Assembly: GCA_003241845.1 (NCBI GenBank)
Contig: QBMN01000017.1
Location: 1-50,015 of the forward strand
DNA: 50,015 nucleotides
DNA from: Shackletoniella antarctica
GTDB taxonomy: Bacteria > Cyanobacteriota > Cyanobacteriia > Phormidesmidales > Phormidesmidaceae
Direction of reading: 5' to 3'
This document shows positions 1-50,015 of the stretch, piece by piece. The translations under genes and the position numbers were made by a program. Positions within the stretch are counted from its first letter, which is position 1, and the number at the start of each line of letters is the position of its first letter. The notes under the pieces are model-generated. The model made no database searches. It saw only the letters and a program-made list of their open reading frames with translations, and was not told the origin of the DNA.

Positions 1-115
1 ACCCCTCTCCCAGCGGGAGAGGGGAGCCGGAAAACCCACCCCTGCCCCTCCCGGTCGGGGATCATTAAGTCATTCGTTCCTTCTGCCTGCTGTACGCCCT
101 GGAGACCTACCGACC

Positions 116-961
116 ATGACAGCACCCCTCGATATTCGTCCAGCGCGATCGCGCTTTAACCTGCAAAAACTCAGCGGTCAGGCGTTGAACTGGCTCAAGG
201 GACTGATTCCGCCCCTGGCCGCCATCCTGATTTTTCTGGTGATCTGGCAGGTGATGACCATGGGGCCAGAGGCCAACCTGCCCACCCCAGTACGCACCGT
301 GCAAGACACCTGGGAACTGATCGTCAACCCCTTCTTTGACTACGGCGGCACCGACAGGGGGCTATTTTGGCAGGTGTGGAGCAGTCTGCAACGGGTGGCT
401 CTAGGCTTTACCCTGGCGGCGATCGTGGGTATTGGCCTGGGCATTTTGGTGGGCACCAGCTCGCTGATGTACAGCGCTCTCGATCCGCTGTTTCAAATTT
501 TGCGCACGGTGCCGCCCTTGGCCTGGCTGCCGATCTCTCTGGCGGCGTTTCAGCAGGCCAACCCCTCGGCTATTTTCGTGATTTTTATCACGGCGATTTG
601 GCCGATCATCATCAACACCACCGAGGGTGTGCGGCAGATTCCGCAAGACTACAACAACGTGGCGCGGGTGTTGCAGCTGTCTAAGTCGCAGTACTTCTTT
701 AAGATCTTGTTCCCGGCGACGGTGCCCTACATTTTCACCGGCCTGCGCATTGGCATTGGCCTATCTTGGCTGGCGATCGTGGCGGCGGAGATGCTGATTG
801 GCGGCGTGGGCATTGGCTTCTTTATCTGGGATGCCTGGAACAGCTCGCGCATTAGCGACATTATTATCGCCATTATCTATGTGGGCATTGTGGGTCTGCT
901 GCTCGACCGCCTGATTGTGTTTGTCAGCACCCTGGTGCTGCCCGAAGAGCAAAAGCAGTAG
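116..961 (+). CDS. nrtB: Nitrate ABC transporter permease NrtB
   Basis: 281-aa multi-TM protein with binding-protein-dependent permease motif (EGVRQIPQDYNNVARVLQLSKSQYFFKILFPATVPYIFTGLRIGIGLSW); followed by nrtC- and nrtD-like genes. Confidence 0.93.
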   Translation: MTAPLDIRPARSRFNLQKLSGQALNWLKGLIPPLAAILIFLVIWQVMTMGPEANLPTPVRTVQDTWELIVNPFFDYGGTDRGLFWQVWSSLQRVALGFTLAAIVGIGLGILVGTSSLMYSALDPLFQILRTVPPLAWLPISLAAFQQANPSAIFVIFITAIWPIIINTTEGVRQIPQDYNNVARVLQLSKSQYFFKILFPATVPYIFTGLRIGIGLSWLAIVAAEMLIGGVGIGFFIWDAWNSSRISDIIIAIIYVGIVGLLLDRLIVFVSTLVLPEEQKQ

Positions 962-1112
962 GGTGGGCACTGCCCACCATCTCGTCCCTGGTTCCCAAAA
1001 ATCGACTTGTGATTCTGCCAAAGGTGTGTGGTGGGCATTGCCCACCTACCCTCTGACCATCGGAACTGATAACGGCCTCTAGCGGTGCATCGCTGCGCGG
1101 ATGCACCCTACG
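962..1112. repeat. Palindromic repeats between nrtB and nrtC
   Basis: GGTGGGCACTGCCCACC (962-978), GGTGGGCATTGCCCACC (1030-1046), GGTGCATCGCTGCGCGGATGCACCCTACG (about 1084-1112). Confidence 0.9.
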
Positions 1113-1166
1113 CCTCCAAAAATTCTGGCTCGCCCGCTCGAACTGCACCTTCATTCCCTGCACACC

Positions 1167-3167
1167 ATGGCTGTATTTGTAGAAGTTGACCACGTTGATC
1201 GCGTCTTTAAGCTGCCCGATGGGGGCCAATACATTGCCCTGAAAAATATCGACCTGCAAATTCACAAGGGGGAGTTTGTCTCTCTGGTGGGCCACTCGGG
1301 CTGTGGCAAATCGACCCTGCTAAATATTCTCTCGGGGCTAGACCAGCCCAGCGCTGGGGGCATTGTGCTGGAAGGGCGGCAGGTGACGGAGCCGGGGCCA
1401 GACCGCATGGTGGTGTTCCAAAACTACTCGCTGCTGCCCTGGCTGACGGTGCGCGAAAACATTGCTCTGGCGGTGAACCGAGTGATGAAAAAGCACCCCC
1501 AGCCGGTGCGCGATCGCATGATCGACCACCACATTGAGATGGTGGGCCTGCAAAAGGCGGCCAACAAGCGCCCCGGCCAGATCTCGGGCGGCATGAAGCA
1601 GCGGGTGGCGATCGCCCGCGCTCTGGCCATTCGCCCCAAGCTGCTGCTGCTCGACGAGCCCTTTGGTGCCCTCGATGCCCTGACTCGCGGCGGTCTGCAA
1701 GAGCAGCTGATGAAAATCTGCCAAGAAAACGAAGTCACCTGCGTCATGGTCACCCACGATGTGGATGAGGCGCTGCTGCTGAGCGATCGCATTGTGCTGA
1801 TGACCAACGGCCCCGAGGCCCACGTCGGCCAGGTGGTAGATGTGCCTTTTCCTCGCCCCCGCGAGCGCATGGAGGTGGTCAAGCACCCCAACTACTACAG
1901 CCTGCGCAACGAGATTGTCTACTTCCTCAACCAGCAGAAGCGGGCCAAGCTGCACCGGGCCAAACCCGTGGTGGCCATGGCCGCCAACGGCCTGGAAAAG
2001 GTGAATCTGGAGCTGGGCTTTATTCCGCTGGTAGACTGTGCGCCCCTGGTGGTGGCCAAGGAGAAGGGCCTGTTTGAAGCCCACGGCCTCAGCAATGTCA
2101 CCCTGAACCGGGAGCCGAGCTGGAATGCGATCGCCGATGGTGTCGCCACCGGCCGCCTCGACGCCGCCATGATGGTGGCGGGCATGCCCCTGGGTATGAC
2201 CCTGGGCTACGGCAACCAGCGGCCCAAGCCGATGGTCAGCGCCCTCACCCTGAGCCGCAACGGCAACGCCATTACCTTTAGCAAGCGGCTGTTTGACGCC
2301 GGGGTGCGCACCCTGGGCGACTTTAAGGCCGCCCTCGACCGCCGCCCCGACCAGGTGCACACCCTGGCCGCCGTGCACCCCACCTCGATGCACAACCTGC
2401 TGCTGCGCTACTGGCTGGCCTCCGGCGGCATCGACCCCGATCGCGATGTTAGCGTCACGGTGATTCCGCCCGCGCAGATGGTGTCAAACCTGAAGACGGG
2501 CACCATCGACGGCTACTGCGTCGGCGAACCCTGGAACGCCCGCGCCGTGGCCGAAGGGCTGGGGGTGGTGATGGCCACCGACAACGACATCTGGCCCGGC
2601 CACATTGAGAAAGTGCTGGGCGTCACCGAGGCCTGGGCCGAGCAATATCCCAAAACCCACATTGCCCTGGTCAAGGCCCTGCTCGAAGCCTGCGAATACT
2701 GCGACGATCGCCGCAACCGCGAAGAGGTTGTTGAAATGCTAGCCAAGCCTGAGTATGTGGGGGCCGACGAAGCCCACATTCGCCCCGGCTTTCTCGACCC
2801 CTACGACCGAGGAGACGGCAGCAAGCCTGAAGAGGTGCATAACTACATTCAGTTTTTCACCGGCAAGGCCAACTACCCCGATGTGTCAGAAGCCGTGTGG
2901 ATGATGACCCAGATGGCCCGCTGGGGCATTACCCCCTTCCCGCGCAACTGGTTAGAAGTGGCCGAGCGGGTAAAGCGGGCCGATATCTTTGGTCAGGCCG
3001 CCCGCGAGCTGGGGCTGCTGGATATTGGCCGCGATCGCCACGCCATTCACCTGTTCGACGGCGTGGTGTTTGACCCCGACGAGCCGCTGACCTACCTCGA
3101 CAAGTTCACCATTAAGCGCGACCTGCGGATTGAAGAAGTGCCCATGGATGCCGCCAGCGTCCGGTAA
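1167..3167 (+). CDS. nrtC: Nitrate ABC transporter ATP-binding protein NrtC with fused C-terminal NrtA-like substrate-binding domain
   Basis: Walker [10 protein letters not shown], signature [15 protein letters not shown], Walker [13 protein letters not shown]; long C-terminal solute-binding-like domain typical of NrtC. Internal ATG at 1167 is a better start than 1101. Confidence 0.93.
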
Positions 3168-3171
3168 CCAC

Positions 3172-3243
3172 CCACCGTGCGGGCGCACAGCAGTGCGCCC
3201 CAACCTGACTCACCGTACGGGCGCACAGCAGTGCGCCCCAACC
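3172..3243. repeat. Two GGGCGCAC-type palindromes between nrtC and nrtD
   Basis: ccgtgcgggcgcacagcagtgcgccccaacctgactcaccgtacgggcgcacagcagtgcgccccaacct. Confidence 0.92.
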
Positions 3244-3279
3244 TCAGCCCGATCTCTCACCCACTCACTCACCCCTCCC

Positions 3280-4119
3280 ATGCAAGTGCTCAACTCTCCT
3301 ACTCAATCCACCACCGATCGCCAAACCCAGGAACCCTTCCTGCTGATTGACAACCTCTCCAAGGTCTACCCCACCCCCACCGGCGACTTTGTCGTGCTCG
3401 ACGGCATCGACCTGGCGGTGAACGAAGGCGAGTTTGTCTGCGTCATTGGCCACTCGGGCTGCGGCAAATCGACCCTGCTCGACATGGTGGCCGGGTTTCG
3501 CCAGCCCACCCAGGGCGAGGTGCGCCTGCAATCTCAAACCATCCAGGAACCCGGCCCCGATCGCATGGTGGTGTTTCAAAACTATTCGCTGCTGCCCTGG
3601 CTCACCGCCTACGAGAATATTTACCTGGGGGTAAAGTCGGTGTTCCCCAATAAACCCGAGGCGGCAAAAAAGCACATCGTTATGGAGCACCTGGAAATGG
3701 TGGGCCTGGCCGATGTGGCCAATAAAAAGCCCAGCGCCCTCTCCGGCGGCATGAAGCAGCGGGTCTGCATTGCCCGCGCCCTGGCCCTGCGCCCCAAGGT
3801 GCTGATTCTCGACGAGCCCTTTGGTGCCCTCGACCCGATCACCCGTGAAGAGCTGCAAGAAGAGCTGCTAAAAATCTGGCAAGACAATCAGATCACCGTG
3901 CTGATGATCACCCACGACATCGACGAGGCGCTGTTTTTGAGCGATCGCGTGGTGATGATGACCAACGGCCCCGCCGCCAAGATTGGCGAGGTAATGACCG
4001 TGCCCTTTGCTCGGCCGCGCGATCGCGCCCGCATGATGGAAGACCCCAAATTCTACGAACTGCGCAACGAAGCCCTCGACTTCCTCTACCACCGCTACGC
4101 CCACGACGACACCGAGTAG
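3280..4119 (+). CDS. nrtD: Nitrate ABC transporter ATP-binding protein NrtD
   Basis: ABC ATPase motifs ([35 protein letters not shown]), paralogous to the NrtC ATPase domain. Codons before 3280 are translated repeat sequence, so ATG at 3280 is preferred over 3130. Confidence 0.92.
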   Translation: MQVLNSPTQSTTDRQTQEPFLLIDNLSKVYPTPTGDFVVLDGIDLAVNEGEFVCVIGHSGCGKSTLLDMVAGFRQPTQGEVRLQSQTIQEPGPDRMVVFQNYSLLPWLTAYENIYLGVKSVFPNKPEAAKKHIVMEHLEMVGLADVANKKPSALSGGMKQRVCIARALALRPKVLILDEPFGALDPITREELQEELLKIWQDNQITVLMITHDIDEALFLSDRVVMMTNGPAAKIGEVMTVPFARPRDRARMMEDPKFYELRNEALDFLYHRYAHDDTE

Positions 4120-4167
4120 GGGTTGGCTCACCCCCGCAACACCGCAACCTTGCACAATCAGACCCCA

Positions 4168-4198
4168 GGCTGGCGAAGTGTTTCGCCAGCCTTATTTG
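4168..4198 (+). terminator. Rho-independent-like terminator after nrtD
   Basis: Perfect stem GGCTGGCGAA-gtgt-TTCGCCAGCC followed by TTATTTGT, about 50 bp after the nrtD stop. Confidence 0.75.
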
Positions 4199-4279
4199 TA
4201 GCGGCGCTAGGCGCGCTCTTCAGGTGGCGCTAGACTTGACTTAATCAGACCTAAACTCGGGATCGGCCTCGCCCTCGCC

Positions 4280-4867
4280 ATGGTTCAACTCAAGCAACGG
4301 TTCCAAAGCTTTGAAGAGTACCTGGCCTACGACGACGGCACGGAGAATCTATACGAGCTATTTAATGGGGAACTGATCGAGGTGCCGCCAGAGTCTGGGT
4401 TCAATGTTGAGACCGCAAACTTCCTCTTTGCCATGCTGTTGCCCATAGTTGGCCATCGCTGCATCAGAGGGCACGGCCTAGAACTCGAGGTGCGGGGCGA
4501 GCCACGCAACCGCTATCCTGACCTCACAGTGATTCACGAAGATCAGATTGAGCCGCTGAGGCGACGCAACACGCTGCGGATTTCAATGGGGCCGCCGATG
4601 CTAGTAGTTGAGATTGTTAGCCCTGGGGAAGTACAGCGCAACCGAGACTACGTGGCCAAGCGCAGCCAGTATCAAGACTTGGGCATTGCTGAATATTGGA
4701 TTGTCGATCCGCAAAAAGCCACTGTTCTGGTGCTAGAGCTGAGGGAGGGGGGCTATGGCGAAGCTGCGACGTTTAGGGGTGAGGAGAAGCTGCGATCGCT
4801 CCAGTTAGGCCCGCTGAAGGTGACGGCTCAGGCGTTGTTTGATGCCGCTAGTTCCCAAACAGAATAA
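4280..4867 (+). CDS. Uma2 family (restriction endonuclease-like fold) protein
   Basis: FEEYLAYDDGTENLYELFNGELIEVPPES...PDLTVIHED...PMLVVEIVSPGE..RDYVAKRSQYQDLGIAEYWIVDP: Uma2 signature. Confidence 0.92.
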   Translation: MVQLKQRFQSFEEYLAYDDGTENLYELFNGELIEVPPESGFNVETANFLFAMLLPIVGHRCIRGHGLELEVRGEPRNRYPDLTVIHEDQIEPLRRRNTLRISMGPPMLVVEIVSPGEVQRNRDYVAKRSQYQDLGIAEYWIVDPQKATVLVLELREGGYGEAATFRGEEKLRSLQLGPLKVTAQALFDAASSQTE

Positions 4868-4895
4868 GCAGTCAGGAGCGAGCAAAATCGCCTAC

Positions 4896-5123
4896 CTATG
4901 GGCGACTGGCTGCCTCTTGAGCAACGGAATAATTCATGACGTAGGGATTATCAACCCGCTTAGACGCGTCTAAAATTTCAATTCCAATTAATTTACCCGC
5001 CGGGCCGTAGTCCATAATAATTCCCTCGACTTCCTCATCGCTCTCATCAATTTCAGAGTCATCTAGGATGATTCTCAAGATATCAACGCTGGGGTCATAG
5101 GTAATATTCATGGCTATCTCCAA
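4896..5123 (-). CDS. DUF2283 domain protein (putative antitoxin-like partner)
   Basis: MNITYDPSVDILRIILDDSEIDESDEEVEGIIMDYGPAGKLIGIEILDAS: DUF2283 pattern; overlaps the upstream DUF4258-like ORF. Confidence 0.82.
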   Translation of the reverse strand: MEIAMNITYDPSVDILRIILDDSEIDESDEEVEGIIMDYGPAGKLIGIEILDASKRVDNPYVMNYSVAQEAASRP

Positions 5124-5371
5124 TATTTTTGAACTTTGCTGGTTCGATAGACGGTGACTAGCACTGGTGGATTTTCTTCGTCCACAATGAGTCGCAGCAG
5201 GTATTGTTTACCACCCATATCGACAATAGATTGATAGATTTTACGGCCCGGTCTCGCCGAGATGATTTGCTGAGGACTATTAAGCACTTGCTGGATATCC
5301 TCTATCCGGATATTTCTTCTATTAATTTCAATGGCGGCATGGTTGGAGATGATGAAGTCCACCTTACTCAT
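5114..5371 (-). CDS. DUF4258 domain protein (putative toxin-like partner)
   Basis: MSKVDFIISNHAAIEINRRNIRIEDIQQVLNSPQQIISARPGRKIYQS..YLLRLIVDEENPPVLVTVYRTSKVQKYW; ATG at 5371 preferred over the ORF-track start 5581, which lies inside sdhA. Confidence 0.8.
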   Translation of the reverse strand: MSKVDFIISNHAAIEINRRNIRIEDIQQVLNSPQQIISARPGRKIYQSIVDMGGKQYLLRLIVDEENPPVLVTVYRTSKVQKYWR

Positions 5372-5381
5372 CCTACTGAAC

Positions 5382-7292
5382 TTATTTATAGCTGCGCTGG
5401 GTGAGCTGCACATTTTCAAAGTCGAGATCTTCGCGGTGCAGCTGGGGCGATCGCCCTTCCCCTGCATACTCCCACGCCGCCACAAAGGCATAGTGCTCGT
5501 CGTCGCGCTTGGCCTCGCCGTCGGGGGTTTGATACTCTTCGCGAAAGTGCCCCCCGCAAGACTCTTCCCGTTGCAGAGCATCGCGGGCCATCAGCTCGGC
5601 CAGCTCCATAAAGTCGGCGACGCGCCCGGCAAACTCCAGGTTTTTGTTGAGGGTATTGGCCTCGCCGGGGAGTTTGAGATTTTGCCAAAACTCGGCCCGC
5701 AGGTCTTGAATCTGGGCGATCGCACTCTCTAGCCCATCGCGATCGCGCGCCATGCCCACGTTATCCCACACAATGCGGCCCAGCTCGCGGTGAAACTCCA
5801 TCACGGTTTTGTTGCCGCCAATGCTCAGCAGCTTGGCAATGCGGGCCTTGGCGCTGGCCTCGGCTTCCCCAAAGGCATCGTCATCGGTGGTCACAGTCGG
5901 CAACGACTGCCCCGCAATGTAGTCGCCCAGGGTGTAGGGAATCACAAAGTAGCCATCCGCCAAGCCCTGCATCAGCGCACTGGCCCCCAGCCGGTTTGCC
6001 CCATGGTCAGAGAAATTCGCCTCACCCAGCACAAACAGACCGGGGATCGTGCTCATCAGGTGATAGTCAACCCACAGCCCGCCCATGGTGTAGTGGACGG
6101 CGGGGTAAATCCGCATCGGCGTCTCGTAGGGGTTTTCGCCCGAGATCCGCTGATACATGTCAAACAGGTTGCCGTAGCGGGCGGCGATGGTGGTTTGGCC
6201 CTGGCTATTAATGGCATCGCGAAAATCTAAATACACCGCCAGCCCGGTGTCACCCACGCCGCGCCCTTCATCGGTCATCGCCTTAGAGTTGCGCGAGGCC
6301 ACGTCGCGGGGCACCAGGTTGCCAAAGGTGGGGTAGCGGGTCTCCAGGTAATAGTCGCGATCGCCATCGGGAATGTCATCGGGATGCCGGGTATCCCCAG
6401 CCGCCCGCGGCACCCACACCCGCCCGTCGTTGCGCAGCCCCTCGCTCATCAAGGTGAGTTTAGATTGATAATCGCCCGACACCGGAATGCAGGTAGGGTG
6501 AATCTGCGTATAGCAGGGGTTGGCAAAGTAGGCCCCCCGCTTGTGGCAGCGCCAGGCCGCCGTCACGTTGGAGTTTTTCGCGTTGGTCGAGAGGTAATAG
6601 ACATTGCCATAGCCCCCCGTGCACAGCAGCACCGCATCCCCGACGTAGCGCTCCAGCTCCCCCGTCACCAGGTTGCGGATGACGATGCCCCGCGCCTTGT
6701 CATCTACCACCACCAGCTCCAGCATTTCGCGGCGAGAGTAGACCTCGATTTTGCCCGCCTGCACCATGCGCATCATGGCGCTGTAGGCCCCCAGCAAGAG
6801 CTGCTGCCCGGTCTGCCCCTGGGCATAGAACGTACGCGACACCTGCGCTCCGCCAAAGGAACGGTTGTCGAGCAGCCCGCCGTATTCTCTGGCGAAGGGC
6901 ACCCCCTGGGCCACGCACTGGTCAATAATGCCGCTGCTGATCTCCGCCAGACGATGCACGTTGGCCTCGCGAGAGCGGTAGTCGCCCCCCTTAATCGTGT
7001 CGTAGAACAGCCGCCACACGCTGTCGCCGTCGTTGGGGTAGTTTTTGGTAGCGTTGATGCCCCCCTGGGCGGCAATGCTGTGGGCGCGCCGGGGCGAGTC
7101 TTGAATGCAGAAGCTTTTGACGTTGTAGCCCAGCTCGGCCAGGGTCGCCGCCGCTGAGGCCCCCGCCAGCCCCGTGCCGACCACTAGAACGGTGCGCTTG
7201 GCCTTGTTCTTGGGGCTGACCAGGCGACAGTGGTCCTTAAAGTCGCTCCATTTTTGGTTCAGCGGGCCAGCGGGAATGCGGGGATCGAGCAT
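5382..7292 (-). CDS. sdhA: Succinate dehydrogenase / fumarate reductase flavoprotein subunit
   Basis: FAD-binding [35 protein letters not shown], active-site region [71 protein letters not shown]. Confidence 0.93.
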
Positions 7293-7398
7293 AGGGAAAG
7301 AGGGAACAGGTGGGTTGAGTGAGGGAGATGGGGGAAGAGGGAGTGATTAGAATTTTATGACTGGTTGGAAGTCTTGGGTTAGGTGAAGTAAGGGGAGG

Positions 7399-7962
7399 TT
7401 ACTCAAGCAACCAGGCGAAGACTGCCCCTACGGTGAGGCTAAGTTCGTTTGCAAAGGCAGGAACCGGCAGAGATTGGTCGGGTTCGTCGAAGACTTCGGG
7501 CTGCTGCTTGGGAAGGTAAACAAAGATAGTCTGCTCGTCAGGATCGATCAGCCACCCTATGAGGGTGCCGTGATTGAGGCAGTGCAGAATATTTTTAGTG
7601 ACCTTGGTTTGGTTTTGGTCGGGCGAGAGAATTTCAATTGTCCAGTCTGGAGGAAGAGGGAAACTATTCGCAATTTCGCCATTCTCATCCCGTGGAATTC
7701 TGCTCTGGGTAAATACAGAGACATCAGGAACGGTCGAGCGGCCACCAAATGTGCAGCGAAGTTCTGAAAAGGCTTTACCGACTTTATGGGGCTTGAGGGC
7801 GCTATTCACAGTCGCCGATAACTCAGTCTGAATGGTGCTGTGTTTCCCTTGAGGCATGGGTTTTTGAATGATGTGCCCGTCAATGTACTCGTTAGCAGGT
7901 TTAGTCTCTGGCAAATCCAGAAACTCTTCCAGGGTCATTAGCTTGGGCGGGGACTGTACCAT
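7399..7962 (-). CDS. Uma2 family protein
   Basis: MTLEEFLDLPETKPANEYIDGHIIQKPMPQGKHSTIQTELSATVN...PDVSVFT...PPDWTIEILSPDQNQTKVTKNILHCLNHGTLIGWLIDPDEQTIFVY; ATG at 7962. The ORF-track extension to 8127 reads through duplicated fragments. Confidence 0.9.
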   Translation of the reverse strand: MVQSPPKLMTLEEFLDLPETKPANEYIDGHIIQKPMPQGKHSTIQTELSATVNSALKPHKVGKAFSELRCTFGGRSTVPDVSVFTQSRIPRDENGEIANSFPLPPDWTIEILSPDQNQTKVTKNILHCLNHGTLIGWLIDPDEQTIFVYLPKQQPEVFDEPDQSLPVPAFANELSLTVGAVFAWLLE

Positions 7963-8082
7963 TGCAGAGGTTGATCGAAAAGACTGCCGCTTCCTTAAGC
8001 ATAACGGGGCGGCTACACCGTGATGCTGCTCAGGAGCAGGAGAGTACTTCGCTAAAGAGGGTAATAACTCAGTCTGAATGAT

Positions 8083-8168
8083 TTTTGGGGCTGACCAGGC
8101 GACAGTGGTCTTTAAAAGTCGCTCCATTTTTGTTTTAGCGGGCCAGCGGGAATGCGAGGATCGAGCAT
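8083..8168 (-). pseudogene. Duplicated 5'-end fragment of sdhA
   Basis: 8083-8168 matches 7208-7292 (start codon region of sdhA) nearly base for base with a handful of differences. Confidence 0.85.
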
Positions 8169-8230
8169 GGGTCAGGCAAATGAAGCAACGGGTGTGACCT
8201 TATTTTAGACCTGGTATCCCGTTCACGCTG

Positions 8231-8959
8231 TTAGCTATGCCCTGAAGAATAGGTCTGTTGATAGGTCTGAATGGCCGCCTCAACGTTGCGCTGCCGATCG
8301 CCCCTTTGCCGATCGCCATAGGCGGCGGCCAGGTGGTGAGACACCATCGCCCATGCGGTCGGCAACCTATGGTGAGAAATAGCGCCCAAGGCCTGCTCGT
8401 AGGTGGCGATCGCACGGTCAAGATTGTCAGCCGGGTCGCCGTAGATGCGATCGCGATAGGCCGCCGCCAGCCCGGTTAGGGTGACAGACCGGGTAGTGGG
8501 CGAGGGCACCGCCAGCGCCTGCTGGTAGAGCTTAATCGCCTGCTCTAGGTTATCGGCAGGGTCGCCCGTGGGGCGGTGGCGGTAGGCGGTGGCCAGGTTG
8601 TTGAGGGTGGTGGCCCAGTCTACGGGGCTAGTGGTCGATGACAGCTCACTTAGCACCCAGTTATAGACCGCCATCGCGAGTTCAGTCTGGGCGGCCCCGT
8701 GGCCCAGGTCACCCTGCTGCATGGCATTGCCAAAGGTCGCCATCACCCGCAGGGCCAGGGGGCGCGCGGTGGGGTCGGCGTGGCTGGCCAGCCAGCGAGT
8801 CGCCGCCAAGGGCAGGGCCGTGGCTAAAGCCTCGATCGTCACCCCATGGTGGGCCTGTAGCCATTGGTGCAGCGGTGCGGCGTCTTCTGCGTGCTGGGCA
8901 ATGAGGTGCCAGAGCGCTATCAAATACTCGGCGTGGCGATCGCGAGAGGCTGTAATCAT
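8231..8959 (-). CDS. Tetratricopeptide-repeat protein (CHAT-associated type repeats, no CHAT domain)
   Basis: Three repeats of the type TTLNNLATAYRHRPTGDPADNLEQAIKLYQQAL. Confidence 0.75.
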   Translation of the reverse strand: MITASRDRHAEYLIALWHLIAQHAEDAAPLHQWLQAHHGVTIEALATALPLAATRWLASHADPTARPLALRVMATFGNAMQQGDLGHGAAQTELAMAVYNWVLSELSSTTSPVDWATTLNNLATAYRHRPTGDPADNLEQAIKLYQQALAVPSPTTRSVTLTGLAAAYRDRIYGDPADNLDRAIATYEQALGAISHHRLPTAWAMVSHHLAAAYGDRQRGDRQRNVEAAIQTYQQTYSSGHS

Positions 8960-9320
8960 TAGAAGAACCTCAGAACTGTGATGAAGTTAACTCCAGCTAA
9001 AGCACAACGGGATCCTAAGTCTGTAGGTCAGCTTCTAAACCGCTCCATGCCGAACCACGCCCCAGCTACCCATTAGGGCAGCCGTAGCCCATTTAACCAT
9101 CAAGACTAGAGAGATCTTTCTAGGACGATTCAGCAAGTGGATGAGCTGCGGGGCGATCGCGGCAGCCCTGGCGATGTGGCCGCTGCTGCTGAGAGGCTGC
9201 TTTAAACAGGAGCGGCTAGAGCTTTTGTCACCGGCTAATTTCCTCTGCTCCCTGAACCGGGGCACCGCTGATATGGTGCTGGCAAAATAGCTAAGGGATC
9301 AGCAGTTAAATAACATCCCA

Positions 9321-9371
9321 GCGTCATTCCCGCGCAGAGCCTGCCCCCGCGAAGGCGTGGGGCGGGAATCC
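9321..9371. repeat. REP-like palindromic element
   Basis: gcgtcattcccgcgcagagcctgcccccgcgaaggcgtggggcgggaatcc: GGATTCCCGC-type arms facing each other. Confidence 0.55.
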
Positions 9372-9472
9372 TAACGGGTCTTCTGCTAACGTCGGTATCT
9401 TATTTCAACACCAGCCCCTCAGGACAGGGGACGATCTAAGCCCCCTTGAGGAAGAAGGGCAGTTTTTCCTCG

Positions 9473-9556
9473 GTGTCTGACTGACAGGGTCTGACTAACA
9501 GGGTCTGACTAACAGGGTCTGACTAACAGGGTCTGACTAACAGGGTCTGACTGACA
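9473..9556. repeat. 14-bp tandem repeat (GGGTCTGACTAACA)n
   Basis: Units start at 9487, 9501, 9515, 9529 and 9543, plus a degenerate unit at 9473; period exactly 14. Confidence 0.95.
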
Positions 9557-9915
9557 GGCCCAAGACATTGAGGGATCAGGTGATTTTGGGGGCAATTTCA
9601 GGTATCTCCTGATATAGGTTAGGGGGCCTGGCGCTTACTCTAGAACTAGGGCAACACCCTAGAGCACAGTCCGTCAGTTTGGATGAAGCAGCTCTGTTCG
9701 GTGTCTTCCCGATCGGCTTCTTCCCTAATCGGCGGTCAAAACGATGATCAACCCTCAACCCATAGATTTTGCCCACAGTCCTAGGCCGGGGTCACTCTGG
9801 CCTTTACCACGCTGGTTACAGTGCTTCAAACCGCCTCTCTGCGAAAGGTGATTATCTATCTAGGTATCGAGAGCATTCCTGGGCAGCAGACCACCGTGCG
9901 AGTGGCACTGCCAGA

Positions 9916-10055
9916 CTAGCCCCTCGGCTATTGTCTACCCGCTTCAGCCCCTGCATCTTTTCACCGCTGAAGCCTTTCGTTCCCTGTCTAGCCCCTCGGC
10001 TATTGTTTACCCGCTTCAGCACCCTGCATCTTTTCACCGCTGAAGCCTTCCGTTA
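9916..10055. repeat. Tandem duplication, period 72 bp, each copy with a CTTCAGC...GCTGAAG inverted repeat
   Basis: ctagcccctcggctattgtctacccgcttcagc...gctgaagcctttcgtt at 9916 and again at 9988. Confidence 0.9.
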
Positions 10056-10086
10056 CATCATCAGGGCCTATCACACATAAGGGGAG

Positions 10087-11478
10087 GTGCGTCTCATGGG
10101 CAGCCCAACCCACCTCATGCATCTAAAGCAAAACATCGAAACCTGGAACCGTTGGCGCAGTGACAACCCAACCATACAACCCGATTTAAGCGAAACCTAC
10201 CTCTGCGCCAGCGCTATCAGCGCGGCCAACCTCAGCGGTGCCAATCTGCACAAGGCCGACCTATACTCAGCCGATCTGTGGGGTGCCGACCTGAGCCATG
10301 CCGATCTGCGGGTGGCCAACCTTAGCAGCGCTAACCTAGTTAACGCCAACCTCGCTGGGGCCAACCTGGCCGAGGCCGAGTTGCTCAGTGCTAACCTCAC
10401 CCAGGCTGACCTGCGCGGCGCTAACCTGCACCGCGCTAACCTCAGCATGACTAACCTGGCGGGGGCCAACCTCACCGGGGCCGACCTCACCGGGGCTAAC
10501 CTCAAGGGGGCCAAGCTCACCAACGCCAATCTCACCAACGCTCGGCTGACCGGGGCTGAGCTAACCGGCATCATGGTCAGCGATGTCGATATTGGCGTGC
10601 TGGCCACCCTCGACCAGGTGACCTGCGACCACATTTACGTGTTGTCTTGCCTCAGTCCTGACCAGGGCGACAGTGGCGAGGTGTCCAACACCTACACCGC
10701 TTACTTTCGGTCGGCTTTGCACCAGTTTTACCAGAGCTTTGTGGAAGCCTGCGACCAGGGTGGCCCTCAGCTTTACCGGGTTGCTTGGCCCTCTACGGGT
10801 ATGCCTTCGACCCTGGATATCTATCTGCAATCGGTAGAGCGCCAGGGCAACGGCGACCTGATGGTGCGGGTGGGGGTGCCTGGGCTTAAGGCACCCCCAC
10901 CGCCTGCGGTAGAAAAGCCCACGGTGCAGCAATTGTTTAGCACCCTGGGCCGGGGCGATTTCTATCGCCAGCAGCTGCAAGCTAAAGCAGACCAGATGGC
11001 CACGGTGCAGCGGCAAAACGACGAGCTGCTGGATCTGCTCAAGGCCATGACCCGGCAAAACGTTTACGTTCAATCAGTTTCTGTAATGGAGAATAGCATC
11101 ATGACTGGGGTATCTAAGTACGACATGCGCGGCGCCAACATCGGCAGCTTTGCCGACACCGTTGAAGCGGGGGGCCAGCAAAAATCGGTGCAGTACAATC
11201 AGCACGCGATGGATACGGTCTCTGACTTTGAACTCGTTATTCAGGTGGAAGAGTTGCTGCAACAGCTGGCCAAGCAGGCCCCCCAGGTGCCCGCCCACCA
11301 GCGGCCCCAGGTGGTGAGCAATGCCCTCCAGAAAAAAGCTCGGGTTAACCCTGAGTTTAAAGCCAGGCTGCTCAAGGCTCTAGAGACGGGCAGCGGCGAG
11401 CTGATTCGGGTGTTTACCCAAAACCCCTACATCAGCATTCCCATGGCCCTGGTCAAAGGCTGGGTATCGGTGGCGTAA
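10087..11478 (+). CDS. Pentapeptide-repeat protein with long non-repeat C-terminal region
   Basis: A(N/D)LXX repeats: SAANLSGANLHKADLYSADLWGADLSHADLRVANLSSANLVNANLAGANL...; start could be GTG 10087 or ATG 10096. Confidence 0.9.
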   Translation: MRLMGSPTHLMHLKQNIETWNRWRSDNPTIQPDLSETYLCASAISAANLSGANLHKADLYSADLWGADLSHADLRVANLSSANLVNANLAGANLAEAELLSANLTQADLRGANLHRANLSMTNLAGANLTGADLTGANLKGAKLTNANLTNARLTGAELTGIMVSDVDIGVLATLDQVTCDHIYVLSCLSPDQGDSGEVSNTYTAYFRSALHQFYQSFVEACDQGGPQLYRVAWPSTGMPSTLDIYLQSVERQGNGDLMVRVGVPGLKAPPPPAVEKPTVQQLFSTLGRGDFYRQQLQAKADQMATVQRQNDELLDLLKAMTRQNVYVQSVSVMENSIMTGVSKYDMRGANIGSFADTVEAGGQQKSVQYNQHAMDTVSDFELVIQVEELLQQLAKQAPQVPAHQRPQVVSNALQKKARVNPEFKARLLKALETGSGELIRVFTQNPYISIPMALVKGWVSVA

Positions 11479-11508
11479 TTTAGTTTAGGGTCTCTTTTGG
11501 GTTATGAG

Positions 11509-11541
11509 TCCCTGGGTTTTTAGAAAACCCAGGGATTTTTT
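11509..11541 (+). terminator. Rho-independent terminator after the pentapeptide gene
   Basis: TCCCTGGGTTTT-tag-AAAACCCAGGGA-TTTTTT. Confidence 0.9.
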
Positions 11542-11548
11542 GTTGGGC

Positions 11549-14500
11549 TTAGGGAGGGCCGATCTGCAATGTGCCGAGGTCAATTAAACCTTCCTGATCG
11601 GGGGCGATTTCAAATTGCAGCGGGGCGCGATCGCGCAGTCTGATCTCATAACGCCCTGGGGTAAACCCCAGCAGGGCAAACCGACCAATGCGGTTGGTAA
11701 ACAGGGGTTGGGCGGCCCAGTCAGCGTCTGACAACGAGACCACCTCGCCCGCCTGCAACCCCAGGGGTGCCCCGGCCTCATCCACCAGCACGCCCCGGAC
11801 AAAGGCCGAAGCTTCGGTACCGGCCATGATGAGCGTACCGCTGCGGTAGCTGGGCATAACCACATACTCATCGGTGCCCAGGTCGTAGCCTAGGGGGGCC
11901 TCTGGGGCGTCGAGCCGCACCCGCGAGACGTAGTAGGGCTGGAGATCGGGCAGCACCGCTGGGCCAAACCCATCGACGACGGCCCCGTAGCCATCCTGGC
12001 TGGGGTTGACCCCAATGGTTTGCCCCCGCCAGCGATCGCGCGGCACCACCAGCACAAAGCTGTTGGTAATTGGGCGCGACCAGCCAAAGTGGCCATCGGC
12101 AAACACCAGGGCGGTACCAAAGGTGAGACGAGTGGTGTTGCTGATGTTGTTGCTAGTAGTGGCCCCCGCCCCCGTAGGCCAGGAGACATCGTGAGTCAGG
12201 CCCAGATCAAAGCGATAGTCGCTGTAGGTCAGCCGCCCCGACACATCGTAACCCTGGCTGCCCCGATTGAGATCGACCGCTAGACCTGGGCTCTGCAGTC
12301 TGCGATCGGGGCTGCGGCTCCACGACAGGCGATTGCTGATCGCCTCGGTGCTGCTCACTGTGGTGTTGAGTGCCAGCGACTGGCGGCGCTGGGGCATCAG
12401 CCAAGATAAGCCTAAAAAGGCGCGAGTTTCATCTTGGCCCTGCTGATTGCGGCTGTGGTTGAGGTTGACACTGCCGCTGAGGCCGTTGCCCAGCGATCGC
12501 GACAGCCCCAGGTTAGCGGTGTAGCTATCAGGCCCATCTCGCCCCAGGCGATAGCCGCCACCAATATTCAAGCTGGTGTTGTCAAAAATACGCTGACTGT
12601 AAGATGCCGACAGGCTGAGCCAGTCGGGGCTGGGGCTTAGGGAGCCAAAGGTAGTGAAGCGATCGCCCCGGTACTCTGCCGCAATTCGCAGCGATCGGTT
12701 AGTGGCGTCTTGGGGGCTGGGGGGTAGTTCATACTGCAACCGCATGGCCAGGCCGGTGCCCAGTTCGCTGGTGTGGCTGGCCGCCACATCCCAACCCCAG
12801 TTGCCCACCGCCGACGCCCACACCCCATCGGTTTCCAACATTTGATAGGAGGGCGTGAGTTGCGCATAGCCCCCCAGAGTCACGGTGGGGCTGACTCCCC
12901 AGCGATGGGCCAGGGCCAGCTGCGGCTCCTCCCACTGGTACTGTCGCTGCCCGCTCAGAGTGCGGGTGGGGAACCCCAGATTGTAAGAAAACTGCTGCAA
13001 CCCCGGTGCCAACAAATTACCGGCCAGGGCGGTGGCAAAGTCGAGGCGCTGCACCTGCCCCAGGTCATCGGTAATGACCAGCTGAATATCGTTGGCCCCG
13101 GTGCTCAGGGCCAGGTTGCGAATGTCTTGAGGCCCCGCCTCCAGCTGCAACTGCTGCACCCTGACCCCGTTAATGTAAATTTCTACTCTGGCAGGCCGCT
13201 CTAAAAAGAAGGTAAATTCTCCGGTGGGGCGGGTAATGCGATAGGGCTGCAAGCTGTAGTTGCGAGACACTGAGATACCGCCCAGCGGCACCACCGTCTG
13301 AAACGCACCACTCACCGGAATCGACAAATCCCCCGCTATGTAGCGCAGAGCATTGACCGGGTCGTCGTGCACCAATCGCACATCGCCCCGACTAAACCCC
13401 GGAGCGCCTCCTTCAATTGCGTTGGCTCGACCCTCTAGCACCCAGCCCGATAGATTTAGCGCCCCATCGAAGGCAATGCGCAGGGGCTGCCGTCCGGTGC
13501 TCCCCGAGCCTGACCAAACAATATCTTCGCCAGCCAAAATATTGAGGTACCCGCTGACGGTGCTCACGGGCAGGGCATCCGCCGCTTCGGGAGGCAACCC
13601 AGCGACCCCCACCACATTGGTGCGCCGCAGCGCCGCCGGAATTTGTAGATAGAGCTCTAGCTGAGTTTGATCAAACACAACCGCAATGCCCAACTGTTGC
13701 AGCTGGGCTAGGGGTAAGTAGCCATCGCTATCGACGATCGCCGCCAGCTGGCTCTGCAAGTCTGGCCGCAAAATCGACGCTGTTTTGTCAAGCACCGGGG
13801 CGGCCTGTACCTGGCTGGCACTGCCCTCGGCGATCACCACGATCGCCTGCCCCTGGGGCTGATCGTTAATGAAAAAGGGCACAGCAATAGCCTGATCCTG
13901 CGGCGGGGGGCGGCCAAATACCCGCTCAAACAGTTCAGCCTCGGTTTCAGCCGATTCCTCTGTAGGTTCTGAAGGCGGTGCTTCGGTAAGGGTGGCGTCC
14001 CCTGGTTCTGCAATCGGGGTTTCAGCCTCGGCAGAAGGAGGTGCAGGTTCTGACTGAGGAGTCTCAGACTTAGGTACTGCTGGCACTGAGACTCCAGACT
14101 CTGGTGTGGCGTTTTCAGTCTGTCTTTCAGCTCCTACCGTAGGATCTGCTGGTTGTGAATTGGGCCTTTGAGATTGTGAAGTCAGGTTCTCAGGCTCTAA
14201 GGCCAGTTTCTCAAGCTCCGAAACAGCCCCAGAGCTAGGGTTTTCGGGCTCTGAACTAGGAACCGGAGGCTGTGGCACGGCAGAATAGGCGATAGCCGCT
14301 ACCTTTGGACTCCAAGCAGCCTGGCTAGCGACCAGACCGAGTTCTGGCAGGCTGGGGCGGTTATACCCTTGAGCACCAGGGTGCATCGAGTTAGCATTTT
14401 TGGTTTGGGCAGCAGCGGATTGAGGCTCTGAAAGCTGGTGTCCAACCGGGGCAGCCGTCTGAATCGTCGCCTCTGCTAACGAAGGGAAAGTTGCTATTGC

Positions 14501-14746
14501 CAGGGGCTGTCGGGCCGTAGAAAACGACGGTTGCGGAGCGGGTAAACCAGAGACTAAGGCATGGCCCCCAGCCGCTTCAGGGGTGGGAGCCACGGCAATC
14601 TGGGGTGGTGTTAGGGCTTCAGCCGCAGCCGTAAGCGCAGACTCTGCCGGGGGGGGAGGTAATGGATTGACCGGCAGAGTCGCCGTTGTTGCCGTGAGGA
14701 GATAGGGCGTTAACACGGGGCAGGGGGCGCGTTGTAACCAGCGCAC
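11549..14746 (-). CDS. Fimbrial/pilus outer-membrane usher protein with Pro/Glu/Ser-rich N-terminal extension
   Basis: Usher-like beta-barrel features: GDLSIPVSGAFQTVVPLGGISVSRNYSLQPYRITRPTGEFTFFLERPARVEIYINGVRVQQLQLEAGPQDIRNLALSTGANDIQLVITDDLGQVQ; C-terminal region GEFVRGVLVDEAGAPLGLQAGEVVSL...RIGRFALLGFTPGRYEIRL. Start is a GTG codon; true start uncertain. Confidence 0.85.
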   Translation of the reverse strand: MRWLQRAPCPVLTPYLLTATTATLPVNPLPPPPAESALTAAAEALTPPQIAVAPTPEAAGGHALVSGLPAPQPSFSTARQPLAIATFPSLAEATIQTAAPVGHQLSEPQSAAAQTKNANSMHPGAQGYNRPSLPELGLVASQAAWSPKVAAIAYSAVPQPPVPSSEPENPSSGAVSELEKLALEPENLTSQSQRPNSQPADPTVGAERQTENATPESGVSVPAVPKSETPQSEPAPPSAEAETPIAEPGDATLTEAPPSEPTEESAETEAELFERVFGRPPPQDQAIAVPFFINDQPQGQAIVVIAEGSASQVQAAPVLDKTASILRPDLQSQLAAIVDSDGYLPLAQLQQLGIAVVFDQTQLELYLQIPAALRRTNVVGVAGLPPEAADALPVSTVSGYLNILAGEDIVWSGSGSTGRQPLRIAFDGALNLSGWVLEGRANAIEGGAPGFSRGDVRLVHDDPVNALRYIAGDLSIPVSGAFQTVVPLGGISVSRNYSLQPYRITRPTGEFTFFLERPARVEIYINGVRVQQLQLEAGPQDIRNLALSTGANDIQLVITDDLGQVQRLDFATALAGNLLAPGLQQFSYNLGFPTRTLSGQRQYQWEEPQLALAHRWGVSPTVTLGGYAQLTPSYQMLETDGVWASAVGNWGWDVAASHTSELGTGLAMRLQYELPPSPQDATNRSLRIAAEYRGDRFTTFGSLSPSPDWLSLSASYSQRIFDNTSLNIGGGYRLGRDGPDSYTANLGLSRSLGNGLSGSVNLNHSRNQQGQDETRAFLGLSWLMPQRRQSLALNTTVSSTEAISNRLSWSRSPDRRLQSPGLAVDLNRGSQGYDVSGRLTYSDYRFDLGLTHDVSWPTGAGATTSNNISNTTRLTFGTALVFADGHFGWSRPITNSFVLVVPRDRWRGQTIGVNPSQDGYGAVVDGFGPAVLPDLQPYYVSRVRLDAPEAPLGYDLGTDEYVVMPSYRSGTLIMAGTEASAFVRGVLVDEAGAPLGLQAGEVVSLSDADWAAQPLFTNRIGRFALLGFTPGRYEIRLRDRAPLQFEIAPDQEGLIDLGTLQIGPP

Positions 14747-14880
14747 AGAGGGGTATAGCCATTGCTACTGAAGACCAGCCGAAGACAGCGCTTTTGGGGT
14801 GGCGATCGCGAGCCAGATAGCGTCTCAAGGTTTGGCATTGCCAGCTCCTGAGCCATCTGGCCCGCGCTATGGGGCAGGGT

Positions 14881-15660
14881 TTATCGCAGATCAAAGGTGG
14901 CGGTAACTGGCCCCACCGGCAACCCGGCGGGCCAGGGCACGGTAAACTGCCGCTGGTTTTGGGCTAGCAGGTTTTCGCCGCTTACCCCTTGCAGTTGCTC
15001 GGGGTTGAGGGTCACCGTCTGCCCGCCTGCCCCTGAGGTTAGGGAAAGGTGCAGGCCAGTCAGCAGTTGATGGGCCGTACCCTGGTTATGAAACTGCACC
15101 ACCAGAGCATCTTGGCCGTTGATGTTTTGATGGCTGGCGCTTTCGAGCACCACATTGGAGCTGACGCCTCGGGGGGTAACGTAGAGAGACGCCACATAGT
15201 TATAGACGGCGCTAATTCTCACCACCGCAGTAGTGACCTCAACTTCAGGCTCGTCGAAAGCAATGGACAACTGCTCAGCAATTAGTCGAAAGGGTAGTTC
15301 GTGCGTGAGGTCAGACTCGCCCAGCCAGGTAACGCGCACGGTTTGTACCTGGCCCGGTTGCAGCAAAATTTGGGGTGGGTAAACCACAAAATCATCTTCT
15401 GCATCGGGGCGGGTTTCTCTGCCGTTCAAATCCATCTGGCGTTCGGTGACGCGAATTTCAATTGCTACAGGCTCATCGCCTGTGCTGCGCACCTGAAATG
15501 AGCCGGTGGAGCGCGCGCCGCTGGGTGAGAGAGTGAGGCTAGAGGGCGAGAGCTGGTAACTAGCATCGGCCCAACTGGGTGGGGCTATCAAAGCCCCGGC
15601 CCCCAGTAAAAGTGAGGCTAGACAGCCGATGGATGCCAATGTCTGTGTCAAAGTTTTCAT
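14881..15660 (-). CDS. Periplasmic pilus chaperone (PapD-like)
   Basis: Signal peptide, then SYQLSPSSLTLSPSGARSTGSFQVRSTGDEPVAIEIRVTERQMDLNGRE...DDFVVYPPQILLQPGQVQTVRVTWLGES..ELPFRLIAEQL. Confidence 0.87.
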   Translation of the reverse strand: MKTLTQTLASIGCLASLLLGAGALIAPPSWADASYQLSPSSLTLSPSGARSTGSFQVRSTGDEPVAIEIRVTERQMDLNGRETRPDAEDDFVVYPPQILLQPGQVQTVRVTWLGESDLTHELPFRLIAEQLSIAFDEPEVEVTTAVVRISAVYNYVASLYVTPRGVSSNVVLESASHQNINGQDALVVQFHNQGTAHQLLTGLHLSLTSGAGGQTVTLNPEQLQGVSGENLLAQNQRQFTVPWPAGLPVGPVTATFDLR

Positions 15661-15831
15661 GTCAATTCTCCATGGAGTGCTGCGGAGAGACTGGGCTTAA
15701 AATTGCTGAAAGAATGCGGTAAATCAACCCTGGATTTTGTAGCTAACCACTGGGTTAATAGTGCCCCTTTTCTTAGCAATTTATCTATCTCTCCAGGGAA
15801 TTTAAGAGAAATAGCACGATTGATTTATTTT

Positions 15832-16290
15832 CTATTGATTAACGAGGGTAAATACCAACGTATCTGAGTAAGAGCCGGATGGCTTACCGTCGATGTCGCT
15901 GGCTAGCATGGTGGCCTGCACAGACAGAGTACAGCCTGTGTCACAGGTTAGGGCAGATTTGGTTAGAGCCGTAACATCTTCACCGCTGGTCAGGCTGCTA
16001 ACTTGGACACCATCAATAATTAAGGTATAGGGAACAGCCGATGGATGGGTAACATGGCGAAGGGTGCCGCGCTCGGTTGATCGAACCTTTAAAATCCATC
16101 CATTTGGGCTGTCAGACTGCACTTGCACAACACCTAAGTCTTGATTGAGGTTGCCAGCACTGGGATTGAGGGTGAAGGTAGTGCTGGGGGTGTAGTCAAC
16201 AATGCCTAAAGCAAAAGCCGCTGCTGGAAATAGCATGCTTAGCCCCATCGTGGCAGGAATAAGCCAGTTCAAGAGGTGATAATTTCGCAT
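15832..16290 (-). CDS. Small secreted protein, putative chaperone-usher pilus subunit (Cys pair present)
   Basis: Signal peptide; SAGNLNQDLGVVQVQSDSPNGWILKVRSTERGTL...GSYSDTLVFTLVNQ C-terminus; ATG at 16290 preceded by GAGGG. Confidence 0.7.
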   Translation of the reverse strand: MRNYHLLNWLIPATMGLSMLFPAAAFALGIVDYTPSTTFTLNPSAGNLNQDLGVVQVQSDSPNGWILKVRSTERGTLRHVTHPSAVPYTLIIDGVQVSSLTSGEDVTALTKSALTCDTGCTLSVQATMLASDIDGKPSGSYSDTLVFTLVNQ

Positions 16291-16400
16291 TTTATGCCCT
16301 CTAAAACACATTCATTATGTGGAGATACCCTAGAGCACCTCCACATAACTTAGTGATTAAATCAGACCGTTAAGCTAGCTCTAAATTCCTCAAGGAAGGA

Positions 16401-16973
16401 TTATTTAGAGGTAAGGGTGAAGCTCAAGGTATCGGTGTAGGTGCCAGTCGGAAGACCCGCCAAAGCTACCGATGTCGTACCACCATCAACAGTTCCAGTG
16501 GCTGCGATAGTAGCGCTAACAGCGCTATTTACTACCGCCGTTGCAACAGCTTCGGTGTGGGGTGCATCAACCAGGGTCTGACTCGCTAAAGTGGGGTCAG
16601 CTAGCGAAGGAGTTGCACCAAACGCGGCAAGCGAGTCAGCTACAGTTAGATCTGAATAGGTGATATACACGTTAGCAGGAGTAGTAGCATCCTGATTCTG
16701 CAACTCCCCGGCATTTGTAGACGTGACCACTACAGTCCACCCCTGAGGATCATTATTCCGAACGTTCAGGCTACCCATTGCGAAAGATCCAGTGGTAAGA
16801 GTCGTTGATGCTGCAGCAGTAGGTAGGGTGAAGGTAAGTGTGCTGATGGGCGCGATATTACCACCTACTTCGCCACTAGCTGTTTGAGCTAGGGCAGCAG
16901 GGCCAGCGAGTAGAGATGCACCGACGAGCAGGCTGGAAGCGATTAGGGTATTACGGAAGGTTTTAGCAAACAT
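16401..16973 (-). CDS. Small secreted protein, putative major chaperone-usher pilus subunit (no Cys in mature part)
   Basis: Signal peptide ending AALAQ; GSLNVRNNDPQGWTVVVTSTNAGEL...GTYTDTLSFTLTSK; paralogous pattern to the downstream ORF. Confidence 0.7.
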   Translation of the reverse strand: MFAKTFRNTLIASSLLVGASLLAGPAALAQTASGEVGGNIAPISTLTFTLPTAAASTTLTTGSFAMGSLNVRNNDPQGWTVVVTSTNAGELQNQDATTPANVYITYSDLTVADSLAAFGATPSLADPTLASQTLVDAPHTEAVATAVVNSAVSATIAATGTVDGGTTSVALAGLPTGTYTDTLSFTLTSK

Positions 16974-17353
16974 GATGGGTCTCCTGAAGTGGCAAGTTTT
17001 GCCTGAAGTGAGTTTGTTTGCAGGGGCAAATAATGCTCCTGCGGGGTTTTGTGCTGGTTGGGCTTTAGCAAGGTTCCCTGATTACGAGAAGAGGGATTGC
17101 CTTACCGCTGACCGGCAACGTAATAGGCTGCACAGTTAGAAAGAGAAGATCTGATGAGAGAGGCAGCGAGGTCGCTAACTTTAATTTTGTAGCGGTTGAT
17201 TGGCTCGTTGGCTCACAATCAGGTTTTTCTCTTTCCTTCATGTTTACTACCATAGAGAGTCAAACCCCATTCACCTATGCTAATTGCACCTATTTTCTAG
17301 TAGTTAAATTTTCGTTTTTGCGTATTTTTATCGAGACAAGTAGCGACAAAGAG

Positions 17354-17659
17354 CATCAAGCTTCAGGGTAATCGCATCTTATTTCGTATGAACGCTAGCA
17401 GACACAGTCAAATGCATATGAGACGAGAGGTCAAAAATGCTCAAATTTAGAGAAAATCAGTCTTATACCACAGAGTGTCAAGAAAAATAGTGTTCTACGC
17501 TTCATTAATGGCCTTTTATATGGCCCAGGAATCAGTCTCGGCATGAGGCCAGTCATAATCATGGCCTAAAACCAGTGAATCTGCGCTCTTCTCAGAAAGT
17601 GTGCAATTTGTCTGTATCGCAATTAGCCAATTTAGATGCGATTACCCTGCATCAAGCTT
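17354..17659. mobile_element. MITE / solo IS-end element, 286 bp (17364-17649) with 10-bp target duplications
   Basis: CATCAAGCTT|CAGGGTAATCGCATCT ... AGATGCGATTACCCTG|CATCAAGCTT: 16-bp perfect TIR flanked by identical 10-bp direct repeats; no ORF inside. Confidence 0.87.
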
Positions 17660-17920
17660 AATCTGTTTTAACCTGGCAAAAAATTTGTCGAACGATAATT
17701 AAAAAAATAACTCTAATCAACCTTATGTCAACAATATTAAACACCTTCCGGATTGTCAAAAACCTGCTTTTTGAATCCCAACCCTCGGTTTACACCAGGC
17801 CAATTTCAGGGTCTATGGTTTTCCCTTAGGCAAAACTCACTTCTGAAGTTTAGCTTTGGTTTGTGTAGGGATATTAAACCCTTCCGGATTTGTAAAAGGC
17901 CGTATGCAACGGTTTGGTAA

Positions 17921-18142
17921 TCCCCCCTGCCCCCCTTAAAAAGGGGGGTTCGAGTCCGATTCAAAGTCCCCCTTTTTAAGGGGGATTTAGGGGGATCACT
18001 AGGTTTAGCCGGTAGTTCCCCAACCTCTATTCGATCCCCCCTGCCCCCCTTAAAAAGGGGGGTCTGAGTCCGATTAAAAGTCCCCCTTTTTAAGGGGGAT
18101 TTAGGGGGATCACTAGGTTTAGCCGGTAGTCTCCCAACCTCT
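17921..18142. repeat. Tandem duplication, period 114 bp, of a hairpin-rich intergenic repeat (CCCCCTTTTTAAGGGGGATTTAGGGGGATC type)
   Basis: 17921-18028 and 18035-18142 are near-identical; each contains ccccccttaaaaagggggg and ccccctttttaaggggg. Confidence 0.93.
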
Positions 18143-18191
18143 AGATGCGCCCCACAGAAGCCCGTGGGGAGAAAGACTTTGAACTCTGGCT

Positions 18192-18216
18192 CCCCTTCTC
18201 CCGGCGGGAGAAGGGG
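18192..18216. repeat. Palindromic hairpin CCCCTTCTCCCG-g-CGGGAGAAGGGG
   Basis: 12-bp perfect inverted repeat; related sequence (cccctctcccagcgggagagggg) at window positions 2-24. Confidence 0.8.
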
Positions 18217-18261
18217 CTGGGGGATGAGGGGGGCAACCTTGCAACCGTGGGATGCCCCCGC

Positions 18262-20244
18262 CTACGCCTGCTGCTCAGCAAAAAACTGTTGCTCAATTAA
18301 ACGGGTCGCATCATTTACGCTCAGGGGTTTGGCAAATAGATAGCCCTGCCCATATTCGCACTGCATCGCCGTCAAAATTTGCTGCTGGGCTAAGGTTTCT
18401 ACTCCCTCAGCTATCACATTCATGCCGAGGGCATAGGCTAGGGTAATAATAGCCTGCACGATCGCAGTTTTTTTGGTGCTTGCCTCTAGGGGCGCAATAA
18501 AAGATTGATCGATTTTAAGGGTGTTTAGCTCAAACTGATGCAGATAGTTGAGTGATGAGTAGCCCGTGCCAAAATCATCTAGGCTGACCTGCACGCCAAA
18601 CTGCTGTAGCTCGGCCAAAACAGTTTTGGCCAGGGTCGTACTTTCAATCAGGGTGCTTTCGGTGATTTCTAGCTTGAGGCGGTCAGCGGTGACCCCCGCC
18701 GCCTCAAGGCAGGCTTGAACCTGCTGGGCCAAATTGGGCTGAGCAAAGTGACGGCTAGACAGGTTAACGCTCAGGGTCAATGGGGGCAGGCTAGGCCACC
18801 GATCTTGCCACTGGCGCATTTGTTTGCAGGCGGTTTGCAACCCCCACTGGTCGAGGGCCACAATTAGCCCAGTTTCTTCGGCTAGGGGTATAAAGTCAGC
18901 CGGAGACAGTAGCCCCAGAGACGGATGTTGCCAGCGCACCAGCGCTTCGAACCCGACTAAGTTGACCTCGGCTAGGCTGACAATCGGTTGATAGACCAGC
19001 ACAAACTCTTGTCGGTCTATGGCTTTTCGCAGGGCTGTTTCGAGCTGCAAACGCACCACCATTTGGTCGTGCATAGTGGGGTGAAAGCCAAAAATTTTGG
19101 CCATACCCTGAGACTTGGCATGGTGCAGGGCCGTCTCAGCATCTTGAATTAACTGCTCTGGCTGGTGGTGAGACGGTTGGTTAAGGGCAAACCCTATGCA
19201 AGCGGTCAAAAAAACCTCGGTTTGGCCAGAGTCGAAGGGTTGTTCAATGACAGATTGCAGCGTGGTAGCTACGACCATGGCGGTGTCTGGGTTGGCCATA
19301 GAGGGCAGCACAACGGCAAATTCGTCACCACCCCAGTGGGAGACAATCAGAGATGGGTCGAGCTCATGCCGCAGGCGACGGCCAAAGTCCATTAGCAGTT
19401 GGTCGCCGGCCTTGTGACCCAGGGTGTTGTTAATGGCCTGAAATCGATCAATATTGAGCAGGGCCACCCCAATCGACTGGGGGGCTAAGTCGCTGACCTG
19501 CATGGCCTGGCTCAGCGCTTGCAAAACCTGCTGGCGGCTGGGCAGCCCCGTCAGCAGATCAAACGCTCGAATATGCGCCAGCAATTGCTCGGTTTGCTGG
19601 CGCTGGCTTTGCTCTCGGAGCAGCTGCTGCTTGAGTTGAAACAGATTGACCCCGAGCGCGACCTGGGCGGCAGTTTGCTCAAACACGTCGATCGCATTAG
19701 CGGGCCAGGGGCGACTGTGGGCCTGGCGAAACCCCATCAGGTTGCCCCAGCGTTGGCCTTCGCACACCAGGGGTGCCACGATGCCATCGTGCATTTGGTC
19801 GATCTGTAACCACTGCTGCACATCGGCGGGCAAATTTGCCCAAGAAAGCGGATCAAAGGACTGGGCCTGGCGGTCGGTGCTGCGGTTGGTGTCTTCCCAC
19901 TGCAGGGAGGGCAGGGCGTGGTCGGTGGCGGTGGCGGCCCTGGTGCTATAGGCAATGGCTTTGAGCTGAGCCCGACCTTCGGTGTAGATATGGCTAATGG
20001 CGACCAAATCGCAGCCTAGGACATGACACAACCCCTCGGCGGTGGTTTGCAGCATGTCTTCTAGGACAGGTTCTTGATGAATGTACCGGGGCAAATCAGC
20101 GATAAACTGCCCCAAAGATTGGTCACTGTTGCTGGGGTCAGGAGTGCTGAGGCGATTGGTAGGGTTCACATGAGTCCCATAAGGGATGACTGTGCTGGTT
20201 GCGGCTGACAAAAGTAGGTTTGTCGTGGCGCTTGACTTTAACAT
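18262..20244 (-). CDS. GAF-GGDEF-EAL domain protein (cyclic di-GMP metabolism)
   Basis: GGDEF site reads SHWGGDEFAVVLPS; EAL motif FEALVRWQHP, DDFGTGYSSLNYLHQFELNTLKIDQSFI, AEGVET; N-terminal GAF-like region. Confidence 0.93.
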   Translation of the reverse strand: MLKSSATTNLLLSAATSTVIPYGTHVNPTNRLSTPDPSNSDQSLGQFIADLPRYIHQEPVLEDMLQTTAEGLCHVLGCDLVAISHIYTEGRAQLKAIAYSTRAATATDHALPSLQWEDTNRSTDRQAQSFDPLSWANLPADVQQWLQIDQMHDGIVAPLVCEGQRWGNLMGFRQAHSRPWPANAIDVFEQTAAQVALGVNLFQLKQQLLREQSQRQQTEQLLAHIRAFDLLTGLPSRQQVLQALSQAMQVSDLAPQSIGVALLNIDRFQAINNTLGHKAGDQLLMDFGRRLRHELDPSLIVSHWGGDEFAVVLPSMANPDTAMVVATTLQSVIEQPFDSGQTEVFLTACIGFALNQPSHHQPEQLIQDAETALHHAKSQGMAKIFGFHPTMHDQMVVRLQLETALRKAIDRQEFVLVYQPIVSLAEVNLVGFEALVRWQHPSLGLLSPADFIPLAEETGLIVALDQWGLQTACKQMRQWQDRWPSLPPLTLSVNLSSRHFAQPNLAQQVQACLEAAGVTADRLKLEITESTLIESTTLAKTVLAELQQFGVQVSLDDFGTGYSSLNYLHQFELNTLKIDQSFIAPLEASTKKTAIVQAIITLAYALGMNVIAEGVETLAQQQILTAMQCEYGQGYLFAKPLSVNDATRLIEQQFFAEQQA

Positions 20245-20632
20245 AGTGCTACCTCGGGTCTAGGAATGAGGCGAATTGTGTAGCGCCCAGGCCGTACTAG
20301 CCGGGTAGCTGATCGGAACGCACCGCCGAAGTCTGACTCTAAAGGCGCTCTGTAATCGGGCCAACACGCTGGGGATCACAGCGATCGCGACCTTCTTAGC
20401 CTAAGGGCCTAGGCCTTGCTTTTCCATCAGGAAATGCCTGAGAAACCGGGGGGAATAACCCTGAGCTATAGCCCGGCTATGGGCTAATCAAGGTGTCCAG
20501 GGTGGGCAGCAGGGTCGCTACTGCGATCGGGGCGGTGATCTGTCCAGCGGCAGTGGCTGGGGCAATGTCTAGGCTCAAATCGGCGGTAATAATCGGGGTT
20601 TGGGGGCTAATCTGGTGCATGCGCGAAGCAAT

Positions 20633-20670
20633 GCGCCAGCCATGTTTCTCGCGAGAAACATGGCTGGCGC
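20633..20670. repeat. 38-bp perfect palindrome just downstream of the GOGAT gene
   Basis: GCGCCAGCCATGTTTCTCG|CGAGAAACATGGCTGGCGC. Confidence 0.97.
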
Positions 20671-20713
20671 GTTGGCGGAGCCTCGCCCTAGCGTTAGGGT
20701 CTCTACGGTTGAT

Positions 20714-25420
<4,707 letters not shown>

Positions 25421-25667
25421 AACGATGGAACTCAGACAGGGGCAGACATAGACCAGCTTAACTATTCTGTGATCAGGCGTGAGCTGCTGACCAGTCTTTT
25501 AAGAAAATAATCAGATCAACGCCCTAGAAAGTTTGCGAAATATAACAAACGCCCTAAGGTTTTAAGTGTTGGGAATTTCTGTTATATGGAATACAACTAC
25601 AAGAATCAACACGATATAGCAATGATATGATTAGTTTGCTCGAAGGTGATTCTCTGGAAATTGCCCC

Positions 25668-26127
25668 ATGAACGTGAAGGTGATTGTCGAAGCTTCTGTA
25701 CCACCTACTGAGAAAGATCGGCTCTTCCGGTTTAGATATGCTTAATTGCTCTGCGATAATCTGAAATCGTTGCTATACAAGGCTTTCAGCCAAAATTAAG
25801 TCTTCAAGGTTCCTTTTATGGTACTAATGCTTATAAGCATTGGTATGAGGAGGTTTTAGGCCTCCTGGGTCTTAACCCCGCATAGTCAGACCGGAAGAGC
25901 CGAAAGATCTTGATGATTTGAGATTTGCATCATCTGCATTAACAAGCAATCAGAACAGTATCGCTGTAGAGATACAAGAAGAAAACGGCCAATTTCTTTT
26001 GATGGCCAGCTTCAAGATGAAAACGACTGCCCAGTATAAAGTGGTTGATCGTATTTCAAAGGAATTTGAATTCTCACTCGTCAGCTTAAAGGGTTATCAA
26101 GATACGTGTATTTCATTCCCTCGGTAG
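25668..26127 (+). pseudogene. Small ORF split by a MITE-like insertion (restored frame 89 codons, function unknown)
   Basis: MNVKVIVEASVPPTEKD (25668-25718) + LDDLRFASSALTSNQNSIAVEIQEENGQFLLMASFKMKTTAQYKVVDRISKEFEFSLVSLKGYQDTCISFPR (25909-26124); removing 184 bp plus one 6-bp duplication restores one frame. Confidence 0.85.
25719..25902. mobile_element. MITE-like element, 184 bp
   Basis: TIR CGGCTCTTCCGGT (13-bp perfect, extending imperfectly to ATGC over 23 bp) at both ends; 6-bp target duplication AAAGAT at 25713-25718 and 25903-25908. Confidence 0.9.
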
Positions 26128-26144
26128 AGATGGTGTAAGTACCA

Positions 26145-27260
26145 ATGAGCGTATATCAATACTACGAATTTCAATCAATAGATCGCCCCTTGACGCTCCC
26201 GGAGCAGGCAACCCTGCAAGCGCTGTCAAGTAGGGCACACATTACCCCAAATAGGGCTAGCTTCCTCTACAACTATGGCGACTTTCGGGGCGATCCAGAG
26301 GCCATATTGGCCGAGCACTTTGATGCGATGTTGTACATTGCCAACTGGGGTACGTGGCAAATTGTGTTTCGCTTTCCTAAAGCGCTGGTGGAGCGCTCAT
26401 GGTTTGAGCCCTACGAGGTCGAGGATGCGATCGCCCTTTCCACCACCGCCCACCACCTGATTCTCAACATCAAGATTCAAGAAGAAGGGGGGATGATGGG
26501 TTGGGTCGAGGGCGAAGGCTGGCTGCCTCGGCTGTTGCCCCTGCGCGATGATCTGCTGGCGGGTGACCTGCGGCTGCTGTACTTGGCCTGGTTGCGGGTA
26601 TGCCCCAACCTGATCGAGTACGGCGAGGACAAAGACCCACTTGAGCCCCCAGTTCCCCCCAACCTAGGGAAGTTGACCCCACCCCTGAAGGCCTTTGTCG
26701 AGCTGGTGGAGCTAGACAATGCCCTGGTCTCAGCGGCAGCCCAGGCTAGCCCTAGCCATCGGCCAGCCCCAGCCCTCGAAGAGTGGCTACCCCAGCTAAC
26801 CGAGGCAGAACGCCAGGCGTTTTTGCTTAAGCTGGTGCGGCGAGAGCCCCACGTCGATCTGCAATTGATCAACCGCCTGAAAGAACTGGCGGGAGCTAAT
26901 CCATCAGTACCACCTGCCTCAGAGCAAGAACGGCGGCGGTTTTCAGAACTGGCTGCGATCGCCGCCGATAAAGAGGCCAAGCGCAAACGAAATGAGCAGG
27001 CAGCGGCTAAAGAACAGCGCATCAAAAATCTGGAGGCCTTGGCTCCCAAAGCTCCCCAAACCTGGGATCGGGTGCAGGATTTGATTCAGGTGAAGCAGGC
27101 CTATGCCTACGATGAGGCTACACAACTGCTGCGAGACCTGCGAGACCTGGCTGAACACCAGGGGCAACTGCCCGTCTTTAGCCAGCGCCTTGAGCGGCTC
27201 AAGGCCAACTACAGCAATCGACCCGCGCTAATGAAGCGATTGCTGTCAATCAAAACTTGA
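26145..27260 (+). CDS. Conserved hypothetical protein
   Basis: Intact 371-aa ORF, MSVYQYYEFQSIDRPLTLPEQATLQALSSRAHITPNRASFLYNYGDFRGDPE; starts 17 bp after the interrupted small ORF. Confidence 0.85.
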   Translation: MSVYQYYEFQSIDRPLTLPEQATLQALSSRAHITPNRASFLYNYGDFRGDPEAILAEHFDAMLYIANWGTWQIVFRFPKALVERSWFEPYEVEDAIALSTTAHHLILNIKIQEEGGMMGWVEGEGWLPRLLPLRDDLLAGDLRLLYLAWLRVCPNLIEYGEDKDPLEPPVPPNLGKLTPPLKAFVELVELDNALVSAAAQASPSHRPAPALEEWLPQLTEAERQAFLLKLVRREPHVDLQLINRLKELAGANPSVPPASEQERRRFSELAAIAADKEAKRKRNEQAAAKEQRIKNLEALAPKAPQTWDRVQDLIQVKQAYAYDEATQLLRDLRDLAEHQGQLPVFSQRLERLKANYSNRPALMKRLLSIKT

Positions 27261-27267
27261 ATGGCCG

Positions 27268-29760
27268 TCAGCTCATCTGCTGCTCCATGTCGGCGATCTC
27301 TAGGCGGGTTTTGATCACCGTGTCGGGGTTGAGGCTGATCGAGTCAATGCCCTGCTCCACCAAGAACCTGGCAAACTCCGGGTAGTCGCTCGGCCCCTGG
27401 CCGCAGATGCCGATTTTGCGGTGGTGTTCTTTGGCGGTTTGGATGGCCATTTTGACCATGCGCTTCACTCCTTCGCTGCGCTCGTCAAACAGGTGGGCCA
27501 CCAGAGCCGAGTCGCGATCAAGCCCCAACGTCAGCTGGGTGAGGTCGTTCGAGCCAATGGAGAACCCGTCGAACACCTGGCTAAACTCGTCGGCCAGCAC
27601 CACGTTGTTGGGCAGTTCGCACATGACGTAGACTTGCAGCCCGTTTTCGCCCTGCACCAGGCCGTGTTTGGCCATTTCTTCGAGCACCCGACGGCCCTCG
27701 TCGGGGGTGCGGCAGAAGGGCACCATCAAGATCACATTGGTCAGCCCCATGTCGTCGCGTACGCGCTTGAGGGCGCGGCATTCGAGGGCAAAACCGTCGC
27801 GGTAGCGATCATCGTAGTAGCGCGAGGCCCCGCGCCAGCCGATCATGGGGTTTTCTTCGTCTGGCTCAAAGGTGCTGCCCCCCAGCAGGTGGGCGTACTC
27901 GTTGCTCTTAAAGTCGGAGAGGCGCACCACTACTGGTTTGGGATGGAAAGCGGCGGCTAGGGTGCCCACCCCCTGGGCCAGCCTGTCGGTGAAGTAGTCG
28001 GGTTTGTGGTCGTAGAGAGCGGTGAGCTGGGCGATCTGGCGCTTTTCGCCGCCGTCGGGCAGGCTGTCAAAGTTGAGCAGCGCCAGGGGGTGTACCTGAA
28101 TGTGGTTGGCGATGATGAACTCCAGCCGGGCCAGGCCGACGCCGTCGTTGGGCAGGGCCGCCAGGGTAAAGGCTAGCTCGGGGTTGCCCACGTTCATCAT
28201 GATCTTGGTGCGGGTTTCGGGCAGGCTGTCGAGCTGGGTGGTCTCGATGCGAAATGGAATCTCGCCTCGGTAGATCAGCCCCTCTTCGCCGCCAGCGCAG
28301 GTGACGGTGACGGGTTCGCCCGTGGTCAGCAGCTGGGTGGCGTTGTCGCAGCCGACGATCGCCGGAATGCCCAGCTCCCGCGCAATGATAGCGGCGTGGC
28401 AGGTGCGCCCGCCCTGGTCGGTGACGATCGCACTGGCCTGCTTCATAATCGGCTCCCAGTCGGGGTCGGTGCGGGTGGTGATCAGCACCTCACCGGGGCG
28501 AAACTGAGCGATCTGGTTCACCTCAAAGATGACGCAGGCGCTGCCCTGGCCGATCAGGTCGCCCACAGCGCGGCCCGTGGCCACGGGTTCTACACCGTCG
28601 GGCAGCTCGAGAATGTACGATCGCAGCTCATTCTGCGATTTTTGCGACTGCACGGTCTCGGGCCGGGCCTGCACAATGAACATCTCGCCCGTAATGCCAT
28701 CCTTGGCCCATTCAATATCCATGGGGCTTTTGACGCCCCGCAGCTGGGTGTAGTGGTCTTCGATGGTGCAGGCCCAGTGGGCCAGCTGCAAAATGTCGGC
28801 TTCGTCGATGGCGTAGCGTTTTTGATCGGCCAGGGGCACCGGCTCGTTTTTAGTGAGTTCTGTGCCCGTGGTGTCGTAGACCATGCGCAGAGATTTGGTG
28901 CCCAGGCGCTTGTTGAGAATGGGTTTGTGGCCCGACTTCAGGGTGGTCTTAAACACCACGTACTCGTCGGGGTTGACGGTGCCCTGCACTACGTTTTCGC
29001 CCAGGCCGTAGGCGGCGGTGATCAGCACGGCATTCTCAAAGCCGGTCTCGGTGTCGATGGAAAACATTACCCCGGAGGTGGCCAGGTCTGAGCGCACCAT
29101 GCGCTGAATGCACACCGACAGGGCGACATCGAAGTGGTCAAAGTGCTTGGTGGTGCGGTAGGAAATAGCGCGATCGGTAAACAGCGAGGCATAGCATTTC
29201 TTGCAGGCAATCAGCACCGCCTGGTCGCCGTAGACGTTGAGGTAGGTCTCCTGCTGGCCCGCAAAGCTGGCGTCGGGCAGGTCTTCGGCGGTGGCGCTAG
29301 AGCGCACGGCGACATCGACCTCGGTGTAGGCGTTGTCCGCCAGGCATGACTCATCATTTAGGCAAAGGCTCTGGCCCGCCTGCTCGCACATCTGGTGGTA
29401 GGCGCTGAGAATGGCGGCCTTGAGGTCGTCGGGGAAGGTGGCGTTGAGAATCAGCGATCGCGCCTTCCGGCCCCGCCGCCGTAGCTCGGTCACGTCATTG
29501 ATATCAAACCCGCCCAGCACCTCGCGCAGCTGGGCGTCTAGCCCGGTTTTCTCAATGAAGTAGCGGTAGGCAAAGGAGGTGGTGGCAAACCCCGTCGGCA
29601 CCCGAATGCCCTGGGGCGTCAGCTGCTGAATCATTTCGCCCAGGGAGGCATTTTTGCCGCCCACCAGGTGCACATCGTCGAGCCGTACTGCATCGAGCCA
29701 GAGCACCAGCTGCTGCTCTCGCTGGACAGGGGAGTGCTGAACCACAGATGTAGCTACCAT
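27268..29760 (-). CDS. ppsA: Phosphoenolpyruvate synthase
   Basis: VGGKNASLGEMIQQLTPQGIRVPTGFATTSFAYR; GGRTCHAAIIARELGIPAIVG; IGSNDLTQLTLGLDRDS; GICGQGPSDYPEFARFLVEQGIDSISLNPDTV. Confidence 0.96.
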   Translation of the reverse strand: MVATSVVQHSPVQREQQLVLWLDAVRLDDVHLVGGKNASLGEMIQQLTPQGIRVPTGFATTSFAYRYFIEKTGLDAQLREVLGGFDINDVTELRRRGRKARSLILNATFPDDLKAAILSAYHQMCEQAGQSLCLNDESCLADNAYTEVDVAVRSSATAEDLPDASFAGQQETYLNVYGDQAVLIACKKCYASLFTDRAISYRTTKHFDHFDVALSVCIQRMVRSDLATSGVMFSIDTETGFENAVLITAAYGLGENVVQGTVNPDEYVVFKTTLKSGHKPILNKRLGTKSLRMVYDTTGTELTKNEPVPLADQKRYAIDEADILQLAHWACTIEDHYTQLRGVKSPMDIEWAKDGITGEMFIVQARPETVQSQKSQNELRSYILELPDGVEPVATGRAVGDLIGQGSACVIFEVNQIAQFRPGEVLITTRTDPDWEPIMKQASAIVTDQGGRTCHAAIIARELGIPAIVGCDNATQLLTTGEPVTVTCAGGEEGLIYRGEIPFRIETTQLDSLPETRTKIMMNVGNPELAFTLAALPNDGVGLARLEFIIANHIQVHPLALLNFDSLPDGGEKRQIAQLTALYDHKPDYFTDRLAQGVGTLAAAFHPKPVVVRLSDFKSNEYAHLLGGSTFEPDEENPMIGWRGASRYYDDRYRDGFALECRALKRVRDDMGLTNVILMVPFCRTPDEGRRVLEEMAKHGLVQGENGLQVYVMCELPNNVVLADEFSQVFDGFSIGSNDLTQLTLGLDRDSALVAHLFDERSEGVKRMVKMAIQTAKEHHRKIGICGQGPSDYPEFARFLVEQGIDSISLNPDTVIKTRLEIADMEQQMS

Positions 29761-29979
29761 GTCGCCACCTTAAAGAAATACTCGCAAAACCAGATTGACT
29801 GCGACCTCAGATCTAACTCAGCCAGGCGTCAGCGCCTTGGGAGAGGCTGGGGTTGTGCCATTCTCCGAGCAGAAACTTAGCGATCGCAGTGTCTACTTCT
29901 ATGCTAAAAAGCCTGGGATCAGCTCACAAGCTTGTCTAACTTTTCATGTCTTGAACGCAATGGATATATACAGTTGCCG

Positions 29980-30056
29980 AGGCTAAACCTGATCCAAGTT
30001 CAGCAGTGGGGTTTTGCCTGTAAACAAACGCCAGATCCCGAGCCGGACTTGGTATC
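29980..30056 (-). repeat. Dispersed TACCAAGTCC element, copy A
   Basis: Reverse complement GATACCAAGTCCGGCTCGGGATCTGG...AACTTGGATCAGGTTTAGCCT; shares both ends with the copy at 38464. Confidence 0.65.
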
Positions 30057-30137
30057 TCCCGTGAGATCCCTTCCTTTGGGGAGACCCAGGGCGTAAGCTA
30101 GTAGCAGGCTATTAAGAAATATTGCAGGAGCCGCCCC

Positions 30138-30965
30138 TTGACCAACATTCTCTCTCGCCCTCGCCAGCGCTCGGCCAAAGCCCTGCCCCTGCGCACCCTC
30201 TGGGCCGACACCCTCACCGTGTTTTGGGGCGACTGGCTCGATTTGCGGGTGCGCATACCCCAGGTGGCGGCCTCGGGGCTGGTGTCGCCGCTGATCTATA
30301 TCTTGGCCTTTGGCCTGGGTCTGGGCAACGCCATCGACCAGGTGACTACGCCAACGGCGGGCGACAACTATCTAGAATTCATTTTGCCGGGGATGGTGGC
30401 CCTGTCGTCGATGGTGATCAGCTTTGGCGGCACTACGTTCTCGATTTGCGGCGATCGCCTGTTCACCAAAACCTTCGAAGAAATGCTGCTCTACCCGGTG
30501 CACCCCCTGGCGCTGCACCTGGGCAAAATGCTGGCGGGCATCGTGCGCGGCCTGATGACGGCGGGTTCGGTGATTTTGGTGGCGATTCTTTTCACCGGGC
30601 GGTTTTGGAGCTTTGTCAACCCGCTGTTTTTGCTGCTGGTGGTGCTCAACTGCGCCGTGTTTGCGGGCCTGGGGGTAATCGTTGGGCTGAATGTGAAATC
30701 GCTCGAAAGCGTGGGACTGTTCAACAACTTTTTGATTGTGCCGATGTCGTTTTTGGGCGGCACCTTCTTCGACCCCGCCACCCTGCCCGTGGCGCTCAAG
30801 GCGATCGTCTATCTGCTGCCCTTGACCTACACCACCATTGGTCTGCGGGCAGCGGCCTACAAGCCTTTGGCCGAGTTTCCGTGGTTTACGATTCCCATTT
30901 TGGTGGTGGTGGCGGCGGTGCTGGCGGCGATCGGCGCGCGCCAGTTTTCGACCCAGCAAGATTGA
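30138..30965 (+). CDS. ABC-2 type transporter permease
   Basis: PLIYILAFGLGLGNAIDQ...NYLEFILPGMVALSSMVISFGGTTFSICGDRLFTKTFEEMLLYPV..; LPLTYTTIGLRAAAY. Confidence 0.85.
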   Translation: MTNILSRPRQRSAKALPLRTLWADTLTVFWGDWLDLRVRIPQVAASGLVSPLIYILAFGLGLGNAIDQVTTPTAGDNYLEFILPGMVALSSMVISFGGTTFSICGDRLFTKTFEEMLLYPVHPLALHLGKMLAGIVRGLMTAGSVILVAILFTGRFWSFVNPLFLLLVVLNCAVFAGLGVIVGLNVKSLESVGLFNNFLIVPMSFLGGTFFDPATLPVALKAIVYLLPLTYTTIGLRAAAYKPLAEFPWFTIPILVVVAAVLAAIGARQFSTQQD

Positions 30966-31001
30966 GGCTGACAAGATTAGGTAGCGCAGGGCGCAGGGAC
31001 G

Positions 31002-31067
31002 GAGAATATCAAGATGGTTGATGGCGGCGAGATTATTGATTGGTGATGTGTCGCTGACGATGATCAC
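31002..31067 (-). pseudogene. Truncated DUF3368 / PIN-type toxin (N-terminus only)
   Basis: MIIVSDTSPINNLAAINHLDIL then unrelated sequence; ATG overlaps the UPF0175 stop (31064-31067). Confidence 0.75.
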
Positions 31068-31309
31068 AGCCGACCCATATCCCCCAGGGTTTGCAGATCC
31101 TGTTCAAAATCTTCTACCCCATAGTGCATCGGGATCTGGCGGCTGGCCAGCAGGTGCTGAAAGGCAACCCGGTGCATGCCCGCAAAACGGCCAGCCTGAG
31201 CCAGGGTGAGTTTGTCTCGCTGGAAGAGCACAACAGCACTTTCTTGGCGCATTTCAGCCTCGCTCATGCGGGCTGTGGTTAAGATCTCATCCGGAACGAT
31301 AACGCTCAT
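31064..31309 (-). CDS. UPF0175 family (putative antitoxin) protein
   Basis: MRQESAVVLFQRDKLTLAQAGRFAGMHRVAFQHLLASRQIPMHYGVEDFEQDLQTL: UPF0175 pattern. Confidence 0.9.
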   Translation of the reverse strand: MSVIVPDEILTTARMSEAEMRQESAVVLFQRDKLTLAQAGRFAGMHRVAFQHLLASRQIPMHYGVEDFEQDLQTLGDMGRL

Positions 31310-31354
31310 GGCTGAATACCGCTGCTATATTTCTTACTTTACGCCCTGGGACAG

Positions 31355-31978
31355 ATGATGTATCGACTCTACGACTACCCTCCCTCGGGCAATGGTTACA
31401 AGGTCAGGCTGCTGCTGTCCCAGCTTCAGGTTCCCTTTGAATATGTCGAGCTGGATATTCTCAAGGGCGAAACCCGCACACCGGAGTTTTTGGCCAAAAA
31501 CCCCAACGGGCGCATTCCTCTGCTAGAACTTGAGCCGGGAAGCTACCTGGCTGAGTCGAACGCAATTTTGTTTTATTTGGCGCAGCAAACTCCCTTTTGG
31601 CCCACCGCCCCGCTGAGTCAGGCGGAGGTGATGGGCTGGCTGTTTTTTGAGCAGTACAGCCACGAGCCCAACATTGCCTCGCCGCGTTTTTGGCTGTGCC
31701 ACCTGGACGAACTCAACGACTACCAGCGGTTGGCCCTGCCCTACAAACAGGAGCAGGGCTACCAGGCGCTGGCGGTGATGGATCAGCACTTAGGACAGCA
31801 CACCTTTTTTGTAGACGAGAGCTATACCATTGCTGACATGGCCCTCTATGCCTACACCCACGTTGCCCACGAGGGTGGCTTTGAGCTAGAACGGTTTGCC
31901 CATGTGCAGCGCTGGCTGGCGCAGATTGCGGCCCAGCCCAACCATGTGCCTATCACGCAAACGATGTTTGAGTTTTGA
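31355..31978 (+). CDS. Glutathione S-transferase family protein
   Basis: MYRLYDYPPSGNGYKVRLLLSQLQVPFEYVELDILKGETRTPEFLAKNPNGRIPLLEL..YLAESNAILFYLAQ. Confidence 0.93.
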   Translation: MMYRLYDYPPSGNGYKVRLLLSQLQVPFEYVELDILKGETRTPEFLAKNPNGRIPLLELEPGSYLAESNAILFYLAQQTPFWPTAPLSQAEVMGWLFFEQYSHEPNIASPRFWLCHLDELNDYQRLALPYKQEQGYQALAVMDQHLGQHTFFVDESYTIADMALYAYTHVAHEGGFELERFAHVQRWLAQIAAQPNHVPITQTMFEF

Positions 31979-32121
31979 TCTCTGGCCAGTCATGGCGTTG
32001 CCCATCGCGAAGGCTGGGGGCTTTATGGAAACTTTTTCCAATGTTGTGGTCTTCAGCCTCCGGACACGGGCATTCTCAACACGAAGAGGTTAGTGCCACT
32101 GTGTGTTAGGGGTGTCTGCAA

Positions 32122-32793
32122 ATGCCGGGAATGCGACGGGCCGACAGGCGTAATTCAAACGACGACAATGCAATCCAGCACCCGCAGGCGAAGCGGGCTG
32201 AGCCGCCATTGCCTAATGACATCAGGCAGCTTCTGAGTACTATCCGATCGCAACGGGATGAGGCGAAGGATCAGGTTGTCGAGAAGGAACAGCAGCTAGA
32301 GGAAAGCCAGACGCTTTACCAGGAGCAACAGGAAAAACTGCAATCAACCATTGTTCTCTATCGAGAAACCCAAGAGCAGGCGAGCTCGTATCTAGCGCTC
32401 TATACCGAGGAGAAGACCAGGAGCAGCGAACTTGAGGTCAAGTACAATGAAACCTGGAAGGAGTCTCAGAACTACCTGGCGCTATACAAGCAGATTGAGC
32501 AAGAGTTGAAAATTGAGCGGCGCTCCAAGGCGGGCATTAAAGGCTGGGAGACCCGACGCAAGCGGGAAAATGAGCGACTAAAGCAGGAAATTGGCGAAAT
32601 GGCGATTGTCCTCCGCGAGTCGCTGATCAATAAGGATCAGGCTATTCAGAGCTTGGAAAATGTAGCAGCTCGGATGGATCGAATTCAGCGGCTGGTAGAT
32701 TCAGTCGATGATGAAGTGACCAATAATCCAGTAGGGATGCTGCAAAAGTTTCAGCGGGTATGGGTTGCTGTCAGGGAAATTATGGCGGAGTAA
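32122..32793 (+). CDS. Coiled-coil protein of unknown function
   Basis: Intact 223-aa ORF rich in K/E/Q heptads (QRDEAKDQVVEKEQQLEESQTLYQEQQEKLQ). Confidence 0.7.
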   Translation: MPGMRRADRRNSNDDNAIQHPQAKRAEPPLPNDIRQLLSTIRSQRDEAKDQVVEKEQQLEESQTLYQEQQEKLQSTIVLYRETQEQASSYLALYTEEKTRSSELEVKYNETWKESQNYLALYKQIEQELKIERRSKAGIKGWETRRKRENERLKQEIGEMAIVLRESLINKDQAIQSLENVAARMDRIQRLVDSVDDEVTNNPVGMLQKFQRVWVAVREIMAE

Positions 32794-32807
32794 GAAACGG
32801 CTAACCC

Positions 32808-33311
32808 ATGAACAACAATTCAGCTTCGATAATTTCGGCTTCACAACCTGCGACTCTGGGCGATCGCCTGCGTGGCATCGCCGAGGAGTTGCGGCAGGAA
32901 ACGGATACTCAGATTAAAGCGACCTCTCGGATACTGGGTGCAGCGGCCCAAATGGCCCAGAACCACGATCAACTGATTGGTGACGTAGTGGAGATGGTTG
33001 AGGAAGATCTGGATCGAAGAGATCAGGGTGAATCCCTGACCACTTATACGGTTCCGGATTTAAAGCAGGAATTTAAGACCCTCAAAGCGGCAAAGGCTCA
33101 TTTTGGTGTCAAGGCAAACAGCTGGGATTCTCTGGCGACAAAACTGAATGAAGCCAACAGGATTCCTATTAGCAGCGAAACTTGGATTCCGAATAATACC
33201 CACAGCCAAGTATTGGAGCGGCTCGATGCGATCGAGCTAAAGATTATATCCCTTCAGGGAAGTATGGAGCAGGTATTGGAATTGCTGCAGGAAATGGTAA
33301 AGCAGAGCTAA
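32808..33311 (+). CDS. Hypothetical protein with C-terminal coiled coil
   Basis: Intact 167-aa ORF 15 bp after the previous gene; VLERLDAIELKIISLQGSMEQVLELLQEMVKQ. Confidence 0.7.
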   Translation: MNNNSASIISASQPATLGDRLRGIAEELRQETDTQIKATSRILGAAAQMAQNHDQLIGDVVEMVEEDLDRRDQGESLTTYTVPDLKQEFKTLKAAKAHFGVKANSWDSLATKLNEANRIPISSETWIPNNTHSQVLERLDAIELKIISLQGSMEQVLELLQEMVKQS

Positions 33312-33385
33312 GCACCTTGCCTAAGTAATGTCTTGGCATAGTTGGCGCTTAAAGTTGTTTATTGCAGGCCGACTTGTTCCTGGAC

Positions 33386-33775
33386 TTACTCTTTTGCTTT
33401 TAGCAGCGCCACCGAGCGCGACAGCCGCGCTTGGGTCTGAGTCATCAGCGGCCCGCGCAGCCGCAGCCGCCCCAGGGTGACAAAAACTAGCCCCAGCAGC
33501 AGGTCGCCCCCGGCCACGGCGGCGATCGCCTCTAGCCAGCTCAGCCCCAGAGACTGGGCAAACACCACGCTGGCGACGATGCCGAGCGCGATCGCTGTGG
33601 TGAGCAGCCCTACACCGATACCCACCATGATAAAACCGCTGATCAGGCGACGGCTTTCATAGTTGGCCTCTTGCACGGCCACATCGAGGTGGGTATCGAC
33701 TAACACGGCTGCCAACCGCAGCAGTCGCCGAAAGTAGCTTTCCACTTGGTCAAAGGCAGAGTCAGAGCTAGCCAC
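33386..33775 (-). CDS. Phage holin family / YqjE-like membrane protein
   Basis: RLLRLAAVLVDTHLDVAVQEANYESRRLISGFIMVGIGVGLLTTAIALGIVASVVFAQSLGLSWLEAIAAVAGGDLLLGLVFV. Confidence 0.75.
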   Translation of the reverse strand: MASSDSAFDQVESYFRRLLRLAAVLVDTHLDVAVQEANYESRRLISGFIMVGIGVGLLTTAIALGIVASVVFAQSLGLSWLEAIAAVAGGDLLLGLVFVTLGRLRLRGPLMTQTQARLSRSVALLKAKE

Positions 33776-34259
33776 GCTTGCCCCTCAAGATCAGGCCCAG
33801 CACAAAGCCGATGCCCAGGGCGATCAGCAGGCTCTGGCCCAGGTTGCCTCGGGCGCGTTTCTCTAGCTCGGGCAGCATCTCGGCCTTGAGCTCTTGAATT
33901 AGGTTTTCAGTGCGCGATTCGAGGTCGTCGAGCAGATTGTCGATGCTTGATTTATCTATCCCCAGCGGCCCAGCAGGCTCAAGGCTTGCCGATGACGCCC
34001 CATTGGCAGCCACCTTGCCCGGCGCTGGGGCATCGACCTCAACCAGCGTGGCCAACTCATTGATCTGGCGACGCACTAGGGTTTTGGTGCGATCGGTTTC
34101 ATCGCTGATATAGACCACGGTCGAGTCTACGTCGCCTTCAGTGGCGGCAAGGTTTTCTTTGGTCAGCTGGGGCCACTCAGACAAGAGCAGCGGCACCATC
34201 GACTCGAAATGGTGTTTAAAGGCTTTTTTGGTGGCGGCGGTGAGTTGGCTATTGGCCAT
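33768..34259 (-). CDS. Hypothetical protein with C-terminal TM helix (DUF883/YqjD-like architecture)
   Basis: C-terminal NLGQSLLIALGIGFVLGLILRGKRG; overlaps the downstream holin-like gene by 8 bp. Confidence 0.7.
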   Translation of the reverse strand: MANSQLTAATKKAFKHHFESMVPLLLSEWPQLTKENLAATEGDVDSTVVYISDETDRTKTLVRRQINELATLVEVDAPAPGKVAANGASSASLEPAGPLGIDKSSIDNLLDDLESRTENLIQELKAEMLPELEKRARGNLGQSLLIALGIGFVLGLILRGKRG

Positions 34260-34296
34260 GACTGGCTCCGATGGTTGACGTTGGGCAGAGCTGTGG

Positions 34297-34878
34297 CTAT
34301 TGCGGTCTGGGGCTACGCCATTTGCGGCCCCGGCGGCGAAACAGCAGATACATCAGCACACCTACTACAACCAATACCAGAATTGGCACGGCGATCGCGA
34401 GTACCGAAAGGATGGTTGAGCTGGCCAACTCTGTAGTAGACACCGCAATGTTGCCCACCGGCCCCGCCGTCGCCGTCGAGGCCAGCCGAGCCAGCCCGGT
34501 AAACGCCTGGGTGCCGCTGGCCACGCCGCCCCCGGCAATTAGCGCCAGGCTCCACTGCAAAAAGGGGTTCATGTCGCCCCCCGTAACGGCAGCGGTGAGC
34601 ACGGTACCGGCGATCGCGGCGGCGGGCAGCTCCACCGCATCCATCAGGTTGTCGACTATCGGCACAAAGTAAATCAACACCTCTAGCAGGGTAGCCACGG
34701 CAAAGGCAGCGATGGCGGGCGCACTGCCCATCCAGGCCATGCTGGGGGCCAGGGTGAGATAGCCCTGGTGAGCGGCAATGCCCGCCACCAAAAAGGGCAC
34801 CAAAATTCTAAAGCCAGCGGCGGCACTCAGGCCAATGCCAATGGCAACATGCAGCAGTACATCCATAGCTCCCCCCAA
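34297..34878 (-). CDS. DUF4126 membrane protein
   Basis: IGIGLSAAAGFRILVPFLVAGIAAHQGYLTLAPSMAWMGSAPAIAAFAVATLLEVLIYFVPIVDNLMD. Confidence 0.87.
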   Translation of the reverse strand: MGGAMDVLLHVAIGIGLSAAAGFRILVPFLVAGIAAHQGYLTLAPSMAWMGSAPAIAAFAVATLLEVLIYFVPIVDNLMDAVELPAAAIAGTVLTAAVTGGDMNPFLQWSLALIAGGGVASGTQAFTGLARLASTATAGPVGNIAVSTTELASSTILSVLAIAVPILVLVVVGVLMYLLFRRRGRKWRSPRPQ

Positions 34879-34989
34879 TAATGCTATCTAGCCATGCTCT
34901 TGAGCCTAGTGCATGGGGAGATCATAAGAAATCCGTCAGGCCGACGATGAACTTGGCCGAGCAACGTTCATCACGGTTTAGCCCAGAGG

Positions 34990-36111
34990 CTAGCTGTCGG
35001 CAGCGGGAGACACCGGGTTTTCGCCGATAGAAAACACCTGGCCGTCAATAAACAGGCGGGTAATGCCCTTGGCCTGGAGATAGGGGCTGGTGGTTTGCAG
35101 CAGAGCGCCGTCGGGCACTTTTATCACCCGCTGGTTGCGGCGCGAAAAGCGGCGGGCCACATTTTGGTTTTCAAACACGGGCAGGGTGCGCGAATCACCC
35201 TCAGACTCAGGAATCTGGCCCAGTTCGGCAAAGGTGCTCAGGGGCAGCACCACCAGCTCTGAAGAGGTGCGCTCTACCACGACGTAGCACAGCGATGGCA
35301 ACGCCTCAGCGGTGAGGGGCGAAATTTCTAGGGCTTCCAGGTTGGTGGTAGCGCGATCGCTGCTCTCCCAGGCGTAGGCCTCGTCATCATCCTCGTCGTC
35401 GCTGTCGCTGTCATCGTCGTCATAGTCGTCGCCGAGGACGGGGGCGTCATCCCAGTCGTCGTCAAGGGCGGCTTCGGCACCCGGTGACTCAGTGGGTTTG
35501 GCGGGGGCGGCCTGGGCAGACTTGAGCACCGGGCGAGAGGGCTTTTCGGGGGTCTCGGCAGCCGCAGGGTCAGCGGGGTCAGGCAGCGATAGCTGAGTTG
35601 GCTCAGGGGCGGCTTTGGCTGCGATCGCCGGTTCTTCTGCCGGTTCTTCCGCCGGTTCTTCTTCGGGCAGCTCGGCAGCGCGCGATCGCCGCTTGCGAGC
35701 CGGTTTTGCCGCTTTTGTTGGGGCTTCTGTCGCCGGGGCTTCTGTTTCAGGAGCCTCCGTCATAGCCAGGACTGGTTCTGCCACAGGTTCAGCCTCAACC
35801 ACCGGCTCAGGCTCGGCCTTTTTTTGGCTGCGAGGTTTGGCCTTGGGCTTTGTCGGCGCTGCCTCCTCGGGCAGCGCCGGTTCTGCTTCGGGCAGGGCAG
35901 GAGGTACAACCACCGCTCTATCGGTGGAGCCGCGCTTTTGCTGAATCAGCACGCTGTACTCGGCTTCGGGCAGACTGGCCTTGAGCAACCGGCTGATGGT
36001 GCTATTGCTGACGGCGTAGCGCTCCGCCAGGGTTGAGGTTGTCTCCTGGGGCTGGCGATACAGGCTCAAGATAGATGTCTTGTCAGCCTCAGTCAGCTTT
36101 TTGGGTGCCAT
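34990..36111 (-). CDS. HTH-domain protein with acidic/Ala-Pro-Glu-rich linker
   Basis: N-terminal MAPKKLTEADKTSILSLYRQPQETTSTLAERYAVSNSTISRLLK; DDDWDDAPVLGDDYDDDDSDSDDEDDDE; structured C-terminal region. Confidence 0.8.
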   Translation of the reverse strand: MAPKKLTEADKTSILSLYRQPQETTSTLAERYAVSNSTISRLLKASLPEAEYSVLIQQKRGSTDRAVVVPPALPEAEPALPEEAAPTKPKAKPRSQKKAEPEPVVEAEPVAEPVLAMTEAPETEAPATEAPTKAAKPARKRRSRAAELPEEEPAEEPAEEPAIAAKAAPEPTQLSLPDPADPAAAETPEKPSRPVLKSAQAAPAKPTESPGAEAALDDDWDDAPVLGDDYDDDDSDSDDEDDDEAYAWESSDRATTNLEALEISPLTAEALPSLCYVVVERTSSELVVLPLSTFAELGQIPESEGDSRTLPVFENQNVARRFSRRNQRVIKVPDGALLQTTSPYLQAKGITRLFIDGQVFSIGENPVSPAADS

Positions 36112-36218
36112 GCCGTGGGTTCCGTAACAATGCCATCTAACATCTTAAGGCCATACCAAGGCCAGCTCAGGATCTAACGTTTTCTCTCAGAGTATCCCAA
36201 CTCAAAAAATATCCCGCC

Positions 36219-36270
36219 CAAGGACGCAAATCCAAGGACGCAAATCCAAGGACGCAAATCCAAGGACGCG
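36219..36270. repeat. 14-bp tandem repeat (CAAGGACGCAAATC)n
   Basis: Units at 36219, 36233 and 36247, partial at 36261. Confidence 0.95.
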
Positions 36271-36379
36271 AACTCGGCCCGTTGGGCCGGTCGCGGTGAG
36301 ATCCCAGATAAGCTAGCCAGAACACTCTTAGGCAAGATTCCTCCGCTGGACTAAGATCAGGCTAAACCCCCGCCTTACC

Positions 36380-37405
36380 CTACCCCCGCCGCCGGCGAGG
36401 ACTGCGGCGAGAATTGACCGAAACAGCGTGTTCTACTACCGCCCCAAGGCCAAAAAATACCGCCGAAAATGTCCAAAAGACTTCCCACAGGCTGCCTTCT
36501 ACATAGGTGTCAGTGTTGATAGCGTAGGCAAAGAACATATCGGCAATGTAAAGACAAAAGGCGGCGATCGCAATCAGCTTCCACGACTGCGAATAGCGCC
36601 CGCCCCAAAAAGCCACCAGCAGCGTACCCGCAATCACCAGCAGCACAATGTCGCCAATTAGGTAGAGCAGGCCCACCGCATCCACCAGGGGCTCTAGCAT
36701 GCCGTCTATCTGCAAGATCAGAGGTGGAGCAGAGCTAGCTTCCTCCTCTACCTCTAGGGCGGGGGCTTCAGCGGGTGCCGCTTCCAAGGCAGGGGCGGGG
36801 GCAATATCGGGGGGTGCCTGGGCCAGATGGTGCATTGCTGGCACCTGCCCCAGGGGCACTGCGATCGCTTCAGCAGCGGCAATGTTCACAAAAATGGCCA
36901 GCAGCACCCCACCCAAGCCAATGCCCACCACCATCATCCACTGGGGCAGCTCCAGGTTTAAGCGCCGGGGCAGAACCGCCTTAAACATGCCCGCCGCCAA
37001 GAAGATATAGCTAAAAATATAGAAAAAGTCGCCCAGAGACACCGCTGGGTCAAGCCCCCAAACCGTACCCCAGATAAAGAAAAGCACAGTGCCCATGGCG
37101 TAGAACAGCAGCCCTAGGCCAATCCAAAACCAGACGTTGCGACCGCTGACGATCTGGCTGCTGCGCCAGTTGCGAAAGCACAGCAGTGCGGCAAAGAAAA
37201 ATGCGCCAATTTCTAACAGGTTAATACCCGTCAAAAACCAGTCGGGCTGGGCACCGTCTTCCCCTGGCGCAGTAAACAGCAGAAAGAATAGCAGCGTAGC
37301 CACGCCCCAGGCGATGCAGGCCCCCACCAACAGAGGCGTGGACGAGTCACGGGCAGAGGTCGGGGTAGATGATTTGCTCAAGGGTTCACTCCTAACGGAA
37401 CTCAA
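36380..37405 (-). CDS. Multi-TM membrane protein of unknown function
   Basis: 341-aa ORF with about 8 hydrophobic segments and an Ala/Pro/Glu-rich loop. Confidence 0.75.
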   Translation of the reverse strand: MSSVRSEPLSKSSTPTSARDSSTPLLVGACIAWGVATLLFFLLFTAPGEDGAQPDWFLTGINLLEIGAFFFAALLCFRNWRSSQIVSGRNVWFWIGLGLLFYAMGTVLFFIWGTVWGLDPAVSLGDFFYIFSYIFLAAGMFKAVLPRRLNLELPQWMMVVGIGLGGVLLAIFVNIAAAEAIAVPLGQVPAMHHLAQAPPDIAPAPALEAAPAEAPALEVEEEASSAPPLILQIDGMLEPLVDAVGLLYLIGDIVLLVIAGTLLVAFWGGRYSQSWKLIAIAAFCLYIADMFFAYAINTDTYVEGSLWEVFWTFSAVFFGLGAVVEHAVSVNSRRSPRRRRG

Positions 37406-37628
37406 CGGCGCAACTGCGAACCGGGCAGCGCAATCTTAAACGTCACTCAACCCCGGCAGTAAGCCCAGCGCAAGGTGAATTGTACCGATTACCAACCCTC
37501 TTGGGCTGTCCAGATAGAGAAATCGTGCCAATTTAGTCGCGCAGAGCAATAATTCTTAAACTCTTGCCTGCTTAAACTCTCATATACGCCTCCTGTGGAG
37601 GTATGTATCCCAGGCCAATGTCCATGGC

Positions 37629-38300
37629 CTAAGTCCAAATCTTGCCCGACGGAGACTGCTGTAACCACCGCCGAAACTGGCTCTGCTCAGCGGTGGTCAT
37701 GTCTTCAACTGCTTCCAGCGCGCGGGCGGCAAAATCGGCGTTGCCAAAGTAGTCTTTGCCCATGCGGTGCATTTCCTCTAGCAGGCGCTGCAGGTGGTGA
37801 TCTTGCCAGGGCGGCAGCTGGGGCATTGCCAGGGGGTCTACGGTGAGCAGATTTTTCAGGGCCTCAGAAGCCGTCGCCTGGGGAAATTTCCAGGCGGCAA
37901 ACACCTTGGCAATATCATCTTCAAACTGCCGCGCCTGCTTGCCTCCCAGCAGATCTTCCACATCCATATAAAGCACTTGCAGCATCAGCAGGCAGGCTTT
38001 GATAAACGGGGCCGCTGCCGGGGGGGTGCCGGTGTCACCACCCGCGTCATGGTCAAATTTTTCAAGGCGAATTTTGCCCCAAATGCTGTAGCGATCGGGT
38101 TCCTCCAGCAGCACGCAGGCTTTGCCCCGGTTGTCGGTCAGGTCGCGCCACAACGCCCGAGCATCGTCTTCTTGGTCAGCATTAAACACGCTCAGCAGAC
38201 GAAAGGTCTGCCCCTGGTAAGACAAAATCGGAATCTGCTGGTCTTTTTGAGGATGGTGCATCGTCTTGATGTCAACATCCTGCCGCTTGAGGATAAACAT
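37629..38300 (-). CDS. Conserved cyanobacterial protein (Npun_F0813-like)
   Basis: MFILKRQDVDIKTMHHPQKDQQIPILSYQGQTFRLLSVFNADQEDDARALWRDLTDNRGKACVLLEEPDRYSIWGK. Confidence 0.75.
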   Translation of the reverse strand: MFILKRQDVDIKTMHHPQKDQQIPILSYQGQTFRLLSVFNADQEDDARALWRDLTDNRGKACVLLEEPDRYSIWGKIRLEKFDHDAGGDTGTPPAAAPFIKACLLMLQVLYMDVEDLLGGKQARQFEDDIAKVFAAWKFPQATASEALKNLLTVDPLAMPQLPPWQDHHLQRLLEEMHRMGKDYFGNADFAARALEAVEDMTTAEQSQFRRWLQQSPSGKIWT

Positions 38301-38463
38301 GTTATGGCCTGCTGACTCCTAGCTGAGGTAAGTACCTGCTGTAGGCGGCGGCTGCAACGGTAGACCGCACCCTTAGTACCGCGTGATCATAAAAATCTGT
38401 AAACCCTCACAAAAAACCCTCACAAACTGTAGGATTGACCGACCAGCGTGGGATTAGAGACTC

Positions 38464-38552
38464 ATACCAAGTCCAGCTCAGGATCTGTTGCCTTTCCACA
38501 GGTGTCTTCCCACGGGCACAGCTCTACCTCCAGACTTGGATGAGATTTATCT
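38464..38552 (+). repeat. Dispersed TACCAAGTCC element, copy C
   Basis: ATACCAAGTCCAGCTCAGGATCTG...CCCACGGGCACAGCTCTACCTCCAGACTTGGATGAGATTT. Confidence 0.65.
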
Positions 38553-38677
38553 TAGCGGCCCTGACTGCATTGGCAGCAGTTTCATCGCTGTTATTCTAAT
38601 TATTCTATTCGTCCTAGTCTGCCCTAAGGATCGCCCATACCCCCTAAGATAAAAAGGAATATATCAAAAAGCCTACC

Positions 38678-38751
<74 letters not shown>

Positions 38752-38909
38752 TTGTCTGTTGAGTTGTCTGCGGCATAGCATCCCGCTGCTGTCTGGGGAA
38801 TTGTTAGGGAAAGCTATTTGTCTGGGAAGATTCTAGCCGGAGTGAGGAGTTCAATCCGTGTCGAAAGCATGCGTTTGCCAGAAGCTGGCGGTCAAGGAGT
38901 CTGGCAAGG

Positions 38910-39698
38910 GTGCCGAGGGCTGGGCAGGGGGCAGATGAAAGCGCTACTCTGGCTATAGCCCCAAGCCCATACGGGCAGACTCCTACAGGCATATATCTAC
39001 AGGCAAATACCTTGGACGATGCAGACCTAAAAGCCCGGCTCAAACGGCTAGAGGTAGAGCTAAACAGCGCCTCACCCCCTGCTGCCCAGCGCCCTAGCTC
39101 TCGCGCTGCCGCCAACCAGCCAGCGCCAACGCCCAGGGGATGGGTACAGCGGCTCAAGGCCAATGCCCTGATCCCCGTCTATTTATTGGCCATTCCCTGG
39201 GCTCAGGAGATTGTCGACCAGCTCTTCTTTGGCGGTCGATGGAATCTGCCGCTGCATCCCCGCAGTCTGGAGGGCATACCGGGGATTTTTCTGTCGGCTA
39301 TTTCCCACGCTGGCTTTGCCCACCTGATTGGCAACACCATTGGCTTTTTGATCTTTAGCTGGCTAATTTTGGCCAAAAGCCGCCGCGACTACTGGATTAC
39401 GCTGATGGTAGGCTGGCTGGGGGGCGGGGTGATGGCCTGGCTGCTTGGCCCCAGCAGCGTCCACGGGCTGAGTGGGGTGGTCTATACCCTGTTTGGCTAT
39501 CTGCTCTGCATTGGTTGGCTAGAGCGGCGGGTGGCACCGCTGCTGATCTCAATGTTTGTGCTGATCAACTACAGCTACTTTATTTTTGGCATGTTCCCCA
39601 CCCAGCCCATGGTGGCCTGGTGGGGGCACCTGTTTGGCTTTGTGCTGGGTATTGCGGCGGCTTACAGGGTACATCAGGAGCCGGGGCGGGCAAGGTAA
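38910..39698 (+). CDS. Rhomboid family intramembrane serine protease
   Basis: SHAGFAHLIGNTIGFLIFSWLILAKSRRDYW, VHGLSGVVYTLFGYLL, VAWWGHLFGFVLGIAAAY; true start uncertain. Confidence 0.9.
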   Translation: MPRAGQGADESATLAIAPSPYGQTPTGIYLQANTLDDADLKARLKRLEVELNSASPPAAQRPSSRAAANQPAPTPRGWVQRLKANALIPVYLLAIPWAQEIVDQLFFGGRWNLPLHPRSLEGIPGIFLSAISHAGFAHLIGNTIGFLIFSWLILAKSRRDYWITLMVGWLGGGVMAWLLGPSSVHGLSGVVYTLFGYLLCIGWLERRVAPLLISMFVLINYSYFIFGMFPTQPMVAWWGHLFGFVLGIAAAYRVHQEPGRAR

Positions 39699-39706
39699 AT
39701 GGGCGG

Positions 39707-39770
39707 GTTGGGGCCCACAGCAGTGCGCCCGTACGGTGGGATTGGGTAGGGGCGCACTGCTGTGCGCCCG
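39707..39770. repeat. GGGCGCAC-type palindrome pair (degenerate + full)
   Basis: ggggcccacagcagtgcgcccgtacgg ... taggggcgcactgctgtgcgcccgg. Confidence 0.88.
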
Positions 39771-39803
39771 GCTGAATCGGGGGTAAACAAGCAGGATTTG
39801 GTA

Positions 39804-40280
39804 TTAGTGGATCGGGGTAACCCAGGGGCGCAGTGGGGTGCTGCGATGCACGTAGAGGGGGTGTCGGGGCTGACCAGTGCGGTTGTGGCCCAGGCAGCGA
39901 CACTTCGCCTCAAATGGAGAGAGCAGGGTGAGAACGGCGCGATCGCGCCCCCGCCAGCTGCCCCAGGCCAGCAAGATCTGGTCGGCCCGGTGAGCCGTTG
40001 CTGCTAAAACAGCATCGTTGCCCTGGCCAATTGGGTCATTGACTAGTTTTAGAAGCTTGGGGTGGGGGCTGCGGTAAGCAAAGAGGTTGACCACGGCGAT
40101 CGCCCCAAACCCCCAGCCCTGGGCCAACCCAAGGCATCGACGAATAGTCGGGTCGTCTAGACTACCGTCGGCCCAGCTCGGGTTTAGCATGATGATGGCC
40201 AGGGTAGGGTCGCTACTCCAGCGTCGCCCCAGGCTGTAGCGATAGCGGCCCGTGGGGTCGAAGGTGGCGCTGCGTTCCAT
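39804..40280 (-). CDS. DUF1643 domain protein
   Basis: MERSATFDPTGRYRYSLGRRWSSDPTLAIIMLNPSWADGSLDDPTIRRCLGLAQGWGFGAIAVVNLFAYRSPHPKLL. Confidence 0.9.
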   Translation of the reverse strand: MERSATFDPTGRYRYSLGRRWSSDPTLAIIMLNPSWADGSLDDPTIRRCLGLAQGWGFGAIAVVNLFAYRSPHPKLLKLVNDPIGQGNDAVLAATAHRADQILLAWGSWRGRDRAVLTLLSPFEAKCRCLGHNRTGQPRHPLYVHRSTPLRPWVTPIH

Positions 40281-40327
40281 GGCCGTCACTTGCAACATTT
40301 GTTTACATTAGGAATAGGGGGTTTGCT

Positions 40328-41695
40328 TTGGTGCGAGCATCCCTGGCAACCCAGCCGTCTATCCGGAGAACGACCGTTTTGACTATTTTCTCAACCTTTA
40401 GCCCATCGGTGCGCAACAACCTGACGGTGCTGTTTGCGGCGGGGCTGTGCTTTTGGGCGGGGCTGGCGGGGCTGCTGCCAACGCTGCCTCTGTTTATTGA
40501 AACCCTGGGGGGCAGCGGCCAGCAGATCGGCATTGTGATGGCGTCGTTTGCGATCGGGCTGCTGGTGGCGCGGCCCTACCTGTCGCGGCTGTCTGACGAG
40601 CGGGGCCGCAAGGTGGTGCTGTTGGTGGGGCTGAGTGCGATCGCCGTTGCCCCCTTTGGCTACCTGCTGGTGCAGTTTTTGCCTCGGGCGATCGTGCCCC
40701 TAACCATCGCTGGGTACACCCTCAACCTAGACACCTCTATTCTGGCCATGATTGGCATTCGCGCCTTCCACGGGCTGAGCATTGCCGCCTTTGTGGTGGC
40801 CTATAGCGCCCTGGTGCTTGACCTGGCCCCGCCCGCCAACCGAGGCGAGTTAATCGGCTACATGACCCTGGTAAACCCCATTGGCCTGGCCCTGGGGCCA
40901 GCCCTCGGGAGCTTTCTCTACGAGGCCAGGGGCTTCACCACGGCGTTTTTGGCCATGGGTCTGCTGGGCATCGTCGGGCTGCTGCTGCTGGCGCGACTGC
41001 ACGAGCCCTATCAGCCCCGCAGCGACGACGACGCCCCACCCAAGGCGTTTTGGGGGCAGCTGTGGAGCGGGCGGGTGCGCACTCCGGCAATTATTTTGCT
41101 GCTGGTGGGGCTGGCCTTTGGCACCCTGAGCACCTTTGTGCCCCTCTACGTGCGCGAGGCGGGCCTGGCGCTAAATGTAGGGCTGATCTACACCGCCTCG
41201 GCGGCGGCCAGTTTTATGTCGCGGCTGGTGGCCGGGCGGGCCTCCGACCGCTACGGTCGGGGTCGCTTCATTACCGTTAGTCTGCTGCTCTACAGCGTGG
41301 GCATGGGGATTTTTTGGCTGGCCGAGAGCGCGCCGATGTTTTTGCTGGCGGGGTTTGTGCAGGGGTTTGCCGGGGGCACGCTGATTCCTATGATTGCAGC
41401 GCTGATGGGCGATCGCTCTAGCCCCAGCGATCGCGGCCGCACCTTTGGCCTGGCCATGGTGGGCTTTGATGTGGGCATTGCTCTGGCTGGCCCCATCTTT
41501 GGCACCATTGCCGATCAGCTCAGCTACCGAGGCATCTTTGGCCTCTCGGGGGTGATGACTTTAATCGGGCTGGTGATTTTTGCCACCGCCAACAGCAAAG
41601 ACCTATCCCACTCCCTGCGGTTTGCCCTGGGCCACGGGCGCGATGTCTACGCCATTGACCTGCCCAGTCAGCCCCAGCCTAGCCAGGTCAGCTAG
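40328..41695 (+). CDS. MFS transporter
   Basis: 12-TM pattern with GLLVARPYLSRLSDERGRKVVLLVGL and VAGRASDRYGRGRFITVSLLL. Confidence 0.93.
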   Translation: MVRASLATQPSIRRTTVLTIFSTFSPSVRNNLTVLFAAGLCFWAGLAGLLPTLPLFIETLGGSGQQIGIVMASFAIGLLVARPYLSRLSDERGRKVVLLVGLSAIAVAPFGYLLVQFLPRAIVPLTIAGYTLNLDTSILAMIGIRAFHGLSIAAFVVAYSALVLDLAPPANRGELIGYMTLVNPIGLALGPALGSFLYEARGFTTAFLAMGLLGIVGLLLLARLHEPYQPRSDDDAPPKAFWGQLWSGRVRTPAIILLLVGLAFGTLSTFVPLYVREAGLALNVGLIYTASAAASFMSRLVAGRASDRYGRGRFITVSLLLYSVGMGIFWLAESAPMFLLAGFVQGFAGGTLIPMIAALMGDRSSPSDRGRTFGLAMVGFDVGIALAGPIFGTIADQLSYRGIFGLSGVMTLIGLVIFATANSKDLSHSLRFALGHGRDVYAIDLPSQPQPSQVS

Positions 41696-41714
41696 CCTAG
41701 CAATTGGGCCATAG

Positions 41715-41761
41715 CTGCAAGTGCCCCATAGAACTCTAAGAATTCTATGGGGCACTTGCAG
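41715..41761. terminator. Bidirectional hairpin between convergent MFS gene and tRNA
   Basis: CTGCAAGTGCCCCATAGAA-ctctaagaa-TTCTATGGGGCACTTGCAG, 19-bp perfect stem. Confidence 0.75.
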
Positions 41762-41771
41762 TAAATTCAAA

Positions 41772-41845
41772 CGGGCGAGGAGGGATTCGAACCCCCGACA
41801 CCGTGGTCCGTAGCCACGTGCTCTAGTCCACTGAGCTACACGCCC
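41772..41845 (-). tRNA. tRNA-Arg (anticodon ACG)
   Basis: Reverse complement GGGCGTGTAGCTCAGTGGACTAGAGCACGTGGCTACGGACCACGGTGTCGGGGGTTCGAATCCCTCCTCGCCC. Confidence 0.95.
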
Positions 41846-41895
41846 TTGTGCAGGCTTTTGATACTAGCATATTCTTTTGCGCGGTTTAAACCCCA

Positions 41896-42396
41896 ATGAC
41901 TGAAAATCCTGTAGCGGCAGCAGCCCTGACTCACCTCGATGCCCAGGGCCAGGCCCACATGGTCGATGTCGCCGCCAAGCCCCAAACCCTGCGCGAGGCG
42001 ATCGCCGTTGCCACCGTGGTCATGCAGCCCCAAACCCTGGCCACTATCGAGGCGGGTAACGCCCCCAAGGGCGACGTATTGGCCACCGCCCGCATCGCGG
42101 GCATTATGGCCGCTAAGCAAACCGCCCACCTGATTCCCCTCTGTCACCCGCTGCCCATTCAGAAAGTAGAGGTGCAGATCAGCCCCGACCCAGCCCTGCC
42201 AGGCTATTGCATTCAGGCGACGGTCAAAATTAAGGCCGAAACCGGGGTCGAAATGGAGGCCCTCACCGCCGCCAGCGTCGCCGCCCTCACCCTCTACGAC
42301 ATGGCCAAAGGGCTAGAAAAATCTATCGAAATTCGCAGCATTCGCCTGCTGAAGAAAACCGGCGGCAAATCTGGCGACTACCAGGCAGAACCATAA
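41896..42396 (+). CDS. moaC: Cyclic pyranopterin monophosphate synthase MoaC
   Basis: [16 protein letters not shown]...[31 protein letters not shown]...[26 protein letters not shown]. Confidence 0.97.
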
Positions 42397-42446
42397 ATGA
42401 CGGCTACTAAATCCTGTTTGGTTACCCCCGATTCCACAGCCCCGCC

Positions 42447-43397
42447 ATGCCCATTGCCCTGATCACCGACTTTGGCACCCAAGACAGCTACGTGGGCGTA
42501 ATGAAGGGCGTTATCGCTACCCTAGCCCCCACGGCTCAGCTGATTGACCTCACCCACGACCTGCCGCCGCAGGATCTCTACGCCGCCCGTTTTGCGCTGC
42601 TCAGCGCCTACCCCTACCTGCCAGTCGGGTCTATTTTTCTGGTGGTGGTCGATCCGGGGGTGGGTACGAGTCGTCGGGCGATCGCCCTCCAGACCGGCCA
42701 AGGCTTTTTGGTCGGGCCAGACAACGGGGTGCTCAGCGGCATTTTAGAGAATGAACCCATTTTGAATGCCGCTGAGCTGACTAACCCCAGCTTCTGGCGA
42801 TTGCCTCACCCCAGCACCACCTTCCACGGACGCGATATCTTTGCCCCGGCAGCAGCCCACCTGGCCAACGGAGTAGCTCTGGGCGAATTGGGATCGCCGA
42901 TCGCCCCTGATTCTCTGGTGCGGCTGCCGCTGACACCTCCCCTAGCCACAGCCACCGGCTGGGAAGGCTCGGTGCAATATATTGACCGCTTTGGCAACGC
43001 CGCCACCACCATTACCGCCAGCGCTGTAGCCTCTGGCCCCTGGCAGCTCACCCTAGGCCAGACCACACTGCCGGGGGCTAAAACCTACGGCGAGGCGGCG
43101 GCTGGAGCAGCACTGGCGCTGGTGGGCAGCCACGGGTTTATAGAAATTGCGGTGAACCAGGGCAGCGCCCAGCAGCGGTTTGGGCTAAAGGTGGGCGATC
43201 GCATTCTCATCACCCAAAAAACCACCGTGCGGGCGCACAGCGGTGCGCCCCAACCCAGCGGTGCGCCCCAGCCCAGCAGTGCGCCCCAGCCCGATATCTC
43301 CCCTACCCCTGCACCGGACGGTTTCGCAGCGCACCGCCAGTACTGGTCTGACCATGGGCCTGATTGGCCCTCACCCAGGCCCGGTAATCTTCGGTGA
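42447..43397 (+). CDS. SAM hydroxide adenosyltransferase / SAM hydrolase family protein with repeat-derived C-terminal tail
   Basis: MPIALITDFGTQDSYVGVMKGVIATLAPTAQLIDLTHDLPPQDLYAARFALLSAYPYLPVGSIFLVVVDPGVGT; native-looking end near DRILITQKT, then RAHSGAPQPSGAPQPSSAPQP. Confidence 0.92.
   Translation: MPIALITDFGTQDSYVGVMKGVIATLAPTAQLIDLTHDLPPQDLYAARFALLSAYPYLPVGSIFLVVVDPGVGTSRRAIALQTGQGFLVGPDNGVLSGILENEPILNAAELTNPSFWRLPHPSTTFHGRDIFAPAAAHLANGVALGELGSPIAPDSLVRLPLTPPLATATGWEGSVQYIDRFGNAATTITASAVASGPWQLTLGQTTLPGAKTYGEAAAGAALALVGSHGFIEIAVNQGSAQQRFGLKVGDRILITQKTTVRAHSGAPQPSGAPQPSSAPQPDISPTPAPDGFAAHRQYWSDHGPDWPSPRPGNLR
43227..43290. repeat. GGGCGCAC-type palindrome with reiterated half units, within the SAM hydrolase ORF
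   Basis: accgtgcgggcgcacagcggtgcgccccaacccagcggtgcgccccagcccagcagtgcgcccc. Confidence 0.9.
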
Positions 43398-43896
43398 GCT
43401 GGCGTTCGATGCGGTGTTTGATGGTGGCCAAAATGCCGCTGAGGAACGCTTTGCCCGCGCAATCGAGCATGGCAGCGGGCATAAAGCTAATCGGCGGCGG
43501 CAATTCTAAATGAATTTGCAGGTCGGCCTGCCCCCGCAGCTCGGTGTGGCTGGCCTCACGGTGGGGCGTGAGCTTGCCCTTCAGCGCCAGACCAAAGGAA
43601 TCATTCACAAAGCTGAGGTAGTCGGGGCCTTTGACCTGGCAGCCCACCGACTCCAGGTGCAGACTGCCATCAGAGAGCGATCGCACCTGCAAATCGGCGG
43701 TGGGTTCAATGCTAATGCCCATAAATTGCAGCGGCCGCAGGCTCAGCCGATAGACCCCATCGCCCAGCACCTCAATGCGGCGCGGGTCGGTAATCGCCTG
43801 CACCAGACGCTGGGGCTGCCGCAAGTAGTGCTCAATCGGAATGGCCTCGTTGGGCACCCGCAGGCGTAGGGCTTGGCTGGCGTGGAAATCTTTCAT
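43303..43896 (-). CDS. DUF1997 family protein
   Basis: FHASQALRLRVPNEAIPIEHYLRQPQRLVQAITDPRRIEVLGDGVYRLSLRPLQFMGISIEPTADLQV. Confidence 0.82.
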   Translation of the reverse strand: MKDFHASQALRLRVPNEAIPIEHYLRQPQRLVQAITDPRRIEVLGDGVYRLSLRPLQFMGISIEPTADLQVRSLSDGSLHLESVGCQVKGPDYLSFVNDSFGLALKGKLTPHREASHTELRGQADLQIHLELPPPISFMPAAMLDCAGKAFLSGILATIKHRIERQLTEDYRAWVRANQAHGQTSTGGALRNRPVQG

Positions 43897-44161
43897 AAAA
43901 GAAAGCTACCTGAAAACGGTGTATTACCAAGGGCAGATGAAGCTTTGTAACCCTTCCTTAATAATTTAATACGTTCTTCTGGTCGCGTGGGGTTTGCAGG
44001 GCAGTGTTGGGCACTCTAAGAGGCTTTACCCAGGGTTGTCTTAGGAGAGATGAGGAGATCCTCCCCGGCGATATTCGGCCCTCCGACTCGCGGCTTTGGC
44101 TGAGAGAGCGTTACATAGAGTTACTACTTATTCAGGGTCAGCTGCACCCAAAGAGACTGCC

Positions 44162-44407
44162 ATGACATTTACCCCAACCCACGTTTTAATTTCGCGCACC
44201 AAAGAGACCCCGGTGCAGCTGGTAGCTGGGCCTAAGGGCTACTGGCTCTACACCGAAGCCGAGGCGCAGAAGACCACGGCCCCTGCCTTTGAGGTGCGTC
44301 CCAAGCTCGGCGTTTACTGTCGGGGGCAGCAGGTGGTAGGTTTTCGCCTACAGCCGCTGGTCGCCGCGACAGCCGCTCAGCCCAAAGCAACCACTGTTGC
44401 TCAGTAG
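44162..44407 (+). CDS. Small hypothetical protein
   Basis: 81-aa ORF MTFTPTHVLISRTKETPVQLVAGPKGYWLYTEAEAQ; ATG at 44162. Confidence 0.6.
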   Translation: MTFTPTHVLISRTKETPVQLVAGPKGYWLYTEAEAQKTTAPAFEVRPKLGVYCRGQQVVGFRLQPLVAATAAQPKATTVAQ

Positions 44408-44474
44408 CGTCACAACAAGCGGCACAATAAAAGGACGTTTTTCTAGATGGAATACGCCTGAACCAAGGGTGACG

Positions 44475-44509
44475 TCATAGGGGATAAACGGCTGTTTACC
44501 CCCTATGAT
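44475..44509 (-). terminator. Hairpin downstream of the histidine kinase
   Basis: tcataggggataaac...gtttaccccctatga inverted repeat with one mismatch. Confidence 0.6.
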
Positions 44510-44515
44510 CTCGAC

Positions 44516-45643
44516 TTAGCCAGCGCCCTGGGCCTGAGAATTCTGTGCCTGAGAATGTCTAGGCAACTCAACGATAAAGCTAGTGCCTTTGCCCGCCTCA
44601 CTGCTAACTGTAATTGTTCCGTGATGAGCCTCAACAATATTTTTAACTAAAAATAACCCTAGCCCCCAGCCGGTTTGATCGTCAGTAAAGGTGCTGCGAC
44701 GAAACTGCTGAAACAGAATTGATTGAGCGCTTGAGTCAATCGGCTGCCCCTCATTGTGAATAGTAAAGCTGACGTTGGTTTCAGTTTGCTGAATCACAAA
44801 GGTAATGGGCGTAGCAGAAGCACCATATTTGACGGCATTAGTCGCTAAGTTTTCAATCACCCGCCGCACCTCTTTAGGGCTGCAACTAATCCAAACGTCA
44901 GCATCAGAGCAGATGACAAAGCGATCGCCGTAGGCAAGCGCAAGATCTTCTACGATATCTTTGACCAGGCTGTTTAGGTTGCACTCTTCAAACTCAACTG
45001 TCAGGCTATATCCCGCCCGCAGCCGACTGGCATCGAGCAGGTTTTGAATCATCGAGTTCAACCGGTCAGCTGCAACTAGCATCTTGGCTACAATGTCTCT
45101 ATGCCTGTCTCCTGCCTTAAACTGAGGCAGCGTCAGTTGAGCACCCATTTTTATGACGTTAAGCGGGCCTCTCAGATCGTGGGTCAGCGTCACCATAAAG
45201 AGCTCTTGAATATCTTGCAGCGTCTGAGAAAACTGAGTCGCCGCATCGCTAACGGCTTGCTCAAGGGAGCTGATAATGATGTCTCGTTCTCTTGCCGCTA
45301 AGGGCGCTTCTGCTTCTAAAATTTGAAAGATAATTTGTCGAAGAATGCTGTACTCAAACATTAGCTGGGGGAGGGAGTAGTCGGCGTATCCTGCTCGCTC
45401 TTGCCCGTGCTCAATGCTAACCTGGATACTTTGTAGCCTGGTTATTATAATCTGACTCGTTGTCCGTTCAGATTGGTTGGAGAGGTCGTCGGCTAAATGG
45501 TTGAGATAGTGGGGTAGTGAATCTCTCAACACAAGAGAGCTTTGATGCTTAGAGGCAGCTATTTCAGCCCGCACTCGCACTTCCCACATCTCTATGATTT
45601 TCTGAGAATTTTGTTTGAGGCAGCTAGATGTTTGGTTGGTCAT
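44516..45643 (-). CDS. Sensor histidine kinase with RsbRD-like N-terminal domain
   Basis: H-box MVTLTHDLRGPLNVIKMGAQL, N-box VIENLATNAVKYG, G-box GWGLGLFLVKNIVEAHHGTITVSSEAGKGTSFIVELP; start ATG 45643 or 45673. Confidence 0.92.
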   Translation of the reverse strand: MTNQTSSCLKQNSQKIIEMWEVRVRAEIAASKHQSSLVLRDSLPHYLNHLADDLSNQSERTTSQIIITRLQSIQVSIEHGQERAGYADYSLPQLMFEYSILRQIIFQILEAEAPLAARERDIIISSLEQAVSDAATQFSQTLQDIQELFMVTLTHDLRGPLNVIKMGAQLTLPQFKAGDRHRDIVAKMLVAADRLNSMIQNLLDASRLRAGYSLTVEFEECNLNSLVKDIVEDLALAYGDRFVICSDADVWISCSPKEVRRVIENLATNAVKYGASATPITFVIQQTETNVSFTIHNEGQPIDSSAQSILFQQFRRSTFTDDQTGWGLGLFLVKNIVEAHHGTITVSSEAGKGTSFIVELPRHSQAQNSQAQGAG

Positions 45644-45816
45644 GCGGTTGATGTGCGCTACTTCCCTCAGCAAAAAATAAGCTTTTAAAAGTGAGCTGTA
45701 GGATGTTTGAACGACTATTATAACTTGACCCAGTCATTGGATTGACTATAGCAATCCTATTTAATTTGTGAAATGGAGATACTTGCTAGATAAGGCTTTT
45801 AAGCCTCTGTTCCTTC

Positions 45817-45961
45817 AGAGAATGTTTTAAAAGGGTCGGCTTGAGTGTCAGAAGTCACCTGTACGGATGACCGTGATGCTTAAAAGCCTCATTCTCTCGT
45901 TATGGTTTCTCTGTGGTCAAGGTAGTTTAAGCTACCCTGGAAGACTTTTAAAACACTCTCT
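45817..45961. repeat. Inverted-repeat-bounded intergenic element
   Basis: agagaatgttttaaaag (45817-45833) versus cttttaaaacactctct (45945-45961), 16/17 complementary. Confidence 0.6.
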
Positions 45962-46085
45962 CAGTAATCACGACGGATTGCTGCAGTTGGCGTTGATTGG
46001 CCGACCGGCTTTCCACCTGACTCCCTGATTTTGAACAAGTTTTGATGATCTTAATCTTTAAATTAGGCAAGCTATGGCACGAGCA

Positions 46086-46258
46086 TACCAGGTCAGCTCA
46101 GAATTTAGGAGTCATTCGTAAATAAACCACCGATTCGAGCTGACTGGGACTATCGATCCAGCCATATAGGGCATCAACGATCCGGTAACTTAATTCCGAA
46201 CGAGTCCTTATTGTCTGCCCACAGGTAGAACTCTACCCTTGAATTAGGTTGAGATTTG
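46086..46258 (+). repeat. Dispersed TACCAAGTCC element, divergent copy D
   Basis: ATACCAGGTCAGCTCAGAATTT...CTGCCCACAGGTAGAACTCTACCCTTGAATTAGGTTGAGATTT. Confidence 0.5.
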
Positions 46259-46320
46259 ATAAAAAAGTTAGTTTAAGCACACTTTGAAAAAATTACAGCT
46301 CTCGACCGGGACTTGATATA

Positions 46321-47448
46321 TCAGCGATTGAGCAAGACCTGCTGAATCAAAGTGGCTAATTTTGTGGCGCTGTCGGCAGTGGCTAGGTGGCCAGCGGCGG
46401 TGGCCATGTCAGCCAGCCGCTGGGGCTGGGCGAGGAGATCTAGGGCCAACGCCTGGAGTTGGCCTGACGACGTTTTGCCCTGGGGCAGCATGAGGGCGGC
46501 ATTGGCCTGGGCAAACACCGCTGCATTCACCGTCTGGTGATCTTCCGCTGCGTAGGGGTAGGGAATCAGAATTGAGGGGGTGCGAGAAATCGCCAGTTCT
46601 GTCAGCGTGCCCGCCCCAGAGCGACCAATGGCCAGGGTGGCCCGATGCATGAGGGCGGCCATGGAGCTAAAGAAGGGCCGATGAATGTACTGAGCATGGG
46701 CAAAACTGTCGGCATCGGGGTCACTGCTGCCGGTTTGGTGCACAATCCAGGCTCCGGCCTCAATCCAGGCGGGGGCGGCGGCTCGCACCAGCTGGTTTAC
46801 CGCGACGGCCCCCTGGCTACCGCCCACCACCACAATCAGCGGCACCCCCTCGGGGATGGCGGGGTCGGTTAGGTCTGGGGGAGCTAGCGTCAGGAACTCG
46901 TCTCTCACGGGGGTGCCCACCACAACGATTTGGGCCTTGGGTAGGTGGGCGCGCGCGGCCTCAAACCCCAGCGCCACCGTGGTACACCAGGGGCTGAGCC
47001 AGCGGGTAACCTTGCCCGGCAGGGCGTTAGACTCGTGCAGCACGGCGGGCAGGCCGAGCGATCGCGCTGCAATAATCGCCGGGGCCGCAATATAGCCTCC
47101 GGTGGTAAATACCCCGTCGAATTTTCCGGCTTTAAGCAGGTGGCGCACCTGCCCGATCGCCCGGCCAAACTGCCCCAGGGTCTTGACCGTGCCCAGCCCA
47201 GGCCGCCCCTGAAACCCAGCCATGCGCACCGTATGCAGCGGAAAGTGGTCGGGCACCAGGGTGGTTTCGAGGCGATCGGGCACCCCCAGCCACTCAATTG
47301 AGTAGTGGGCATCGAGCAGGGCGGTGGCGGTGGCGATCGCCGGAAACAAATGCCCACCCGTGCCGCTGGCTGCTACCAGCAGCCGAGGCGAGGCCGCTGG
47401 GTTCGAGGCTGCCGGGTTCGAGGACGCTCGGGTAGATGCTGGAGACAA
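46321..47448 (-). CDS. murG: UDP-N-acetylglucosamine--N-acetylmuramyl-(pentapeptide) pyrophosphoryl-undecaprenol N-acetylglucosamine transferase
   Basis: LLVAASGTGGHLFPAIATA; GGYIAAPAIIAARSLGLPAVLHESNALPGKVTRWLS; GGSQGAVAVNQLV; AIGRSGAGTLTELAISRTPSILIPYPYAAEDHQTVNA. Confidence 0.96.
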   Translation of the reverse strand: MSPASTRASSNPAASNPAASPRLLVAASGTGGHLFPAIATATALLDAHYSIEWLGVPDRLETTLVPDHFPLHTVRMAGFQGRPGLGTVKTLGQFGRAIGQVRHLLKAGKFDGVFTTGGYIAAPAIIAARSLGLPAVLHESNALPGKVTRWLSPWCTTVALGFEAARAHLPKAQIVVVGTPVRDEFLTLAPPDLTDPAIPEGVPLIVVVGGSQGAVAVNQLVRAAAPAWIEAGAWIVHQTGSSDPDADSFAHAQYIHRPFFSSMAALMHRATLAIGRSGAGTLTELAISRTPSILIPYPYAAEDHQTVNAAVFAQANAALMLPQGKTSSGQLQALALDLLAQPQRLADMATAAGHLATADSATKLATLIQQVLLNR

Positions 47449-47539
47449 GGGAACACCCTCGACGCTGAAAACGCCTCTAACTATACCAACTCCCTGTCTA
47501 TTGATATAAGGTAGACGGAGTATTGATGGCGTAGGACGG

Positions 47540-48367
47540 TTGAGCGTGGCAAAAGCTTCAGCAAAGCGATGGGGTCTAGAGGCATTGTCGGGGGCGTTGT
47601 CAGGGACGTTATCAATGGTGGCCCTGAGCCTGGGTGCTGGGATGGTAATATCCCCGGCTCAGGCTAACCCGCCCGTCGTCGCCCAGGCGGCCCCCGCCGA
47701 AGTGCAGAGCCTGCTCACTGAGCTAGAGGCAGCGGCGAGCGATCGCAGCCTCGACGGCGTAATGGCCTTCTACAGCGAGTCATTTACCAGCGACACTGGG
47801 TTTGACTATGCCCAGCTGCGCCAAACCCTAGAGACTCTCTGGCAGCAGTACCCCGACCTGACCTACGACATTGAGCTACTCAGCTGGCAGGCCGCTGGCC
47901 CCAACAGCTACACCGTCGAAACCCGTACCCTGATCACCGGGCAGCAGACACTACCCAACCGCACCCTGGCCCTCAGCGCCGATGTCACCTCACGCCAGCA
48001 GCTAGACTCGGGCAAAATCACCTCCCAAGCAACTCTTTCAGAAACCAGTCGTTTGGTGTCGGGCACCAACCCACCTAGTATCCAGGTACAACTACCCCAA
48101 ACCCTTTCCCCTGGCCAGAGCTACAGCTTTGACACGATCGTGCTAGAACCCCTAGAGCAGCGCACCCTGATGGGAGTAGCTGTAGAAGAAGGGGTCACCG
48201 CCGAAGACTTTTTCGAGCCGCGCCCGGTGGTGTTTGGCATTCTTAGCTCTGGCGGTCTCTATAAGGTGGGCACTGCCCCCGCCGCACCCGACAGCCGCTG
48301 GGTCTCTACCGTTGTCATTCGCGAAGACGGCATGGTGGTCGAAACCCGCCGCCTGCGCGTTGAGTAG
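47540..48367 (+). CDS. Secreted protein with NTF2-like domain
   Basis: Signal-like N-terminus, then LLTELEAAASDRSLDGVMAFYSESFTSDTGFDYAQLRQTLETLWQQYPDLTYDIELLSW; start codon uncertain. Confidence 0.7.
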   Translation: MSVAKASAKRWGLEALSGALSGTLSMVALSLGAGMVISPAQANPPVVAQAAPAEVQSLLTELEAAASDRSLDGVMAFYSESFTSDTGFDYAQLRQTLETLWQQYPDLTYDIELLSWQAAGPNSYTVETRTLITGQQTLPNRTLALSADVTSRQQLDSGKITSQATLSETSRLVSGTNPPSIQVQLPQTLSPGQSYSFDTIVLEPLEQRTLMGVAVEEGVTAEDFFEPRPVVFGILSSGGLYKVGTAPAAPDSRWVSTVVIREDGMVVETRRLRVE

Positions 48368-48431
48368 ATTCACCGCTTGGGTATAGGTCTAGGTACAAGG
48401 CCCGATTGAGAACTCTGCATGTCAGGTACCG

Positions 48432-49040
48432 ATGGCAAACTCTAACTGGCTGGTTACCGACGACGGCAACCACCGCCCCTTTGGCGACCCCGAAACCTTA
48501 GAACCAGGGCGCTACTACCGCTTGTACCGGTTTCTCACCGAGCTAGAAGATATTCTCGACACTTTCCACGACGACCTCAGCCGTCTAGAAGCGATTACGC
48601 CCCTGGTTCGCAAGCTGCTAGTTAGCTCCTACTGGCTGCAAATGGAGTATAAAAACCCCGATCCCGCTACGGGCTGGAGCGTTAACTTTCTCTACCGCGA
48701 GCATGAGTTTCCGATCACGGTGCAGATGGTGACCTGGCTGCCGGGGCACAAATCTACCATTCACAACCACGGAACCTGGGGCATTGTCGCCCTGGTGGGC
48801 GGCCAAGAGCGCAACCGCATTTGGCGGCGAGCCCCCCAGCCCGGCCAGCCCGATCGCATCGAGCTGGTCGACGAGATCATTCTCAACCCCGGCGATGTGG
48901 TGGCCCTCACCGCCAACGCCATTCACAGCGTCGAGCCGCTGGGCGAGGAGCCAACGGTGTCGTTTAACCTCTACGGCGTGACCAACTTTAGCGATCGCCG
49001 CGAGTTTGACGTAGAAAACCACAGTGCGAAGCCGTTTTAG
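48432..49040 (+). CDS. Cysteine dioxygenase-like / cupin protein
   Basis: VQMVTWLPGHKSTIHNHGTWGIVALVGGQERNRIWRRA...LNPGDVVALTANAIHSVEPLGEEPTVSFNLYGVT. Confidence 0.87.
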   Translation: MANSNWLVTDDGNHRPFGDPETLEPGRYYRLYRFLTELEDILDTFHDDLSRLEAITPLVRKLLVSSYWLQMEYKNPDPATGWSVNFLYREHEFPITVQMVTWLPGHKSTIHNHGTWGIVALVGGQERNRIWRRAPQPGQPDRIELVDEIILNPGDVVALTANAIHSVEPLGEEPTVSFNLYGVTNFSDRREFDVENHSAKPF

Positions 49041-49283
49041 GGATTGAGAAGGAGTACCTCACCCCTCACCCTCTAACTTTCTTCCCCACGGGATGAAAGA
49101 TTTGGCAAGTTGGGGTAAACTTCATCAGACCATTGGGGAAATGCTCTCTAAAACTGGGTTGTAGCCCAGGGCTAAGCCTGTTTAGCCATTGGCCTGTTTT
49201 AGCTTTTGGGATGACTCACCTTCAGGGTGGCTCACCCAGCCCCGTTACCCTCTCCCTTTGCCAACGCCAGGATAACTCGACCT

Positions 49284-50015
49284 ATGAGCCAGGAAGAATC
49301 CCGCAGCACCGCCACACTGCCGCCCGAGGAGCCTACCCCGGTCGAGCCAGAGGTTCTGGTAACCACCTACGCCGACAGCCTCATTGCCGAGCTGTTTGAC
49401 GACGTAGACAAAATCTTAGACGGCGACGAAGCCGCCCTGGCGGCGGTAGAAGCTGCCCCGGAGCCTGCTTCCACGGCGATCGCGCCGATTATTGACGTGC
49501 CTATCACCGCAGAGCCTCCGGCAGCAGACGCAGACCTAGCTCCCCTGGGCAGCGAAATTGACTTCTTTAGCGATGGCGATGCTCAACCGGCGATCGCCCC
49601 GCCCCCGGCCAAGACGCGCTTTGGCAAGCTCTTTGACCGGCTGCTGCTGGCTATTACCGCGCTCTCGCTGATGGGGGTTGGGGGGCTGCTGTGGTTTAGC
49701 CAGCAGGCCAATCGCTCAGCCGCCCCCGACACCGCAGCGCAGCAGTCTGACGAAGAATTTTTGGCTTACCTACAGCGATCGCTAGAGGTGATCGCTGACA
49801 AGGTGGAGCGTGGCGAACTGGGCAGTGACACCGTCGCCAGCCAGACGCCCACCGGGGCCGTAGTGCCCGGCCCGCCGATGCTGCCACCCCTGGGGGCAGG
49901 CGGCACCGTGGGCAGCCTGGGCGGTGGCCCCGTCAACGTGATTGAGCGGGTCTACATTCCCTACCAAACCAACCAGCAGCCCCCGGCGGTCGTTCCTGGC
50001 CTGGTGCCTCAGCCC
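49284..50015 (+). CDS. Hypothetical single-TM protein, truncated by window end
   Basis: Open frame from ATG 49284 to the last base (244 codons): MSQEESRSTATLPPEEPTPVEPEVLVTTYADSLIAELFDDVDKILDGDEAAL...LLLAITALSLMGVGGLLWFSQQ...; missing from the ORF track because no stop is in the window. Confidence 0.8.
   Translation, partial: MSQEESRSTATLPPEEPTPVEPEVLVTTYADSLIAELFDDVDKILDGDEAALAAVEAAPEPASTAIAPIIDVPITAEPPAADADLAPLGSEIDFFSDGDAQPAIAPPPAKTRFGKLFDRLLLAITALSLMGVGGLLWFSQQANRSAAPDTAAQQSDEEFLAYLQRSLEVIADKVERGELGSDTVASQTPTGAVVPGPPMLPPLGAGGTVGSLGGGPVNVIERVYIPYQTNQQPPAVVPGLVPQP

Follow-up and report, generated by a model that had tools for sequence, protein, structure and literature searches.

The window, a stretch of 50,015 nucleotides of Shackletoniella antarctica DNA (contig QBMN01000017.1), carries a small gene of 89 codons that is interrupted by a short inverted-repeat element and is followed by an intact gene for a 371-aa protein. 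The features at this locus are:

25668 to 25719, plus strand: 5' part of the 89-codon gene (17 codons and one base, including the first copy of the target duplication), which aligns with unbroken homologues
25712 to 25719, plus strand: first copy of the target duplication, GAAAGATC, identical to 25902-25909
25720 to 25901, plus strand: ISL3-type MITE of 182 bp, with a full-length second copy in its own genome and copies in relatives
25720 to 25741, plus strand: left terminal inverted repeat, GGCTCTTCCGGTTTAGATATGC
25880 to 25901, minus strand: right terminal inverted repeat, GGCTCTTCCGGTCTGACTATGC (reverse strand), whose terminal 21 bp match the end of an ISL3-family insertion sequence in the relative G048 at 20 positions
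25902 to 25909, plus strand: second copy of the target duplication, GAAAGATC, identical to 25712-25719
25910 to 26127, plus strand: 3' part of the 89-codon gene, open in frame as far as the stop at 26127; homologues run on unbroken
26145 to 27260, plus strand: intact 371-aa gene, second of a conserved pair, with homologues in 16 of 65 genomes

At a length of 182 bp (25720-25901), the element lies between two exact copies of GAAAGATC. Its inverted-repeat arms comprise 24 nt with 83% complementarity and are exact over the first 12 nt of the element. At a spacing of 100-700 bp, the window contains a single pair of exact 12-bp inverted repeats that also has an exact 8-bp direct repeat on its outer sides, and this combination was found in none of 100 Markov-shuffled windows. 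According to the ORF list, no gene within the element reaches 50 aa, and the element is shorter than the 500-bp limit for MITEs. It was assigned to the ISL3 family because of its ends, GGCTCTTCCGG, and the 8-bp duplication. The element is a non-autonomous, ISL3-type MITE without coding capacity. Its interior had been described as hairpin-rich in an earlier note on the window, and this was borne out by RNA folding (-70.6 kcal/mol, z = -6.6), with the terminal inverted repeats supplying much of the stability.

When the flanks were joined without the element and one copy of the duplication, an 89-codon frame was obtained. The insertion adds 190 bp (182 + 8), which is not a multiple of three, and the interrupted frame from 25668 reads MNVKVIVEASVPPTEKDRLFRFRYA and stops after 25 codons. 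In the 3' part, the first possible start in frame is a TTG at 25918, from which a short C-terminal fragment could be made. The stop of the small gene lies 17 bp before the start of the 371-aa ORF. These results agree with the earlier note, which had proposed that excision restores an 89-codon ORF ending 17 bp before the 371-aa ORF and that the added 190 bp breaks the frame and brings in a stop.

Six relatives carry the 89-codon gene uninterrupted (G025, G043, G035, G028, G036 and G022; 59-82% amino-acid identity), and it is fully open in five of these, the G028 copy having a premature stop of its own. The insertion point falls in an ungapped, conserved stretch of the homologues (GAAAGACCTTGATGA in G025). 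Upstream, gltB lies in the opposite orientation in G025, G035, G028, G036 and G022 as in the window, which indicates that this is the same locus. Two outcomes regarded beforehand as contrary to a disruption, the same insert in all relatives and the lack of any homologue of the 89-aa protein, were not observed: the 182 bp were absent from the site in the relatives examined, and full-length homologues were detected in at least nine genomes. Homologues are present in Nodosilinea sp. LEGE 07298 and LEGE 07088, Leptolyngbya sp. PCC 7375 and Oculatella sp. LEGE 06141. For the small gene, dN/dS was ~0.2, which indicates purifying selection. No relaxation of dN/dS was seen for the interrupted copy, which suggests that the insertion was recent relative to the divergence, the gene being too short for firmness on this point. 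In G028 (L015) and G021 (L019), the 89-aa gene was independently broken by stop codons, and no 371-aa homologue was seen in these genomes. The stop in G028 and the broken homologue in G021 indicate that the small gene has decayed more than once.

Searches of Pfam, NCBIfam and PADLOC revealed no significant family for either the 89-aa or the 371-aa protein. AlphaFold2 modelling of nine homologues of the small protein gave a confident beta-alpha-beta-beta-alpha-beta (ferredoxin-like) fold with a pLDDT of 91. When the model of one 89-aa homologue was compared with PDB folds, only generic ferredoxin-like matches were returned (TM ~0.5), which indicated no function. The broken gene encodes a small conserved protein with a predicted ferredoxin-like fold.

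The two-gene unit that had been suspected from the window recurs in other genomes. A gap of 16-21 bp separates the small gene from the 371-aa gene behind it in seven genomes (G025, G043, G035, G022, G036, G049 and G050), and the gap is 16-19 bp in the five relatives with a fully open small gene. The 371-aa gene was also found without a detected small gene (G048, G052, G034, G016, G003 and G055), and in turn the small gene, or a remnant of it, was found without an adjoining 371-aa gene (G028, G021, G015 and G012). Since each gene also occurs without the other, their pairing is conserved without being obligatory, and the 371-aa gene of the window may still work. The dN/dS of the 371-aa gene was similar across all comparisons. 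In Oculatella sp. LEGE 06141 (L087, 208-4402), a SWIM zinc-finger gene and a gene for a CcbP-like calcium-binding protein lie upstream of the pair, to which they may be functionally linked. Elsewhere at the locus, the gltB product has a repetitive stretch (window 23868-24083), which resembles a repeat inserted in frame into a conserved enzyme.

Further copies of the element, which the earlier note had proposed looking for, were found both in its own genome (one more) and in relatives. The second own-genome copy (G000:C66:5879-6060; L002) is 182 bp long, 89% identical and flanked by a perfect 8-bp duplication, GAAAAAGG; no frame recognised as clearly coding spans its joined site. The relative G048 has three 182-bp copies that are 80-81% identical to the window element. 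Full-length or near-full-length copies thus numbered two in the own genome, three in G048 and one each in G021, G043, G035 and G041, the last four being diverged; weak model matches in G026, G034, G056, G014, G047 and G011 were left out of this count. The copy number is low (1-3 per genome) and the sites are unrelated. The interiors of the own and G048 copies, from two genera, were 79-85% identical, and those of the G021 and G043 copies were ~60% like the own copies. Exact target duplications were seen only at the two own-genome copies; the three G048 copies and the G043 copy have none, as is expected of old copies. The element had no match in plasmid and phage collections at E <= 1e-5, and Rfam returned one sub-threshold, meaningless match only.

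Screening 65 genomes of the family for the ISL3 transposase domain (PF01610) revealed a full-length insertion sequence with matching ends, which had likewise been suggested as a check. This element of G048 (L047, ~1.4 kb) is present in at least 10 full copies of 1401-1402 bp with an equal domain score in each. It is autonomous and encodes a 422-aa transposase with a DDE_Tnp_ISL3 domain. Its ends are GGCTCTTCCGGTCTGGCTATGG, present at both termini of the fully read copy, and perfect 8-bp target duplications were observed in all 10 copies examined, the same length as for the MITE. The right end of the window MITE is identical to the end of the insertion sequence at 20 of 21 positions, and one end of each G048 MITE is identical to it at 22 of 22. 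In contrast to these shared ends and duplications, the interiors are unrelated, with chance-level matches only beyond the ends, and derivation of the MITE by simple deletion is therefore unsupported. The own-genome assembly holds fragments of matching ISL3 elements only and no complete one. At the edge of contig C38, the last 154 bp of a close relative of the insertion sequence (86% DNA and 93% protein identity; end GGCTCTTCAGGCCTAGCTATG) run off the contig end, and C251 carries a 722-bp 5' part with 79% identity and an in-frame stop. A third ISL3 remnant, on C284, is less related. It represents a second ISL3 type (L003/L043) with a different end, GGCTCTTCCGGCAGTGTGGTG, and its 5' part is missing; the open frame that it retains overlaps a transporter-permease-like frame on the opposite strand, at the start of the latter.

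We are therefore nearly certain that an ISL3-type MITE, probably inserted by an ISL3-family transposase acting in trans, broke the 89-codon gene and left the downstream 371-aa gene untouched. The anatomy of the element, its multiple copies and an autonomous family of insertion sequences with matching ends and duplication length all point in this direction, as do the uninterrupted sites in relatives, where the gene is open and conserved. In the proposed mechanism, an ISL3-family DDE transposase supplied in trans would insert the 182-bp non-autonomous MITE into codons 15-18 of the 89-codon gene. This would duplicate 8 bp of the target, add 190 bp and introduce the early stop, so that no full-length small protein would be made and the 371-aa gene would remain untouched. 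Judged from sequence, an ISL3 transposase probably made this insertion, and the protein has presumably been lost in the living strain.

The element might instead have been retained for some benefit, such as regulation of the downstream 371-aa gene by its hairpin. Its strong predicted fold and the 79-85% likeness of the interior between two genera would fit such a role, but we consider it very improbable. The element showed no intrinsic-terminator pattern, promoter-like matches in it were no better than in shuffled sequence, a consensus fold of seven copies gave an unfavourable covariation term, and the element was at this site in none of the relatives examined. As there is no terminator pattern, polarity towards the 371-aa gene is unproven, and so is the effect of the hairpins on transcription or translation that the earlier note had envisaged. 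A MITE within sbp of Microcystis is co-transcribed with the gene and apparently leaves downstream expression unaffected (PMC11448079), and polarity should therefore not be assumed here. Given the covariation term, we make no claim of a conserved RNA. It is also improbable that the interior of the element family (182 bp kept, 79-85% alike and unrelated to the insertion sequence) serves as more than inert filler and is maintained by selection, for instance as a structured RNA or a region bound by the transposase.

The earlier note had described a 184-bp element with a 6-bp AAAGAT duplication, which would place it in another transposon family. The inverted ends and the flanking repeat are indeed present, and one further C/G pair extends the inverted repeat, but the limits were wrong by one base on each side and the direct repeat was two bases short of the 8-bp GAAAGATC. 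This arose because the duplicated 8-mer begins with G and ends with C, a chance extension of the inverted repeat; the additional pair is the edge of the duplicated target. The longer limits are refuted by the second own-genome copy, which has GAAAAAGG directly outside GGCTCTT/AAGAGCC on both sides and lacks such an extension. With 8-bp duplications also flanking ten ISL3 copies that have the same ends, they are scarcely credible. The chance that assembly misplaced a repeat inside the gene is negligible even for a repeat in a draft of 287 contigs, as misjoining would not be expected to leave the site flanked by a perfect 8-bp duplication, and the 11% difference between the two own copies shows that they are not collapsed.

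Disruption by an ISL3-type MITE resembles a case in Microcystis aeruginosa PCC 7806, in which a 187-nt ISL3-type MITE with 8-nt direct repeats is inserted within genes (sbp and livG); its ends, GGCTCTTCG, match ISL3-family insertion sequences and it is predicted to form a stem-loop (PMC11448079). Both elements are of similar size, lack a transposase gene, have 8-bp target duplications, ISL3-matching ends and a predicted stem-loop, and are intragenic, the comparison covering these features. In contrast to GGCTCTTCG in Microcystis, the ends of the window element, GGCTCTTCCGG, are longer (~22 bp, imperfect), and 1-3 copies per genome were found here compared to 31-33 for the Microcystis MITE. Nezha (Zhou et al. 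2008, cited in PMC10969869) is likewise cited as a cyanobacterial MITE, and the citing review also covers other bacterial MITEs that disrupt genes. The element is thus of the same kind as the Microcystis MITE but from another cyanobacterial group, new only as an instance, and it extends ISL3-type MITEs from Microcystis to relatives of Nodosilinea and Leptolyngbya. With broken and unbroken sites, a target duplication, sister copies and an autonomous insertion sequence, it is a well-documented inactivation of a conserved cyanobacterial gene by such a MITE, a case of an ordinary kind that is unusually well supported and involves no new mechanism. The insertion also explains why annotation of the source genome would overlook the small gene.
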